A stretch of 64,000 bases of DNA from the NCBI GenBank assembly GCA_018402345.1, contig JAGYIV010000010.1, positions 372,001 through 436,000 on the forward strand, read 5' to 3'. Numbering within the stretch: the first letter of the stretch is position 1; every line of letters starts with the position of its first letter. Shown in pieces: positions 1 to 64,000 of this stretch. Source of the stretch: Terrimicrobiaceae bacterium. GTDB taxonomy: Bacteria > Verrucomicrobiota > Verrucomicrobiia > Chthoniobacterales > Terrimicrobiaceae. The notes beneath the pieces were generated by a model. The model searched no databases. It worked only from the letters and a program-made list of their open reading frames with translations, and had not been told where the DNA came from. The position numbers and the translations under genes were made by a program.

Positions 1-2211
1 GATGGCCAATGTCGAGATGGCGTAAACGTCGGTAGTGCTGAGTTTCGAGCCTTCAGGCAAGTTGGTCAGGCTGACCTTCTGGCCTTGGGTGAATTCCGGC
101 GGGTTGCCTGTGATGAACTCGCCCAAAAATTGGCCGATATTTTCTTCTGTGAATGCAAGCGCCGAGATCGAGGACGTCTTGGGGTTGGCCGGATCGGCGG
201 TGGGGCCGAGCAAAGTAACTTGGGTATTGGCGCCGATGGATGCTGCATCCACCCCGGCAACGGGATTGCCGTTGATGTCGTTGAATTGATAGACCTTGAT
301 GGCGTTTGGTTGTCCCTCCGACGACTCGGCACCGGTTTCGGAGTTTGCGAACAATGTGCTTAGGGTGTAGACGGTGTCTTCCTTAAGAGGCGAACCGGCC
401 GGGAGGCTCGTGAATTTGACTTGGTCGCCGTCGTCGAATGAATCCGCGTCCGCGAGAGCAAAATCACCAAAGAACGCCCCGCCGTAAGTCACCGCAGTAA
501 TTGTGGTCGTCGTGTTGGAAGCGGCGGCCACTTCTTTGATCTCTGGCGCGAATGTCCCGTCGACACCGAAAAGAACCTCGTTTGTGACTTGGATCGGCGT
601 TCCATCCGGCTTCAAGATACTGAAGCCGTTCCCGTTCGTCTGAAGGGTGTAAACCAATTTGCTGTCGAGCACCTCATCGGCGGTCTCCGGCGGCAGGGAG
701 GTGAACTGAATCTGGTCACCGTCCGCAAAAGCCGCATCAGGAAACCCGAACTCAGTGATGAAGGGATCGACCTTGGGGCTGAGTGGAAGCGGAACAGGCT
801 CCACATAGGAAGTGACTTTCGTAACTGGCGACGTCGCCACCAATCCGTCGACGTAGGAGCCATCGGGATTCTTGAGATGGAAACTTTTGTCCGTAACGAC
901 CTCGACCTCGTAGCGTGGCGTATCGGCAACCACGCCCAGTTTCGAGGGATCGATCCCCGAAGCAATCCAAAGAAGACCGCTCTCGGTGGCGTAGACTTGA
1001 TCGCCGTCCGCAAACCCATGCTCCGTGTCGCTATCGAAGAGCGGAATTTCCGTTGGCTCGAAAATTTTTGTTCCCAACTCGGCCACGGCCAAGGCGATTC
1101 GATTGCCGCCGCTGGCTCCAGCAACAAGGGTGAGATCCTTGTTGTAGCTCATATCGATGATGCCGTTCGTGCTGGCGAGATTGAAGACGTTTCCGATACC
1201 GCCATCCCCTTGGTAGGCGCCATTCACTTGCTCCACCAATTGCGAAGCCAGATCGCTGAGGCTGTCGCGGGTGTCAGCCACCGTCTCTGTGGCAGCTCTC
1301 ACGCGGGCAGTGAGTGATCCGTCGGGGATCGTGGTGGCTGTGGCCCCAGACCAACTCAACTCGCGGGTGGCCGTGTTGTATTGGAATTGCCCGGCTGCCG
1401 TGACTGCGGAACCGTCCACCAATTTGACCGGGGGGTTCTGCCCGTTGTTCAAGAGCACATCGATGCGGCCGAGGCCCTTTTTGAAGTCCGGATCCATGGG
1501 GGCAAACGTCACATCGACATACTTCGAGAGTTCCTCGAGCTTGGCCTGGCGCTGGTCGCGGAGATCGACGGCTGAGAAGGGCTTCACGTTCTCCGCCTTG
1601 GCGATGTAGTCGTTGATCTCGGCGATTTCGTTCAGCAGGTCGTTGACTACGATGAGGTCTGTTTGGACCTGTTGATCCACATCGGTTTGGACTTGGTTCA
1701 AGCGCTTGTCGGTGGCGTTGAACTTGTCCGCAAGGATTTGCGCCTTGGCGATGAGGAGTTGTTTTTCGGCGACGTCGTTGGGTTTGACGGAAAAACTTTC
1801 CCAGGCATTGAAAAAATCGGTGAGCGCGTCACTGATGCCGCCGCCGGTCGCTCCGGTGACATTTTGGATCGAGGTGCCGTCCTCGGTGCGGTCTAGGAAT
1901 TGGCCCAACGCGGTCTCGGCGCTTTGGAGGACATGCTTGGCGGCCTCGAGGGCGGAGGTGGCGTTGAGTTCGCGCATGACGCCCTTGTCGAGCATGCTGT
2001 CGCGGTTTTGTCGAAGCTCCATGGCCTCGACGCCCATCATCTCGGTGGCGATGCCGGTATTGATCTGGCCGCGGTCCCCGATCGCCACGCGTTGCTTGGC
2101 GTAGGCGGGGTTGTTGATATTCGCGAGATTTTTCCCGACAGTCTCGAGCCCCTTCGAGTGAACACGAAGTGCCGCGCTGCTGTTCTGAAGCGAGGAGATG
2201 AGGCCTGACAT
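1..2211 (-). CDS. flgK: Flagellar hook-associated protein 1 FlgK, C-terminal end outside window
   Basis: FlgK joins the hook to the filament and is exported through the flagellar type III apparatus. The N-terminus (MSGLISSLQNSSAALRVHSK, then NLANINNPAYAKQR) is the conserved hook/rod-type helix with the N-x-AN-x-N-x-x-Y motif. The reading frame is open from the ATG at 2209-2211 to base 1 (737 codons without a stop), so the gene is incomplete and already longer than the roughly 450-650 residues usual for FlgK. After about residue 330 it enters a long region with repeated GDQ-type units (separate entry). It is the last visible gene of the flgFGAHIJN-K operon, 49 bases after flgN, its likely export chaperone. 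Identity is good from the N-terminus and context; the insert has no clear homologue that I recognise. Confidence 0.85.
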   Translation of the reverse strand, partial: MSGLISSLQNSSAALRVHSKGLETVGKNLANINNPAYAKQRVAIGDRGQINTGIATEMMGVEAMELRQNRDSMLDKGVMRELNATSALEAAKHVLQSAETALGQFLDRTEDGTSIQNVTGATGGGISDALTDFFNAWESFSVKPNDVAEKQLLIAKAQILADKFNATDKRLNQVQTDVDQQVQTDLIVVNDLLNEIAEINDYIAKAENVKPFSAVDLRDQRQAKLEELSKYVDVTFAPMDPDFKKGLGRIDVLLNNGQNPPVKLVDGSAVTAAGQFQYNTATRELSWSGATATTIPDGSLTARVRAATETVADTRDSLSDLASQLVEQVNGAYQGDGGIGNVFNLASTNGIIDMSYNKDLTLVAGASGGNRIALAVAELGTKIFEPTEIPLFDSDTEHGFADGDQVYATESGLLWIASGIDPSKLGVVADTPRYEVEVVTDKSFHLKNPDGSYVDGLVATSPVTKVTSYVEPVPLPLSPKVDPFITEFGFPDAAFADGDQIQFTSLPPETADEVLDSKLVYTLQTNGNGFSILKPDGTPIQVTNEVLFGVDGTFAPEIKEVAAASNTTTTITAVTYGGAFFGDFALADADSFDDGDQVKFTSLPAGSPLKEDTVYTLSTLFANSETGAESSEGQPNAIKVYQFNDINGNPVAGVDAASIGANTQVTLLGPTADPANPKTSSISALAFTEENIGQFLGEFITGNPPEFTQGQKVSLTNLPEGSKLSTTDVYAISTLAI
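31..1020 (-). repeat. Degenerate tandem protein repeats within flgK
   Basis: Four related units can be read in the flgK frame, at about 1020-960, 732-652, 435-361 and 93-31, spaced roughly 95-115 codons apart. Their cores are FADGDQVYATE, FADGDQIQFTSLPP, FDDGDQVKFTSLPAG and FTQGQKVSLTNLPEG. The last three continue into VYTLQT, VYTLST or VYAIST, and the first two into F-x-L or F-S-I-L followed by a PDG turn. They look like a diverged beta-rich surface module in the variable middle of FlgK. Confidence 0.65.
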
Positions 2212-2260
2212 GGTTTGTAAACTTCCTTGTTTGGTTGCCCGGTTCCCGCCGGGTCGACTT

Positions 2261-2761
2261 TTAGGCGACGGCGGCGGTCAGGCGGTTGGGGTTGTAGTGT
2301 GTCTGTATCTGTCCGTGGGCCCCGTAGGTTCCTGGGATCGCACCGGGGTTGCTTATGTTAAGCAATTGCCGTGCCGACTCCACGCACTGGGCGAGAAGCA
2401 TGCGGTTTTGGCGGGTGCGGCGCTGTGTGCGGGTGATCAGATCGTTGATCTCGTCAATCAATGCACGAAGAAGTGGCTGATGATCAACTTGAAAGCTCTG
2501 ACTGAGCGCGGAAAGGGTGATATTTGCCGGTTTCCCGAGGGCCAGGGCGATATTGCTCACGAGTTGCTCGCGCTGCTGGCGGCAGTGCGTGAGCTTGGCG
2601 ATCTGCTCGTCCACCTCGACATTGATATCCAAAAACCCGGAGGGGTCTTGGTGGATGATGCATTGTTGCTGGCGGTCAAACAGATGCAAAAGCCCGCCGT
2701 ATTCTTGAAGCTCGAATTGCAACGCTGAAACGATCTCGTGGAATTTTTGTTGGATGTTCAT
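2261..2761 (-). CDS. flgN: FlgN-like flagellar export chaperone
   Basis: A 166-residue, mostly helical, Gln/Leu-rich protein. FlgN-family proteins bind the C-terminal helices of FlgK and FlgL in the cytoplasm before export. The evidence is size, helical heptad character (for example LQFELQEYGGLLHLFDRQQQ) and position directly before flgK; there is no strict motif. The start codon overlaps the flgJ stop (ATGA at 2758-2761), implying translational coupling. Family assignment is moderate because FlgN sequences are poorly conserved. Confidence 0.65.
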   Translation of the reverse strand: MNIQQKFHEIVSALQFELQEYGGLLHLFDRQQQCIIHQDPSGFLDINVEVDEQIAKLTHCRQQREQLVSNIALALGKPANITLSALSQSFQVDHQPLLRALIDEINDLITRTQRRTRQNRMLLAQCVESARQLLNISNPGAIPGTYGAHGQIQTHYNPNRLTAAVA

Positions 2762-3096
2762 AATTCGGTAAGGGCTTTGGATTTGTTAATGAGTTGGGCT
2801 TGAAGAAGTGAGGAAATGCCGGTCGGACCGCCGCTCATGGCATCCGAGATCGTGCTTGTGATGAAATAGTTGTAGGTGCCAGTCTTATCCGCGCCGTTTT
2901 CCGTGCTGTGGAGCATCGGTTGCAGGGCCTTGTCGAGCATCTGCCGCCAGAGCATGGACTCGAACTGTTTGCAGGAGTCGGCAATTTTTGCATCCTCCGG
3001 AGAGGCATTTTTGCCGTTCTTAAGGGCGGACTGCAACGCGCCAAGCGATGAGTCGCTCATCTGCAGCGGGTTGGATTGGAGAGCGGAGATTTCCAT
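2758..3096 (-). CDS. flgJ: Rod-binding protein FlgJ, single-domain form
   Basis: This 112-residue protein matches only the N-terminal rod-binding/capping domain of FlgJ, with the diagnostic stretch FESMLWRQMLDKAL near residue 45 and a Gly-rich middle. The C-terminal muramidase domain found in enterobacterial FlgJ is missing, as in many other phyla, so the enzyme that opens peptidoglycan for the rod must be encoded elsewhere. It acts in the periplasm as scaffold for rod assembly. It lies 1 base after the flgI stop and overlaps flgN by 4 bases. Confidence 0.85.
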   Translation of the reverse strand: MEISALQSNPLQMSDSSLGALQSALKNGKNASPEDAKIADSCKQFESMLWRQMLDKALQPMLHSTENGADKTGTYNYFITSTISDAMSGGPTGISSLLQAQLINKSKALTEL

Positions 3097-3097
3097 A

Positions 3098-4228
3098 TCA
3101 GTTCAGAACGAGTTCGGCTTGCAGGGCGCCAGCGCGCTTCATGGATTGGAAGATCGACATCATGTCTTGGGTGGAAACGCCAAGGGCATTGAGCGCGGCA
3201 GCCACCTTCTCGATGGTCGGGAACTCTTCGACCACTTGGAACGATCCCTTTTGCTGGTCGACGCTGGTGGTGGTGCTGGGAAGAATCGCTGTCGTGCCCC
3301 CGCTGAAGGCCCCTGGTTGGCTGGCGGTGAGTGTCGAGGCGATCGAGATCGTGATCGAGCCATGGCTCACAGCGACCTTGGACACGCGGACATTTGAAGT
3401 GGCCACGATCACGCCTGTGCGTTCGTTGATGACCACCCTGGCCACTGAGTCGGGCTCAAGCTCGATCCCACCCACGGTGGCGAGGAAGTTAACTTCATAG
3501 GCGCTATATTCCGGCGGGACGAGCACGTTGACCGTCTTGGCATCGCGGGCCACAGCGGTATTCGGAAACACGCGGTTGATCGCCTCGGCCATGCGGGCGG
3601 AGGTGGTGAAGTCGGCATTGCGAAGCATGAGGTTCATCGATCCATTCCGGACGATCTCGGTGGGAATCTCGCGCTCGACGATCGCTCCGCCAGGGATGGT
3701 TGCGACAGTCGGGAAATTCTTCTGCACCGTGGCACCACCAGGCCCGCCGGTTCCGCCCAAGAAGCCACCCACGGCGATCGGGCCTTGCGCCACGGCGTAA
3801 ACAGTCTGGTCCGCACCTCTCAGAGGCACTTGGAGAAGCACGCCACCTTGGAGCGCCTTGGCATCGCCGATGGACGACACCACCACATCGATCCGTGACC
3901 CCGGCCGCATGAACGGCCCGATATCCGAAGTGATCATGACCGCGGCGACGTTGCCGGACTTGATGTCATCCTGCGGCACGTTGACGCCGTAGTTTTTCAA
4001 TGCGTTGGCGATCGTCTGGAGTGTCGAGTCGATCTTGCTGTCGCCGGTGCCGGTCAGGCCCACGACGAGGCCGTATCCGCTCAATTGGTTGTCACGCGCT
4101 CCTTCGACATCGATGAGATCCTTGATGCGGGATCCGCCGGTGTAGTTGAGCGTGATGGGCGACTCCTGCGCTTGCGCGGGCAGGCCGAGGAAGGAGGCGA
4201 CGAGAGGAATGAGGAGGAGCTTTTTCAC
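3098..4228 (-). CDS. flgI: Flagellar P-ring protein FlgI
   Basis: FlgI forms the P-ring around the flagellar rod in the peptidoglycan layer. The 376 residues match normal length. A cleavable signal peptide (residues 1-20, ending AQAQ) is followed by RIKDLIDVEGARDNQLSGYG and LVVGLTGTGDS, the most conserved N-terminal segment of the family. The start is GTG (4226-4228), supported by the signal peptide beginning there; no Shine-Dalgarno sequence precedes it. It follows flgH by 6 bases. Its presence with FlgH shows a diderm envelope. Confidence 0.96.
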   Translation of the reverse strand: MKKLLLIPLVASFLGLPAQAQESPITLNYTGGSRIKDLIDVEGARDNQLSGYGLVVGLTGTGDSKIDSTLQTIANALKNYGVNVPQDDIKSGNVAAVMITSDIGPFMRPGSRIDVVVSSIGDAKALQGGVLLQVPLRGADQTVYAVAQGPIAVGGFLGGTGGPGGATVQKNFPTVATIPGGAIVEREIPTEIVRNGSMNLMLRNADFTTSARMAEAINRVFPNTAVARDAKTVNVLVPPEYSAYEVNFLATVGGIELEPDSVARVVINERTGVIVATSNVRVSKVAVSHGSITISIASTLTASQPGAFSGGTTAILPSTTTSVDQQKGSFQVVEEFPTIEKVAAALNALGVSTQDMMSIFQSMKRAGALQAELVLN

Positions 4229-4234
4229 AGGATT

Positions 4235-4909
4235 TCAGAAGGGTTTGACCTTGTCCCACGCCTTGAGCAGCCAGCCTTTTTTCTGGGCATCGGAGAGTTC
4301 GCCCTCGGGGATGAACTCGACTTGGGCGTCGGCCACCTGGGTGGAAAGAATAGTATTGTCGGCACGAATATCGACAGGTCGGACGATGCCGCGCATGTAG
4401 GCGTATTGGGATTCCTGCGCGGAGCGGATGATTTTCGCCCCCTCGACGACCAGGTTTCCGTTCGGCAACACATCCACCACAGTCACTGCGGTGCGGTTTG
4501 TGATCGTGAGGGTGTTCTGCGTGTCGCCGCCGCCATTCCACTCGCCTTTTGCCGCGAGGTCGAGGGTGGGAATCGTCACGTCGCCATCATTGTAGGGAAC
4601 ACCCGAGGCGTTCGAGATCCAGCCGGGAAGGGCCTGGAGGAACTGGTTGAAGGTGGCGTTCAGCGCTGGGAAAATGCCTGCGCCCCCTTGGACGCTGTCA
4701 AAGGTCTTGATTCGCGCTGTCTGCGAGGTCGAGGTGTCCTCTTGCACGACAATCGTAAGGATATCGCCGATATTCCGGGCGATCTTGTCGGCAAACATGC
4801 TCTGCTCGGTATTTCCGGCCTTCACCCACAACGACGTGGCTTGGACGGTGGAAGGGCAGGCGATTCCTGCGATCACCGAGGCGGTCAAAAGCGGTAGGAT
4901 GCGTTTCAT
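4235..4909 (-). CDS. flgH: Flagellar L-ring protein FlgH
   Basis: FlgH forms the outer-membrane L-ring bushing of the flagellar rod. The 224-residue protein has an N-terminal hydrophobic signal (residues 1-24), then SLWVKAGNTEQSMFADKIAR and IGDILTIVVQEDTS, typical of FlgH. Other family marks are the Gly-rich GEWNGGGDTQN segment and GNLVVEGAK. The Cys after IAGIA (residue 19) lies in only a weak lipobox, so lipidation, usual for FlgH, is uncertain here. It sits between flgA and flgI in the operon. Confidence 0.95.
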   Translation of the reverse strand: MKRILPLLTASVIAGIACPSTVQATSLWVKAGNTEQSMFADKIARNIGDILTIVVQEDTSTSQTARIKTFDSVQGGAGIFPALNATFNQFLQALPGWISNASGVPYNDGDVTIPTLDLAAKGEWNGGGDTQNTLTITNRTAVTVVDVLPNGNLVVEGAKIIRSAQESQYAYMRGIVRPVDIRADNTILSTQVADAQVEFIPEGELSDAQKKGWLLKAWDKVKPF

Positions 4910-4918
4910 TTTTGGAGC

Positions 4919-5731
4919 TTAGAAGTGGACTTGAACGGTATTCGGACCGATCACCTGGGCCTGAAAATCCTTGCGGCTTTCCCTGTTGCGGACGCCCACA
5001 GTCTCCCCGGCCCCGGCCGTGCCAAGCGCAACGCCTTTCATCGAGATACTCATAGCGCCTTGGTTCACAACCACATTGACAGCGTCTCCCTTGTGCACCA
5101 GCGGACGGAGCTTGATGTCCTGTTCGGTCAACGGGCGCTCCTGACCCAAGGTTTGGGCCATCTCATAGATCGAGAGATCCGCATCCGCTGGCACATAGGG
5201 AAGTTTTTGGGAAAGCACATTGGTATTTTTCAAGGCACACACCGAGGAATCCAACCGCTCGCCGCGGTCCAACCGGCGGAGGGTTGTCCAAACGGGGCGG
5301 TAGAGCTTGGCGTTCACGGTCTCGGTCCATGTTCCAACCGTCTTGCCGGAAGCTTCTACACGAAACACCACCTCCATGGAAGGAGTCACAAACCCGCCAG
5401 GCATTTGCTCCAACACCACCCGCCAATCCTTGTCGTTGCGAATTTCCACGCCATTCCAAGGGCGGGCAAAGGACAAGTGCAAATCCCCCTCCACGCCGCA
5501 CCGGGCAATCATTTCCCTTTTCAACGCGTCCAGCACCTGATCGGACCCGATCTGCAGAGTCCCAAGCGAGGTCACCACGGCGGGGACGGAGCCGGATTTC
5601 GGGCCTTCGAACACTTTGGCCACTGGATTGCTCGGCGCGTAGGCCAGCGGCGAGGTGATCTCTCCGAGATCGGCGGCGCGCACGGTAAGCGCCATCGACA
5701 ACGCGAGAAGGAATGCCGGGAGGAGTTTCAT
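4919..5731 (-). CDS. flgA: P-ring assembly chaperone FlgA
   Basis: FlgA is a periplasmic chaperone for P-ring polymerisation. The 270-residue protein has a signal peptide (residues 1-19, ending VRA). Its C-terminal SAF/beta-clip region has the family landmarks RRLDRGERLDSS, a GQERPLTEQDI segment, LVHKGDAVNVVVNQGAMSI, and an ending in NTVQVHF. The start overlaps the flgG stop by one base (TGATG), so the two are probably translationally coupled. The order flgF-G-A-H-I is common in non-enteric flagellar operons. Confidence 0.92.
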   Translation of the reverse strand: MKLLPAFLLALSMALTVRAADLGEITSPLAYAPSNPVAKVFEGPKSGSVPAVVTSLGTLQIGSDQVLDALKREMIARCGVEGDLHLSFARPWNGVEIRNDKDWRVVLEQMPGGFVTPSMEVVFRVEASGKTVGTWTETVNAKLYRPVWTTLRRLDRGERLDSSVCALKNTNVLSQKLPYVPADADLSIYEMAQTLGQERPLTEQDIKLRPLVHKGDAVNVVVNQGAMSISMKGVALGTAGAGETVGVRNRESRKDFQAQVIGPNTVQVHF

Positions 5732-6513
5732 CAGCGTTTGATGTTGTTGGTCTCCTGCATCATTTGATCCGAGGATTGGATCGCCTTGGCGTTCACCTCA
5801 TAGGCACGTTGGGCTAGGATCATGTTCACCATTTCCTCGGCGACGTTGACGTTCGAGGTTTCCAGATGGTTCTGAAGCAATGAACCGAAACCAGCCTGCG
5901 CCGGGGCTCCAAGAACAGGAGCTCCACTGGCTGGGGTTTCCGCAAACAAATTGCCGCCCTCGCTGCGCAAGCCGGCGGGGTTGTTGAACCGCGCCAACTG
6001 GATTTGGAAATTCTGCTGCCCGCCGGGCGTTTCGATCGTCACCTGGCCGGTCGAGGAGATGTTCACATTCAGGGCGTCCACGGGAATCGGTTGGAAGCCG
6101 CCGAGCACCGGCAGGCCGTCATTCGTCACCACCGTGCCATCGGCGGCAACCTTGAATCCACCATCACGCGTGAATGCGGTCGTGCCATCCGGACGCTGCA
6201 CCTCGAAAAAGCCATCGCCTTGGATCGCGACATCCATCTTTTCGCCGGTCTGCAACAACTGGCCTTGGGTGTAGATTTTCGCTGTCGAAACGACGCGTGT
6301 TCCATTGCCGACCTCGACGCCCGCAGGCACGAGGTTTCCCGCACCCTCCTCGGCGCCAACCGCACGGCGCTTCTGGTAGAGCATGTCTTGGAACTCGATT
6401 TTGTTCTTTTTGAACCCGGTGGTGTTCACATTCGCCAGGTTGTTGGCGATGGTGTTCAGGTTCATTTGTTGTGCTTCCATTCCAGTGGAAGCGGCTTGGA
6501 GTGCTCTTAGCAT
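5731..6513 (-). CDS. flgG: Flagellar distal rod protein FlgG
   Basis: FlgG builds the distal rod. The 260 residues are typical. The N-terminus (MLRALQAASTGMEAQQMNLN, TIANNLANVNTTGFKK) and the C-terminus (ETSNVNVAEEMVNMILAQRA followed by YEVNAKAIQSSDQMM) are the classic coiled-coil ends of rod proteins. The central VAIQGDGFFEVQRPDG is the DUF1078 region. It starts 14 bases after flgF. Confidence 0.97.
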   Translation of the reverse strand: MLRALQAASTGMEAQQMNLNTIANNLANVNTTGFKKNKIEFQDMLYQKRRAVGAEEGAGNLVPAGVEVGNGTRVVSTAKIYTQGQLLQTGEKMDVAIQGDGFFEVQRPDGTTAFTRDGGFKVAADGTVVTNDGLPVLGGFQPIPVDALNVNISSTGQVTIETPGGQQNFQIQLARFNNPAGLRSEGGNLFAETPASGAPVLGAPAQAGFGSLLQNHLETSNVNVAEEMVNMILAQRAYEVNAKAIQSSDQMMQETNNIKR

Positions 6514-6527
6514 GGCGTTGTGGTGGG

Positions 6528-7280
6528 TTAGGCGGTTGGTGAACCGAGTGAACTAATGGCTTTCGAAATCAAATCATCATGCGAGCGCATCGCACGCTGG
6601 GAGGCTTCATAGGCGCGGGAAATCGCGATCATGCTGACCATTTCAGCCATGGGAGCCACGTTGCTGGCCTCGATCGAGCCTTGAATCAGGGCCATCTCCT
6701 CGAGCGCCTGCGGATTTTGCCCGGCGGGTCCCTCGAAGTATCCGCCATTGACCCGGGTGAGCGCGTCAGTGTCCTCGATCTCATACAATGCCAACCGTCC
6801 GACCGCATTGTCGCCTTGTGTGATCGTGCCATCGCGGGCCACCGTGAACGCCCCCTGCTCGGGATCGATAGTGATCGGGCCCTCGGCACCGACAACCTCA
6901 AGCCCATCTTTCGTCACAAGTGTATTGTTTTGATTGAAATGAAACTCGCCATCACGCGTGAACAACGGATTGCCGTCGTCCCCACGGACTTGAAAAAACC
7001 CGTCCCCGTCGATCGCGAAATCCGTCGGTTTTCCAGTGGGTTTGTGGTCGCCATTGGAGAAATTGATGCTCGTCGTGCGGGTCGGCATGTGACCGGTGTG
7101 CTGCGCGCCGCCGAAGTCTTTTTGCGCATACTCCATCATTTTCTGGTCATCCGTCTCGATAGCGAAGTCCATTTTCTTGAACCCAGCCACGTTTGAGGCG
7201 GCAAGATTTTGGGAAACAACCGATTGCCATTTCTCCAAGGCCGAGAGCGAGGCCGCATTGCTGTAAATTCCTTCTACCAT
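6528..7280 (-). CDS. flgF: Flagellar proximal rod protein FlgF
   Basis: FlgF is the rod subunit next to FlgG. The ATG at 7278-7280 gives MVEGIYSNAASLSALEKWQS and a 250-residue protein whose N-terminal helix aligns with FlgF/FlgG. A longer reading to 7403 adds 41 residues without rod-protein character and crosses a G-rich tract, so it is rejected. Family marks are NLAASNVAGFKK, FAIDGDGFFQVRGDDG and the C-terminal SIEASNVAPMAEMVSMIAIS then RAYEASQRAM. It is first in the visible operon, so expression of the whole cluster is probably set upstream of it. Confidence 0.93.
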   Translation of the reverse strand: MVEGIYSNAASLSALEKWQSVVSQNLAASNVAGFKKMDFAIETDDQKMMEYAQKDFGGAQHTGHMPTRTTSINFSNGDHKPTGKPTDFAIDGDGFFQVRGDDGNPLFTRDGEFHFNQNNTLVTKDGLEVVGAEGPITIDPEQGAFTVARDGTITQGDNAVGRLALYEIEDTDALTRVNGGYFEGPAGQNPQALEEMALIQGSIEASNVAPMAEMVSMIAISRAYEASQRAMRSHDDLISKAISSLGSPTA

Positions 7281-7292
7281 GCCTTCATTCGT

Positions 7293-7308
7293 AGCATCGA
7301 CCGTGCCA
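7293..7308 (-). promoter_or_regulatory. Sigma-54-like promoter motif upstream of flgF
   Basis: On the minus strand the sequence is TGGCACG-GTCG-ATGCT, differing from the sigma-54 consensus TGGCACG-N4-TTGC(A/T) at one position. It lies 12 bases upstream of the flgF ATG, so transcription would begin about 2-4 bases before the start codon. That near-leaderless geometry weakens the call. Flagellar rod and hook genes are sigma-54 dependent in many bacteria. Confidence 0.3.
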
Positions 7309-7327
7309 TCTCCCAACAAGGGGAAAA

Positions 7328-7347
7328 CCCCCACCCCACCCCACCCC
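7328..7347 (-). other. G-quadruplex-forming tract in the flgF/thiH intergenic region
   Basis: On the minus strand there are four consecutive runs of four to five G, each separated by a single T. Tracts with 1-nucleotide loops form the most stable class of intramolecular quadruplex. It lies 48 bases upstream of the flgF start on the flagellar sense strand and 107 bases upstream of thiH. Confidence 0.8.
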
Positions 7348-7454
7348 GCAAGGCAGATTTTGCCGCCCGGCACCGTCGAGATGTCAGCGCAAAAATTCGC
7401 CACTTGCGGTTCCGGTCAATCCGTCGATTAATACCCCCGCATTTTCGCACCGGC

Positions 7455-8567
7455 ATGAGTTTTTCCAAATCCTTCGATACCGCCTTGCTCCAGAAATCGC
7501 CGCTTCTCCGGCGCTTCGAGGCCATGCTCGAGCCGACCAACGATGCCACGCTGGAATCCCTCGCCGCCCGCTCGACCGCCCTCACACGTCGCCATTTCGG
7601 AAGAACCATGCGGCTCTTCGCCCCGCTCTACCTCTCAAACGAGTGCATCAACTCCTGCGCCTACTGCGGGTTTTCCCGGGAAAACGCCATCCAGCGCGTG
7701 ACCTTGGAGATCGATCAGATGGAAACGGAGGCCCGACATCTGGCGGCGGAGGGGTTCCGCAACATCCTCCTTGTCGCCGGCGAGCACCCGAAATTCGTCT
7801 CCGGCCCCTACCTCCGCCTCTGCCTGGAGCGCCTCCGCCCGTTCATTCCCTCGCTCTCCATCGAGGTCGCCCCCATGGAAACCCCCGATTACTTACCACT
7901 CGTCCAAGCTGGAGCCGAGGGGCTCATCGTTTACCAAGAGACCTACGACCGCGAGGCCTACCGCGCCACCCACCTCGCTGGCCCGAAAAAAGACTTTGAT
8001 TGGCGCCTCGACTGCCCGGAGCGGGGCTACGCCGCGGGATTCCGCCGCATCGGCATCGGCGCGCTTTTCGGGCTCTCGGACTGGCGGGGCGAGGCCATCG
8101 CGCTCGCGGCCCATTTGGAATATCTCCAGCGGGTTTGTTGGAAATCCCAGCTCACTGTCAGCATGCCACGCCTCCGCCCGGCAGCAGGCGAGTTCGAGCC
8201 GACCCACCCCCTCGCCGACCGCGATTTCATCCAACTCCTCTGCGCCGTGCGTCTCGCGTTTCCCGCTGTAGGCATCATCCTCAGCACGCGCGAATCGGCT
8301 GCCTTCCGCAACGTCGTCGCCCCGCTGGGCGTGACCATGATGAGTGCCGGCAGCCACACCGAACCCGGCGGCTACACCGGCCAAGGGCGCGAAGCGCTCC
8401 ATCTCACCGTGCGGGGAAAAATCGTGCCTGTCGAAGGCGCGGAATCCGCCACCGGCCAATTCTCGATCTCCGACGAACGCTCGCCACGCGCTGTCGAATC
8501 CGTTCTCCGATCACTCGGCCTCGACCCCGTGTGGAAGGACTGGGACGCCGCCATCCTCGCCTCATGA
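7455..8567 (+). CDS. thiH: 2-iminoacetate synthase ThiH (radical SAM)
   Basis: ThiH cleaves tyrosine with a SAM-derived radical to give dehydroglycine for the thiamine thiazole ring. The 370-residue protein has the radical SAM triad C64-x3-C68-x2-C71 (CINSCAYC) followed by GFSREN. Also present are LLVAGEHPK and the ThiH-typical VYQETYDREAYRATHLAGPK (an exact 20-residue block), then MSAGSHTEPGGY near the C-terminus. The ATG at 7455 is chosen because similarity begins there; a longer frame to 7209 runs into flgF antisense. It overlaps thiS by 4 bases (ATGA). No thiG is visible and no TPP riboswitch precedes it, unlike thiC at 42235. Confidence 0.88.
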   Translation: MSFSKSFDTALLQKSPLLRRFEAMLEPTNDATLESLAARSTALTRRHFGRTMRLFAPLYLSNECINSCAYCGFSRENAIQRVTLEIDQMETEARHLAAEGFRNILLVAGEHPKFVSGPYLRLCLERLRPFIPSLSIEVAPMETPDYLPLVQAGAEGLIVYQETYDREAYRATHLAGPKKDFDWRLDCPERGYAAGFRRIGIGALFGLSDWRGEAIALAAHLEYLQRVCWKSQLTVSMPRLRPAAGEFEPTHPLADRDFIQLLCAVRLAFPAVGIILSTRESAAFRNVVAPLGVTMMSAGSHTEPGGYTGQGREALHLTVRGKIVPVEGAESATGQFSISDERSPRAVESVLRSLGLDPVWKDWDAAILAS

Positions 8568-8764
8568 CCCTCCAGATCAACGGCACTCCGCGGTCCTTCG
8601 AAACGCTCCACGGCATCCACGATCTCGTCGCCCGTCTGGGCCTTGAGCCCCGCATGATCCTCGTCGAGCACAATGGCACCGCCCTCCGCCGCTCGGAATG
8701 GGATACCACCCCGCTCGCCGAGGCAGACCGCATCGAGATTCTCCAAGTCGCCGCCGGAGGCTGA
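8564..8764 (+). CDS. thiS: Sulfur carrier protein ThiS
   Basis: ThiS carries sulfur as a C-terminal thiocarboxylate for thiazole synthesis. The 66-residue ubiquitin-fold protein begins MTLQINGTPRSFE and ends in the essential Gly-Gly (VAAGG). The internal MILVEHNGTALRRSEWDTTP and ADRIEILQVAAGG segments are the ThiS pattern. The start codon overlaps the thiH stop, so both should be made together. Downstream partners ThiG and ThiF are not in this window. Confidence 0.93.
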   Translation: MTLQINGTPRSFETLHGIHDLVARLGLEPRMILVEHNGTALRRSEWDTTPLAEADRIEILQVAAGG

Positions 8765-8817
8765 TCCAAAAAACATGTTTCCAATGCCATGCCCGCGGTG
8801 TTTTTCTTGCCGCGCAC

Positions 8818-9570
8818 ATGAGCACCAAACGATTTGAAAACCAGGTCGCCGTCGTTACCGGAGCGGGACGCGGCATCGGCGAGGCGATTGCGAAACACTT
8901 GGCCGCGGAGGGCGCGAAGATCGCCGTTGTGAGCCGCACGGAGTCGAACTCCGCACGCACCGCCGAGTCCATCAATGCCATCGCTCCAGACACAGCGAAA
9001 CCCTACGCGGTGGACGTCGCCGATTTCGATGCTGTCCAGAAAACCGGCGACCAGATCCTCGCTGACTTCGGCCGATGCGACATCCTCGTCAACAACGCAG
9101 GCATCACCCGCGACACCCTCGCCATGCGCATGTCGAGCGAGGACTGGGATGTCGTGCTGCAAACCAACCTCAAGGGCGCCTTCAATTTCACTCGCGCCAT
9201 GCTCCGCACCATGGTCAAGCAACGCTCGGGCCGTATCATCAATATCAGCTCCGTCAGCGGTCTCATGGGCCTCGCCGGCCAGGCAAACTACGCGGCCAGC
9301 AAAGCGGGCCTTATCGGCATGTCGAAAAGCATCGCCCGTGAGGTCGCCAGCCGTGGCATCACCGTCAACGTCGTTGCTCCTGGCTTCACAGAGACCGACA
9401 TGACCGCCGTGCTCAACGAGGATATTCGCAAAGGAGCCATGTCGCAGATTCCGCTCTCCAAATTCGGCACTGTGGACGACATCGCCGCCGCCGTCGCCTT
9501 TTTTGCAGGCTCGGGAGCGGGCTACATCACCGGCCAGGTGCTGGCGGTGGATGGCGGCATGAGCATGTGA
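8818..9570 (+). CDS. fabG: 3-oxoacyl-[ACP] reductase FabG
   Basis: FabG reduces 3-oxoacyl-ACP with NADPH in fatty acid elongation. The 250-residue short-chain dehydrogenase begins MSTKRFENQVAVVTGAGRGI with the TGxxxGIG cofactor loop. It continues with NNAG (ILVNNAGITRDTLAMRM), the catalytic Ser in INISSVSGLMG, and YAASK. It ends in VLAVDGGMSM. RDTLAMRMS and PGFTETDMT are typical of FabG rather than general SDRs. The ATG at 8818 is chosen at the family start; no Shine-Dalgarno sequence is present. It stands alone, without fabD, acpP or fabF nearby. Confidence 0.92.
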   Translation: MSTKRFENQVAVVTGAGRGIGEAIAKHLAAEGAKIAVVSRTESNSARTAESINAIAPDTAKPYAVDVADFDAVQKTGDQILADFGRCDILVNNAGITRDTLAMRMSSEDWDVVLQTNLKGAFNFTRAMLRTMVKQRSGRIINISSVSGLMGLAGQANYAASKAGLIGMSKSIAREVASRGITVNVVAPGFTETDMTAVLNEDIRKGAMSQIPLSKFGTVDDIAAAVAFFAGSGAGYITGQVLAVDGGMSM

Positions 9571-9583
9571 TTTTTCCCTCGCC

Positions 9584-10051
9584 ATGACTCTTCAGTTCCT
9601 GCGCCACGCCGATGCCGAGCCGTTCACCGGCTCGGACTTCTCTCGAAACCTTACCCCGAAAGGCAACACGCAAGCGGCCAAGGTCGGGAAATTCCTCAAA
9701 TCGCGCCATTTGATTCCCGACATCATTCTTACCAGCCCGCTCGTGCGCGCACGCCAGACCGCCGACATCGTCGGCAAGGCCGTGGGAGTCGAACCAGTGG
9801 TGCTGGAATGCCTCGCCTGCGGCATGGATCTCGATTCGTTATTCAAGGAACTCCACGCCCATGCGGGCTGCAAGACTGTCCTCGTCGCGGGCCACGAACC
9901 AGACTTCAGCCGCGCCATCTCGCGCCTCCTCGACATGCCCGACCCCATCCTCGTCAATGTCCGCAAAGCCTCGCTGACCGCTCTTGAGATCATCGCATGG
10001 ACCAATCCCGCAGGCCGCCTGCAGTATTCGATTCCGGCGGAACTCATGTAA
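9584..10051 (+). CDS. sixA: SixA-type phosphohistidine phosphatase
   Basis: A 155-residue histidine phosphatase. The N-terminal LRHADAEP is the RHG/RHx catalytic motif, DFSRNLTPKGNTQA and LTSPLVRARQTADI are SixA landmarks, and the second catalytic His lies in VAGHEPDFS. SixA enzymes remove phosphate from phosphohistidine proteins such as Hpt domains or NPr; the target here is unknown. It lies 13 bases after fabG and 20 bases before the glycosyltransferase gene on the same strand. Confidence 0.85.
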   Translation: MTLQFLRHADAEPFTGSDFSRNLTPKGNTQAAKVGKFLKSRHLIPDIILTSPLVRARQTADIVGKAVGVEPVVLECLACGMDLDSLFKELHAHAGCKTVLVAGHEPDFSRAISRLLDMPDPILVNVRKASLTALEIIAWTNPAGRLQYSIPAELM

Positions 10052-10071
10052 CCCGCCAGCCCTTTTTATTT

Positions 10072-11274
10072 ATGAAAGCCCTGTTCCTCACCAACGAATA
10101 CCCACCCCACATCTATGGCGGCGCCGGTGTCCACGTCGAATACCTCAGCCGCGAACTCGCCAAGCTCATGCCTGTCGATGTGCGCTGCTTCGGTGACCAA
10201 AACTCGACCTCGCCGAACCTCACCGTGCACGGCTACGGCCTCGACAATTCCCGCTTCACCTGCCCCCCGCCGCTGAAATCCGTCTTCGGCGCCCTCCAGC
10301 GCTGCCTCGATTTCAACACCACGGCGATCGACGCGGATCTCGTCCACTGCCACACATGGTATTCCCACTTCGGCGGCATCCTCGCGAAACTCAACTACGG
10401 CATCCCCTTTGTCCTCACCGTCCACTCGCTCGAACCCCTCCGCCCCTGGAAACGCGAACAACTCGCGGGCGGCTATGATTTCACCTGCTGGGTGGAGCGC
10501 ACCGCCATGGAAATGGCCGATGCCGTCATCGCTGTCTCGGAGGGCACCCGCCGCGATGTGGAGGCCCTCTTTGACGTCGATCCCGCAAAACTCCATATCA
10601 TCCACAACGGCATCGACCCCGTCGAATACTCCAAGGTCGCCTCGACCGCCGCTCTCTCGCGCCACGGCGTCGATCCCTCGAAACCCTACGCCCTCTTCGT
10701 CGGCCGCATCACACGCCAAAAGGGCATCATCCACCTCGTCAACGCCATCAAACACCTCGCCCCCGGCTTCCAAGTCGTCCTCTGCGCGGGCGCGCCGGAT
10801 ACCCCGGAGATCGCGCAGGAAATGAAAGCCGCCATCGAACATGCCCAAGCCGCCCGCGGGGGCGTCGTCTGGATCGATGGCATGCTGGACAACACCTCAA
10901 AGATCGAACTCTACAGCCACGCGAGCGTCTTCGTCTGCCCCTCGATCTACGAACCCTTCGGCATCATCAATCTCGAAGCCATGGCCTGCGGATGCCCCGT
11001 CGTGGCAAGCGCCGTGGGCGGCATTCCGGAGGTCGTGGTGGATGGCGAGACCGGCTATCTTGTCCCCGTCGAGCAAATGTCCGACAGCCCCTTCGAGGCC
11101 ACCAACCCCGCGAAATTCTCGCAAGACCTCGCCACCCGCATCAACGATCTCATGGCCGATCCCGCGAAGCAAAAAGCCTTCGGCGAAGCCGGCCGCAAGC
11201 GTGCCGTCGAGGTCTTCTCGTGGGAATCCATCGCCCGCCAGACAAAGGCGCTCTACGAATCGCTCAACGCCTGA
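10072..11274 (+). CDS. glgM: GT4 glycogen synthase / maltose-1-phosphate synthase (GlgA-Coryne/GlgM type)
   Basis: A 400-residue GT4 transferase beginning MKALFLTNEYPPHIYGGAGV. This opening, the HCHTWYSH block and LTVHSLEPLRPWKREQLAGG match the actinobacterial-type glycogen synthase family. Members of that family use ADP-glucose to make glycogen or, as GlgM, maltose-1-phosphate. The C-terminal sugar-nucleotide site is seen in FVGRITRQKGI and SIYEPFGIINLEAMACGCPV. The start at 10072 is at the family N-terminus; an upstream in-frame ATG at 9997 lies inside sixA. Which of the two activities it has cannot be told from sequence alone. Confidence 0.85.
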   Translation: MKALFLTNEYPPHIYGGAGVHVEYLSRELAKLMPVDVRCFGDQNSTSPNLTVHGYGLDNSRFTCPPPLKSVFGALQRCLDFNTTAIDADLVHCHTWYSHFGGILAKLNYGIPFVLTVHSLEPLRPWKREQLAGGYDFTCWVERTAMEMADAVIAVSEGTRRDVEALFDVDPAKLHIIHNGIDPVEYSKVASTAALSRHGVDPSKPYALFVGRITRQKGIIHLVNAIKHLAPGFQVVLCAGAPDTPEIAQEMKAAIEHAQAARGGVVWIDGMLDNTSKIELYSHASVFVCPSIYEPFGIINLEAMACGCPVVASAVGGIPEVVVDGETGYLVPVEQMSDSPFEATNPAKFSQDLATRINDLMADPAKQKAFGEAGRKRAVEVFSWESIARQTKALYESLNA

Positions 11275-11283
11275 GAGCGCGCT

Positions 11284-12489
11284 TCACCGCCCGGCATAAT
11301 AAGCCACAATCCCCTCGGCCATGGCGTCGGCGTATTCGCGGTAGATCGACTTGCGGGGCACCCCAGCGAAGATTCTCGTGCCTTTGTAATCCCCGGCTTG
11401 GATGCGCGCGTAGTCTTGACGGCTGTTCATCACATACGGCTCGGCATAGACGACGGGACAGTTGAACAAGCGGTTCGCGAGGAGATTTCTGCCCCACACA
11501 TAATCGCCCTCCCCCACCCGCACCGCGTTGTTTCCATGGTAAATGAAGGGCGGGAGTTTCGTGGCGGCGGCGAGGCTGCGCGCCAACGCCTCGCTCACCG
11601 GCGCCTCTTCCTCAAGCGACCTGCTCAGGAGCTTCTGGAGCATCTCGAACCGCTGGTCCTCATACTCGAGTTCGTCCCGGCTCCACGCGCCGGTCACGAG
11701 GAAATGCAAGTGCGACTTGTCGATCAGAGAGGGCCTCGCCGGATCGCCCCACCCCTCGGCGTTGAAATGCAAGCACACCACGAGATCGGGCTTAATCACA
11801 GAATTCACGAGCCAAGCGCGGCTGCGAATCTCGGCCGTGCGGTAAAAAAGCTTCTCGCTTTCCTTTTGAAGGGTGAATGCCGTGGCCTTGCGGTTGCTCT
11901 CGGCGAGCGAGCGCCTTGCCTCCGCGAGCAGCATCTCCGGCCGCATCTTGGTGAGCGGACTCCCGCCTGTTCGCGTCAAGCGCACCTCGGCACCGAGCTT
12001 TTTCAGCCGATCCTCGAGGAGCTTCGCCACCCTCAGCGTCATGTCCCCTTCTGTCACCGGCTTTCCCTTGCCGATCTGGAACCAGCGCTCCTCCATTTTC
12101 GCCCACTTGCCGCCGATATGCCCGGGATCAATCGCGATCCTCAGCCCGGCAAGCGGCTTGCCTTTTGTTGGCGGCGGCAACTCGGCCTTCCCCTCCAGAA
12201 ACGCGGCACCGGCTTGGCTTCGGAAGTCGCAAAGCGCAACACGTAGGGCTTGCCCCCGGGCCGAGGCGAGATGTGCGCCGTGCCGCCTTCGATCTGCGAT
12301 CCACTCCTTCCAACCGCCGTTGGGCGCATACACGCGGTCGAGAAGCTCCACAAATTTCCCCTTGGTAATCGTCTCTTGGAACCCGTCGAGTTCCGCCCAC
12401 TCAGGCTTCGCACCAAGCGGAGTGACCTTTGCCGACAACAGCCCGGCACCCACGGATAGCAACACCACGGAAAGCAACAATTCGCGCAT
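11284..12489 (-). CDS. Secreted N-acetylmuramoyl-L-alanine amidase family protein
   Basis: The 401-residue protein has a signal peptide (residues 1-20) and an Amidase_3-like catalytic region starting at GLRIAIDPGHIGG, in which His124 would bind zinc. A second metal His lies in LVVCLHFNAEGW. Such enzymes cut the MurNAc-L-Ala bond in the periplasm. The catalytic core carries a long insertion between the first motif and CLHFNA, and about 100 residues precede it, so substrate details may differ from AmiA/B/C. It is divergent from the ymdB-like gene, with 48 bases between the starts. Confidence 0.8.
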   Translation of the reverse strand: MRELLLSVVLLSVGAGLLSAKVTPLGAKPEWAELDGFQETITKGKFVELLDRVYAPNGGWKEWIADRRRHGAHLASARGQALRVALCDFRSQAGAAFLEGKAELPPPTKGKPLAGLRIAIDPGHIGGKWAKMEERWFQIGKGKPVTEGDMTLRVAKLLEDRLKKLGAEVRLTRTGGSPLTKMRPEMLLAEARRSLAESNRKATAFTLQKESEKLFYRTAEIRSRAWLVNSVIKPDLVVCLHFNAEGWGDPARPSLIDKSHLHFLVTGAWSRDELEYEDQRFEMLQKLLSRSLEEEAPVSEALARSLAAATKLPPFIYHGNNAVRVGEGDYVWGRNLLANRLFNCPVVYAEPYVMNSRQDYARIQAGDYKGTRIFAGVPRKSIYREYADAMAEGIVAYYAGR

Positions 12490-12523
12490 GGACGTTTTTT
12501 TAAATGCGTTCGGCCCGTCTTTC

Positions 12524-12529
12524 TATAAA
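12524..12529 (+). promoter_or_regulatory. Candidate -10 element of the ymdB-like gene
   Basis: TATAAA stands 8 bases before the ATG at 12538. If used as a -10 box it would start transcription at or within 2 bases of the start codon, giving a near-leaderless mRNA. No convincing -35 hexamer is seen. Only 48 bases separate this gene from the divergent amidase gene. Confidence 0.3.
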
Positions 12530-12537
12530 AAGAACAG

Positions 12538-13332
12538 ATGATTCGATTGCTGTTTTTGGGCGACCTCGTGGGCGAGGCGGGGCGCAACGCCGCCAAACAT
12601 GTTGTGCAGCGGCTTCTAAAGGAACAGGAAGTCGATTTTGTGGTGGTGAACGGCGAGAATGCCGCCAACGGACGCGGCATCTCCCCGAAAATCGCCATCG
12701 AACTCCTCCGCAGCGGCGTGGCGGTCATCACCACCGGCGACCATGTCTGGGATCAAAAGGAAACCGCTCCCTACATTCACACCGAACCCCGCCTCCTCCG
12801 CCCGCTGAACTACCCGCAAGGCGCTCCCGGCGAGGGAAGCATCGTGCTCGAGACCCCAAAAGGCAAAGTCGCTGTCATGAATGTCCAGTGCCGCACCTTC
12901 ATGGGCCAGCAACTTGACAATCCCTTCACCACCGCCGCCGCCGAGGCCCACCGCCTGCGCAATGAAACGCCAGTCATCTTTGTCGATATCCACGGCGAGA
13001 CAACGAGTGAAAAAACCGCCATGGGTCGCCATCTCGACGGCCTAGTCTCGGCGGTCGTGGGCACACACACCCATGTGCAAACAGCCGACGAGCGGATTCT
13101 CCCAGGCGGCACGGCGTTCCTCTGCGACGCGGGCATGTGCGGGGCCATCGATTCGATCATCGGCCGTGAAGCCCCGCCCGTGATCCAAAAGTTCATCGAT
13201 TGCATGCCGACGAAATTCCATGTGGCAAAAGGCCCGTCCCATGCCTGCGGCGCACTCGTCGAGATCGATCCCGCCACCGGCAGGGCGTCATCCATCAAAC
13301 GCTTCCGCGAGGTGGTTGATTCGATGCACTGA
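12538..13332 (+). CDS. ymdB: YmdB-like metallophosphoesterase
   Basis: The 264-residue protein belongs to the TIGR00282/YmdB family of metallophosphoesterases, whose Bacillus member is a 2',3'-cyclic nucleotide phosphodiesterase affecting biofilm and motility decisions. Metal-binding motifs are GDLVGEAGR near the start, VNGENAANGRGI, TGDHVWDQKE, and the C-terminal GTHTHVQTADERILPGGTAF. Length and motif order are standard. It ends 7 bases before the MATE gene start. The physiological substrate here is unknown. Confidence 0.9.
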   Translation: MIRLLFLGDLVGEAGRNAAKHVVQRLLKEQEVDFVVVNGENAANGRGISPKIAIELLRSGVAVITTGDHVWDQKETAPYIHTEPRLLRPLNYPQGAPGEGSIVLETPKGKVAVMNVQCRTFMGQQLDNPFTTAAAEAHRLRNETPVIFVDIHGETTSEKTAMGRHLDGLVSAVVGTHTHVQTADERILPGGTAFLCDAGMCGAIDSIIGREAPPVIQKFIDCMPTKFHVAKGPSHACGALVEIDPATGRASSIKRFREVVDSMH

Positions 13333-13339
13333 TCCGTCC

Positions 13340-14671
13340 ATGTCGCTCCTGGCCGAAAATCGGCGCACCCTTACCCTCGCGGCTCCGATCATCGCCGGCC
13401 TTGTCGGCCAGATGCTCATGGGCATCGCAGACACCATCATGGTCGGCCACGTGGGCGTCGTGCCGCTGGCGTCCTGCGCCTTTGCGAACACCGTGCTGGC
13501 GGTGCCCATGGTCTTCGGCTTCGGGCTTCTCTCTGCGGTGAGCGTGGAAGTCTCCCACGCCCATGGAGAGGGAAAGCAGGCGGTTGCAGGGGATTTTCTG
13601 CGCGGCGGACTCCTCATCGCCCTGTTGCTCGGCGCGATGCTCGGGGCATTGGCCCATGCCGGCCTTCCAGCCCTTCCACTGCTCCGCCAACCCACCGAGG
13701 TCAATGCCATCGTGGGCCCGTATTTTCTCCTCTGCGCGTGGTCGTTTCTTCCGGTGTTCATCACCTCCGCCGCGAAGAATTTCAGCGAGGCGCTGGACCA
13801 CCCATGGCCGCCCTTCTGGATCATGCTCGCGGGCGTTGGCCTCAATGTCCTCCTGAACTGGATTCTCATCTACGGCAACCTCGGCGCACCCGCACTGGGC
13901 CTCGACGGCGCGGGCTGGGCAACTCTCCTCAGCCGCATTGCTGTGATGCTGGGCATCGTAGCCTACACCTCCCGCTCGCGCCGCCTCCACAGCGCGTGGC
14001 CGACCCGCTGGCTCGCCCCGGGTCTCATGGCGCGCGCGCGGCGGTTGGCGGATGTCGGCATCCACTCAGGCGGGCTGAACCTCTGCGAGATCGGTGGATT
14101 TTCGTTCGGTTCACTCATGATGGGTTGGCTGGGTGTGGTGCCGCTCGCCGCCCACCAGATCGCTCTCTCTTGCGCGGCGACGACATTCATGGTCCCGCTG
14201 GGACTCTCTCAGGCGGTCTCGGTGCGCGTGGGACACGCGCGCGGATCGGACTCGAGGGAGCGCATTCCAGACATCGTCCACGGCGCGCTGGGCCTCGCTG
14301 TCGGCGTCATGTCTGTATTCGCCGCCTGCTACCTTTTCTTTGGCAACACTATCGCGGCGGGCTTTGTGGAGGATTCCGCGGTGCGGGCGTTGACTGTCCA
14401 ACTCCTCGTGCTGGCGGGCGTCTTTCAGATTTTCGACGGCATCCAAGTCGTCTCCTCGGGCGCACTTCGCGGCTTTGCCGACACGCGCATCCCGCTGCTG
14501 ATTGGCATCGCGGCGTATTGGGGCATCGCCCTGCCGGTGTCATGGACTGCCGCCTTCGCGCTCGGCATGGGCGGTCCAGGGGTGTGGACCGGTTTCGTCG
14601 TGGGCCTTGGATCGGCAGCGGCGGCGATGTTTCTCCGTCTCCGCCACCGCGTGGCGGTGTGCCGCGCCTGA
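13340..14671 (+). CDS. MATE family efflux transporter
   Basis: The 443-residue protein has about 12 hydrophobic segments and the MATE arrangement. The N-terminus ENRRTLTLAAPIIAGLVGQM leads into MGIADTIMVGHVG, the conserved TM1-TM2 motif of NorM-type exporters. The second half repeats this with GGFSFGSLMMGWLGVVPLAA. Such proteins export cationic drugs or metabolites using Na+ or H+. The ATG at 13340 is at the family start. The stop lies one base from that of the converging TPR gene. Confidence 0.9.
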   Translation: MSLLAENRRTLTLAAPIIAGLVGQMLMGIADTIMVGHVGVVPLASCAFANTVLAVPMVFGFGLLSAVSVEVSHAHGEGKQAVAGDFLRGGLLIALLLGAMLGALAHAGLPALPLLRQPTEVNAIVGPYFLLCAWSFLPVFITSAAKNFSEALDHPWPPFWIMLAGVGLNVLLNWILIYGNLGAPALGLDGAGWATLLSRIAVMLGIVAYTSRSRRLHSAWPTRWLAPGLMARARRLADVGIHSGGLNLCEIGGFSFGSLMMGWLGVVPLAAHQIALSCAATTFMVPLGLSQAVSVRVGHARGSDSRERIPDIVHGALGLAVGVMSVFAACYLFFGNTIAAGFVEDSAVRALTVQLLVLAGVFQIFDGIQVVSSGALRGFADTRIPLLIGIAAYWGIALPVSWTAAFALGMGGPGVWTGFVVGLGSAAAAMFLRLRHRVAVCRA

Positions 14672-14672
14672 A

Positions 14673-16115
14673 TCAGAACTGCAGCGGCGTCAGCTTGCGC
14701 TTCTCGTGCAGGAATTCCTCGTCCGCTCCAGAGTAGAGGTGTCCAAACGTAGGCGTGGGAATGCGAGGGGCAGGGTGGATTTTCGACGAGATGGTGAACT
14801 GGCGGCGCTCCTTGATCGCCCGCGTGGCGCTTTTCCAGAGCATCGATTCGCGGCAGGTGCCGGGAAGTCGGTTGATCAACCGCGTGGCCTCGTCCCAGCG
14901 ATTCTCTCCACTGAGCAGGATCGTGGCGTTCATGACAGGCGCGTCGTCCTTGGGCCATTTCTTGGCACAGGCTGCCCAACTCTCGATCGCCGAGGACGTG
15001 TTGCCGAGGCGGTAATGCATGGAACCCAACGCGAGGAGGGCATAACCGGAACGCCGGTTGACCTCGGGCAACTCGCTATACACGTCGCGAATAAACTCCT
15101 CGGGATTTTCCTTGCACTCCCACGAAATAAGATACCTGAACGCCTCGGGGCTCTCGGCATACTGGGCGCGGAACTCCTCAACAAGCGGGCGCAAGGCGGG
15201 AATGTCGGGCAGATTGTCCATCGAGGCGCCGGGCGACTCGAGCAAATGGCACACAAGGTGGTTGCGCGCGCAGGCGATGCGTCCCCTTGAGGCCTGAAAC
15301 TCGGCGAAGGCCAATTGCTCGGCGACCACCGTCGAACGAATCATGTCGCGCAAGGCGCCGAACACCTCCAACCGCGGAAGCACCAGCGAATCCTGCCATG
15401 CGAGATAGTCCCGATACAATTCGGGTTCGCGCATTTCCATGAGCGGGCTGGTTTCAAATGTCGACCCGTGCACCGGTTGCAACAACGCATGGAACTGCTT
15501 GGGCATCACCTCTAGATCGAGGAAATCCACACACCGCGCCTCCCCGCTCGCGGTGTTCAACTCGAGAATCTCGTCGAAGGGCAGATTGCAATGCCTCATC
15601 GCCTCGCGCAGCGGAATCTGCATCGAGGGAATCGCCTCCCACAACCCGGCCAGCTCGCTGTCCAAAAAAATCTTCCGGTGCGCGTCCCACGACTCGACGT
15701 TGGCAAATCGGAAACTCGAGAGCAGGTGGTTCAACGCCTCTTGGTGGCGGCCCAGCCGCGAAGCCTTGCAGGCCATTCCATAAAGCCGGCCCAAATGCCC
15801 CTCGGTGGTCTGCGGAAAGATCCCTTTCTGAAGCTCGTAGGCCTCCTGGATTCTGCCGCCGAAATTCAACGCCAGCGAGATCAACGACAAATCCCCGGCA
15901 TCCGCCCCGCCGGATTTCAGAACTTCATCGGACGAGGCGCAGGCCCGATCGAACAATCCCAAGCGGATGAATACTTGGATGGCGGCAAGGTGCACCTCGC
16001 GGGTGGGTTCGGATTCAATCAACCGCTCGACCGTGGCAAGAGCCTCATCGTTCAAGCCGAGGTCCAACAGCGCGAAGGATTCATTGACGAGGGCGGGAAG
16101 ATTCAGATCGGACAT
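14673..16115 (-). CDS. Cytoplasmic TPR-repeat protein of unknown function
   Basis: A 480-residue protein without signal peptide, built of helical repeats. LLDLGLNDEALATVERLIES, then LGLFDRACASSDEVLKSG, and GSMHYRLGNTSSAIESWAAC near the C-terminus read as TPR-like pairs. The middle (about 190-330) is not obviously TPR and has no motif I recognise. The start is uncertain: ATG at 16115 (MSDLNLPAL) is preferred, but an in-frame ATG at 16169 would add 18 residues. It is convergent with the MATE gene and lies 161 bases beyond the end of the potassium channel gene on the same strand. Confidence 0.75.
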   Translation of the reverse strand: MSDLNLPALVNESFALLDLGLNDEALATVERLIESEPTREVHLAAIQVFIRLGLFDRACASSDEVLKSGGADAGDLSLISLALNFGGRIQEAYELQKGIFPQTTEGHLGRLYGMACKASRLGRHQEALNHLLSSFRFANVESWDAHRKIFLDSELAGLWEAIPSMQIPLREAMRHCNLPFDEILELNTASGEARCVDFLDLEVMPKQFHALLQPVHGSTFETSPLMEMREPELYRDYLAWQDSLVLPRLEVFGALRDMIRSTVVAEQLAFAEFQASRGRIACARNHLVCHLLESPGASMDNLPDIPALRPLVEEFRAQYAESPEAFRYLISWECKENPEEFIRDVYSELPEVNRRSGYALLALGSMHYRLGNTSSAIESWAACAKKWPKDDAPVMNATILLSGENRWDEATRLINRLPGTCRESMLWKSATRAIKERRQFTISSKIHPAPRIPTPTFGHLYSGADEEFLHEKRKLTPLQF

Positions 16116-16276
16116 GGTGAAATTGTGGGATGTTGCAGACTCCGAGTCAGCGGCGGCCTGCGGATACATTTCTCACAGCATTTCTCCGGCCAACTTCCGG
16201 AAGCCCGGTTTAAAGAGGTTTTCAGGCTCCGCAGGTGGAAAATCCTGCCTTTCGGGCACCCCGCCCGGCAGAAAAT

Positions 16277-17977
16277 TCAATCCTCCGAGCGGAACATTTT
16301 CAGCAGGCTCTCCTCGGCCTCCGCGCTGCCCACCAAAATGAGCGAATCCGACTCCTCGAGCATGGTGTCCGGCAGGGGATTCAACCGCATCGTTCCAGCT
16401 CGCCGCACGGCCACCACACTGCTCCCCGTGCGTTCGCGAATCTTCGACTCGGACAACCTCACCCCCGCAAGTCGCGCAGGCAATTCCAACCTGAACACAT
16501 ACAATCCCTCGGCAACCATCAGCATCTCCCCGCCCCTGCACAGGTCGTTAAACAAAATCCCCGCTCCCATCGTGGCATACGACATCACCAGATCGGCTCC
16601 AGCTCGGTGCAGCCTTGGCGTGTTCGTCTCCTTGGTGGACCGCGCGAGAATCTGAACATCGGGCCTCAACTTCCGGCAGTAGATCGTGAGATAAATATTC
16701 ATGTCGTCCTCGTGCGTGGTCACGATGACCGCTGGAGCATGCTCGATCCCAGCCCGCTCGAGGGTGTGAAAATCCGCCGCGCTCCCGCACACAAACTTCT
16801 CGCCAAACCCCCGCCCACGCTCTGGCTTGAGATCGACAACCCTGTAGTCGGTGTCGAGCGTTTCAAGCGCTCGTGCGGCAGCACGCCCCACACGCCCGGC
16901 ACCGATGATCACCACCGGCGCCATCGATTGGTGGTAGATACAGAACAGCGCATTGTAGACCTCGAATTGCTCGCGTGTGCCGGCAAGCAAAAACACAGTC
17001 CGCTCGGTGATAATGTCCCCGGCCCTCGGGAGTCGAAAGGTCCCGCGCTCCCATACACCGATGACGATCAATCCTGTCTGCTCGCGCACCTTACTTTCCA
17101 CCAATGTCTTCCCAACCAAAGGCGTCCCCGCGGCTGTGGCCTCGGCGAACTGAATCCCGTCAACCTCTCCAATCACATGCGCCTGCGCATCCGTCGCAAT
17201 CGTCCGCCGCGCCAAGGAACTTCCAAGCAATTCCCCGAGCTGGATCACATGGTTGCACCCGGCCAATCCCAACACATCGACCGAATCCGCCGCGCTCGCC
17301 GTGGCCACGATCGGAAGGTTCGCAGAGATCTCCCGCGCTGTGAACGCGATGCTCGTATTCACCACATCCGTCGACGTCGCCACCAGCATCGCCGCTCGCT
17401 CGATCCCCAAATACCGGAACGCCGCAGGATCCGTCACGTCGGCCAACACAACACTCAAGCCTTCGTCATGGAGTTCCAGCGCTTTGGACAGGGAATTCAC
17501 CGCCAAATAATAGCGGAATCCGTATTTTTCGAGTCGCTTGATAAACGACGCGGCCACCGGATCATGGTTTGCCAGAATCACATGCCCCGACACCCCTTCG
17601 GGCACCTCCCGCGGCGCCCGCAATTCCTGCTGGGCCTTCATCCACGGGGAATAAAAAAATTCGATGAACGTGAAGGGCATCAACACCAGCAAAAAAAGGA
17701 TGCCTGTAAAAATCACCACCACCGAAAAAAAACGCCCGAGGTCCGATTGAAACGTGATGTCTCCGAACCCCAGCGTGGACATCGTCACCATGGTCCAATA
17801 GAAGCCCGACATCCACGAATGATCCTGCCCCTCGTGAAGCATCAGCACATGGAAACACACCGTGAACACAGCGATGATCACCGCCAGCACCCCCACAAAC
17901 CGCAGGAGCAACTTCACATTCCTCCGGCTCGAGGCCGGCCGCATGAAATGCATGATCTGGGATGTGAAATATTTCAC
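16277..17977 (-). CDS. Two-TM potassium channel with tandem RCK (TrkA-N/TrkA-C) domains
   Basis: A 566-residue membrane protein. TM1 is about 21-47; the pore helix and filter read TMVTMSTLGFGD (filter T68-L-G-F-G-D73, a variant of TVGYGD); TM2 is about 81-108. Two cytosolic RCK units follow: RCK1 from residue 131 and RCK2 from about 352. RCK2 has an intact dinucleotide loop G359-A-G-R-V-G364. In RCK1 the equivalent segment reads LANHDPVAA and lacks the GxGxxG glycines, so only one unit is likely to bind a dinucleotide. The tandem arrangement resembles GsuK and eukaryotic BK channels. It is divergent from ribH. Confidence 0.9.
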   Translation of the reverse strand: MKYFTSQIMHFMRPASSRRNVKLLLRFVGVLAVIIAVFTVCFHVLMLHEGQDHSWMSGFYWTMVTMSTLGFGDITFQSDLGRFFSVVVIFTGILFLLVLMPFTFIEFFYSPWMKAQQELRAPREVPEGVSGHVILANHDPVAASFIKRLEKYGFRYYLAVNSLSKALELHDEGLSVVLADVTDPAAFRYLGIERAAMLVATSTDVVNTSIAFTAREISANLPIVATASAADSVDVLGLAGCNHVIQLGELLGSSLARRTIATDAQAHVIGEVDGIQFAEATAAGTPLVGKTLVESKVREQTGLIVIGVWERGTFRLPRAGDIITERTVFLLAGTREQFEVYNALFCIYHQSMAPVVIIGAGRVGRAAARALETLDTDYRVVDLKPERGRGFGEKFVCGSAADFHTLERAGIEHAPAVIVTTHEDDMNIYLTIYCRKLRPDVQILARSTKETNTPRLHRAGADLVMSYATMGAGILFNDLCRGGEMLMVAEGLYVFRLELPARLAGVRLSESKIRERTGSSVVAVRRAGTMRLNPLPDTMLEESDSLILVGSAEAEESLLKMFRSED

Positions 17978-18080
17978 GCCACCGATTCTCCGCGACTTTT
18001 ACCCGATGTGACAATCGCAAAGCCACGCCTCCCGATGTTCTTCGTTGCAGCCTGCCGAAAAATCCCCAACATCCCACGCC

Positions 18081-18557
18081 ATGTCGAAATTCCTACCACC
18101 ACGACCGGATGCCGGTGACGCCCCTCCGCGCACCTTTGCCGTCGTGGCCAGCCAATTCAATGCCGCCTACGTCGATGCCCTTGTCTCCAATGCCTGCGCG
18201 GAGCTGAAAGCGATCTCCCCCGAGGCATCGATCTCCATCCACCGCGCTCCGGGTTCTTTTGAAATTCCCCTCCTCGTCCAGTCAGCCGCCCGCACGTTGA
18301 AGCCCGATGCCATCATCGCACTCGGCGTCATTATCGAGGGCGACACCGCGCATGCCAGGTTGGTTGCGGATGCCGTGACGCGCTCGCTCATGGAAATCTC
18401 CCTCGCCCACGAAGTGCCTGTCATCCACGAGGTGCTCCTTGTGGCGAATGAGGAGCAGGCGCGCCGACGCTGCATCGAGCCTGAAATGAACCGCGGCATC
18501 GAAGCCGCCCGCGCGGCCGTGGGCGCCGCGCTGGCATTGAAATCCTTCAACAATTGA
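18081..18557 (+). CDS. ribH: 6,7-dimethyl-8-ribityllumazine synthase
   Basis: RibH condenses 5-amino-6-ribitylaminouracil with dihydroxybutanone phosphate, the penultimate step of riboflavin synthesis. The 158-residue protein has the family marks SQFNAAYVDAL, HRAPGSFEIPL, and the catalytic His in GVIIEGDTAHARLVA. The C-terminal NEEQARRRC is followed by NRGIEAARAAV. The ATG at 18081 is chosen. The ribH-nusB order, 4 bases apart here, is very common in bacteria. Confidence 0.95.
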   Translation: MSKFLPPRPDAGDAPPRTFAVVASQFNAAYVDALVSNACAELKAISPEASISIHRAPGSFEIPLLVQSAARTLKPDAIIALGVIIEGDTAHARLVADAVTRSLMEISLAHEVPVIHEVLLVANEEQARRRCIEPEMNRGIEAARAAVGAALALKSFNN

Positions 18558-18561
18558 TCCC

Positions 18562-18984
18562 ATGGGTGTGAGACGCGATGCCCGCGAAGCGGCGGTGCAA
18601 TATCTTTATCAAAAGGAACTCCAAGGCGACGCCGGCGACGCGGGCCTGGAGGAGTTCTACCAAATCCGCGGCGTAAGCCCGAGCGCACGCCGCTTCTGCG
18701 ACGAGCTGCTCCGCGGCTGGACAAGCCACTCGGCGGAGATCGACGACATCATCCGTCGCCACGCGCGCAACTTCGAGTTCCAGCGCCTCTCGGCCGTGGA
18801 CCGTAATGTCCTGCGCATCGCCTGCCACGAGATCCTCCACTGCCCTGACATGCCACCGGCTGTCGCCATCAACGAGGCGATCGAAATCGCAAAGAAATAC
18901 AGCACCGCCGACTCGGGGCGCTTTGTGAATGGCGTGCTGGACAGCATCCGCAAGGAAACCCAATCCGCCAAATCCGCCTCCTGA
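18562..18984 (+). CDS. nusB: Transcription antitermination factor NusB
   Basis: NusB binds boxA RNA with S10 (NusE) in rRNA antitermination. The 140-residue all-helical protein begins MGVRRDAREAAVQYLYQKEL and has the family motif LSAVDRNVLRIACHEIL, followed by PPAVAINEAIEIAKKYS and SGRFVNGVLDSI. It lies 4 bases after ribH and 4 bases before ftsY. Confidence 0.95.
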   Translation: MGVRRDAREAAVQYLYQKELQGDAGDAGLEEFYQIRGVSPSARRFCDELLRGWTSHSAEIDDIIRRHARNFEFQRLSAVDRNVLRIACHEILHCPDMPPAVAINEAIEIAKKYSTADSGRFVNGVLDSIRKETQSAKSAS

Positions 18985-18988
18985 CGCG

Positions 18989-19837
18989 ATGGCCACAGGG
19001 TTTTTTAAAAACATCGTCGCCCGCTTCACCGGCTCGCCCGTCGATTGGGACGATCTCGAGGAAACGCTCATCCGCTCGGACATGGGCGTTCCCATGTCCA
19101 TGCACATCATCGAAACTCTGCGCAAACGCGGCGGTGCCATCACCGGCGAAACGGTCGCGCAAGTCGCCCGCGAGGAGATTCTAAAAATCCTCCCGCCAAG
19201 CCAAGCAGACCTCTTCGCGACCCCGGCAAAACCCTTCACCATTCTCGTCGCAGGCGTGAACGGCACCGGCAAGACCACCTCCTGCGCGAAGCTCGCCCAT
19301 TGGATCAAATCGCAGGGCCACTCCTGCCTCCTCGCCGCCGCCGACACCTTTCGCGCGGCGGCGATCGAACAACTCAGCGCCTGGGGCGACCGCCTCGGCA
19401 TCGAGGTCGTGCGGGGTCAATACCAAGGCGACTCGGCGGCGCTATGCCACGACGCGTGGAACAGCGCGAACCGCCGCAACATGGAGTTTCTCATCTGCGA
19501 TACCGCCGGACGCCTCCACACCAAGAGCAACCTCATGCAGGAGCTCTCGAAAGTCGTCCGCATCCTCTCCCGGCAGGACCCCGCAGCTCCCCACGAGAAA
19601 TGGATCGTTCTCGACGCCTCCACCGGCTCGAACGCCCTCGTCCAAGCACGCGAATTCCACAAAGCGATCGGCCTCACCGGCGCTGTCCTCACCAAACTCG
19701 ACGGCAGCGGCAAGGGCGGCATCGCCATCGCCCTCCAACACGAACTGGGCATTCCCGTCCGCTTTGTCGGAACCGGTGAAAAGGAAACCGATTTCGCCCC
19801 CTTCGACCGCGAGGCCTTCGTAAACTCCCTCCTCTAA
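18989..19837 (+). CDS. ftsY: Signal recognition particle receptor FtsY
   Basis: FtsY is the SRP-receptor GTPase for co-translational membrane insertion. The 282-residue protein is the short NG form without a long acidic A domain. It begins MATGFFKNIVARFTG, an amphipathic membrane-binding helix. The GTPase motifs are GVNGTGKTTSCAKLA (G1), ADTFRAAAIEQL, DTAGRLHTKSNLM and TKLDGSGKGG. It ends PFDREAFVNSLL. It follows nusB closely, and its last 3 bases overlap the end of the converging MFS gene. Confidence 0.95.
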   Translation: MATGFFKNIVARFTGSPVDWDDLEETLIRSDMGVPMSMHIIETLRKRGGAITGETVAQVAREEILKILPPSQADLFATPAKPFTILVAGVNGTGKTTSCAKLAHWIKSQGHSCLLAAADTFRAAAIEQLSAWGDRLGIEVVRGQYQGDSAALCHDAWNSANRRNMEFLICDTAGRLHTKSNLMQELSKVVRILSRQDPAAPHEKWIVLDASTGSNALVQAREFHKAIGLTGAVLTKLDGSGKGGIAIALQHELGIPVRFVGTGEKETDFAPFDREAFVNSLL

Positions 19838-21132
19838 CCGGCCTCGGGCAACACCGTATTCTCCTCCTGCGCGGCTTTTGAAGAGGGTTCGCGCAGGACT
19901 CCCGCGAAAAGGAACGCGAGCAGCGCCATCACAAACAGCACCCCGAAATAAAAACTGTGCCGGTGCCACGTCAGCGCTCCCGTCGCCACTTCGTAAGTCC
20001 CCATAAAATCCAGCATCAGCCCCCACGACACCGGCGACGCTCCCATCCCCAACTGCGTCAAAACCGTGTAGATCGCGAAAAAATGGTTCCGCCCGGTGGA
20101 TGGGACCACCCCGAAAACCAATCGGGCGTTCGCTGCGTTGAAAGCGGCTCCCGCGACCCCGCCGAGCACGTTCAATCCGGCAATCACCAGCGGAGAGCAT
20201 CGAAGCACCCCGGCGGCGACGAGGAACCAACCCCCGATCACCACAGCAAAAAGCGCCACCGCCACCACAATCACCGGCTTGGCTCCCAGTCGCTTGATTT
20301 TCGACCCAAGAAACGTCAACGCGATCAACGACCCGACAAATGAAAGTCCGCTCAAATACAACACCGAGGCGGTCGTGAAGCCGGGATTCTCATGCAAATA
20401 CTCGACACTGAACACCCCGAGACTCCCGACCACAAAAAGGAAATAGATATTGAAGACAAGTGCCCGGAAAAACGGCGGATACAGGATCATGTGTTTCCAT
20501 GGCACTCCGCCCATCGAGGATTGATGCACCTCAGCAGGCGGAGGATCTGGGATTTTCGTGATGAACCACACGGAGCACAGGCCCGCCACCGCGCTCAACA
20601 AAAACACCAGCGCAAACTCCACATTTCCGGGATTTCCCGTGACCACCGCCGCCGAGGCGACCAACGACACCAGCGACCCGCCGAATAAAAACATGTGGTC
20701 CCTGGAGAAAAACTCGGCCTGCTCGGAATCCGGAATGATCGAGGCCAACCACGGCATCCACGCGGCGGTGGCTATGCCGCGGAGCACATTGAACACAAAC
20801 AACGCGCCGCCCATCAGCATCAGCTTCGACGTGTTGTCGAGAAACGACAGCAACGGCACTGCCGCCACCAAAAACAAAAACATCGTCCTCAGTCCCCACC
20901 CGGCCCTCATGAACTTCCGGTAACCATAAACCGGCAACAACCGCGCGGCGGGCAATTGCAACACCATCACCAATGGCACAAAGGACGCCAAGACCCCGAT
21001 CACCGTGGAACTCGCCCCGATGCTCTTGGCGTAGAGAATCACCGGCGCTCCAAGCGCGATCTGGAACGACAGCGCGTTGAACAGCGTGAACCAGTGGATG
21101 TTCCACGCCCCCTTGGGAAGAGTCGTGCTCAA
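19834..21132 (-). CDS. Major facilitator superfamily transporter
   Basis: The 432-residue protein has about 12 membrane segments with a longer hydrophilic loop near residue 200. N-terminal ALGAPVILYAKSIGASSTVI and the loop GYRKFMRAGW fit MFS topology. The substrate is unknown. The C-terminal FAIYTVLTQLGMGASPVSWG is reminiscent of permeases with a broad central pore, but nothing identifies the cargo. It lies 13 bases after the small gene at 21146-21490 on the same strand, possibly the end of the sod-opp operon. Confidence 0.8.
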   Translation of the reverse strand: MSTTLPKGAWNIHWFTLFNALSFQIALGAPVILYAKSIGASSTVIGVLASFVPLVMVLQLPAARLLPVYGYRKFMRAGWGLRTMFLFLVAAVPLLSFLDNTSKLMLMGGALFVFNVLRGIATAAWMPWLASIIPDSEQAEFFSRDHMFLFGGSLVSLVASAAVVTGNPGNVEFALVFLLSAVAGLCSVWFITKIPDPPPAEVHQSSMGGVPWKHMILYPPFFRALVFNIYFLFVVGSLGVFSVEYLHENPGFTTASVLYLSGLSFVGSLIALTFLGSKIKRLGAKPVIVVAVALFAVVIGGWFLVAAGVLRCSPLVIAGLNVLGGVAGAAFNAANARLVFGVVPSTGRNHFFAIYTVLTQLGMGASPVSWGLMLDFMGTYEVATGALTWHRHSFYFGVLFVMALLAFLFAGVLREPSSKAAQEENTVLPEAG

Positions 21133-21145
21133 TTAGGCGAAAAAA

Positions 21146-21490
21146 TCACTCGCCAATCACCACGGGAACATCAGGCTTTGGAACAGCAGATTTCGGCTCC
21201 ACTGTGGCTGCTGCCCCCTTTGCTTCGGGGCGAAACTCGGGAAAATCGAACCCTTTGGGACTGTTCGGTGGCTGGATCAGGCTCTGGGCGATAAACGATG
21301 CCTCTGGCACAGCAATCAAGCTGTAGCTTCCGTCGCCCGTGGGCATCATCGGAGTCCCCCACCTGTTCCGGCAGACCACGTTGGACGCCTGGACCTCGAT
21401 CCCCGCGAGAGTGTGGTTCATCATGTCGGGCAACTCGGGCTGGACAATCGTGCTGAGAACCGTGCCGCCGGCGATCAAAAGAGGAATCAT
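21146..21490 (-). CDS. Small hypothetical protein
   Basis: A 114-residue protein starting MIPLLIAGGTVLSTIVQP. The first 15 residues are hydrophobic and could be a short signal or anchor, followed by a polar, Pro-rich tail ending VPVVIGE. I recognise no family. Codon periodicity and placement between the VOC gene (52 bases upstream) and the MFS gene (13 bases downstream) support it as a real gene. Confidence 0.5.
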   Translation of the reverse strand: MIPLLIAGGTVLSTIVQPELPDMMNHTLAGIEVQASNVVCRNRWGTPMMPTGDGSYSLIAVPEASFIAQSLIQPPNSPKGFDFPEFRPEAKGAAATVEPKSAVPKPDVPVVIGE

Positions 21491-21542
21491 GTCGTCACCA
21501 CTACACCCGCGGATTCTGGAGACAAGTGGAAATTCAGCCCCC

Positions 21543-21893
21543 TCACCCGCGCTTGCGCGTGAGCATGATCTGGTTCCCCTCGGGGTCCGCGCACATTGCC
21601 AAATGCGGCGGCTCGCCGAGTTCGTCGGACATCGGCTCGTGGCGCAACGATCCTCCTGCTGCCACAATCTCACGCGCCCCGGCAACCACATCGGGCACTT
21701 GAAAAGCCAAGCCGGTCCATGTGGTGTCGTCCTCGCCTCCGCTGTGGATCGCAAGCGTCGTGCCGGCGATTTCCAATTCCGCGATGTGCTCGTTCTCCCG
21801 AACCACACGCCCCCCAAGCGTGTCGCGATAAAAGGCCACCGCCCGAGCGGTGTTTTTGGCCCAGATGATGTATTTCAAACGTTCGACGGTCAT
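21543..21893 (-). CDS. Glyoxalase/bleomycin-resistance (VOC) family protein
   Basis: A 116-residue vicinal-oxygen-chelate protein. The N-terminal half has LKYIIWAKNTARAVAFYRDT and LGGRVV; the C-terminal half has the paired TGLAFQVPDV and ADPEGNQIMLTRKRG. The expected Glu ligand in ELEIAGTTLAIH is present. The activity (isomerase, dioxygenase or resistance protein) cannot be inferred. The start codon overlaps the stop of the ABC ATPase gene (ATGA), so it is part of that operon. Confidence 0.85.
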   Translation of the reverse strand: MTVERLKYIIWAKNTARAVAFYRDTLGGRVVRENEHIAELEIAGTTLAIHSGGEDDTTWTGLAFQVPDVVAGAREIVAAGGSLRHEPMSDELGEPPHLAMCADPEGNQIMLTRKRG

Positions 21894-22735
21894 AATGTTG
21901 CTGCCTCCCAGTTGTAATCGATTGTCTTCAAGCGCTTCTGGCGCGATCCGAGACGCGGCACACAGGCGATGAGCGCCTTGGTGTAGGGATGCCTCGGATT
22001 CCCGAGCACCTCGGCGGTGGCGCCTGCCTCGACGATCTCCCCTCGGAACATCACCGCCACCCGGTCGCACAGCCCTTGAATGATGCCGAAATTGTGCGTG
22101 ATCAGCACCAGCGACATCCCGAACTCCCCGCGCAGGCGCCTCAACTCGGCAAGAATCTGCGCTTGGATCGTCACATCCAGCGCCGTGGTCGGCTCGTCAG
22201 CGACCAGCAGTCGCGGTCGGCACGCGAGTGCCATCGCAATCATCGCCCGTTGCTGCATGCCGCCACTCAGTTGGTGCGGATAATCATGCATGCGCTTGCC
22301 GGGATCGACGATCCCCACGGCATCGAGCCACTTCTCGACCTCGGCATCCAAATCCGCCACCTCGGGCCGGTGGAGTCGGATACCCTCAGCAATCTGGCTC
22401 CTGATCGTATAAACAGGGTTCAACGAGGTCGCGGGCTCTTGAAACACATACCCGATGCCGCCCCCACGAATCGCACGAAGTTCCTTCTGGCCCATCGCCA
22501 GCACATCCCTCCCCTCGAACAACACCCGCCCGCCGGCGTATTCCGCGGGTGGCATCGGAAGAAGCCGCGCGAACGACAACGCAGTCACACTCTTGCCGCT
22601 CCCGCTCTCACCGACGATCGCCAGCGAACCGCCCTCCTCGAGCGTCAGATCGACCCCGCGCACAGCATCCACCACCCCGCCTTCCGTGCGAAAGCGGATC
22701 GAGAGGTTTTCAACTTGGAGAAGCGGTCGGGACAT
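21890..22735 (-). CDS. oppD: Oligopeptide/dipeptide ABC transporter ATP-binding protein (OppD/DppD type)
   Basis: A 281-residue ATPase. Walker A is GESGSGKS, the Q-loop lies in FQEPATSLNP, the signature is LSGGMQQR, Walker B is LLVADEPTTALD, and the H-loop is in LITHNFGI. The nickel/peptide-family C-terminus is recognisable by GNPRHPYTKALIACVPRLGS. The C-terminal Cys-rich iron-sulfur motif of some OppD proteins is not complete. It lies 2 bases after the oppC-like gene. No oppF, oppB or substrate-binding gene is in the window. Confidence 0.9.
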   Translation of the reverse strand: MSRPLLQVENLSIRFRTEGGVVDAVRGVDLTLEEGGSLAIVGESGSGKSVTALSFARLLPMPPAEYAGGRVLFEGRDVLAMGQKELRAIRGGGIGYVFQEPATSLNPVYTIRSQIAEGIRLHRPEVADLDAEVEKWLDAVGIVDPGKRMHDYPHQLSGGMQQRAMIAMALACRPRLLVADEPTTALDVTIQAQILAELRRLRGEFGMSLVLITHNFGIIQGLCDRVAVMFRGEIVEAGATAEVLGNPRHPYTKALIACVPRLGSRQKRLKTIDYNWEAATL

Positions 22736-22737
22736 GG

Positions 22738-23643
22738 TCAGGAGCGGGTGTCAGAGGCACGCCGCAAGGCATCGCCTACGATATAAAATGCCAGCGAGGC
22801 GGTGAAAATGGCGAGGCCTGGAAAAACAATCAACCACCATGCGTCGAGGATGTAGGTTTTTCCGTCGGCTATGATGTTCCCCCACGTCGCCTGTGGCGGC
22901 GGCACGCCGAAACTCAAAAAGCTCAATCCCGATTCCACGAGAATCGCGTCGGGAATACTGATGATCGCCGTCACGAAAATCGGCGGGGCGGCATTGGGCA
23001 GGATATGGCGAAAGACAATCGCCAGCCCGCTCTGCCCCATCGAGCGAGCCGCGCGCACATACTCGCTCTCGCGCAACGTAAGAAACTCGGCGCGCACCAA
23101 CCGCGCCGTGCCAGTCCAACTCACAAGCCCGATCACCGCGATGATAATCCAGATATTCGGCCCAAGGATCGCAATCGCGCTCAGAATCAAAAAAAACGAC
23201 GGAAAGCAAAGCAACGCATCCACCACCCGCATGAGGACATTGTCGACCCAACCGCCGAAATACCCGCTGATCGCCCCCACCACGATTCCAATGCCAAGCG
23301 CCACAGCCATGGCGACGAAGCCCACCGTGAGCGAGATCGTCGACCCCGCCACCATCCGCGACAGCACATCCCGCCCGAGATTGTCGGTGCCAAGCCAATG
23401 CACGGAGTCCGGCGGTCTCAGCTTTGCCTCGAGATTCGTGGCGTTCGGGTCCATCGGCATCGGCAAGCCAAACACCAGGCACACCCCCGCGGCGATCGCA
23501 ACCCCGAAGAAACAAACAATCACCGCCAGCGAGGCCATCGCCACGCCGTCGGCACGGAACCTGACGACGAGACGCCGCAGCGGAGTGTCAACGGGCGTGC
23601 CCGTGACAATCGATTCATCCACTATGGCGCCCGCGCCGGTCAC
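22738..23643 (-). CDS. oppC: Oligopeptide/dipeptide ABC transporter permease (OppC/DppC type)
   Basis: A 301-residue inner-membrane permease with one N-terminal TM (about 35-58), the OppC-typical HWLGTDNLGRDVLSRM, and five more TMs. The EAA loop that contacts the ATPase reads EYVRAARSMGQSGLAIVFRH. The start is GTG (23641-23643), 1 base after the sod stop, which suggests coupling. The partner permease OppB is absent here, so the transporter must be completed by genes elsewhere. Confidence 0.9.
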   Translation of the reverse strand: MTGAGAIVDESIVTGTPVDTPLRRLVVRFRADGVAMASLAVIVCFFGVAIAAGVCLVFGLPMPMDPNATNLEAKLRPPDSVHWLGTDNLGRDVLSRMVAGSTISLTVGFVAMAVALGIGIVVGAISGYFGGWVDNVLMRVVDALLCFPSFFLILSAIAILGPNIWIIIAVIGLVSWTGTARLVRAEFLTLRESEYVRAARSMGQSGLAIVFRHILPNAAPPIFVTAIISIPDAILVESGLSFLSFGVPPPQATWGNIIADGKTYILDAWWLIVFPGLAIFTASLAFYIVGDALRRASDTRS

Positions 23644-23644
23644 C

Positions 23645-24364
23645 TCAATTCCCCGTGGCCTTCTCGAAACGCTCGGCGACGTTCGGCCAATTCACCACAT
23701 TCCACCACGACTCGGCATAATCCCCACGTCGGTTCTGGTATTTCAAGTAGTAGGCGTGCTCCCACACATCGAGCCCGAGCAGGGCGGTCTGCCCCTCGAG
23801 CAGCGGCGGATTCTGATTGGGGGTGGAAACGATCGACAGCTTCCCCTCCTTAACGACAAGCCATGCCCACCCGCTCCCAAACCGCTTCATCGCGGCCTCG
23901 CTGAACTGTTTCTTGAACTCGGCAAACGAGCCGAACGTCTCCTCGATTTCCTCTGCCAATTCACCCTCCGGCTCCCCACCGCCCCCAGGCGACAACATAA
24001 GCCAGAACTCGCTGTGGTTTAAATGCCCACCCACATTGTTGAGCAGCCCGGTGCGAATCGCCTCGGGGGCCTTGTCGAGGTTCTTCAGTAGCTCCTCGGG
24101 CGACAACTTGGCCAATTCAGGCTGGTCGGCGAGCAACTTGTTCGCATTGGTCACATACGCCTGGTGATGCTTGTTGTGGTGGATCCTCATCGTCTCGGCG
24201 TCGATATGCGGCTCGAGGGCGTCATACGCATACGGAAGTGGTGGCAGCGTGTAGGGCCCGGCGGGCTCGGCGGACCAAGCGTTGGCTGCGAGCGCAAGGG
24301 CCAAAACTCCAATCGCCGCCACCCCCTGGCGGCGCATGTCAAACGATGCTGGAAGAAATCTCAT
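23645..24364 (-). CDS. sod: Fe/Mn superoxide dismutase with N-terminal signal sequence
   Basis: SOD converts superoxide to oxygen and hydrogen peroxide. The 239-residue protein starts [20 protein letters not shown] and has a hydrophobic segment ending WSAEPAG, so it is probably exported. The catalytic domain begins [15 protein letters not shown]. The four metal ligands are in [22 protein letters not shown], and [16 protein letters not shown] (Asp and His). Whether Fe or Mn is used cannot be decided by eye. The start at 24364 is preferred over 24385, which would overlap the divergent alkyltransferase start. Confidence 0.92.
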
Positions 24365-24383
24365 AGGCTGGGAAATTGGCCCC

Positions 24384-24785
24384 ATGATCCCCGACTTGCA
24401 ATCCGCAAAAACCCTTTCCGATTTTCAAAAACGCGTCCTTGCCTCTCTGTCCCTCGTGCCGCAAGGACACGTCACCACCTATGCCGCGCTGGCAGAGTTC
24501 ATCGACTGCCCCTCGCCTCGCGCCGTTGGCCAAGCCCTTCGAAAAAACCCGGCCTCTCCCAAAATCCCATGCCACCGTGTTGTTCGGGCGGACGGATCGC
24601 TTGGCGGCTTCTTCGGCAGCACCTCCCCCGCGCTCGCCGCCCGCAAAATCGCACTCCTTGCCGCTGAGGGGGTGATCATTGGCCCGACGGGGCGGGTGCC
24701 GGACCACCTTATTCTCCGAAGCTTGAAAAAAGATCGCTCCCGCAAGAGACCGCTCCCGACATCCCCAGCCGCCGCCGCGAAATAA
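24384..24785 (+). CDS. ogt: Methylated-DNA--cysteine S-methyltransferase (DNA-binding domain only)
   Basis: A 133-residue protein with the conserved alkyl-acceptor motif [10 protein letters not shown] (Cys63) preceded by [10 protein letters not shown] and [11 protein letters not shown], then GGFFG. It corresponds to the C-terminal Ogt/MGMT domain without the usual N-terminal ribonuclease-like domain. Because Cys is retained (not Trp as in alkyltransferase-like proteins), direct repair of O6-alkylguanine is likely. The start is 19 bases from the start of the divergent sod gene. The basic C-terminal tail overlaps a minus-strand gene. Confidence 0.88.
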
Positions 24786-24993
24786 GCCGCCTCAGTGTGT
24801 CATGGGGCACACTCAACGAGCGCGCATCGCTCTCGGACATGCCTTCGACCAGATCCAACAGCACATCGGGATCGCGCTCCAACTCGCGCAAAAGAAATCC
24901 CTTCGTCAACGGCACCGTGTCACAACGCGTGCGCGGCAGGATGTAATCCAAATCATCGCGCAACAGGGAAACCTGATCGCCGCTCAACTGCAT
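24709..24993 (-). CDS. Small hypothetical protein overlapping the ogt 3' end
   Basis: A 94-residue frame starting MQLSGDQVSLLRDDLDYILP, acidic and Leu-rich in the first two thirds (LLRELERDPDVLLDLVEGMS), then basic ([11 protein letters not shown]). I recognise no family. The N-terminal part looks like a real helical protein, not antisense noise. Its last 77 bases overlap the ogt coding end, which is a reason for caution. No Shine-Dalgarno sequence, but that is normal in this window. Confidence 0.45.
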   Translation of the reverse strand: MQLSGDQVSLLRDDLDYILPRTRCDTVPLTKGFLLRELERDPDVLLDLVEGMSESDARSLSVPHDTLRRLISRRRLGMSGAVSCGSDLFSSFGE

Positions 24994-25134
24994 TTCGACC
25001 CTCCGTTCACACCCGCCAAGACCGATTGATTGAGGGACGCACGCATTACCACTGACCCTAACCGCCCGTCCTCCCGCCGGAAAAGGGAAAAAACCTTGCC
25101 CCCGCACGCCATGAAACCAAGAGTTGCCACTTCT

Positions 25135-25887
25135 ATGGCAACTTCCTACCTGCAAACCGCCCTCGATGCCGCCCAAGCCGCCGGCGGGTTCCTCCGCGCG
25201 AATTTCGGCAAGCCGCTCCATGTCGACGAAAACCTCGCCCACGACATCAAACTCGAACTCGACAAGCGCACCCAGTCCCTCATCGAATCCCTCATCCTCG
25301 ACCGCCATCCCCACCACGCGATCTACGGCGAGGAGGGCGTCCACGGCGACCAGAACAGCGAGTTCCAGTGGATCATCGACCCCATCGACGGCACCGTGAA
25401 CTTTTTCTACAACATCCCCCACTTCGCCGTCTCGATCGCCCTCCGCCAAGCGGGCAAAATCATCGTCGGCGTCATCTACGACCCCATGCGCGATGAATTG
25501 TGGTCGGTCGAAGCCGGTTCACCGGCCCTTCTCAATGGCCAACCCATCGCTGTCAGCCCCCGCACCGCCCTCTCCGAATCCACCATCTCCGTGGGCGTCT
25601 CTAAATCCATCAACACCATCAACCGCGGCATCCCCCTCTTTGAAAAAATGGTCCGCAACGCGAAAAAATGCCGCATGATGGGCAGCGCCTCGCTCGATAT
25701 CGCCTACGTGGCCTGCGGACGCCTCGACGCCTACATCGAGAACATGATCAGCCTCTGGGATGTCGCCGCGGGCATCCTCCTCGTCGAAACAGCCGGCGGC
25801 CGCGTGGACATGCAACCCCACGAATCCCTCCCGGAGAAATACTCGATCGTCGCCTCAAGCGGCCACGTGGACCTCGCCCTCGAATGA
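25135..25887 (+). CDS. Inositol monophosphatase family protein
   Basis: A 250-residue Mg-dependent sugar-phosphate phosphatase. Metal-binding motifs are YGEEGVHGD, WIIDPIDGTVNF (the DPxDGTxNF signature) and SLWDVAAGILL (WDxAAG). The family includes SuhB/inositol phosphatase and histidinol-phosphatase; the substrate cannot be decided here. The ATG at 25135 (MATSYLQTAL) is at the family start; an in-frame ATG at 25111 would add 8 residues. The stop overlaps the ispF start (ATGA). Confidence 0.9.
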   Translation: MATSYLQTALDAAQAAGGFLRANFGKPLHVDENLAHDIKLELDKRTQSLIESLILDRHPHHAIYGEEGVHGDQNSEFQWIIDPIDGTVNFFYNIPHFAVSIALRQAGKIIVGVIYDPMRDELWSVEAGSPALLNGQPIAVSPRTALSESTISVGVSKSINTINRGIPLFEKMVRNAKKCRMMGSASLDIAYVACGRLDAYIENMISLWDVAAGILLVETAGGRVDMQPHESLPEKYSIVASSGHVDLALE

Positions 25888-26363
25888 TCGCCACAGGCAT
25901 CGGCTACGACGTCCATCGCCTTGTCGCAGGGCGTCCCCTCGTCCTCGGCGGCGTCGAAATCCCCCACCCCCTCGGCCTCGAGGGCCACTCGGATGCCGAT
26001 GTCCTATGCCACGCCATCGCCGACGCCATCCTCGGCGCGGCAGGCGAACCCGACATCGGTCACCTCTTTCCGAACACAGACCCCGCAATCCGCGGCATCT
26101 CGAGCCTCGAAATCCTCCGCCGCGTCCGCTCGGTCCTGGAGGAAAAATCCATCCGCCTCCATAACATCGACGCCACCCTCATCGCCGAGGAACCAAAAAT
26201 CTCCCCACACCTCACCCTCATGAAGGAACGCATCGGCGCAGCCCTCAACCTCCCCGTCACGCGCGTGGGCATCAAGGCTACCACCAACGAATCCCTCGGA
26301 TTCACCGGCCGCGGCGAAGGAATGGCCGCCCTCGCCTCCGCCTGCGTGGACCGCCCGGAGTAA
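25884..26363 (+). CDS. ispF: 2-C-methyl-D-erythritol 2,4-cyclodiphosphate synthase
   Basis: IspF makes the cyclodiphosphate intermediate of the MEP isoprenoid pathway. The 159-residue protein has the zinc site in GIGYDVHRL and GHSDADVLCHAIADAILGAA, then DIGHLFPNTDP and, near the C-terminus, KATTNESLGFTGRGEGMAA. All standard motifs are intact. Its ATG overlaps the phosphatase stop codon by 4 bases. Confidence 0.96.
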   Translation: MIATGIGYDVHRLVAGRPLVLGGVEIPHPLGLEGHSDADVLCHAIADAILGAAGEPDIGHLFPNTDPAIRGISSLEILRRVRSVLEEKSIRLHNIDATLIAEEPKISPHLTLMKERIGAALNLPVTRVGIKATTNESLGFTGRGEGMAALASACVDRPE

Positions 26364-26379
26364 GCGATCCTCATCAAAA

Positions 26380-26401
26380 AATATCCGCTTGATGTTATAA
26401 C
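26380..26401 (+). promoter_or_regulatory. Candidate promoter/operator of the AbrB-Doc pair
   Basis: An AT-rich island in GC-rich surroundings. It includes the perfect 8-base palindrome GTTATAAC (26394-26401), which contains a -10-like TATAAC and lies 21 bases before the antitoxin start. AbrB/MazE-type antitoxins bind such palindromes, so autoregulation is plausible; no second copy of the site is evident. Confidence 0.35.
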
Positions 26402-26422
26402 TTTTGGTGCAACATTTGCCCC

Positions 26423-26653
26423 ATGGTTATCGATCTCAAAATTCGCAAAGTCGGAAACTCCTTGGGCGTGATTCTACCGAAGGAGGCCCTCGCCAAAATG
26501 AATGCCGCCGAAGGCGATTCACTTGTTCTCACCGAGACACCGGAAGGGGGCTTCCGCATGACGCCGAATCGCCATGGATTCAGCGAACAAATGAAAATCG
26601 CCGAGGATATCTCGCGCCGCTACAGAAATGCTTTCAGGGAACTGGCCAAATGA
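26423..26653 (+). CDS. AbrB/MazE-type antitoxin
   Basis: A 76-residue swapped-hairpin DNA-binding protein beginning MVIDLKIRKVGNSLGVILPK. The KVGNSLGVILPKEALA segment is the diagnostic AbrB/SpoVT strand-turn. The C-terminal half (EQMKIAEDISRRYRNAFREL) should wrap the toxin. It overlaps the toxin gene by 4 bases (ATGA), the usual toxin-antitoxin layout. It is probably both antitoxin and autorepressor. Confidence 0.85.
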   Translation: MVIDLKIRKVGNSLGVILPKEALAKMNAAEGDSLVLTETPEGGFRMTPNRHGFSEQMKIAEDISRRYRNAFRELAK

Positions 26654-27069
26654 ATGAACCGTTTTGGATCAGGCAAGACGTGATTCTTGCCTTCCATGAA
26701 CGCCTTCTTTCGGAGCACGGAGGTTCTGCGGGTCTAAGGGAGCCGGGCCTTCTGGAATCTGCCATGGAACGACCTCGCAACCTTTTCGCTTACTCGAATC
26801 CGACACTTCATGATCTCGCGGCAAGCTACGGTTACGGCATTATCCAAAACCATCCCTTCATCGATGGAAACAAGCGCATCGGCATGGGCGCGGCGGTTCT
26901 TTTTTTGGAGGTGAACGCAATGCGATTCACCGCCACAGAAGAAGACGCCGTCCTGCGCACCCTCGCACTTGCCGCCAGGCGAGATGAGCGAGTCCGCCTT
27001 CGCCGCGTGGCTCGAGGCGAATTCCCACCCAGCTTGACCAGCGCGCCCCTGCGCGCGCTCGCGGATTGA
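26650..27069 (+). CDS. doc: Death-on-curing (Doc/Fic) family toxin
   Basis: A 139-residue Fic-fold protein with the Doc catalytic motif HPFIDGNKR (68-76), a slight variant of the HxFx(D/N)GNKR signature. Phage P1 Doc phosphorylates EF-Tu and stops translation; the same activity is likely but not proven here. GLREPGLLESAMERPRNLFA is the typical N-terminal Doc segment. Its partner is an AbrB-type protein, not the classical Phd. valS begins 32 bases downstream. Confidence 0.88.
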   Translation: MNEPFWIRQDVILAFHERLLSEHGGSAGLREPGLLESAMERPRNLFAYSNPTLHDLAASYGYGIIQNHPFIDGNKRIGMGAAVLFLEVNAMRFTATEEDAVLRTLALAARRDERVRLRRVARGEFPPSLTSAPLRALAD

Positions 27070-27101
27070 ATCCCGCGCAATTCCCTGCACAATCCCGCGC
27101 C

Positions 27102-29678
27102 ATGTCCGAATTGTCGAAAGCCTACGAACCGCAGTCCGTCGAAGAAAAATGGTATGCCCACTGGATCGATCAGGGCCACTTCACCGCGGACCCCTCCTCA
27201 CCGAAGCCCGCCTACTCGATCGTTATCCCCCCGCCGAATGTCACCGGCGTCCTCACGCTCGGCCATGTCCTCAACAACACGCTCCAGGACATCCTCGCCC
27301 GCCGCGCCCGCCAGACCGGCCACGAAGTTCTCTGGCTCCCCGGCACCGACCACGCCGGCATCGCCACGCAAACCGTTGTCGAGCGCAAGCTCCGCAAGGA
27401 AGAAAAGAAAACCCGCCACGACCTCGGCCGCGACGAGTTCCTCAAGCGCGTCTGGGAGTGGAAGGACAAACACGGCGGCATCATCATCAACCAACTCAAA
27501 AAACTCGGCTGCTCGTGCGATTGGACCCGCGAGCGCTTCACGATGGACGACGCCTACGCGCGCAAAGTCCAAGAGGTCTTCGTCGATCTCCACGCGAAAG
27601 GGATGATCTATCGCGGCAAGCGCATGGTGAATTGGTGCCCCGTCTCGCTCACCGCGCTCAGCGACGAAGAGGTCATCCCGAAAACCCAAAAATCCTTTTT
27701 CTACCACTACCGCGTCGAAGTCGTGGAAAAACCCGGCACCTTCCTCGAGATCGCCACCACCCGCCCCGAGACGATCATGGCCGACACCGCCGTGGCTGTG
27801 AATCCCAAGGACCCCCGCTACGCCGCGCTCATCGGCCTCCATGTCCGCCGCCCCCTCCCCGCCAATGTGGAAGCCCTTCTCCCGATCATCGGCGATGAGG
27901 CCGTCGACTTTGAATTCGGCACCGGCGTCCTCAAAGTCACGCCCGCGCACGACAAAACCGACTACGAAATCGGCCTCCGCCACAACCTGCCGGTCATCGA
28001 TATTTTCAATCCCGACGCGACTCTCAATGACCTCGCCGGCGAGGAATTCGCAGGCCTCGACCGCTTTGAAGCCCGCACCGAAGCCGTTGCCAAACTCCAG
28101 GAACTCGGCCTCCTCGTGAAGGAGGAACCCCACGAAAACAATGTCGGCTTCAGCGAACGCGCCGATGTCCCCATCGAACCCCGCCTCTCCGAGCAGTGGT
28201 TCCTCAAATACCCGAAAACCGCCGAGGCCCGCGACGCCGTCCGCCAGCACCTCATCCGCTTCTTCCCCGACCGCTGGGAAAAAGTCTACGACCACTGGCT
28301 CGAAAATATCCAAGACTGGTGCATCTCCCGCCAACTCTGGTGGGGCCACCGCATCCCGGTTTGGTATCGCAACGACGACCTCCTCTGCCAAATCGACTCC
28401 CCCGGCGAAGGCTGGGTTCAGGACCCCGATGTGCTCGACACTTGGTTCTCCTCGTGGCTCTGGGCCCACGAAACCATGGATGCCGCCGCGCTGAAAAAAT
28501 TCTTCCCCACCAGCGTGCTCGTGACCGGCCCCGACATTATCTTCTTCTGGGTCGCCCGCATGATCATGGCCAGTCTCGAATACACCGGCCAAATCCCGTT
28601 CCGCGATGTCTACTTCACCGGAATCATCCGCGACAAACAGGGCCGCAAAATGTCAAAGAGCCTCGGTAATTCACCCGACCCGCTCGACCTCATCGCAAAA
28701 TTCGGTGCGGACGGCATTCGCTTCGGACTCCTCCGCATCGCCCCGCAGGGTCAGGACATCAAATTCGACGAACAGCAAATCGTCGAAGGGCGCAACTTCT
28801 GCAACAAGCTCTGGAACGCCTGCCGATTCCGGCAAATGCAAGGCCCGCTCGACCCGCAGGCCGATCCGTCCAAACACGACCTCTCGCTCTTCGCTCAAGA
28901 CCTCCTCGCCCGACTCGACGCCACCATCCGCCGCGTCAACGAAGGCTACGACTCCTACAAATTCAGCGACATCGCCCAAGCGCTCTACGACTTCGTCTGG
29001 GGCGATTTTTGCGACCGCTTCATCGAAGTCGCGAAATCCGATTTCGCCACCGACTCCCCCCGCCGCGCCGGCACGCTGGCGACTCTCGACTACACCATCA
29101 AACGCATCCTCCAACTCCTCCACCCCTACGCGCCATTCCTCACCGAGGAACTCTGGCACGGCCTCGGCCTGGGGAACGAAAGCATCCAATTCAGCGGATG
29201 GCCCGAACCCGCCAATTTCAATCCCGACACCCGCGCCGAGGCCATATTCACCGCCGTCTCCGCCGCCCGCAACCTCCGCGCCACCTACGGTATCCAGAGC
29301 AACCGCCGCCTCCCCTGGCAACTCGCCCCCGCCGCCGATTGGGTCAAAAACGAACTCACTGTCCTCGCGATCCTTCTCCACGCCGAGACGCTCACACTCT
29401 GTGAAACCGCCCCTGCCGGCCACGCCGCCTGCCCCACCGACATCGGCACGATCCACCTTCCGCTCGAAGGCATCATCGACCCCGCCACCGAAGCCAAACG
29501 ACTCAACGGCGAAATCCGCAAAGTCGAATCCGAAATCGAAAAAGTCGCCAAAAAACTCTCCAGTGAAACCTTCGTCCAAAACGCCCCCGCCGAAGTCGTC
29601 GCGGACCACCGCCAGCGCCAACAAGACTGGATCGCCAAACTCGCCGAACTCCAAAAAGCCAGAACGGCCCTTGGCTAA
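27102..29678 (+). CDS. valS: Valyl-tRNA synthetase
   Basis: ValS charges tRNA-Val. The 858-residue class I synthetase has the HIGH-like motif PPNVTGVLTLGHVLNNT near residue 50, the editing domain with TTRPETIMADTAVAVNP and KVTPAHDKTDYEIG, and the KMSKS motif in RKMSKSLGNSPDPLDL. An anticodon-binding domain and a C-terminal coiled coil (EAKRLNGEIRKVESEIEKVA), typical of ValS, follow. The ATG at 27102 is chosen; an upstream ATG at 27066 overlaps the toxin end. Confidence 0.97.
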   Translation: MSELSKAYEPQSVEEKWYAHWIDQGHFTADPSSPKPAYSIVIPPPNVTGVLTLGHVLNNTLQDILARRARQTGHEVLWLPGTDHAGIATQTVVERKLRKEEKKTRHDLGRDEFLKRVWEWKDKHGGIIINQLKKLGCSCDWTRERFTMDDAYARKVQEVFVDLHAKGMIYRGKRMVNWCPVSLTALSDEEVIPKTQKSFFYHYRVEVVEKPGTFLEIATTRPETIMADTAVAVNPKDPRYAALIGLHVRRPLPANVEALLPIIGDEAVDFEFGTGVLKVTPAHDKTDYEIGLRHNLPVIDIFNPDATLNDLAGEEFAGLDRFEARTEAVAKLQELGLLVKEEPHENNVGFSERADVPIEPRLSEQWFLKYPKTAEARDAVRQHLIRFFPDRWEKVYDHWLENIQDWCISRQLWWGHRIPVWYRNDDLLCQIDSPGEGWVQDPDVLDTWFSSWLWAHETMDAAALKKFFPTSVLVTGPDIIFFWVARMIMASLEYTGQIPFRDVYFTGIIRDKQGRKMSKSLGNSPDPLDLIAKFGADGIRFGLLRIAPQGQDIKFDEQQIVEGRNFCNKLWNACRFRQMQGPLDPQADPSKHDLSLFAQDLLARLDATIRRVNEGYDSYKFSDIAQALYDFVWGDFCDRFIEVAKSDFATDSPRRAGTLATLDYTIKRILQLLHPYAPFLTEELWHGLGLGNESIQFSGWPEPANFNPDTRAEAIFTAVSAARNLRATYGIQSNRRLPWQLAPAADWVKNELTVLAILLHAETLTLCETAPAGHAACPTDIGTIHLPLEGIIDPATEAKRLNGEIRKVESEIEKVAKKLSSETFVQNAPAEVVADHRQRQQDWIAKLAELQKARTALG

Positions 29679-29815
29679 GGCATGCCCACGCTCAATTCTT
29701 GCCAAATCGCTTCGCGCCCTCCCTGCCCCAGCGGTGACAGTTCTGATCTCCCACCGCTCAGGAGACTCATCGCCCCGCCACCCACGAGGGGTCAGTCCCT
29801 CACATTGTCATATTT

Positions 29816-32368
29816 TCAGGTCCCGATACCATACCGGCCTGTATTCAGTGGCGAGGAGGGAAACCTGCGGCGCAATTCGTCGAGGGCTTTTTCGGCTTCG
29901 TCATCGTTGAATGTCCGGAGATACGCATCGGCTGCCCGCCTCAACGCGCGAGGAGTCGTCTCGGCGTCGTCCGTCAGCACCGAGACCGCCATGAACGACC
30001 TTGCCGCGCTGTCATAGTCGCCGACAGCAAAAAAAACCTCGCCTGAAAGCAATCGCGCCTCGGCATTCAATCTCCCCTCGGGCTGCAAAAACAACGCCTG
30101 GTCGATATCGCGGCGGGCTTCCTCCATGCGATTCATTCCCAGCAACGCTTTGGCCCTCGCCAAATGCCCCCGCGCTTGCGACGGCGGATCTGTGACCACC
30201 GCCAAATAGCGCGTGGCGGCCTCGGCAGACTCCGCATGCCCGCCCAGCGCGTTTCGTGACTCGGCCAGCAATATCCAGACCTCCGGCCCGCCCACTCCGC
30301 CTTCTTCAATGAGCGGCTTGAGCGTCTGCTCGACCTTCTCGTGACTGCCCGCAGCAGCATGCCCACCGGCGATCCAAACCAGCACCTCGGGCGGTAATGG
30401 AGCGCCGTTGTATCCCTCGAATTCAGCAACTGCTGCCGAGAAGTCCTGCTGATGGTATCGGGCAAGGATCATCCTCAGCGCCGCGCGCTCACCATAGGTC
30501 TTGGCATCCAAACGCCTGGCCTCGGCGAGCCGCGCCACCGCCTCGTCCATATCCTTGTTTTCATAGGCAGCCCACCCGAGCCAATAGTTCCCCTGAGCAG
30601 CAGCGGCGGTCTTCGGGTATTTCTGCAACAAAAGCCGGAAGGCTGCCGCCATGTCATCGTTGCGTTTGAGTTGACCGCAAGTGAGAGCCTTCTGGAGCAA
30701 GGCCACCTCGACATCGGCGCTTAGTGGATACTCCGTCAGCACGCGGTCGAAATCCGCCGCGGCCCCCTCGAAATCACCCGACTTCTGGCGGGCCAGACCG
30801 ATTTGCACCAACGCGCCCGCCGCGAGTTTGTCCTGTGGATAACTTCGCACAAAGGCATCGTAGGCCGTCACCGCCGCGGAGTGGTCGCCTGCGGCTGAGA
30901 GGCTCCAAGCCTGTTTGTAGAGGGCGGCAGGGCGTTGACTTTCCTTGAGCTGGGGATACTTCAGCGCGGCCTCATAGGCTCCGGCCGCATCGGCGTGCCT
31001 GCCTTGCTGAAAAAGCGCCTCGGCTTTTAACAGAGCGGCTGAAGCAGCGATGGAAGGCTCTGGGGTTTCGGCCAAAAAAAGATCGACCTCTCGGGGCAGC
31101 GACTTGTCTTGGGAGGCGTGGAGGGCCAGCAGTCGCTGATAGCCAAGTTCAGATGCCTCGCCCGCAGACGAATCATCCGCCAACATCTCTTCATATAAGG
31201 CCGCCGCACCGGCATTGTCCCCCGTCTCGCGCATGGATGCCGCCAGCACCCTCAACGCCTCAGCTCGGCGCTCGGGTGCCACAGCCAAAGCGGTCTCCCG
31301 CCCCCCCGCCACCACTCCGGCGTGATCGCCGCTTTTATAGCGCAGGAGCATCGATTGAAAATGCGCGGCGGACTTCACATCAGCATCCCCGCGAGCGACT
31401 GCGATCCCGTAAAGCTCGAGTGCCGACGGGATGTTTCCCGCGGCCGACGCGATTCCTGCGGCCTCCAACGCGGCACTGGCAGCCACATCGTCCTCAGCCG
31501 CAGCCTTTGCAAGCTGCTCGAAAGTCTTCAGCGCGGCCCTGTTTTCCCCCCGCTTCAACTGGATCGCCCCGAGGGCCATCGCGGCATTGTCGCGGTAGGG
31601 ATTCTCTCCCCCTGCCGAAAGAACAGCCTCGTAGCGCGTGGCTGCATCGATGATCCGACCGGCCGACTCGTGGCTCCTGCCAGCGAAATACGCAGAGGAC
31701 AGCCGCACCCCGTTATCCTTGGCCTCACGGGCGGCGAGGTCGAATTGCGCAGCTGCGGCATCGCTCTTCTTCTCGGCGAAAAGAATGCCCCCCAGCCGAT
31801 AGGCCCCGGCGGCAGCGAATTCGCCGGATTGGAATTCCATCACCAACTTTTCATAGGCCGCACGCGCAGCATCGGCATGGCCCAGCGCACGGTGCGACTC
31901 GGCAAGACGGAACATGGCGGCATCGCGCTCGGGCGACCCCGAACCCGAAACCAAAAACACCTCATATTCGGGAATTGCCAAATCAAACATCCGCCGCGCG
32001 AAAAACGAGTTCGCCCGCCCGAGCGCGGAATCCGTGCCGCCTTCCACAGCACCCGGCGCGATACGAATGATGCCGCTCTGCGCGTCAGCGTTATCCTCAG
32101 TAGATATGGAAGGAACCTGTAGAGACGGCGGCGGAGTTGGAGAGGGCGTGACTGGCGCGGAAGACTCCACCGCCACGGCCTTCCTCACCGTCACCTCCGC
32201 GGTATCTGCGGGCAGTGCACGACGCACTTCGACCTCTTCCTGCACACGCTCCATCCACGGCGGGTTGTCATAGTTTTCCAGCGAGACCGGCACCGCGCGC
32301 CTGACTTCCTGCGCGTGCATCCAGCCGCAACAACCCAGCAAAACAAAAGCCAACCGCCCCACGCTCAT
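29816..32368 (-). CDS. Large exported TPR protein of the ExbB-ExbD operon
   Basis: An 850-residue protein. The N-terminus MSVGRLAFVLLGCCGWMHAQ is a signal peptide, with LLGC as a possible lipobox. A Pro/Thr-rich stretch (about residues 75-90) leads into some 15 to 20 TPR-like repeats, for example FDLAIPEYEVFLVSG, GHADAARAAYEKLVMEF and GDFEGAAADFDRVLTEYP. The start overlaps the exbD stop (ATGA), so it is made with the ExbB/ExbD motor. A periplasmic TPR partner is reminiscent of CpoB/YbgF in the Tol system, but the similarity is of type, not of sequence. Its function is unknown. Confidence 0.82.
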   Translation of the reverse strand: MSVGRLAFVLLGCCGWMHAQEVRRAVPVSLENYDNPPWMERVQEEVEVRRALPADTAEVTVRKAVAVESSAPVTPSPTPPPSLQVPSISTEDNADAQSGIIRIAPGAVEGGTDSALGRANSFFARRMFDLAIPEYEVFLVSGSGSPERDAAMFRLAESHRALGHADAARAAYEKLVMEFQSGEFAAAGAYRLGGILFAEKKSDAAAAQFDLAAREAKDNGVRLSSAYFAGRSHESAGRIIDAATRYEAVLSAGGENPYRDNAAMALGAIQLKRGENRAALKTFEQLAKAAAEDDVAASAALEAAGIASAAGNIPSALELYGIAVARGDADVKSAAHFQSMLLRYKSGDHAGVVAGGRETALAVAPERRAEALRVLAASMRETGDNAGAAALYEEMLADDSSAGEASELGYQRLLALHASQDKSLPREVDLFLAETPEPSIAASAALLKAEALFQQGRHADAAGAYEAALKYPQLKESQRPAALYKQAWSLSAAGDHSAAVTAYDAFVRSYPQDKLAAGALVQIGLARQKSGDFEGAAADFDRVLTEYPLSADVEVALLQKALTCGQLKRNDDMAAAFRLLLQKYPKTAAAAQGNYWLGWAAYENKDMDEAVARLAEARRLDAKTYGERAALRMILARYHQQDFSAAVAEFEGYNGAPLPPEVLVWIAGGHAAAGSHEKVEQTLKPLIEEGGVGGPEVWILLAESRNALGGHAESAEAATRYLAVVTDPPSQARGHLARAKALLGMNRMEEARRDIDQALFLQPEGRLNAEARLLSGEVFFAVGDYDSAARSFMAVSVLTDDAETTPRALRRAADAYLRTFNDDEAEKALDELRRRFPSSPLNTGRYGIGT

Positions 32369-32778
32369 TCCACGCGACCGGTCGCGAACGCGACATTCCA
32401 TATATTCGCCCGGCGGCAAACATCCAGCACCTCGACAACATGCCGATAGTCGACATTTTCGTCGCCGCGCAGGATCACCGCCTGGTCGGGATACAACGCG
32501 GCGATCTTGGCCAATGCCGCCTCGAGGGCCGCGGCGTCCATCTCGCGGCGGTTCATCACCACCGTTCCGTCGGACCTCACATTCAGAATCACCTCGCCGA
32601 CCGCGCGCCGCGATTCCTTCCCCTCACTCGCCTTGGGCACTTTCACGTCGAGTTCCATCTCGCTGCGCGAAAAATTCCACGTCATCAAAAAGAAAATCAG
32701 CAACAGGAAAACAATATCCACCATCGGGGCGATTTGAATCCCCGGCGGCTGGGACGGCATTGCCACGCGGAATCGCAT
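32365..32778 (-). CDS. exbD: Biopolymer transport protein ExbD/TolR family
   Basis: The 137-residue protein has one TM preceded by the ExbD-type sequence IQIAPMVDIVFLLLIFFLMT, whose Asp is the conserved proton-path residue. A periplasmic domain follows with VILNVRSDGTVVMN and ALYPDQAVILRGDENVDY. With ExbB it forms a proton-motive-force-driven motor. The start overlaps the exbB stop (TGATG) and the end overlaps the TPR gene. Confidence 0.92.
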   Translation of the reverse strand: MRFRVAMPSQPPGIQIAPMVDIVFLLLIFFLMTWNFSRSEMELDVKVPKASEGKESRRAVGEVILNVRSDGTVVMNRREMDAAALEAALAKIAALYPDQAVILRGDENVDYRHVVEVLDVCRRANIWNVAFATGRVE

Positions 32779-33482
32779 CAGTCCTTTCCAGATTCGGAGT
32801 GACCGGATCCCAATTGCGCCATCAGTATCGTGGAGGCCGCCTCGAGGTCGGAAATCATGCCCTGCACCCGCCCTCGGAAAAACGCATACGCGGCCATCGC
32901 AGGAATCCCGATGAACAACCCCGCGGCGGTGGTCACCAAAGCCTCTGCCACCCCGCCGGCGAGCATCATCGGCCGCGAAGCCACGATATCGCTGGCAACC
33001 ACGGAGAACGACTTGATCATCCCAAGGACCGTGCCGAACAGACCGACCATCGGCGCGATCGAGCCGATGTCCGCCAGATAGCTGATTCGCTGGTTCCAAA
33101 GCCCCGCCAGTCGGATTCCCTCGGCCTCCGCGATCTCCCTCGCCTCTGCCATGCCTGCGCCCGGATGGTTCTCCAAAAAATGCAGCGCCTTTTCCATCAC
33201 CCCGGCGACCGCCTCGTTGTGCCTTTCCGAGACAGCCAGCAACGCGGAAAGATCCTTCCTCTTCAACATCGCATCCGCCGTCTTCATATAGCGCCCGCTT
33301 ACCACCATCCCGCGCCGCAGCGTGATCAGGTAAAAGAAAATCAACATCAACGCCACCACCGAGAGCGCCGCAAGCGGATACATCACAAGACCGCCCGACA
33401 CCAGCACCTCCAACAAACTCGTCGTGCCGACATCCTGCACTCCGGCCGCAATCGGAGACACCCAAAAAGTGGTTGCATTCAT
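32778..33482 (-). CDS. exbB: MotA/TolQ/ExbB proton channel family protein
   Basis: The 234-residue protein has TM1 near 30-55 (GGLVMYPLAALSVVALMLIF) and the conserved ExbB/TolQ C-terminal half. LADIGSIAPMVGLFGTVLGM and GVAEALVTTAAGLFIGIPAM form TM2-TM3 with the proton-pathway Thr residues. It is the first gene of the operon and faces the divergent miaB gene across 99 bases. No TonB or TolA gene is in the window. Confidence 0.92.
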   Translation of the reverse strand: MNATTFWVSPIAAGVQDVGTTSLLEVLVSGGLVMYPLAALSVVALMLIFFYLITLRRGMVVSGRYMKTADAMLKRKDLSALLAVSERHNEAVAGVMEKALHFLENHPGAGMAEAREIAEAEGIRLAGLWNQRISYLADIGSIAPMVGLFGTVLGMIKSFSVVASDIVASRPMMLAGGVAEALVTTAAGLFIGIPAMAAYAFFRGRVQGMISDLEAASTILMAQLGSGHSESGKD

Positions 33483-33581
33483 ACGATCCGCGACACTACC
33501 ACCCAGACCCCTCCTTGCAAGCCGCGCGGCACTTCTCCTTGCCCGCCGCCACGCTCTCGAGCACATTTCCCGCCCACACCC

Positions 33582-34946
33582 ATGCCAGGCGTTTATATCA
33601 AGACCTACGGATGCCAGATGAACGAGCGCGACTCCGAGCAGGTGTCGAAAATGCTCTCCGAGCGCGGCTATGCCATGGTCCACGACGAGACCGAGGCGGA
33701 TGTCATTCTGCTGAACACCTGCAGCGTGCGCGACATGGCGGAGCAGAAGGCGATCGGCAAGATGGGCATGCTCCGGAAGCTTCGCCAACAACGACCGCAC
33801 CTCGTGTTCGGCTACCTCGGCTGCATGGCCCAGGCCCGCGGCGAGTCGCTGTTGAAAACCTCTCCCCATGTCGATCTCGTCGTGGGCACCCAGAAGTTCC
33901 ACCGCGTGGCCGATTACGTCGACGAACTCCTCCATACCCGCATGCACGCCCTCATCGACGATGAACGCCGCCCCATCGTCGACACGGACGAGGAGCCCGG
34001 TTCGCAATCGACGATCCGCGATCAGGACCTTGTCCCCAGGCAAGTCACCGCCTTCGTCTCGATCATGCAAGGCTGCAACATGCACTGCGCCTTTTGCATC
34101 GTGCCGCAAACACGCGGCGCTGAGCGCGGACGCCCGATCAATGATATCGTCGCTGAGGTCCGATCGCTGGCGGAACGCGGCATCAAAGAGGTCACGCTCC
34201 TCGGGCAGATCGTGAATCTCTACGGCCGCCATGAATTTCCGAAGGTCGACGGCAAAAGCCCGTTCGTCCAACTCCTCGAGGCGGTCTGCGCGGTGGACGG
34301 CATCGAGCGCGTGCGCTTCACCTCTCCCCACCCGATCGGCTACCGGGACGACCTCATCGAGGCCTTCACCCGCCTGCCGAAACTCGTCGAGCACATCCAC
34401 CTTCCCCTCCAAAGCGGCTCGGACAGGATTTTGAAAATCATGCGCCGCGGCTACACCGCAGAGAAATTCCTGTCCCTCGCCACTCGCATCCGCGACGCAC
34501 GACCGGGCATGGCGATCACCACGGATATCATCGTCGGCTTCCCCGGCGAGACCGATGCGGACTACGAAATGACCCGTGCACTCTGCGAAGCGGCCTCGTT
34601 CGACAATGCCTTCGTCTTCCGCTACTCCCCACGCCAAAACACACCCGCCGCGACGATGGAGCAGCAGGTCCCAGAGGAGGTCAAGGAGGCCCGAAACCAA
34701 GACCTGCTCAACGTCGTGAACCGCCATTGCGCCGAAAAATTGCAATCCCTCGTCGGCTCAACCGTGGAGGTCCTCTGTGAAGGCCCCAGCCGTCACAACC
34801 CCGATCGCCTCACCGGCCGCACCCGCACGAACAAAATCGTCATCTTCGAGGGAGCCCCGCGTCACGTCGGCGCCGTGTTTCCGGTCCACATCACCCGCGC
34901 CAGCGGATTCACACTTTATGGTGACCCGGTGCTCCACATCGACTGA
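33582..34946 (+). CDS. miaB: tRNA-2-methylthio-N6-isopentenyladenosine synthase MiaB
   Basis: MiaB methylthiolates i6A37 in tRNAs. The 454-residue protein has the N-terminal iron-sulfur domain with C11 (KTYGCQMNERDS), C47 (NTCSVR) and C81 (YLGCMAQ), then the radical SAM triad C165-x3-C169-x2-C172 (GCNMHCAFCIVPQTRG). A C-terminal TRAM domain follows (TGRTRTNKIVIFEG). SEQ-type motifs favour MiaB over MtaB/RimO. The ATG at 33582 is at the family start. Confidence 0.95.
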   Translation: MPGVYIKTYGCQMNERDSEQVSKMLSERGYAMVHDETEADVILLNTCSVRDMAEQKAIGKMGMLRKLRQQRPHLVFGYLGCMAQARGESLLKTSPHVDLVVGTQKFHRVADYVDELLHTRMHALIDDERRPIVDTDEEPGSQSTIRDQDLVPRQVTAFVSIMQGCNMHCAFCIVPQTRGAERGRPINDIVAEVRSLAERGIKEVTLLGQIVNLYGRHEFPKVDGKSPFVQLLEAVCAVDGIERVRFTSPHPIGYRDDLIEAFTRLPKLVEHIHLPLQSGSDRILKIMRRGYTAEKFLSLATRIRDARPGMAITTDIIVGFPGETDADYEMTRALCEAASFDNAFVFRYSPRQNTPAATMEQQVPEEVKEARNQDLLNVVNRHCAEKLQSLVGSTVEVLCEGPSRHNPDRLTGRTRTNKIVIFEGAPRHVGAVFPVHITRASGFTLYGDPVLHID

Positions 34947-34986
34947 CAGCATGGCCCCCGCCGTCAAAAACGCTTTCCCGCCACCC

Positions 34987-36105
34987 ATGAAAACGCGCCT
35001 GTCGATTTACCTGCTGCGAGCTTTATTTCTCGCCGTAGCCGCAACCATCAGCCTGCAGAGCGCACCCGCGAACTGGCTCCTCTCGCTCCCCGGCTGGAAC
35101 CATACATTCCCTGCGGACCACGGCAGCCATCCAGGCTTCAAAACCGAATGGTGGTATTTCACCGGCAACCTCCGCGACGAGTCAGGCAACGAGTTCGGCT
35201 ACCAACTCACCTTTTTCCGCCAAGGGGTGATCGACCCCTCGCACTCCGTGCCGGAGGGTTCGCGATTCATCCAACGCGACATCAAATTCGCCCACTTCGC
35301 GATCTCCTCGATCTCGGAAAAAAAATTCCACCATTTCCAAAAGGTCTCGCGCGGTGCATTCGGTGAGGCGGGTTTCGACAACGGCACAACCATTGCCTGG
35401 ATCGAAGACTGGACCTGCGAGCGGACCGGCCTCCATTCCTTTCAACTCAAGGCCTCGGGCGAGGGCGTCAGCATCGACCTCCACGTCGCCTCCACCACCC
35501 CTCCCGTCCTCCACGGCGAAAACGGCCTCAGCCGCAAATCCGCCGGCGAGGGCCGCGCCTCGCATTACTACTCGCTCACGCGCATGGAGACGACGGGCAC
35601 GGTCACACTCGGCGACACCACCCGCGATGTGCGCGGTCTCACTTGGTTCGACCACGAGTGGGCCACCAACCAACTCGACTCGCACCAGCAAGGCTGGGAC
35701 TGGTTCAGCCTACAATGCGACGACGGCTCGGACCTCATGCTGTTCCAAATCCGCACGGCGGATGGTGGACGCGACCCCTTTTCCTCGGGCACTTGGATCG
35801 ACGCCTCGGGAACTCAACGCCACATCCGCGAGGACGAGTTTGTCCTCGAACCAGTCGAGTGGTGGACGAGTCCGAAAACGAAAGCCAAATACCCGGTCGC
35901 ATGGCGCATCCGCATCATCCCGCTTGATCTCGAACTCAACGCCACTGCCCGCTTCGCCTCCCAGGAACTCGCCATCGACCCCATCTCCTACTGGGAGGGA
36001 GCCATCTCCGCCAACGGCACACGCGCCGGACGTCCACTAGCCGCCAAAGGCTACCTCGAGATGACCGGATACGCGGGACGCATTGTGGGCATGCAGGCCC
36101 CGTGA
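34987..36105 (+). CDS. Lipocalin-like carotenoid hydratase/AttH family protein
   Basis: A 372-residue protein with a signal sequence (residues 1-27) and the two-lipocalin AttH/CrtC fold. Diagnostic blocks are [30 protein letters not shown], and [20 protein letters not shown] then [15 protein letters not shown]. Family members include CrtC carotenoid hydratase and AttH proteins that usually sit beside LolCDE-like ABC exporters. No carotenoid or exporter gene is nearby, so the function is open. An in-frame ATG at 34951 is less likely as start because it delays the signal peptide. Confidence 0.85.
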
Positions 36106-36117
36106 TTTCATTTCCAA

Positions 36118-36217
36118 AAAAAACCGGTTTTTTGGCTTGCAACGGTCTTGTTGCCCAATAACCTCCTCGCTCCCGCAAGGCGCGGTGGCGAATCCATTCC
36201 CTGTTCCACAGGAGGTT
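36118..36217 (+). promoter_or_regulatory. rpsL upstream region: A/T palindrome, candidate promoter, separated inverted repeat
   Basis: A perfect palindrome of six A, CCGG and six T (36118-36133) follows the AttH-like gene. It could act as a terminator-like hairpin or as an upstream element. A possible promoter is TTGCAA (36137-36142), 16 bases, then TAACCT (36159-36164). AACCTCCT (36160-36167) is the exact complement of AGGAGGTT (36210-36217), 43 bases before rpsL. The AGGAGG has no start codon after it, so it is not an obvious ribosome binding site. Confidence 0.35.
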
Positions 36218-36259
36218 TTCACCCTCGTCCTTCCGCGAATCGACAAGAAAGATTTCAGC

Positions 36260-36670
36260 ATGCCCACAATCAACCAACTCGTCCGTAAAGGACGCCTGAA
36301 AGCCAAACTCAAATCCAAATCACCCGCGCTCGTGAACTGCCCCCAACGCCGCGGCGTGTGCGTGCAGGTCATGACCCGCACGCCCAAAAAACCAAACTCC
36401 GCTCTGCGCAAAGTCGCCAAGGTTCGCCTCACAAACGGCCAGGAAGTCATCGCCTACATTCCCGGCGAAGGCCACAACCTGCAGGAGCACTCGATCGTTC
36501 TCGTGCGCGGAGGCAAGGTGAAAGACCTCCCCGGCGTGCGTTACCACATCGTTCGCGGAACCCTCGACAGCCTCGGAGTCGATGGTCGCCGTCGTGGCCG
36601 TTCGAAATACGGCGCCAAACGTCCGAAGCCAGGGCAAGAGGACACCAAGGGCGCCAAAAAGAAAAAATAA
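36260..36670 (+). CDS. rpsL: Small ribosomal subunit protein S12
   Basis: S12 lies at the decoding centre. The 136-residue protein begins [20 protein letters not shown] and has [28 protein letters not shown] (including the Lys positions linked to streptomycin resistance) and [12 protein letters not shown] Lys-rich tail ends in KGAKKKK. It starts the str gene group and is followed 28 bases later by rpsG. Confidence 0.98.
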
Positions 36671-36698
36671 TCCCGAGACCTCTTAATCGTTAAAATCT

Positions 36699-37172
36699 AT
36701 GTCACGTCGCCGCAGAGTCATTCACAAGGAAGTCAAAAAAGACGCCCGTTACGCCAGTCCGATCGTTGCCAGCCTCATCAGCACGGTTATGACCAAGGGC
36801 AAGAAATCCATCGCCGAGCGCATCGTTTACACCGCTATCGATAAAAGCCACGAGGGTAGCGATACGATCGATCCTCTCGAGACCCTCAACAAGGCCGTCG
36901 AAAACGTCCGTCCGCGCCTCGAAGTCAAATCCCGCCGCGTCGGTGGCTCGACTTACCAAGTGCCCATGGAAGTCCCAGCCGCCCGTCAGGTAGCCCTCGC
37001 GATGCGCTGGCTGGTGACCTTCGCCAACAACCGCAAGGGTGTGCCCATGGAAAACGCCCTCGCCTACGAACTCAAGGACGCCGCAGCCGGCCAAGGCAAC
37101 GCGATCAAGAAGCGCGACGACATGCACAAAATGGCCCAAGCCAACCGTGCGTTCGCACACTTCCGCTGGTAG
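36699..37172 (+). CDS. rpsG: Small ribosomal subunit protein S7
   Basis: S7 nucleates assembly of the 30S head and binds 16S rRNA. The 157-residue protein begins MSRRRRVIHKEVKKDARYAS, has KVENVRPR-type core NKAVENVRPRLEVKSRRVGG, TYQVPMEVPAARQVALAMRW, and ends ANRAFAHFRW. It shares the operon with rpsL, but a strong terminator follows its stop codon. Confidence 0.98.
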   Translation: MSRRRRVIHKEVKKDARYASPIVASLISTVMTKGKKSIAERIVYTAIDKSHEGSDTIDPLETLNKAVENVRPRLEVKSRRVGGSTYQVPMEVPAARQVALAMRWLVTFANNRKGVPMENALAYELKDAAAGQGNAIKKRDDMHKMAQANRAFAHFRW

Positions 37173-37188
37173 CATGACTCACCAAAGC

Positions 37189-37228
37189 GGGCGGTTTTTT
37201 CCCCACAGGAAAAACCGCCCTCTTTTTT
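37189..37228 (+). terminator. Intrinsic terminator between rpsG and fusA
   Basis: GGGCGGTTTTT (37189-37199) pairs perfectly with AAAAACCGCCC (37210-37220) around a 10-base loop. A T-rich tail (six T) follows at 37223-37228. This is a canonical rho-independent terminator 17 bases after the rpsG stop, inside what is usually one transcript. Confidence 0.88.
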
Positions 37229-37277
37229 ATCCCGAACCCCGCAACTTCCCCTTTCCACTCTAAAACAACCCAACACC

Positions 37278-39434
37278 ATGGCAGCAACCGACTCCTCGAA
37301 TCCCAACTCCCCCAACCGGGCCTTCCCCCTCGACCGCACCCGCAACATCGGCATCGCCGCTCACATCGACGCCGGCAAAACCACCACCACCGAGCGCATT
37401 CTTTTCTACACCGGCATGATCCACAAGATCGGTGAGGTGCACGAAGGCACGACGGTCACCGACTGGATGGAGCAAGAGCGCGAGCGCGGCATCACGATCA
37501 CTTCCGCCGCCACCACCTGCTCGTGGGTCCAACGCAAGGAAGAGGGCCTCTACAAAGCGTTCGAGGACGTCAAAATGCGCGTCAACATCATCGACACCCC
37601 CGGACACGTGGACTTCACCGCCGAAGTAGAACGCTCCCTCCGCGTGCTAGATGGCGCTGTTGCCGTCTTCTGCGGTGTCGCCGGCGTGCAACCCCAATCA
37701 GAGACCGTCTGGCGCCAAGCCACCAAATACGGCGTGCCACGCATCGCCTTCGTCAACAAAATGGACCGCACTGGCGCCGACTTCGAGGCCGCTGTGGCCT
37801 CCATGAGAAACAAACTCAACGCCAACGCATGGCCGATCCTCATCCCGCTCGGTAAGGAGGACACCCTCAAAGGCCAGATCGACGTCATCAACCAAATGGC
37901 GATCATCTACAAAGACAGCGATGTCATGGGCTCGACCTACGACATCGTGGAGATTCCCGCCGACCTCAAGGACACGGCCAAAGCCGCCTACGATGACCTC
38001 GTCTCGCAAATGTGCGACCTCGATGAGGAGATCGGCATGCTTTTCCTCGAGGAAAAACCCATCAGCATCCAAGAACTCAAGGCCGCCATCCGGCGCCAGA
38101 CGATCGCCAACAAGTTCGTCCCCGTTGTGGGCGGCTCGGCTTTCAAAAACAAAGGCGTGCAAATGCTCGTCGACGCCGTTGTGGACTACCTTCCTAGCCC
38201 GCTCGACATCCCGCCGGCCAAGGGCCAAAACCCCGACAATGGCGATCCCATTGAGGCGGTTTCAAATGACAATGCCAAGTTCTGCTCACTTGCGTTCAAA
38301 CTCTGGAGCGATCCCTTCGTTGGAAAACTCGTTTTCTTCCGGGTCTACTCGGGCAAGCTCTCCAAGGGTGACACTGTCTACAATCCCCGCACCAACAAAC
38401 GTGAGCGCATCAGCCGCCTCATCCAGATCCAAGCCGACAAGCGTGAGGACATCGACACCTGCTACTCTGGTGACATCGCCGCCATCGTGGGCATCAAAAA
38501 CATCACAACCGGCGACACACTCTGCGACGAGGACCATCCGATTCTCCTCGAGCCACCCTCCTTCCCCGACCCCGTGATCTCGATGGCGGTCGAACCCAAG
38601 ACCAAAGTCGACCAAGAGAAAATGGGGAACGCCCTCCAGCGCCTCGCCGAAGAGGATCCTACCTTCCGCGTCTTCACCAACGAGGACACCGGCCAGACCA
38701 TCATCGCCGGCATGGGCGAACTCCACCTCGAAATCATCCGCGACCGCCTTATGCGCGAATTCAAGGTCGAAGCCAACTCGGGCAAACCCCAAATCGCGTT
38801 CAAGGAGACGATCCTTAACCCCGCCAATGGAGAGGGCAAACTCGTCAAACAGTCCGGCGGACGCGGCCAATACGGACACGTCATCTGCAAAGTCACCCCG
38901 AACGAGCGCGGGAAGGGCCTCACCATCGAAAACAGGGTCGTCGGTGGAACCATTCCGAAAGAATACATCCCCGCCGTCGAAAAAGGCTTCAAGGAAGCAG
39001 TCCTCAACGGCGTCGTCGCCGGATACCCCGTCATCGACGTCCATGTGGACATCATCGACGGCTCATACCACGATGTGGACTCGAACGAAATGGCGTTCAA
39101 AATGGCCGCCATCTTCGCCCTGAAGGACGCCATGAAAAAGGCCAAGCCGATCCTGCTCGAGCCGATCATGAAAGTCGAAAACGTCACTCCGGACGAATTC
39201 CAAGGCGACATCATGGGCGACCTCAACCGCCGCCGTGCGCGCATCCAAGGCATGGAAACCAAGGGCAATCTTTGCACCATCAATGCCGACGTGCCGCTCG
39301 CCGAGATGTTTGGCTACGCCACCGCCATCCGCTCGCTCTCGAAAGGCCGCTCCTCCTACTCCATGGAGCCCTCGCACTTCGAGCAGGTGCCGGCCCAAGT
39401 CCTCGCCGCCGTCCAAGCCGAGCAAAAAGCCTGA
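37278..39434 (+). CDS. fusA: Elongation factor G
   Basis: EF-G drives ribosomal translocation and, with RRF, recycling. The 718-residue GTPase has G1 [16 protein letters not shown], the switch region [32 protein letters not shown] and domain IV with GGRGQYGHV and the tip loop. It is slightly longer than E. coli EF-G (about 704), mainly through inserts around residues 90-100. No Shine-Dalgarno sequence precedes the ATG (upstream bases are A/C-rich). Only 47 bases separate its start from the rpsG terminator tail. Confidence 0.97.
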
Positions 39435-39453
39435 CCAAACGAAAATCCAACAA

Positions 39454-39487
39454 AACGCGCCAGGTTCTAACCCGGCGCGTTTTTTTG
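39454..39487 (+). terminator. Intrinsic terminator after fusA
   Basis: AACGCGCC (39454-39461) pairs with GGCGCGTT (39474-39481), followed by a run of T to 39486. It lies 19 bases after the fusA stop, so fusA appears to be transcribed alone, without a downstream tuf gene. Confidence 0.88.
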
Positions 39488-39583
39488 CTTCGCAACTCCT
39501 CCTCCCTCAACTCACAAAAGTTTGAAGCCCCCATCCATCGACTTGAATTTGCCTTTCCTCCAGCGAAGCCGATAGTCGCCTCC

Positions 39584-40273
39584 ATGCGTTTCCTCAAACT
39601 CCCTGTCCTCGCAGCGTGTATGATCGCCGCAAGCCATCTACAGGCCGAGGATCCAGCGGCAGCGGACATCATCGCCGCCGCGCGCCTCAACCCCCTTGGC
39701 AACGAGATCGCACTCGACGCCCAACTCCGGGCGGGATCGGTGAAAGTCCCCTTCGTGCTCGCGGTGAAGGACAACTCGGTCAGCTACACCTTCGAAAATC
39801 CCGACCAGTCGATCATTCTCACCATCGGTGACGACGGATCGCAACTGCGCGAATCACATGGCTCCAATGCCACCCCGATCCCCGTGCAGCTTCTCTCGGA
39901 ACCTGTCCGTGGCGGCCTCATCACCTACGAGGACCTCGCCCTGGGATTTCTCCACTGGCCGAACCCGAAACTCCTCGGCGAGGAAACCGTCCGCACCCGC
40001 AGCGCGTGGAAAATCGAAATCCACGCCCCGCCGGGCTCCTCCCAATACGGCGCGGTCCGCGTCTGGGTGGACAAGGCATCCGCCGCCCTCCTCCGCATCG
40101 AAGGCTTCGATTCCACCGGCAAACCCTCCAAGCGCTTCGAAGTCGTCTCCGCGCGCAAGATCGACGGCCAGTGGATGCTCAAACAAATGCGCGTGGAGCG
40201 CATCGACCCCTCCACCCGCAAAACCACCGGCATCACCTACCTGGAAGTCTTGGGCAAGTCTGGCGGGGAGTGA
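39584..40273 (+). CDS. Exported LolA-like (outer-membrane lipoprotein-sorting fold) protein
   Basis: A 229-residue protein with a signal peptide (residues 1-21, ending LQA). The C-terminal part resembles the LolA-like/MucB fold: YGAVRVWVDKASAALLRIEG, then GKPSKRFEVVSARKIDGQWM and a final ITYLEVLGK strand. Proteins of this kind bind lipids or lipoproteins in the periplasm. Cargo and partner are unknown. It stands between the fusA terminator and the converging thiC gene, with 3 bases between the two stop codons. Confidence 0.72.
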   Translation: MRFLKLPVLAACMIAASHLQAEDPAAADIIAAARLNPLGNEIALDAQLRAGSVKVPFVLAVKDNSVSYTFENPDQSIILTIGDDGSQLRESHGSNATPIPVQLLSEPVRGGLITYEDLALGFLHWPNPKLLGEETVRTRSAWKIEIHAPPGSSQYGAVRVWVDKASAALLRIEGFDSTGKPSKRFEVVSARKIDGQWMLKQMRVERIDPSTRKTTGITYLEVLGKSGGE

Positions 40274-40276
40274 TCC

Positions 40277-42420
<2,144 letters not shown>

Positions 42421-42500
42421 ACGCCCGTGACTTTTCACGGCGATCGCCTTCCTAGTCAACCAGGAACCCCGGAAATCTGAAAAAACTACAAAATATTTCA

Positions 42501-42529
42501 TTGCCGCAGTGGGGAAAAATGGGTAGTTT
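42501..42529 (+). promoter_or_regulatory. Candidate dcw promoter (Pmra)
   Basis: TTGCCG (42501-42506) and TAGTTT (42524-42529) with a 17-base spacer form a plausible but weak sigma-70-type promoter. It overlaps the MraZ repeats, so MraZ bound there would block polymerase. The hexamers are imperfect, so this is a suggestion. Confidence 0.4.
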
Positions 42530-42544
42530 TGGGTGAAAGTGGTG
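42510..42544 (+). promoter_or_regulatory. MraZ operator: four TGGG-type direct repeats
   Basis: Four direct repeats spaced exactly 10 bases apart: TGGGG (42510), TGGGT (42520), TGGGT (42530) and a weaker TGGTG (42540), each separated by 5 bases. MraZ of E. coli and mollicutes is known to bind TGGGN repeats with 5-base spacers upstream of its own gene. The array lies 30-64 bases before the mraZ ATG, so autorepression of the cluster is very likely. Confidence 0.82.
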
Positions 42545-42573
42545 AATAAAACCACAGCACCCTTTCACTCGAG

Positions 42574-43026
42574 ATGTCACCGGAAAACCCAGTAGAAGCC
42601 CTTTTTGCGGGCACTTACGCACGATCGATCGATGCGAAGCATCGGGCCGCCGTGCCGTCTGCATGGGTTCGGGAGGAGGGCACGGAATTTTTTGTGATCC
42701 CCCATCCCGAGGAGGGCTATCTCATGGTCATGCCGCCGGGAGAGTTCCACTCGACCGAGCAGCGCATCCTCGCCTCAAGCGCCTCGCCCCAGGAAAAGCG
42801 GCAGGCCATCCGCCAGTTTTTCAGCGCCGCACACCGCGTGGTCTCGGACAAACAAGGGCGAATCCTGCTCCCTGAAAACCACGCAACCGCCGCCGCTCTC
42901 CAAGGCGAGATCGTATTCGTCGGCGCGGGGCGCCGCTTTGAAATCTGGTCGAAGGAGCGCCACGAGGCCGCCAACGCAGCCAATGCCGAAATCTACCGCC
43001 GCGTTGCCGTGGAGATCGGACTCTGA
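42574..43026 (+). CDS. mraZ: Transcriptional regulator MraZ
   Basis: MraZ is a ring-forming DNA-binding protein with two AbrB-like swapped-hairpin repeats and represses the dcw operon. The 150-residue protein has the first DxK-x-R-like motif in SIDAKHRAAVPSAW and the second in VSDKQGRILLPENH, as expected. It is the first gene of the dcw cluster and has an ideal operator directly upstream. rsmH begins 72 bases downstream. Confidence 0.95.
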   Translation: MSPENPVEALFAGTYARSIDAKHRAAVPSAWVREEGTEFFVIPHPEEGYLMVMPPGEFHSTEQRILASSASPQEKRQAIRQFFSAAHRVVSDKQGRILLPENHATAAALQGEIVFVGAGRRFEIWSKERHEAANAANAEIYRRVAVEIGL

Positions 43027-43098
43027 GTGCCATGAACCTCAACAAACCAACAACCACCTCGAGAAACACACACCCATAACAGGTGTTCGCACCCCGCG

Positions 43099-44145
43099 AT
43101 GGCCAAACGAACACCCAGCTCCGCTAAGAAAAATACCCCGCGAAAAAAGATGAAAAACCTGGACTGCGAGAACCTCGGGAATGCGCTGGCGAACGACACA
43201 ATTGCCCTCTCCGCGCACTGGCATACGCCGGTCCTCGCCAACCAGGTCGCAGCAGCCCTCCAACCCGGCCCGGGCAAGCGTTTTCTGGACGGCACTGCGG
43301 GCGGTGGCGGGCACTCGCGCCGCTTACTGGATGCGGGAGCCTCTGTTGTCGCTCTTGACCAAGACCCCGAGGCGCTCGCCCGCTGCCGCGCGAACCTCGC
43401 GGAATTCGGTGACAGGGTCCGTTTTGTGGAATCGAATTTCCGCCACGCCCCTCATGCCCTCACCTCCCTCGAAATCCACGGCGATCTGGACGGCGCCCTT
43501 CTCGACATCGGTGTTTCCTCACACCAACTCGACGAACCTGTCCGCGGATTCTCGCTCATGCGCGATGGCCCACTGGATATGCGCATGGGGCCATCCATCC
43601 AGGAAAATGCCGCCGATCTGGTCAATACCCGCGGCACGGAGGAACTCACCCGCATTTTCCGTGAACTCGGCGAGGAACCAAACGCGCGCCGCATCGCCGC
43701 CGCCATCGTCGCCAGAAGGGCATCGAAACCGTTTTCCTCGACCCTCGATCTTGCCGACATCATTGCCGCGGCATCTCCCCGCAAAGGCCCCCGCCATCCC
43801 GCGACCCGCGTGTTTCAAGCGCTCCGAATCGAAGTGAACGACGAACTCGGCGCGCTCCGCGAGGCCCTCCGCACCATCCCGCCCCTTCTGACTCCGGGCG
43901 CACGCCTCGCTGTGATCACATTCCACTCGCTCGAAGACCGCATCGTGAAGGTCTTTTTCAAAGAGCACAGCCGCGAGTGGATCGACAGGCCCGAGTGGCC
44001 CCGTCCACGCAGAAATCCCGAGCGCCAATTCCGTCTTCTCACCACCCACCCCATCCTCCCGTGCGAACGGGAGGTGGCGGAAAACCCGAGAGCACGCAGC
44101 GCCAAGCTGCGTGTTGTCGAAAAACTGAAGGACCCCACGCCATGA
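43099..44145 (+). CDS. rsmH: 16S rRNA (cytosine(1402)-N4)-methyltransferase RsmH
   Basis: RsmH (MraW) methylates C1402 of 16S rRNA. The 348-residue protein contains HTPVLANQV, the SAM loop LDGTAGGGGHSRRLL, DIGVSSHQLDEPVRGFS, and VITFHSLEDRIVKVFF. About 38 residues, rich in Lys and Ser, precede the usual family start; an ATG at 43150 would remove 17 of them. The stop overlaps the ftsL start (ATGA). The gene's place second in dcw is conserved. Confidence 0.95.
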   Translation: MAKRTPSSAKKNTPRKKMKNLDCENLGNALANDTIALSAHWHTPVLANQVAAALQPGPGKRFLDGTAGGGGHSRRLLDAGASVVALDQDPEALARCRANLAEFGDRVRFVESNFRHAPHALTSLEIHGDLDGALLDIGVSSHQLDEPVRGFSLMRDGPLDMRMGPSIQENAADLVNTRGTEELTRIFRELGEEPNARRIAAAIVARRASKPFSSTLDLADIIAAASPRKGPRHPATRVFQALRIEVNDELGALREALRTIPPLLTPGARLAVITFHSLEDRIVKVFFKEHSREWIDRPEWPRPRRNPERQFRLLTTHPILPCEREVAENPRARSAKLRVVEKLKDPTP

Positions 44146-44519
44146 ACATGCCCGCCATCGAAGCTCCTTGCCGCCACAATCCCGTTCAAATCGGAAAAAT
44201 CCTGCGAATGTTCCTCTGCCTTGCCCCGCTGCTCGCGGGCGGCCTTTCCTTTGTCTATCTGAAAAACCAACAATTCGCCCTCGGCGAGCAAATCCGCCAA
44301 ACCGAACGCGCCATCCGCGAAACCCGCGCCGAAAACGAGGTCCTGCTCGCCAGAGTAACCTCCCTCACCTCCCGACGCGCCCTTCAAGAGCGCGTCGCCA
44401 CGGGATTCATCTCAGTCGTCCCGGTCAGCGGCGACAAGATCGCGCGCCTCACCCCGCCAGCCCAAGACACAGACACCACCGCGCTGCGCACGGCCTTCAA
44501 CGGAGCATCCCTGCAATGA
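44142..44519 (+). CDS. ftsL: Cell division protein FtsL (predicted)
   Basis: A 125-residue bitopic protein: short cytoplasmic N-terminus, one TM (about 23-42, including LAPLLAGGLSFVYL), then a heptad coiled coil (QQFALGEQIRQTERAIRETR). FtsL sequence is poorly conserved; size, topology and position between rsmH and ftsI justify the name. It should form the FtsQ-L-B complex that activates FtsWI; no FtsB gene is visible. Both ends overlap neighbouring genes by 4 bases. Confidence 0.8.
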   Translation: MNMPAIEAPCRHNPVQIGKILRMFLCLAPLLAGGLSFVYLKNQQFALGEQIRQTERAIRETRAENEVLLARVTSLTSRRALQERVATGFISVVPVSGDKIARLTPPAQDTDTTALRTAFNGASLQ

Positions 44520-46291
44520 ACAAGGCGGACCGCACGCGCATCATCATCGCCAGCGCTGTCGCATCCGCCATCTTCACAGGCTTCTCCGCCAGGCTCGTCC
44601 ACATCCATATCTCGAAACACGAGGAGTATTCGCGCCTCGCCGCCGAGAAGCACACAGTGCGTCAAGTCATCCATGCCAAACGCGGCATGATCCTGGATCG
44701 CAACGGAGAAATTCTCGCGGCCAACCTCCCCGTGCGCACCGTCTTCGCGGATGCCTCCCATATCAAAAATCCGCAGGACCTCGCCGACCTTGCCGACCTC
44801 GCAGCCTCCCGCCTGGAACTGGACGCCAAGGAACTTGCCGAAAAGTTCGCCACCGGGAAAAAATACATCGTTCTCAAACGCCAGGTGCCGGAGCAGGTCA
44901 CCATGGACCTCTTTGAAGAGATGCGGAACCGCAAGCTCAGAGGACTGTATTCCGAAAAGGATTCGATCCGCACCTACCCGAACGCCACAATGCTCGGACA
45001 CATCATCGGATTCCTCAACCACGAGCGCAAGGGCATCCAAGGCATCGAGCGTGTGTTTGATGCCGAACTGGCCGGCACAGGCGGATACCGCTACATCGAA
45101 CGCGACCGCACTGGCCGCGAGATCGTTCCCTACCGCGGACTCGAGGTTGAACCCGAGCACGGCCGCGATGTCCGCCTGACCATCGATATGCACCTCCAGG
45201 CGATCCTCGAGGAGGAACTCGACGCCACTTACAAGGAACTCTCCCCCGAGACCGTCACTGCCATTCTCGTGGATCCGAAAACCGGAGGCATTCTGGCCAT
45301 GGGCTGCAGGCCGGCGTTCGACCCGAACAATCCCGGCGGGGCGGAGCCCGAGCAAATGAAAAACCGCGCGATCATCGACATGGTCGAACCGGGATCGACA
45401 TTCAAGATCGTCGTCGCCGCAGCGGCCCTCAACGAGGGCAAGGTCGATGAAAAAAGCTCCATCTTTTGCGAGAACGGACGCTTCGCCTACGGCGGCAGAA
45501 CCCTCCGCGACCATCACGGCTACGGCCACATGACCGTCCACGACATCCTCGTGAAGTCCTCGAACATCGGCTCGGCGAAAATGGCGCTCATGATGGGAGC
45601 CGACAAATACTACGAATACGTCCGCCGCTTCGGCTTTGGAGAACGTCTCGGCATCGAACTTCCCGGCGAGATTCCCGGCCTCGTGCACCCCCCCTCCCGC
45701 TGGGACAAGCTCACCATCACACGCATGCCGATGGGCCATGCTGTGGCTGTGACTCCGCTCCAGATCGCCATGAGCATGGCGGTCATCGCCAACGGCGGCA
45801 AACTCATGGCCCCGCGCGTCGTGGAGTCGCTTGAAGCAAAGGACGAACGCGGAACCACCACCAAAACCCCCGTTGTCCTCCGCGATGTCGTTCCCGAAAA
45901 AACAGCCCGCTTCGTCGGCAATGCCCTCGCCGCTGTCACCCAACCGGGCGGCACAGCGACCTACGCCAGAGTCAACGGCTTCAGTGTCGCAGGCAAAACC
46001 GGCACCGCGCAGAAAGTCAGCCCGAAAGGGGGCTACGCCGCCGGAAAATATGTCGTGTCGTTCGCCGGATTCATGCCGGTGGAAGACCCCCGCTTTGTCT
46101 GCCTCGTCATCGTGGACGATGCAAAAGTCCCATCAAACCTCAACTACGGCGGTCTCGTGGCTGCACCGATCTTTTCACGCATCTGCGAAAAGGCAGCCCG
46201 TTACCTGGATCTCACCCCTACACTCCCGGCGATTCCGCTCATGGATTCCTCGTTGGCGAAAAACAACAACTCGACGCTGAAACAAGACTGA
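44516..46291 (+). CDS. ftsI: Peptidoglycan D,D-transpeptidase FtsI (PBP3)
   Basis: FtsI crosslinks septal peptidoglycan with FtsW. The 591-residue protein has an N-terminal TM (about 8-28) and a pedestal domain with RGMILDRNGEILAAN. The transpeptidase motifs are S294-T-F-K297 (EPGSTFK), S348-S-N350 and K494-T-G-T. No PASTA domain follows. It is the class B, beta-lactam-binding enzyme of the cluster, 4 bases before murE. Confidence 0.96.
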   Translation: MNKADRTRIIIASAVASAIFTGFSARLVHIHISKHEEYSRLAAEKHTVRQVIHAKRGMILDRNGEILAANLPVRTVFADASHIKNPQDLADLADLAASRLELDAKELAEKFATGKKYIVLKRQVPEQVTMDLFEEMRNRKLRGLYSEKDSIRTYPNATMLGHIIGFLNHERKGIQGIERVFDAELAGTGGYRYIERDRTGREIVPYRGLEVEPEHGRDVRLTIDMHLQAILEEELDATYKELSPETVTAILVDPKTGGILAMGCRPAFDPNNPGGAEPEQMKNRAIIDMVEPGSTFKIVVAAAALNEGKVDEKSSIFCENGRFAYGGRTLRDHHGYGHMTVHDILVKSSNIGSAKMALMMGADKYYEYVRRFGFGERLGIELPGEIPGLVHPPSRWDKLTITRMPMGHAVAVTPLQIAMSMAVIANGGKLMAPRVVESLEAKDERGTTTKTPVVLRDVVPEKTARFVGNALAAVTQPGGTATYARVNGFSVAGKTGTAQKVSPKGGYAAGKYVVSFAGFMPVEDPRFVCLVIVDDAKVPSNLNYGGLVAAPIFSRICEKAARYLDLTPTLPAIPLMDSSLAKNNNSTLKQD

Positions 46292-46295
46292 CCGG

Positions 46296-47774
46296 ATGAG
46301 ACTTCAGGAACTGTTGAAATCGGCCGGAATGGCCACGGGACTGGCAGATGCCGAGATTTCCTCGCTTTGCCACGACTCCCGACGGGCGACACCGGGGTGC
46401 CTTTACTTTGCGGTTCCAGGCGCGACCCACGACGGGTCCACATTCATCGCCGAAGCCGTCTCAAATGGCGCGACGGGGGTGGTGACCTCCTCACCTCCCG
46501 ATTCCAGCGCCTGCCCCATGGTGGTCGTCTCGGATGTCCGCTCGGCCATGGCGGATATCGCAGCGGCATTTCACAACCATCCCGACCACTCGCTCAAGTG
46601 CATCGGCGTCACGGGCACAAACGGCAAAACAACCACGACTTTCCTGGCCCGGCACATCCTTGACTCCAGTTCGCAACGCTGCGGACTCATCGGAACCGTG
46701 AAATACATCGTCGCTGGAACCGAGCGCCCCGCCCCGCACACCACCCCCGAATCCCTCGACCTCCTAGAAATCCTCGCGGAAATCCGCGACACCGGCGGTC
46801 GCGCGGCAGCAATCGAAGTCTCAAGCCATGCCCTCGTTCTGCAGCGCGTGCGCGGCATCGAATTCAACGCCGCCGTCTTTACTAACCTCACCCAGGACCA
46901 CCTCGACTTCCATGGAACCATGGATGCCTACTACGACGCGAAGGCATCCCTCTTCGAATCCCTGTGCAACCAGACCACGAAACGCGGCAGGGCGATCATC
47001 AACTCGGACGACCGTTTCGGGCTTCGCCTGATCGACCAGTTTTCCAAAAAAACAAAAATTATCACCTACGGCAGGAACGTCCACGCCGACTACCGCGCCT
47101 CCTCGATCAGGATCGAGGCGAAAGGAACCACATTCGCCTTGGAGACCCGCGGCAAGAGCTTCCTTGTGCGCCTCCCGCTCATCGGTCTTTTCAACGTTTA
47201 CAATGCTCTCGGCGCGATCGCCGCCGCGGTCACCTGCGGCGTGGAGGCCAGGGCGGCGGTAGACGCAGTCGCCAAATGCCCGCAGGTTCCGGGCCGCTTG
47301 GAACGCGTCCCCTGCAAGCGGAACTTCCAGGTTTTTGTCGACTACGCCCACACGGACGACGCCCTGCGCAACGTGCTCTCGACCCTTCGCGAACTCCAAC
47401 CCGCGAGGATCATCACCGTCTTCGGTTGCGGTGGAGACCGCGACCGCTCAAAGCGCCCGCTCATGGCGAAAGCGGCGGAGGAACTCTCGAACCACGTCAT
47501 TCTCACCTCCGACAACCCACGTAGCGAAGATCCCGAGCGCATTCTTGATGAAATTGAAAAAGGCCTGCGCCGCAAATCCCATGACCGCATCGCTGACCGC
47601 GAGGCGGCCATCCGCCACGCCGTGGAACTCGCCGCCCCGGGCGACATCGTGTTGATCGCAGGCAAGGGCCACGAAAAAACGCAGGAGTCAGGAGAAGTGA
47701 AAATTCCGTTCGACGATGTGGACATCGCGCAAAAGGCGATCTCGGACAAGAAAGGAGCCACGTTCGATGGATAA
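46296..47774 (+). CDS. murE: UDP-MurNAc-L-Ala-D-Glu:meso-diaminopimelate ligase MurE
   Basis: MurE adds the third stem residue. The 492-residue Mur ligase has the ATP loop GVTGTNGKTTTT, ALVLQRVRGIEF after the carbamylated-Lys region, FVDYAHTDDALRNVL and FGCGGDRDRSKRP. The substrate-specifying DNPRSEDP motif marks meso-diaminopimelate rather than lysine. It therefore predicts an A1-gamma-type, Gram-negative peptidoglycan. It overlaps murF by 8 bases. Confidence 0.97.
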   Translation: MRLQELLKSAGMATGLADAEISSLCHDSRRATPGCLYFAVPGATHDGSTFIAEAVSNGATGVVTSSPPDSSACPMVVVSDVRSAMADIAAAFHNHPDHSLKCIGVTGTNGKTTTTFLARHILDSSSQRCGLIGTVKYIVAGTERPAPHTTPESLDLLEILAEIRDTGGRAAAIEVSSHALVLQRVRGIEFNAAVFTNLTQDHLDFHGTMDAYYDAKASLFESLCNQTTKRGRAIINSDDRFGLRLIDQFSKKTKIITYGRNVHADYRASSIRIEAKGTTFALETRGKSFLVRLPLIGLFNVYNALGAIAAAVTCGVEARAAVDAVAKCPQVPGRLERVPCKRNFQVFVDYAHTDDALRNVLSTLRELQPARIITVFGCGGDRDRSKRPLMAKAAEELSNHVILTSDNPRSEDPERILDEIEKGLRRKSHDRIADREAAIRHAVELAAPGDIVLIAGKGHEKTQESGEVKIPFDDVDIAQKAISDKKGATFDG

Positions 47775-49134
47775 TCTATCCCTCCCCGAAATCGCCGAAA
47801 TGGCGGTGGCGACACTCCTCCGCGACACCCAGGGCCTTGCCGTTTCCCGCATTTCAAAGGACACCCGCTCGATCACCACCGGCGACCTATACCTCGCCCT
47901 GCGTGGTGAAAACTTTGACGGAAACACTTTCGCCGCACAGGCCCTCGAGGCGGGCGCGGCGGCGGTGCTCATGGATTCAAAGGAACAGGCCGCGATTCTC
48001 GCCGCAAAACATCCGGTGATTCTTGCCGAGGACAGCCTCGCCGCACTGACACGCCTTGCCAGGGCATGGCGCTCGCGCCTCACGCTCAAAGCGGTCTGCA
48101 TCACCGGAAGCAGTGGAAAAACCAGCACCAAGGAATTCACCGCCGCCATTCTCGGATCGCGCCTGCGCACCGTCAAAACCCAGAGAAACCTAAACAACCA
48201 TATCGGACTCCCCCTTTCCATCCTCTCAGCCGGCACACAGGACGAGGCGGCCGTATGGGAACTCGGCATGAACCACCCGGGCGAGATCGCCCCGCTCGCC
48301 GACCTGGCGAAACCCGACTGCGCCATCATCACAAACATCGGCACCGCCCACATCGAACACCTCGGGTCCCGGGAGGCGATCGCCCTCGAGAAGGGAATGC
48401 TTGCCGAAGCCGTCGAACCGCACGGATCCGTCATCCTTCCCGCCGGCGATGAACTCGCGGAGACGATCGCTCCCCGCTGCAAGGCAAGGATCGTCCGGGC
48501 GGGAATCGACTCGGGCGATTTGGTGGCCACATCGATTGCCGCCACACCCCAAGGAACCTCCTTTACAGTTTCACACCAAGGCAAGTCCCACGAAGCATCT
48601 ATACCCGTCCAGGGACGCCACATGGTGTCCAACGCGGTGCTGGCTCTCGCCGCCGGACTGGAATGCGGCATCCCCCTCGAAATCGGAATCAAGGCGCTCG
48701 CCAAGTCCCGCCTTGCCGGCGGACGCCTGGAGCAAAAAACTCTTCGCGGCATCCTGTTTCTCGACGACACCTACAACGCCAACCCCGACTCCATGGAGGC
48801 CGCTCTCGAAACACTTCGATCGATGCCCGGCACCGGTCGCCGCATCGCCGTTCTCGGAAAGATGGGCGAACTTGGGGACTACGCCGCCGAGGGATACCGC
48901 CGAACTGGTGCGGCAGCGTCGAAGTCCGCGGACATCCTCGTCACCGTGGGGTCCGAAGCGAATGCAATCGCCGAGGCCGCGCGCAACTCGGGCATGGCTC
49001 GCATCCACGAAACCGAAAACACGGCAAACGCCGCGCGCATGGTCGCTCAACTTGCGCGGCAAGGCGACATGGTGCTTGTCAAAGGCAGCCGATCCTCCCG
49101 CATGGAAACACTCCTCACCCACTTCGCGACCTGA
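47767..49134 (+). CDS. murF: UDP-MurNAc-tripeptide:D-Ala-D-Ala ligase MurF
   Basis: MurF adds D-Ala-D-Ala to complete the pentapeptide. The 455-residue ligase has the ATP loop ITGSSGKTSTKEF, AVWELGMNHPGEI, NIGTAHIEHLGS and FLDDTYNANPDSME, all typical of MurF. The start ATG at 47767 lies inside the murE end and the stop overlaps the mraY start (TGATG), so coupling is likely on both sides. Confidence 0.97.
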   Translation: MDNLSLPEIAEMAVATLLRDTQGLAVSRISKDTRSITTGDLYLALRGENFDGNTFAAQALEAGAAAVLMDSKEQAAILAAKHPVILAEDSLAALTRLARAWRSRLTLKAVCITGSSGKTSTKEFTAAILGSRLRTVKTQRNLNNHIGLPLSILSAGTQDEAAVWELGMNHPGEIAPLADLAKPDCAIITNIGTAHIEHLGSREAIALEKGMLAEAVEPHGSVILPAGDELAETIAPRCKARIVRAGIDSGDLVATSIAATPQGTSFTVSHQGKSHEASIPVQGRHMVSNAVLALAAGLECGIPLEIGIKALAKSRLAGGRLEQKTLRGILFLDDTYNANPDSMEAALETLRSMPGTGRRIAVLGKMGELGDYAAEGYRRTGAAASKSADILVTVGSEANAIAEAARNSGMARIHETENTANAARMVAQLARQGDMVLVKGSRSSRMETLLTHFAT

Positions 49135-50264
49135 TGCTCTACTACCTCTCGAACCTCGGTGACTGGGCGGCAGCCAATGCCGTTGAAAACGACCTCCTGA
49201 AGGCGATGAATGTGTTTTCCTATATCACATTCCGCGCCATCTGCGCAGGGGTCACCGCATTCCTTTTAAGCCTCCTGTTCGGCAACTTCGTCATCCGCAA
49301 ATTGATCTCCCTGAAGTTCGGCCAACCGATCCGCACCGCCGCCGAGGTCCACAAACTCTACGAACTCCACGGCGCTAAAAAGGGAACGCCCACGATGGGT
49401 GGCATCCTTCTCATCGGCTCACTTCTCGTCTCCTCGATCCTTTGGGCGCGTTGGGACAACCCGTTCGTATGGCTCGTCCTTCTGAGCACCGCATTCCTTG
49501 GCGCAATCGGCCTCTACGACGACTGGCTGAAGGTGGCTAAGAAAAGCTCGGACGGCATCAGCAGCAGGTTGAAATTCCTCCTCCAATGCGTGTTGGCGGG
49601 CATCTTCACCTGGTTTTTGCTGACCAATCCGAAAACCGCGACAATCGCCCAGCAGGTCTTCATCCCCTTCCTCAAAAATCCTGTCATCCTCGGCATGGGC
49701 GGACTGACATTCCTCTTCTATCTCCTCGTGATCGTCGGCACATCCAACGCGGTGAACCTCACCGACGGTCTCGACGGCCTTGCCACAGGCTGCACAGCCA
49801 CAGTCGCCGCGACCTACGCCGTGCTTGCTTACGTGGCCGGAAACATCAAAGCGGCCACCTACCTCCAGATCCCCTTCGTTGCATTCTCCGGCGAACTCAC
49901 CGTCCTCTGCATGGCCTTGCTGGGATCCTGTCTGGGGTTCCTGTGGTGGAACGCCCACCCGGCCCGTGTGTTCATGGGTGACACAGGCTCGCTTGCCATC
50001 GGCGGCATGCTCGGTGCCGTGGCGATCTGCAGCAAACAGGAAATCCTCCTTGTGATCGTCGGCGGTGTCTTTGTCATCGAGGCCCTCTCGGTCATCCTCC
50101 AGGTCGCGAGCTTCAAGCTCACCGGACGCCGCATTTTCCGGATGTCCCCGATCCACCACCACTTTGAATTGAGCGGATGGAAGGAAAACACCGTCATCGT
50201 GCGCTTCTGGATCATGTCGGTGCTCTTCGCCCTGCTCGGACTCGCAACCCTCAAACTCAGGTAA
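49134..50264 (+). CDS. mraY: Phospho-MurNAc-pentapeptide translocase MraY
   Basis: MraY transfers phospho-MurNAc-pentapeptide to undecaprenyl phosphate, giving lipid I. The 376-residue membrane protein has about 10 TMs and the catalytic blocks KKGTPTMGGIL, GLYDDWLKV (DD pair), NAVNLTDGLDGLATG, ARVFMGDTGSLAIG and SPIHHHFELSGW. It overlaps murF and murD by 1 and 1 bases. Confidence 0.97.
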   Translation: MLYYLSNLGDWAAANAVENDLLKAMNVFSYITFRAICAGVTAFLLSLLFGNFVIRKLISLKFGQPIRTAAEVHKLYELHGAKKGTPTMGGILLIGSLLVSSILWARWDNPFVWLVLLSTAFLGAIGLYDDWLKVAKKSSDGISSRLKFLLQCVLAGIFTWFLLTNPKTATIAQQVFIPFLKNPVILGMGGLTFLFYLLVIVGTSNAVNLTDGLDGLATGCTATVAATYAVLAYVAGNIKAATYLQIPFVAFSGELTVLCMALLGSCLGFLWWNAHPARVFMGDTGSLAIGGMLGAVAICSKQEILLVIVGGVFVIEALSVILQVASFKLTGRRIFRMSPIHHHFELSGWKENTVIVRFWIMSVLFALLGLATLKLR

Positions 50265-51601
50265 TGGTTCACAGCGGAAAAAATACTGCGGTTCTCGGCC
50301 TTGGCCACAGCGGCGAGGCCGCCGCGAGGCTTCTCCTCGAGGAAGGGGCCCGCGTGACCGTTTGCGAATCCAACGACTCCCCGGCGACACGCGAAAAGGC
50401 GGCCCAACTCGCACAACTCGGAGCGAGGATTCTTCTGGGCAAGGACGCGGAGACAGATCCCGCACACTACGACCTCGCCGTGATCAGTCCGGGCATCGAT
50501 CCCGCCGTGCCGCTGGTTCAAAACCTCCTCAAAAAATCCATCCCCCTCATCGGTGAACTCGAACTTGCCTACCAGGAATGCCTCTGCCCGACCGTGGCCA
50601 TCACGGGAACCAACGGCAAAACGACCACCACCGAACTCACAACACACATCCTCTCGGGAGCGGGCCTCAGAACCATGGCATGCGGAAACATCGGCTTGCC
50701 GTTCGCCACGGCCGTGCGCGAGAGCCACAGGCTGGATGTCATGGTGCTCGAGGTCAGTTCGTTTCAACTGGAAACGGTCCGCGCCTTCCACCCCAAGGTC
50801 GCGGCCTGGCTCAATCTCAGCCCGAACCACCTCGACCGCTACACGGGCATGGAGGATTACCGGGAGGCGAAACTCCGGATTTTTGAAAACCAGACACCGA
50901 ACGACTGGGCGGTGGTGAACGCCCTCTCGGACCTTCCTGACCTTCCCGCGCGCCGACTCACGTTCAGCGCAAAAACCGCAAATGCCGATTTCACGCTTGA
51001 AGGAAACACGATCTTCTTCAGAGGGGCTCAGGTCCTCGATCAAAACGCCACACGCCTCCAGGGCATCCACAACGCGGAAAACATCATGGCCGCGCTCGCG
51101 ATCGGATTCGCGCTCGACCTCGACCTGGACATCCTCGCGCGCGCGATCGGCGAATACGCGCCACCGGCCCACCGCTGCGAGTTCGTGCGGGAACTGGATG
51201 GAGTCCGCTGGGTCAACGACTCCAAGGCCACCAATCTCGACTCGGTTGAGATGGCCGTGCGTTCGCAGCAAGGCTCGCTTGTTCTTATCGCCGGAGGCAA
51301 GGACAAGGGATTCACGTTCGACCCTGTCGCTCAACTCGTTGCGGAACGCGTGGGCACCGCGGTTCTTATCGGCGAAATGAAAGACCGCATCGCCGCCTCG
51401 TGGAAGGGCACAAAATGCCACACCGCCTCTTCGCTTGATGAAGCAGTCTCCATCGCGCGCAAACTGTCGCGCCCCGGTGACACCGTTCTCTTCTCCCCGG
51501 GGACCTCGTCCTTCGACATGTTCCGCAACTACGGGGAACGCGGAAACCTTTTCAAATCCCTGGTCAACCAACTCAACCCACACCCGCCTGAAAACCCATG
51601 A
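50264..51601 (+). CDS. murD: UDP-MurNAc-L-alanine:D-glutamate ligase MurD
   Basis: MurD adds D-glutamate to UDP-MurNAc-L-Ala. The 445-residue ligase begins MVHSGKNTAVLGLGHSGEAA, an N-terminal Rossmann loop. It has VISPGIDPAVP, the ATP loop ITGTNGKTTTTEL, LSPNHLDRYTGMEDY, WVNDSKATNLDSV and ends FSPGTSSFDMFRNYGERGN. Overlaps are TAATG with mraY and ATGA with the LysM gene. Confidence 0.97.
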   Translation: MVHSGKNTAVLGLGHSGEAAARLLLEEGARVTVCESNDSPATREKAAQLAQLGARILLGKDAETDPAHYDLAVISPGIDPAVPLVQNLLKKSIPLIGELELAYQECLCPTVAITGTNGKTTTTELTTHILSGAGLRTMACGNIGLPFATAVRESHRLDVMVLEVSSFQLETVRAFHPKVAAWLNLSPNHLDRYTGMEDYREAKLRIFENQTPNDWAVVNALSDLPDLPARRLTFSAKTANADFTLEGNTIFFRGAQVLDQNATRLQGIHNAENIMAALAIGFALDLDLDILARAIGEYAPPAHRCEFVRELDGVRWVNDSKATNLDSVEMAVRSQQGSLVLIAGGKDKGFTFDPVAQLVAERVGTAVLIGEMKDRIAASWKGTKCHTASSLDEAVSIARKLSRPGDTVLFSPGTSSFDMFRNYGERGNLFKSLVNQLNPHPPENP

Positions 51602-52386
51602 CGCCCAAAAAAGACAATGCCGAACCGCGCCGCCCGATCCGTCGGATGGTTAACAGAAAAAAAATCCATGCTCGCACGGCGAGCCGCGATGAAATGGACG
51701 AATTCGAGAGCGAGGCCGAACCCAGCATGAAGCTCTCCCAGGCGTTCATCGTCGTTCTCCTGCTCCACATCCTCGCCGTGGGGGGGATCTACGTGTTCAA
51801 CGAAATCAAAAGCGCGACAAAAGCGGAACCCGTGGCCAAAGCCGCTGCGGAAGCACCTGCGGAACCAATCGCCAAACCCGCCCCCCTCGCGGAAGAACCG
51901 ACATCCCTCGCCTCCGGAGCAACGGCATCCACTGCGGCACCATTATCCACCCTTACGCACACCGTGGTGGCGGGGGACACACTCCATCGCATCGCCGGAA
52001 AACATGGAGTGAACGTCGCCGCGCTCGAGAAGGCGAACAACCTGGAAAACAACGCAATCATCCGCGTCGGTCAGGTGCTCTCGATTCCAAAGCCGGGAGG
52101 ATCACCCGCCGAGCCAGTGAAATCAGCGAAACCCGCTCCCGCCGTCGTTGCAAAAGCCCCGCCGGTGGTTCCCGTGGCGGAAAAGACCACCAAACCCGCT
52201 CCCCAAGCAGTTCCGGAAAAATCCGCACCGCCCGCCTCCTCCGGAAAAACCTACACCGTGGCGAAGGGGGACAACCCGTATTCAATCGCAAAAAAACTGA
52301 AGGTGAACCCGATCGAACTCATGAAAGCCAACAAGATCGACGATCCGAGAAAACTCCAGATCGGGCAGAAGATTGTGGTTCCCTGA
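51598..52386 (+). CDS. Membrane-anchored protein with two LysM domains, inside dcw
   Basis: A 262-residue bitopic protein. A basic cytoplasmic stretch (RRPIRRMVNRKK) precedes one TM at about 46-66 (AFIVVLLLHILAVGGIYVF). An Ala/Pro/Glu-rich linker leads to LysM1 (HTVVAGDTLHRIAGKHGVNV, about 121-164). A second Pro/Lys-rich linker leads to LysM2 (YTVAKGDNPYSIAKKLKVNP, about 218-262) at the C-terminus. LysM binds the GlcNAc-MurNAc backbone, so it probably tethers the inner membrane to peptidoglycan. Its ATG overlaps the murD stop, and ftsW starts 22 bases later, implying a role in septal wall synthesis. I know no named homologue at this position in model dcw clusters. Confidence 0.88.
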   Translation: MTPKKDNAEPRRPIRRMVNRKKIHARTASRDEMDEFESEAEPSMKLSQAFIVVLLLHILAVGGIYVFNEIKSATKAEPVAKAAAEAPAEPIAKPAPLAEEPTSLASGATASTAAPLSTLTHTVVAGDTLHRIAGKHGVNVAALEKANNLENNAIIRVGQVLSIPKPGGSPAEPVKSAKPAPAVVAKAPPVVPVAEKTTKPAPQAVPEKSAPPASSGKTYTVAKGDNPYSIAKKLKVNPIELMKANKIDDPRKLQIGQKIVVP

Positions 52387-52408
52387 ACTCCCCAGACGCG
52401 CCACAGGC

Positions 52409-53551
52409 ATGCAACGCCCCGCCATTCATATCCTGCTCCTATGCGTCCTGGGACTCTGCGCCCTGGGGTTGGTCATGCTTTTCAGCACCGGGGCGTTTGC
52501 GCGCGACAGTCACGGAGACATGTATTTCTTTGTGAAAAAACAGGGGGTCTGGCTCGTGCTCGGAATCGGCGCGGTCATCGTCGCGGCCCTCGTTGACTAC
52601 CGCTTCTGGGTGCGCCACTGGTGGGCGTTCTTCGCCCTGGCCGCAGTGCTGCTCGTCCTTTGCTTCATTCCACCGATCGGCATGCGAATCAACGGTTCCT
52701 CCCGCTGGGTAAATCTGGGGATCACCACATTCCAACCCAGCGAACTCGCCAAAATCGCGTCGATCCTTTTCCTGGCCTGGTGGTTTTCAAAAAAGAATGT
52801 CGATTTCAGCACACTTGTGGACGGCTTTGTGAAGCCCCTCGCCACGCTTTCGATCCTGATGGCCCTCATCGTCCTCGAAGTCGACATCGGAAACACTGCG
52901 TTGATCGGCGGCACTGCCGTTTGCGTCCTGTTCCTCGCGGGTGCCTCGATCCGGTGGCTCATCGTTCTCGCCGCGGGCGGCCTCGGTGCCATTCTCGCGG
53001 CGGGCTTGACCGTCTCGGAAAGAAGAGGCCGCCTCATGGCATTCCTCGATCCCGAACAATACAAGCTTGGCGAGGGTCTCCAGCAGTGGCAGGCCCTCAT
53101 CGCCTTCGGCTCGGGAGGCCTCCAAGGCCTGGGACTTGGCGAGGGACGACAGAAAATGCTTTATCTTCCGTATGCCCACACGGATTTCATTTTCCCCATG
53201 ATCGGAGAAGAACTCGGCCTCATTGCCACATCACTGACCGTGTTCGCCTTTCTTCTTCTCTTCCTCTCAGGGTTGCTCGTGGCGGCGAACGCCAGCGACC
53301 GCGAGGGCATGGTGCTGGGCTTCGGAGCCGTCTCCATGATCACCCTCCAAGCCGTGGTGAACATTGGCGTCACCACATCGCTTCTTCCCAACAAGGGAAT
53401 GCCTCTTCCATTCATCAGCTACGGGGGCTCAAACCTTCTCGTGTGCCTTTTCATGATCGGCCTGCTGGTCAGCATCCACCGGCGCAGTCGCCCGGCCCAG
53501 CAGTCCCTCGACCAGTCGCTTCTGCGGCCGCATTTCGAACCAAGGGTATGA
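52409..53551 (+). CDS. ftsW: Septal peptidoglycan glycosyltransferase FtsW
   Basis: FtsW is the SEDS polymerase that works with FtsI. The 380-residue protein has about 10 TMs. SEDS landmarks are RINGSSRWVNLG, FQPSELAKIASILFLAWW, the long loop after residue 200 (WQALIAFGSGGLQGLGLGEG), LPYAHTDFIFPMIGEELGL and LPFISYGGSNL. The loop and dcw position point to FtsW, not RodA. The ATG at 52409 is used; a GTG frame 36 bases upstream overlaps the LysM gene. Confidence 0.95.
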   Translation: MQRPAIHILLLCVLGLCALGLVMLFSTGAFARDSHGDMYFFVKKQGVWLVLGIGAVIVAALVDYRFWVRHWWAFFALAAVLLVLCFIPPIGMRINGSSRWVNLGITTFQPSELAKIASILFLAWWFSKKNVDFSTLVDGFVKPLATLSILMALIVLEVDIGNTALIGGTAVCVLFLAGASIRWLIVLAAGGLGAILAAGLTVSERRGRLMAFLDPEQYKLGEGLQQWQALIAFGSGGLQGLGLGEGRQKMLYLPYAHTDFIFPMIGEELGLIATSLTVFAFLLLFLSGLLVAANASDREGMVLGFGAVSMITLQAVVNIGVTTSLLPNKGMPLPFISYGGSNLLVCLFMIGLLVSIHRRSRPAQQSLDQSLLRPHFEPRV

Positions 53552-54669
53552 GAAGCGACCAACATCCCCTTCGAGCGGTTATCGCCTGCGGCGGCACTGG
53601 CGGACATTTGTTCCCGGGCCTTGCCGTGGCGGAGGTGCTTCACGCCAAAGGCCACGAGGTGCTGCTCTTCGTCTCGGAAAAGGAAATCGACTCCACCGCC
53701 CTGAACGCACACCCTCAGTTTCGCGCCGAGAAGCTTCCTTCCGTGGGCATGCCCCGAAATCCACTCTCACCTGCATTCATCGGGTTTTTGCGCCGGTGCC
53801 TGGAAAGCCAGCGCCACAGCCTGTGGGTCTTCAAAAAATTCCGCCCCCATGTCGTGCTGGGTATGGGCGGCTTCACATCGACCCCGCCGATCATCGCTGC
53901 GCGACTGCGGGGAATCCCCTCGTTCATCCACGAATCAAACGCCATCCCTGGCCGCGCCAACAAACTCGCGGCGCGTTTCGCTTCGAGGGTGCTTCTGGGA
54001 TTCGAGGACTGCCGTGCCGCATTCCCGGGTGCGGAGTGCATTGTCACCGGCACGCCGGTCCGCAAAAACCTTGGCCAACCCCTCGAGCGCACGGCGGCGC
54101 TCCGCGCTTTCAACCTCGAAGCCGAGCGCCAAACGCTTCTCGTCACAGGAGGGAGCCAGGGTGCAACCGGGATCAACCAACTCCTCTTCAAATCGGTTCC
54201 TCTCATGAATCGGTCGCGCCTCCAAATCATCCACCTCACGGGGAAAAACGACGACCGGTTGGCATCGGCCAATTACCAACGGGAGGAAATCCCGCACTTC
54301 GTTGCGCCATTCCACCATCACATGGAGGAAGCGTATTCGGCAGCGGACCTTGTTGTGTCGCGTTCGGGAGCGTCGAGTCTCAGCGAAGTCTCCCGCTTCG
54401 GACTTCCATCGGTGCTCATCCCGTATCCATTCGCCACCGACGACCACCAGAGCGCGAATGCTGCCATTTTCACAAGAGTCGGAGCAGCGGAGTCGCTCGG
54501 CGAAAGGGAAACCACTCCGGAATCGTTCGCAAAACTCGTCGACTCACTCCTTGAGGATTCATCGCGCCGCCAAACCATGTCGGAAGCGGCTCGACGCCTC
54601 GATCCAGGAACAGCAGCCGAAAACGTGGCGGAGGTCATGGAACGCGCGGCAAGGGAGGGCTTGAAATGA
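53548..54669 (+). CDS. murG: UDP-GlcNAc:lipid I N-acetylglucosaminyltransferase MurG
   Basis: MurG adds GlcNAc to lipid I, giving lipid II at the inner face of the membrane. The 373-residue GT28 enzyme has the G-loops ACGGTGGHLFPGLAVAE and GMGGFTSTPP, then HESNAIPGRANKLAARF. The donor-site block is LVTGGSQGATGIN, then SRSGASSLSEVSRFGLPSVL. ATGA overlaps join it to ftsW and to murCB. Confidence 0.96.
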   Translation: MRSDQHPLRAVIACGGTGGHLFPGLAVAEVLHAKGHEVLLFVSEKEIDSTALNAHPQFRAEKLPSVGMPRNPLSPAFIGFLRRCLESQRHSLWVFKKFRPHVVLGMGGFTSTPPIIAARLRGIPSFIHESNAIPGRANKLAARFASRVLLGFEDCRAAFPGAECIVTGTPVRKNLGQPLERTAALRAFNLEAERQTLLVTGGSQGATGINQLLFKSVPLMNRSRLQIIHLTGKNDDRLASANYQREEIPHFVAPFHHHMEEAYSAADLVVSRSGASSLSEVSRFGLPSVLIPYPFATDDHQSANAAIFTRVGAAESLGERETTPESFAKLVDSLLEDSSRRQTMSEAARRLDPGTAAENVAEVMERAAREGLK

Positions 54670-56954
54670 CCCCCCCCTCCGCGCTCGATTCCCTAGCTGC
54701 TGGGAAGCCCCTCAGCATCCATCTCATCGGAGTCGCCGGATCGGGCATGAGCGGCATCGCCGCCTTGCTTCTCGGCCTTGGCCACCATGTCAGCGGCTCG
54801 GACAAGGTGGACACGATCGAAGTCGAGCGGTTGGTTAAAAAAGGCCTCGTCTTCCACACGCCCCACTCTGCCGCCTGCGTGCGGAATGCCGACATCGTCC
54901 TTTACTCCTCCGCCATCAAGCCGGGGAACCCCGCCTACGACGAGGCCGTTCGTCTGGGACTTCCGATGGCAAGACGGGCCGACGCCCTCGCGGCGATCAT
55001 GGCCTCGAAAAGCGGGATCGTTGTTTGCGGCATGCACGGAAAAACAACCGTATCCGCCCTCGCCGCCCACGTGCTCCGGGCTGGCGGCTTCAAGCCCTCG
55101 CATTATGTCGGAGCGGAGATTCCAATCCTTGGAACAAATGCCCGCTGGGACTCGGAAGGTGCCTGGTTCGTCGCGGAGGGCGATGAAAGTGACGGGTCGC
55201 TGGTCAACTACCATCCCAGGCACGCCATCGTCCTCAATATCGAACCCGAGCACCTGGATTTCTACGAGGACATCGATGCCATCGACGCAGTCTACCGCCA
55301 ACTCGCCTCGCAGACATCGGCAAATGTCTTCTACTGCGCCGACGATCCCGGCGCGACTCGCGTTTGCGCACGCCATCCGGGCGCGATCGGATACGGCCAC
55401 GCCCCGGAAGCGCGCTATAGAATCGAGAGACTGGAGACAAAAAAATTTCGCTCCCGATTCACCGCCTTCAAGGACGGAGTGGAACTCGGCGAGGTCGTCC
55501 TGAACATCCCCGGCGTGCACAATGCAGTGAACGCCATAGCGGTCGTTGCCCTTGCCACCGAAATCGGTCAGCCATTTGAAAAAATCGCAGAGGCGCTCGA
55601 CTCCTTCCGCGGAGCGCGCCGCAGGTTTGAAATCATCCACCAGTCCCGGCACCACACGATAGTGGACGACTACGGCCACCATCCCACCGAGATCGCCGCC
55701 ACGCTCGCCACTGCGCGAACTGGCACACATGACACGGTTGCCGTCATGTTCCAACCCCACCGGTTCACCCGCACGGCGGCGTTGCGCGACCAGTTCGCCA
55801 CGGCATTCCATCTGGCAGACCATGTTTTTGTCAGCGACATCTACCCCGCCGGCGAACATCCCCTCCCCGGCATCTCGGGACAAACAATCGTGGATGCCGC
55901 CACCGCCGCGGGACATCCCTCATGCCACCTCAGCGCGGATGTCGCCTCCATCCACAAGGCCGCAGCGCGCGTTCTGGACTCGAACACGCTTGTGCTCTCC
56001 CTCGGTGCGGGAAATATCCACGAAGCCGGAAAAACACTCGCAGCCGAACTGCAACTCCGCGACAGGCTCCTTGGCTCGATGGGCCCTGGTCGCATCCTGT
56101 TGCACGAACCACTTTCAAAACACACCACCATGCGTGTCGGCGGCCCAGCGCAGTTCTGGGCGGAACCCGAAACCGAGGAGGGCTTCGCCGAACTCGTCCG
56201 CTTTTGCTTTGATGAAAACATCCCGTTCATGGTGATGGGGCGCGGATCGAACCTTCTTGTGCGCGACGGCGGCATCCCAGGTGTCGTTGCTCATCTTTCC
56301 CGCGGAGAATTCTCCCGACTCGAGGTGGGCGGCACCGAAATCACCGCCGGCGTGGGCGTCAAATTCAAACAACTCAGCGCCGCAGCAAGAAACGCGGATA
56401 TCGGGGGGTTCGAGTGGATGGAAGGGATTCCCGGAAACCTTGGCGGCGGTCTGCGCATGAACGCGGGCGCCATGGGCATCCAAACCTTCGACCAGGTCGT
56501 GCGCGTGCGCTTTTGCGACACGGATGGAAACATCTTCGTCAAAACACCCGCCGAACTCGATATCCGCTACCGCGATGTCCCGATGCTTCGCCGCAACTTC
56601 GCCCTCTCGGCCGTGATCGCCGGCACCCCCGCCAACCGCGAGGCAATCGACCAGGGCATCGCGGCATCGATCGCCAAGCGCAAGGAAAGCCAACCGGTCG
56701 CCGCAAGCGCGGGTTGCATTTTCAAAAATCCGGAATCGAGCCCGGCGGGCCGCCTCATCGAGGAACTCGGGTTGAAAAACCGCACCGTCGGTGGGGCAAG
56801 GGTCTCCGACATCCACGGCAACTTCATCGTCAACGATGGATCGGCCACCGCGTCGGACGTGCTCACATTGATCTCGCAAATCCAATCCATCGCACTCGAG
56901 AAACGTAACATCACTCTCGAAACCGAAGTCCAAATCGTGGGAGTCGACACATGA
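54666..56954 (+). CDS. murC-murB: Fused UDP-MurNAc:L-alanine ligase / UDP-GlcNAc-enolpyruvate reductase (MurC-MurB)
   Basis: One 762-residue chain carries two consecutive UDP-MurNAc steps. Residues 1-462 are MurC: GVAGSGMSGIAALLLGLGH, ATP loop G122-M-H-G-K-T-T128, EGDESDGSL, VDDYGHHPTEI. Residues about 463-762 are MurB, an FMN enzyme: HTTMRVGGPAQFW, GRGSNLLVRDGG, GIPGNLGGGLRMNAG and SAGCIFKNPESSPAGRLIEE. The proton-donating position is Cys684 where many MurB enzymes have Ser. The order is reversed relative to the pathway (MurB acts before MurC). No frameshift or stop lies between the domains. Confidence 0.95.
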   Translation: MTPPSALDSLAAGKPLSIHLIGVAGSGMSGIAALLLGLGHHVSGSDKVDTIEVERLVKKGLVFHTPHSAACVRNADIVLYSSAIKPGNPAYDEAVRLGLPMARRADALAAIMASKSGIVVCGMHGKTTVSALAAHVLRAGGFKPSHYVGAEIPILGTNARWDSEGAWFVAEGDESDGSLVNYHPRHAIVLNIEPEHLDFYEDIDAIDAVYRQLASQTSANVFYCADDPGATRVCARHPGAIGYGHAPEARYRIERLETKKFRSRFTAFKDGVELGEVVLNIPGVHNAVNAIAVVALATEIGQPFEKIAEALDSFRGARRRFEIIHQSRHHTIVDDYGHHPTEIAATLATARTGTHDTVAVMFQPHRFTRTAALRDQFATAFHLADHVFVSDIYPAGEHPLPGISGQTIVDAATAAGHPSCHLSADVASIHKAAARVLDSNTLVLSLGAGNIHEAGKTLAAELQLRDRLLGSMGPGRILLHEPLSKHTTMRVGGPAQFWAEPETEEGFAELVRFCFDENIPFMVMGRGSNLLVRDGGIPGVVAHLSRGEFSRLEVGGTEITAGVGVKFKQLSAAARNADIGGFEWMEGIPGNLGGGLRMNAGAMGIQTFDQVVRVRFCDTDGNIFVKTPAELDIRYRDVPMLRRNFALSAVIAGTPANREAIDQGIAASIAKRKESQPVAASAGCIFKNPESSPAGRLIEELGLKNRTVGGARVSDIHGNFIVNDGSATASDVLTLISQIQSIALEKRNITLETEVQIVGVDT

Positions 56955-57874
56955 ACCAGAAATACCAAGGAATCCTGAAGGGCAAAAAAGTCGTCCTCCT
57001 CTCGGGGGGGCCGGGAAGCGAGAGGGATGTCTCCCTGCGCTCGGGAGCCGCTGTTGCAAAGGCCCTCGGCACCGTCGGCGCACATGTCACGCCGGTCGAT
57101 GTGCAAGGGCCTGAATTCAGTCTTCCGGCGGACACACAACTCGCGTTCAACCTGATCCACGGCACCTTCGGCGAGGACGGTCAAATCCAGGAGATCCTCG
57201 ACCGCATGGGCATCCCCTATACAGGTGAAAACGCCGCCAAAAGCCGTAAGGCTTTCGACAAAATCCTCACCAAGGAGGCATTCGACCGCGCCGGTGTGCC
57301 GACATCCGCATGGGAAAAAATCACACCGGGGCAAACGCCCTCGCTGGAATTACCCTACGTCGTCAAGGCACCCCGCCAAGGCTCCAGCGTGGGCGTCCAC
57401 ATCCTTCGCGACCCGTCGGGCCTCGCCGCCGCGCTGGAGGATTGCTTCCGCTACGGTGACGAAGTGCTCATCGAAACGTTTTTCAAAGGGCGCGAACTGA
57501 CTGTGGGAATCCTGGGCGACTTTGCCCTTCCGGTTGTGGAGATCATTCCGAAGGACGGGTTCTACGACTACGCGAACAAATACACCAGCGGCGCCTCGCA
57601 GTATTTCGTGCCCGCCCCGCTCGACGAAGTCACTGCCGCGCGCGTCCAGGAAAACGCCCTTGCGGCCGCGCGCGCGCTGGACCTCGAGGTCTACTGCCGT
57701 GTGGACATTCTCCTCGGAGATGATGGTTCCATGAGCGTGCTCGAAATCAACACCATTCCCGGAATGACTGAACTCAGCCTGCTCCCCAAGGCCGCTGCGG
57801 CGACAGGGTTGGGCTTCGGTCCCCTGTGCGAGGAAATTGCGGGCCTCTCGCTCGCCAAAGGAGGCAAGGCATGA
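56951..57874 (+). CDS. ddl: D-alanine:D-alanine ligase
   Basis: Ddl makes the D-Ala-D-Ala that MurF attaches. The 307-residue ATP-grasp enzyme has LLSGGPGSERDVSLRSG, HGTFGEDGQIQEIL, YVVKAPRQGSSVGVHI and the metal site in VLEINTIPGMTELSLLPKAA. Length matches DdlB, the dcw paralogue. It overlaps murCB and ftsQ by 4 bases each. Confidence 0.96.
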   Translation: MNQKYQGILKGKKVVLLSGGPGSERDVSLRSGAAVAKALGTVGAHVTPVDVQGPEFSLPADTQLAFNLIHGTFGEDGQIQEILDRMGIPYTGENAAKSRKAFDKILTKEAFDRAGVPTSAWEKITPGQTPSLELPYVVKAPRQGSSVGVHILRDPSGLAAALEDCFRYGDEVLIETFFKGRELTVGILGDFALPVVEIIPKDGFYDYANKYTSGASQYFVPAPLDEVTAARVQENALAAARALDLEVYCRVDILLGDDGSMSVLEINTIPGMTELSLLPKAAAATGLGFGPLCEEIAGLSLAKGGKA

Positions 57875-58788
57875 TCCACAACTCCCCTCGCAAGCGCTCG
57901 ATCTTGAACGTCAAAGTGCGCGCGGCCACCGCCCGCAAAAAACGCCAGCGACTCCTCACTATCGCCTCCGCCTGGACGATCGGCATCGCCCTATTCGCCG
58001 CAGCTGCATGGTTTGGCGTATCGAAGACACTCGACAGGTTTTTCTACTCGAATCCCTCTTACAACCTATCGGAACTCACCCTCGAACTCGACGGCATCAT
58101 GACCGGCGAGGACCTGGTCGCAATCACCGGCATCAAGCCCGGCGATAATGTCTTCAATATCGACCTCGCCGAGGCGGGGGCGAAACTCCGCGCTATTCCT
58201 ATGGTGCAGGATGCCTGCCTTGAGCGTTTCCTTCCGGACCGTATCAAAATCACCCTTGTCTCGCGCCGCCCCGTGGCTTGGGCTGCGCGCCGCGACTCCG
58301 TCGTCGCACCCTACGATCCCTCCGCCATGCTGCTCGCCGACGACTCGGGATTTTTAATGAAGCCCATGCTCATTCGACAGGAACACCACCAGCTTCCTGT
58401 CATCCACGGACTCGACGAATCCCAACTCCGTTCCGGCCACCCCGTTGAGAACACCGACTTCAGCGCGGCTCTCATGCTCCTGCGCCAGCTGCGCCTCGAA
58501 ACAAGGCCACTTGTTTCCATCCGGTCGATCGACATCTCCAAGGGCTATTGCCTCGATGCATTAACGGCGGACGGCTGCCTCGTGAAGTTCTCGCCGGTTG
58601 ATTTCCCTCCCCAACTGGAGAAACTCGAACGCCTACTTGAACATTGCCGCGACACGGGTCGCAGCATCGAATCCGTGAATCTCATGGTCACGCGAAACAC
58701 CCCGGTGGTGTTTGCGATGGCTTCCCTGCCGCCCGCGATTCAACCCGCGAAACAAGCGCCCAAACCCAAGACCAAATCACGAAACTGA
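57871..58788 (+). CDS. ftsQ: Cell division protein FtsQ
   Basis: FtsQ is a bitopic divisome protein. The 305 residues comprise a basic cytoplasmic N-terminus and a TM at about 29-50 (AWTIGIALFAAAAWFGV). A POTRA domain (LSELTLELDGIMTGEDLVAI, GDNVFNIDLAEA) follows, then a beta domain opening with RRPVAWAARRDS. Sequence conservation outside POTRA is low, but topology and the ddl-ftsQ-ftsA order settle the name. The stop overlaps the ftsA start (TGATG). Confidence 0.92.
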   Translation: MIHNSPRKRSILNVKVRAATARKKRQRLLTIASAWTIGIALFAAAAWFGVSKTLDRFFYSNPSYNLSELTLELDGIMTGEDLVAITGIKPGDNVFNIDLAEAGAKLRAIPMVQDACLERFLPDRIKITLVSRRPVAWAARRDSVVAPYDPSAMLLADDSGFLMKPMLIRQEHHQLPVIHGLDESQLRSGHPVENTDFSAALMLLRQLRLETRPLVSIRSIDISKGYCLDALTADGCLVKFSPVDFPPQLEKLERLLEHCRDTGRSIESVNLMVTRNTPVVFAMASLPPAIQPAKQAPKPKTKSRN

Positions 58789-60005
58789 TGGCACGCGACA
58801 AACTCCACGTCGGACTTGAAATCGGAACCACCAAAGTGTGCGCGGTGGTGGCGGAATCACGCGCGAACGGCGAACTCCGGCTGCTCGGCGTTGGCGAGAG
58901 TCCCTCACGCGGCGTCAGAAAAGGCGAGATCGTCGATTTCACAAACGCATCGAAGTGCGTCCACGACGCGCTCGCGGACGCCGAGGACCGCAGCGACCGC
59001 GAGATCGACAACGTCTGGCTGGGCGTCACCGGCGCGCACATCGTGGGCTTCAACCACCGGAACTCGGCAAACCTCCCCGCCGAATCCGAGATCACCGACG
59101 CCGAAATCGAGGAGGTCGAATGCAAGGAACAGGATGTCGGCATCCCCAAAGACCACATTCTGCTCCACTCTATCATCCAGCGCTACTTCGTGGACGGACA
59201 GGCGGGGGTCATTGATCCCAGGGGCATGCTCGGAACCCGCTTGGAAGCGGACTTTCATATCATCCACGGCATCGCAAACAGGATTCACAATGCCATCCGC
59301 TGCGTGAAGGAATTCGAGATCGATGTGGTCGATGTCGTGGTGAATTCCGTGGCCTCAGCCCAAGTGATCCTGAGCGATCAACAGAAGCGCGCCGGCGCGC
59401 TCATCGTCGATATCGGCGGCGGAACCACCGACTTCCTTGTCTACCAGGACGGCGCGATCCGCCACAGCGGCGTCATTGCCATCGGGGGCGACCATGTCAC
59501 CAACGACATCTGCATCGGCCTCAAGATACCCATCGCAAGGGCCGAAAAATTGAAAATCGAGGAGGGCTCCGCGACCCTCGAGGGCGTCAAACCGGGGGAA
59601 AGGATCACCTTGAAAAACGACACCGGATTCTCGGGTAGGGATATCGACCGCCGCACGCTCAATTTGATCATCAATGCCCGACTTCACGAGTTGCTTTCGA
59701 TCCTCCGCAAACACGTGCAGGAGGTTGTTCCCGAGCACCTACTCGGAGCGGGCATCCTGCTCACCGGCGGGTGCAGCCTCACGCGCGGCATTCGCGAACT
59801 GGCCGAGTCCGTTTTCCAAGGCACCCCCGTGAACCTCGCCCACGCCCAATCGGTCTCCGGCCCCGCCTCAGCCTTTGAGAACCCCCAGCTTTCGACCTGT
59901 ATCGGGCTCGCGCGCTACGCCCAAGCCGTCCACTCCCAGATGCCCCAGTCCTCGCTGCTCGACAACTTCTTCAAGAAACTCAGCAGCAAGTTGAAAATCG
60001 TATGA
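58788..60005 (+). CDS. ftsA: Cell division protein FtsA
   Basis: FtsA is the actin-like membrane tether for FtsZ. The 405-residue protein has the phosphate-1 motif VGLEIGTTKVCAVVAE, phosphate-2 LIVDIGGGTTDFLVYQDG, the adenosine motif GAGILLTGGCSLTRGI, and a domain 1C region with KGEIVDFTNASKCVHDAL. The C-terminus LLDNFFKKLSSKLKIV is an intact amphipathic membrane helix. It overlaps ftsZ by 4 bases. Confidence 0.96.
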   Translation: MARDKLHVGLEIGTTKVCAVVAESRANGELRLLGVGESPSRGVRKGEIVDFTNASKCVHDALADAEDRSDREIDNVWLGVTGAHIVGFNHRNSANLPAESEITDAEIEEVECKEQDVGIPKDHILLHSIIQRYFVDGQAGVIDPRGMLGTRLEADFHIIHGIANRIHNAIRCVKEFEIDVVDVVVNSVASAQVILSDQQKRAGALIVDIGGGTTDFLVYQDGAIRHSGVIAIGGDHVTNDICIGLKIPIARAEKLKIEEGSATLEGVKPGERITLKNDTGFSGRDIDRRTLNLIINARLHELLSILRKHVQEVVPEHLLGAGILLTGGCSLTRGIRELAESVFQGTPVNLAHAQSVSGPASAFENPQLSTCIGLARYAQAVHSQMPQSSLLDNFFKKLSSKLKIV

Positions 60006-61186
60006 TCTCGTATCCCCGCTGGCTTGAAGACACGGCTGACACCCCGCGACTCCGCTTGATAGGCATCGGCAACGCCGGCGTGCACATAGCCGATCGTATC
60101 GCCGCACAGGCATCCAGTGAACTCGAGACGGTCGCCATAAATTCCGATCAACACTCGCTGAACACTTCGTCCGCAGGGACCCGAGTCGCCATTGGCCCGC
60201 TGACCACCCACGGTTTGGGAGCAGGTGGTGACGCCGAAACGGGCCTTGAAGCGGCAAAGGAATCCCTGAAGGAAATCCTCGGAGCCATCGAAGGAGCGGA
60301 CATCCTGCTGATCTGCGCGGGCCTCGGGGGAGGCACAGGCGGTCCCACCGCCGCGCTTGTCGCAAAACTCGCGAAGGAGCGCGGCGCGCTTCCCGTGGCG
60401 GTCGTCACCTCGCCCTTCCGCTTCGAGGGGCGTCGGCGCTCGGCGCAGGCTTCAGAGGCGCTGGACGAACTAAAAAAACACGCGGATGCCGTTGTCCATT
60501 TTGAAAACGACCGCATGGCGGACTTCAGTGAACCCATGCTGGAGGCGGCCAAGACCTTTGCGGCTTGCGACGAACTTCTTGCCGCGGCGATCATCACCCT
60601 CATCTCGGCCACCAAGGGGGGCGGACCACTTCCCGTTTCCCTGCCTGACCTGATCTCGATCCTCAGGCATTCGGGCGATGGCTGCCTCTTTGGGTCGGGT
60701 TCCGCTGAAGGCGGCGAGAGAGCCGCTGCCGCCCTCGAGGAGGCGCTCAGAAGCCCTCTACTGGACGGTGGACGACTCCTGAAAGAAGGCACAGAGATTC
60801 TCGTCAATATCGGCGGGCCATCGAATATCGCGTTTGTGGAAGCCGCCTCGATCATGCAGAGCGTTTCAAGACATGTCGGCGAAAAGACGAACCTCCACCT
60901 CACACTTGCCACGACCCAGGACGATGCACCGCTCACCGTGGCATTGATCGGGCGCACCGGTGCTGGCGTGGCGCGTCAGGTTCCACAATCCGCTCCCGCT
61001 GTCGAACCACTGTCCGTTGTTCCCGACCAACCCGCGAAACCAAAACCATCAACCCCGAAGGTCCATCAAGAAGACCTGCCTCTGGAACCAGTTTCAAAAG
61101 GTCGCTTCATCAAAAGCGAACCAACCATGTTCGAGGGGGAGGACTTGGACGTCCCGACATTCATTCGCAGGAAGCTTCTCCGGTAG
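60002..61186 (+). CDS. ftsZ: Divergent FtsZ with degenerate GTPase motifs
   Basis: FtsZ forms the cytokinetic ring. The 394-residue protein aligns along the whole family: AINSDQ near 46, THGLGAGGDAETGLEAAKES (T3), VTSPFRFEGRRRS, FENDRM, and a GSGSAEG helix region. Key sites differ. The first glycine loop reads GIGNAGVH (21-28) instead of GxGGGGxN. The tubulin signature reads GGGTGGP (109-115) instead of GGGTGTG. The T7 loop reads PVSLPDL (211-217) where NxDFAD is expected, leaving at most one of the two catalytic acids. The C-terminal FtsA-binding peptide LDVPTFIRRK (382-391) is well kept after a Pro-rich linker. It overlaps ftsA by 4 bases and the converging ligase gene by 26. Confidence 0.92.
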   Translation: MISYPRWLEDTADTPRLRLIGIGNAGVHIADRIAAQASSELETVAINSDQHSLNTSSAGTRVAIGPLTTHGLGAGGDAETGLEAAKESLKEILGAIEGADILLICAGLGGGTGGPTAALVAKLAKERGALPVAVVTSPFRFEGRRRSAQASEALDELKKHADAVVHFENDRMADFSEPMLEAAKTFAACDELLAAAIITLISATKGGGPLPVSLPDLISILRHSGDGCLFGSGSAEGGERAAAALEEALRSPLLDGGRLLKEGTEILVNIGGPSNIAFVEAASIMQSVSRHVGEKTNLHLTLATTQDDAPLTVALIGRTGAGVARQVPQSAPAVEPLSVVPDQPAKPKPSTPKVHQEDLPLEPVSKGRFIKSEPTMFEGEDLDVPTFIRRKLLR

Positions 61187-62612
61187 GATCGACCCGCTTG
61201 ATCTTTCCGCTGGCGGTTTTTGGAATCATTTCCTCGAACCGAAAAGCCACCGGCACCTTGTGGGAAGCCAGCACCCGCGAGCAGTGCGCCACGAGATCCT
61301 CCTCCGCGGGGGGGAGGGCTGGATCGGCGGCTACGATCTCCGCAATCGGCACCATCCCCCAACGGCGGTCCGCAACGCCGGACACCCGGCATTCCTTCAC
61401 GCCGGGATGATTGGAGAGGACGGCCTCGATTTCCTCTGGGAAACATTTCATGCCGCCCACATTGATCACCGACTTCAAGCGCCCGGTCAGGCGCACTGCT
61501 CCACCGGACTCCCTCACTGCAAGATCGCCGGTGCGGAACCATCCCTCCTCAAGCACCTCGCTCCGCAACCGCCATGGGGACAGGTAGGCATCGAACATCC
61601 CTGGCCCCTTGAGCCAAAGTTCTCCTTGCTCACCATCACGCGCCTCGCCGACCAACCTTGCCTGAAAATCGTCTGGAACCCCGCACCACAGCGCATTTGT
61701 CATGGCATCCCGTATGTTCAAGAACGGCAACCCCGCCTCGATGATTCCATAGCCCTGGGTGGCGGGAACCCCGTAGCGCCGGTGGAAAGCCGACGCCACC
61801 TCCTCTCGGAGCGGGGCGGCGGTTGAGACCGCCAACCTCAAGTCCGGCCACGCGCGTCCAGAGGACTCGGCGCCAAGGACGGCGAGATGAAAGGGCGATC
61901 CGTAAAACACTGTCGCCCGGTGGCGCAAGGCCGCGTCGAGCATGTCGTCGCCCATTCGTGAATGGCTCAACACGGTGGTGGCACCGCAGGACAGATAGAG
62001 AAGAATCGAGACCGCGAAGTGGTGGGCCATCGGCAACACCCATAGAACCCGATCGCAATCCGTGATCGAGAGGCGTCTATTGCCTGAGGCGATCCTCTCG
62101 ACCAGCGAGCGGTGCGACAGCACCACCCCTTTTGACTCACCGGTTGTTCCGGAGGAAAAGCGAATCAGCGCCGGGTCGAGCCCCGCAAAAACCTCCTCGG
62201 GAATCACCCCGTCCGCTCCATTCTCCAATGCCATCACCAAGGCGGCACACCCAGCGGCGGACACATTTGACCTAGGGCCGCCACATTCCACAAGCGCCAC
62301 ACAACCGGTGCGGGCCAACAATTCCCGACACTCGGCGGGTTTGGATTCTGGTGGCACCGGAACAAGGCAACCGCCTCCCCGAACAATCGCCATCGCCCAA
62401 AGCACATGCTCGACTCCATTCGGACACTTCAACGCAACTCGCGGAACATGCCCGGAGGGGCAATCGAAACACCCGGCACCCCGCAGCGCATCGGCCATGC
62501 CGCCGACCGCCGAAGCCATCCAGCCGTAGGTTCGGAAGTCCTCGCCGTCGCGGATCGCCACCGCCTCCGGACGCGAGGCTGCTCGAGCGAAAAATGCATC
62601 CAGCACGTTCAT
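61161..62612 (-). CDS. Acyl-AMP ligase (AMP-binding/ANL superfamily)
   Basis: A 483-residue adenylating enzyme. The ANL motifs are SSGTTGESKGVVLSH (P-loop A3), GYGIIEAGLPF (A5), GWFRTGDLA (A7), and the C-terminal lysine in PKTASGKIKRV (A10). It could make an acyl-AMP for transfer to CoA or to a carrier protein; the acid is unknown. The ATG at 62612 is chosen because it overlaps the stop of the upstream acyltransferase gene (ATGA). Its 3' end overlaps ftsZ on the other strand by 26 bases. Confidence 0.88.
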   Translation of the reverse strand: MNVLDAFFARAASRPEAVAIRDGEDFRTYGWMASAVGGMADALRGAGCFDCPSGHVPRVALKCPNGVEHVLWAMAIVRGGGCLVPVPPESKPAECRELLARTGCVALVECGGPRSNVSAAGCAALVMALENGADGVIPEEVFAGLDPALIRFSSGTTGESKGVVLSHRSLVERIASGNRRLSITDCDRVLWVLPMAHHFAVSILLYLSCGATTVLSHSRMGDDMLDAALRHRATVFYGSPFHLAVLGAESSGRAWPDLRLAVSTAAPLREEVASAFHRRYGVPATQGYGIIEAGLPFLNIRDAMTNALWCGVPDDFQARLVGEARDGEQGELWLKGPGMFDAYLSPWRLRSEVLEEGWFRTGDLAVRESGGAVRLTGRLKSVINVGGMKCFPEEIEAVLSNHPGVKECRVSGVADRRWGMVPIAEIVAADPALPPAEEDLVAHCSRVLASHKVPVAFRFEEMIPKTASGKIKRVDPTGEASCE

Positions 62613-63928
62613 CCTCCCCCCTCCCCGAGCAAATCCCTCCGCAGGCTTCCTTCTAAAACATCCACCTCCAACTCGCCCAAGCTCCCCTCCCGCCACGCGA
62701 TCGTCGCGCTCAACCGCCCTTTCCGCTCGCTGAAAAACACCCCCGTGCCTGGTGGCTGGGACACTGTCGGCACGTGCCAGCCGTCCAAAATGCGCGCCCC
62801 GCAAATGCTGTCCACCCCCTTCAGGAATTCGCCGGTATGGGAATGGAAAAACGAGGCGATCTGCCCGCAGGTGTCGAACTGCAGAAAGCGCCGATACACC
62901 CCGGGAGGCAGACGCCGCATCCACCCGAGCACGACACCGAACGCCCCCTCGACCCCCTCCCTCACCGATGACTCGAACTGCCGCTGCACCTCGCCGACCG
63001 CCCTGCGCAAATCGGCCACGTCGTCCGGTATCAAGTGGAACGGCAGCACCCCAACCTGATTTTGAAAAATCGGATGCTCCTCCCTCCTCCGCCGGATCTG
63101 CACCGGCGTCTGCACCTGGTATCCAAGAGGATCCTCGTTGCGGAAGCGGAATACCTCCGCATGCGCCCTCGCCGCCACCGCCAGGAAATAGGGAAGTAGA
63201 AAAATTCCACCGGTCACCGCGTCCGCGCGGTCATGGATGCGCCGTGTCTCGCTTCCGTCAAAACGCACCAACCGGAACCTCGCCGCGGAGGGCCTTGGAA
63301 CGGCTCCCCCGAGCGCCTTGAAATTGCCACCCTTCAGCACGTCATGCCGCTTCAAAAACGGCTTCGCCATTTTCATCCCGTCGGCCACGCTTCCAGGCAT
63401 CTCGAACGGCACACCCCACGAAGCCACCGGTTCCGCCGGACGATCGGGATCCGCAGCAAATGCAGCAAGCTCCCTCAACAACAACTCCGCTCCCCTGCCG
63501 TCGAAGAGCACATGCCGCCACTTCGCCACCAAGGCCGCCAGTTCCCTTCCCCGGACCAGATGGAGTTCCAGAAATCCATCGACATCCGTTTCCAGAAGCC
63601 GTGAACAAAAGCTCTCCAGCGACTCCACCCCGTTGTGAGCAACCACACGCACCGCACCGCCGTCCCACGGCGGCTTGGCTTCCCAGCACGGCACCCCGAA
63701 CCAACCCCGCCGCACCAGTCGCGCGTGCAACAGAGGATGCGATAGCGACACCCGCCGCGCCGCATCCGCAAGCGCATCAAACTCCGGCTCGGACTCGAGT
63801 TCCAACACTGTCAACCCCGCCGGCACCCCCTGACCGACATCCCTCATCAAATCCTCAAGAGCCAGGAAATAGGCATCGCAACCGGTCAGGGGCGCCTTCA
63901 CCTCGCCGGAGACTCGGACCGCCTCCAT
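62609..63928 (-). CDS. Condensation-domain-like acyltransferase
   Basis: A 439-residue protein with CoA-dependent acyltransferase/NRPS-condensation character. RHVLFDGRGAELLLRELAAF near residue 137 matches the HHxxxDG motif, with the second, catalytic His and the DG kept and the first His replaced by Arg. C-terminal VPTVSQPPGTGVFFSERKGR and LSATIAW resemble the closing half of such domains. It probably joins an activated acyl group to an alcohol or amine. The start (ATG 63926-63928) overlaps the stop of the preceding gene by one base; its stop overlaps the ligase start. Confidence 0.7.
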   Translation of the reverse strand: MEAVRVSGEVKAPLTGCDAYFLALEDLMRDVGQGVPAGLTVLELESEPEFDALADAARRVSLSHPLLHARLVRRGWFGVPCWEAKPPWDGGAVRVVAHNGVESLESFCSRLLETDVDGFLELHLVRGRELAALVAKWRHVLFDGRGAELLLRELAAFAADPDRPAEPVASWGVPFEMPGSVADGMKMAKPFLKRHDVLKGGNFKALGGAVPRPSAARFRLVRFDGSETRRIHDRADAVTGGIFLLPYFLAVAARAHAEVFRFRNEDPLGYQVQTPVQIRRRREEHPIFQNQVGVLPFHLIPDDVADLRRAVGEVQRQFESSVREGVEGAFGVVLGWMRRLPPGVYRRFLQFDTCGQIASFFHSHTGEFLKGVDSICGARILDGWHVPTVSQPPGTGVFFSERKGRLSATIAWREGSLGELEVDVLEGSLRRDLLGEGGG

Positions 63929-64000
63929 CAAGCTGTCCCCTTGATGCGGCGCACCATGGCGACCAGTCCCGCCGCCGTTGAAAAATTTGCGCGCGTCACC
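63928..64000 (-). CDS. C-terminal end of a gene entering from the right edge
   Basis: The minus-strand frame ending TGA at 63928-63930 reads VTRANFSTAAGLVAMVRRIK then GTA before the stop. It is open to the window edge. The TGATG junction with the acyltransferase gene indicates a real upstream gene of the same operon. Too little is visible to name it. Confidence 0.55.
   Translation of the reverse strand, partial: VTRANFSTAAGLVAMVRRIKGTA

Follow-up and report, generated by a model that had tools for sequence, protein, structure and literature searches.

An unconserved G-tract within a probable activator-dependent sigma-54 promoter of flgF in a Terrimicrobiaceae bacterium

Upstream of the flagellar gene flgF in a Terrimicrobiaceae genome, we identified a palindromic box and a sigma-54 promoter element that are conserved across the genus, and between them a G-rich tract that is not. 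Judged from the pattern in related genomes, the box and the sigma-54 element, separated by a spacer of nearly constant length, probably turn on flagellar genes across this bacterial group. We consider it likely, with good confidence, that the locus is an activator-driven sigma-54 flagellar promoter in which the G-tract is neutral spacer filler. An earlier note on the same 64,000-nucleotide stretch of DNA (the window) had singled out the tract as a G-quadruplex that could tune flagellar transcription or separate two divergent promoters.

The tract lies in the 174-base gap between flgF, whose ATG starts at 7280 on the minus strand, and thiH, whose ATG starts at 7455 on the plus strand. The first gene of its operon, flgF (6528..7280, minus; NCBIfam model TIGR02490, 186.3 bits, over the curated cut-off) has a start that agrees with the conserved N-terminus and is followed by flgG (5731..6513, minus; TIGR02488, 318.7 bits, over the cut-off). 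The divergent neighbor thiH (7455..8567, plus) was identified by TIGR02351 (412.6 bits, over the cut-off; translation from 7458). FlgN (PF05130) is encoded at the opposite end of the flg run, at 2261-2761 on the minus strand, and an ORF at 2758-3096 appeared FlgJ-like by eye. Read on the flgF strand, the gap holds the palindrome, 4 bases, the G-tract, 19 bases, the sigma-54 element, and 12 bases before the ATG. The tract, at 7347-7328 on the minus strand, reads GGGGTGGGGTGGGGTGGGGG, in agreement with the four G-runs and single-base loops described in the earlier note, which was also right in placing it within the gap and about 20 bases upstream of a sigma-54-like site. As a motif, it could give a quadruplex of four tetrads and three 1-base loops, and it is located at −46 to −65 relative to the predicted flgF start.

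Motifs of this kind are rare in these genomes. The tract is the sole motif with G-runs of at least three and loops of at most three bases on either strand of the window, and GGGGNGGGGNGGGGNGGGG occurs only once, at the tract, in the 3.14 Mb genome; the one match in the 15 other genomes of the genus is a 19-G run at bases 1–19 of a contig. Under Markov models of order 0–5 trained on the window, 0.003–0.03 occurrences are expected per genome, but this figure is too strict and overstates the surprise, because the tract repeats the 5-base unit CCCCA in tandem, 3.8 times without an error, and can arise by slippage. With two mismatches allowed, 34 of 100 shuffled windows held such a site. We rejected sharing of the tract through plasmids, as a plasmid search gave no match.

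To compare the region with relatives, we used Spartobacteria, Terrimicrobiaceae, and Chthoniobacterales genomes, which are largely metagenome assembled. Of 39 genomes, 18 gave a FlgF match, among them 16 from the genus (own genome included), and the flgF start with its upstream DNA was present in 14 genus genomes (own included) and in two from another family of the same order. None of the 15 other flgF upstreams (13 from the genus, 2 from the order) contained a quadruplex motif in a scan for four G- or C-runs of at least three bases with loops up to 7, covering 180 bases per upstream and 166 in one. The conservation that the earlier note had asked for is therefore absent from all 15, a set to which the closest relative, G005, does not belong. 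That genome, nearest by FlgB (93%) and EBP2 (89%) identity (EBP2 is an activator described below), has no contig that reaches the flgF start: FlgF is matched there over residues 190–250, and a DNA search with the window gave no match in G005 or G010.

The 14-row alignment of the genus loci shows where conservation lies. As the mean of the 13 other rows against the window, identity was 0.89 in the palindromic box and 0.85 in the sigma-54 element, in comparison with 0.27 in the G-tract, 0.30 in the whole spacer, and 0.29 in the flank upstream of the box; the stretch from −12 to ATG reached 0.36 and the first codons 0.81. The columns of the G-tract are conserved no better than unselected flank, and the difference from the box and the sigma-54 element places selection on the elements to either side of the tract. 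The spacer between box and element (7309..7351, minus), which contains the tract, is 43 bases long. Its length is nearly constant across the 14 genus loci (41–44 bases) while its sequence varies freely, tract included, and the tract therefore did not simply enlarge the spacer.

The sigma-54 −24/−12 element (GG-N10-GC), TGGCACGGTCGATGCT at 7308-7293 on the minus strand, has a single mismatch to TGGCAC-N5-TTGCW, at the first T of TTGC. The sigma-54-like site of the earlier note is borne out: every one of the 14 flgF loci of the genus has kept the element, as have both loci from the same order. The distance from its GC to the flgF ATG is 13 bases in this genome, 13–16 bases throughout the genus (14/14), and 25 and 28 bases in the two same-order loci. 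Sigma-54 transcription usually starts 11–13 bases after the GC; from this spacing, the predicted flgF start falls at 7281..7283 on the minus strand, 0–3 bases ahead of the ATG, with +1 near 7282. The genome has one match for rpoN (PF04552, 190.4 bits), and we found no sigma-70-like promoter or terminator in 7150-7600.

Across the genome, 23 sigma-54 sites with correct spacing were found in comparison with 21 with one base less, our spacing control, so the site counts by themselves give no evidence of sigma-54 enrichment. Among the 22 correct-spacing sites that could be resolved (all except L082), several stand before flagellar or nitrogen genes, and the remaining ones lie inside genes or without a clear gene; no flagellar gene was seen downstream of the control sites. 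Two small ORFs with sigma-54 sites (L070 and L073) had no Pfam match. Two tandem flagellin genes at G000:C4:157-158 kb (L071 and L072), the second confirmed by Pfam, carry sigma-54-like sites whose GC stands 54 and 57 bases from the ATG. Other sigma-54-like sites precede a gene resembling an ammonium transporter by eye (L068) and a glutamine synthetase identified by Pfam (L085), an arrangement that an NtrC circuit would lead one to expect.

In all 14 genus loci, a 13-base palindrome, GGCAAAATnTGCC, lies 41–44 bases upstream of the sigma-54 element. The copy in the window, GGCAAAATCTGCC at 7364-7352 on the minus strand, has a predicted position of −70 to −82 relative to the flgF start. The boxes match GGCAAAATTTGCC at 10–13 of 13 positions in 14/14 loci, and an equal box at the same place arose in 0–3 of 2,000 shuffles per locus, the consensus having first been read from these same flgF loci. 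The two same-order loci show weak boxes only (10 of 13), at other distances. The joint pattern of a box, 30–60 bases, and a sigma-54 element occurred 13 times in 16 genus genomes, one genome contributing two contigs, and by coordinates every occurrence is before flgF; the backward control gave none in the same genomes. A relaxed box search in the own genome hit 17 places (20 rows, 3 places being read on both strands) in comparison with 10 rows for the backward control.

Promoters of flgB provide an independent test. FlgB was recovered from 14 of the 16 genus genomes, and each of them carries a sigma-54 element whose GC stands 12–15 bases before the ATG. A profile built from the flgF boxes alone found the box in 11 of these 14 upstreams (at most 1 in 1,000 shuffles each) and did not find it in those of G008, G012, and G007. 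Boxes at flgB are often paired, about 30–33 bases apart, and their distance varies, unlike at flgF. Being a conserved palindrome common to promoters that appear co-regulated, the box has the character of an upstream activating site, and we propose it as that of a sigma-54 activator.

The genome encodes three strong sigma-54 activators (EBP1, EBP2, and EBP3), each with receiver, AAA+, and Fis-type domains, and five further, weak PF00158 matches. EBP2 (G000:C6:374386..) shows the domain order REC, AAA+, Fis HTH (PF00072, 93.1 bits; PF00158, 238.6 bits; PF02954, 56.9 bits), and its loop reads by eye GSFTGA instead of GAFTGA. A perfect palindromic box stands at G000:C6:374306-374318, 67 bases before the EBP2 start. 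Of 15 genus genomes, only 3 show a clear box at EBP2 (G000, G005, and G004) and 2 an arguable one (G003 and G015); in the others it is doubtful or absent, and autoregulation of EBP2 would therefore be local at best. Among the matches listed, EBP2 orthologues occur in 17 of the 18 genomes where FlgF was matched and in 2 of the 21 where it was not. For this count we compared all listed matches above 300 bits and part of the weaker ones, such that a shortened orthologue could be missed, and left out a weak match in G016. Orthologues score 498–852 bits against EBP2 and other matches at most 343. The FlgF genome without an orthologue, G002, is 64% complete, while G028 and G037 have EBP2 orthologues (57% identity) and no FlgF was found in them, which counts against a strictly flagellar role. 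The association with flagella gives a Fisher P value of 6e-8, an overstatement because related genomes are not independent. Genome context and co-occurrence together suggest EBP2 as the protein that binds the box. Relatives of EBP1 and EBP3 occur, among the matches listed, in genomes both with and without FlgF, and EBP1 was on these grounds rejected as the flagellar activator. EBP1 itself (L053 1048-2499) recurs at high identity in almost every relative searched, and the usual acceptor aspartate of its receiver domain seems, by eye, to be replaced.

The elements, their conservation and spacing, their recurrence at flgB, and the presence of rpoN and EBP genes are observed, and from these we propose the following mechanism. 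The gap would contain a sigma-54 promoter from which flgF-flgG and the genes downstream of them are transcribed. An EBP2 dimer would bind the palindrome at −70 to −82, loop or lean across the spacer of 41–44 bases, and drive open-complex formation by RNA polymerase-sigma-54 at 7308-7293. Transcription of flgF would then start 0–5 bases before the ATG and give a leaderless or nearly leaderless mRNA. The G-tract would be private filler that lies outside the transcript, is usually double-stranded in vivo, and is tolerated because the spacer length (43) is unchanged. With the tract upstream of the predicted +1, it should be absent from the flgF mRNA, and we rejected its location inside the message. 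From the spacing, the predicted flgF leader is 2–5 bases in the genus and 14 and 17 bases in the two same-order loci; the available text of PMC10783764 defines leaderless as a 5′ leader below about 8 bases. Among window ORFs of at least 200 aa, SD-like words precede 6 of 37, in comparison with 5 of 37 at a control position, and a near-leaderless flgF mRNA fits a genome where such words are no commoner than in the control.

The most direct alternative gives the tract a function of its own. A quadruplex could fold in vivo on the nontemplate strand and tune enhancer–promoter communication as a species-specific adjustment of flagellar output. Quadruplexes with one-base loops have high stability, and the motif is strong, rare, and located exactly between box and promoter. 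Nevertheless, we regard this reading as improbable: the motif is missing from all 15 other flgF upstreams and the tract columns (0.27) evolve like the unselected flank (0.29), so that tuning of flagellar transcription by a quadruplex, as put forward in the earlier note, was not borne out. As the note itself had named lack of conservation among the signs against the idea, it now stands half refuted. The last G-run of the tract is also part of a competing hairpin, GGGG-TTTT-CCCC, although folding of this strand is within the ordinary range (z −0.81). Lying outside the predicted transcript, the tract would not be opened by transcription from the flgF promoter, and the orientation-dependent effect of quadruplexes on transcription is tied in the available text of PMC7341879 to motifs downstream of the start. 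A related and comparably improbable idea is that the 43-base spacer, turned quadruplex in this one species, folds once activator looping or negative supercoiling has opened it; the fold would shorten and bend the spacer and so set the reach of EBP2 to RNA polymerase-sigma-54. If true, a switch that is otherwise conserved would contain a tunable hinge of DNA.

Three further explanations appear to us slightly less probable still. Slippage of the (GGGGT)n repeat might act as a phase-variable switch, with 5-base steps in spacer length altering the helical phase of box and promoter. In its favor, the 5-base unit recurs in 3.8 perfect copies, and, as the spacer length is nearly constant, a change of 5 bases would matter. 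We nevertheless place very little weight on it, given that the 43-base spacer is the genus norm, no relative shows the repeat (the species being represented by one genome), and high slippage takes more units than these. Misassembly or miscalling is a natural concern for a low-complexity tract in a probably metagenome-derived genome of 17 contigs, but is hardly credible for one inside a 659 kb contig with a spacer length that agrees with relatives. Lastly, palindrome and tract might serve thiH or insulate it from flgF. The genes are divergent in this genome and four relatives, giving 5 of 16 loci with thiH beside flgF (some contigs end nearby). Against this, loci in which no thiH was found next to flgF retain the box and its spacing, the box reappears at flgB promoters, and neither a sigma-70-like site in 7150-7600 nor a TPP riboswitch was seen, the latter following from the absence of any Rfam match up to E 1 in 6900-7900, a result that led us to reject riboswitches and other RNA families in the gap. 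We hold a role for thiH to be very improbable, and separation of divergent flgF and thiH promoters by the tract, the second suggestion of the earlier note, is weak, as it is flgF that the palindrome and the sigma-54 site accompany.

Within the genus, FlgF was detected in 16 of 16 genomes (once only by a weak match) and in none of nine other family members searched, a patchy distribution worth a study of gain and loss. PMC5673642 states, in its available text, that flagellum genes are absent from its genomes except two large ones, which would place Spartobacteria-AMD-G4 among those without; contrary to this, contig NEUK01000024.1 of Spartobacteria bacterium AMD-G4 (L157 and L140) encodes FlgF (62% identity). 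In G007, flgB is also present.

Returning to the sigma-54 promoter with neutral filler, we found no published description of a circuit of box, EBP2, flgF, and flgB among listings of the open-access literature. The circuit is testable (box, activator gene, flgF, and flgB) and concerns flagella in a little-studied lineage of Verrucomicrobiota, whose basal-body operons look, by prediction, leaderless. The lesson of the locus is that the eye-catching part of a conserved promoter can be unconserved filler. FlrC/FleR/FlgR-type flagellar activators have the order REC, AAA+, Fis helix-turn-helix; compared by domains, orthology aside, EBP2 shares this order and likewise co-occurs with flagella, but is encoded outside the flagellar gene stretch seen. 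The flgF promoter is probably an activator-dependent sigma-54 flagellar promoter of a kind already known, for example from FlbD and ftr in Caulobacter crescentus, where, according to the available text of PMC3930126, the activator binds elements upstream of sigma-54 flagellar promoters. The two systems are alike in a REC-AAA+-type activator, in upstream elements, and in flagellin genes with sigma-54-like sites, and differ in phylum, in the box, and in the leader of 0–5 bases predicted here at flgF and flgB. The G-tract resembles the quadruplex upstream of class I pilE in Neisseria, which enables pilin recombination with silent cassettes (PMC6755734, available text), in being a G-rich motif upstream of a surface-organelle gene, but differs in not being conserved. 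Finally, the available part of PMC10783764 lists two Verrucomicrobia as SD-scarce, and the 37 window ORFs likewise show no excess of SD-like words; unlike in those cases, the leaderless state is here predicted from the sigma-54 geometry at flgF and flgB.
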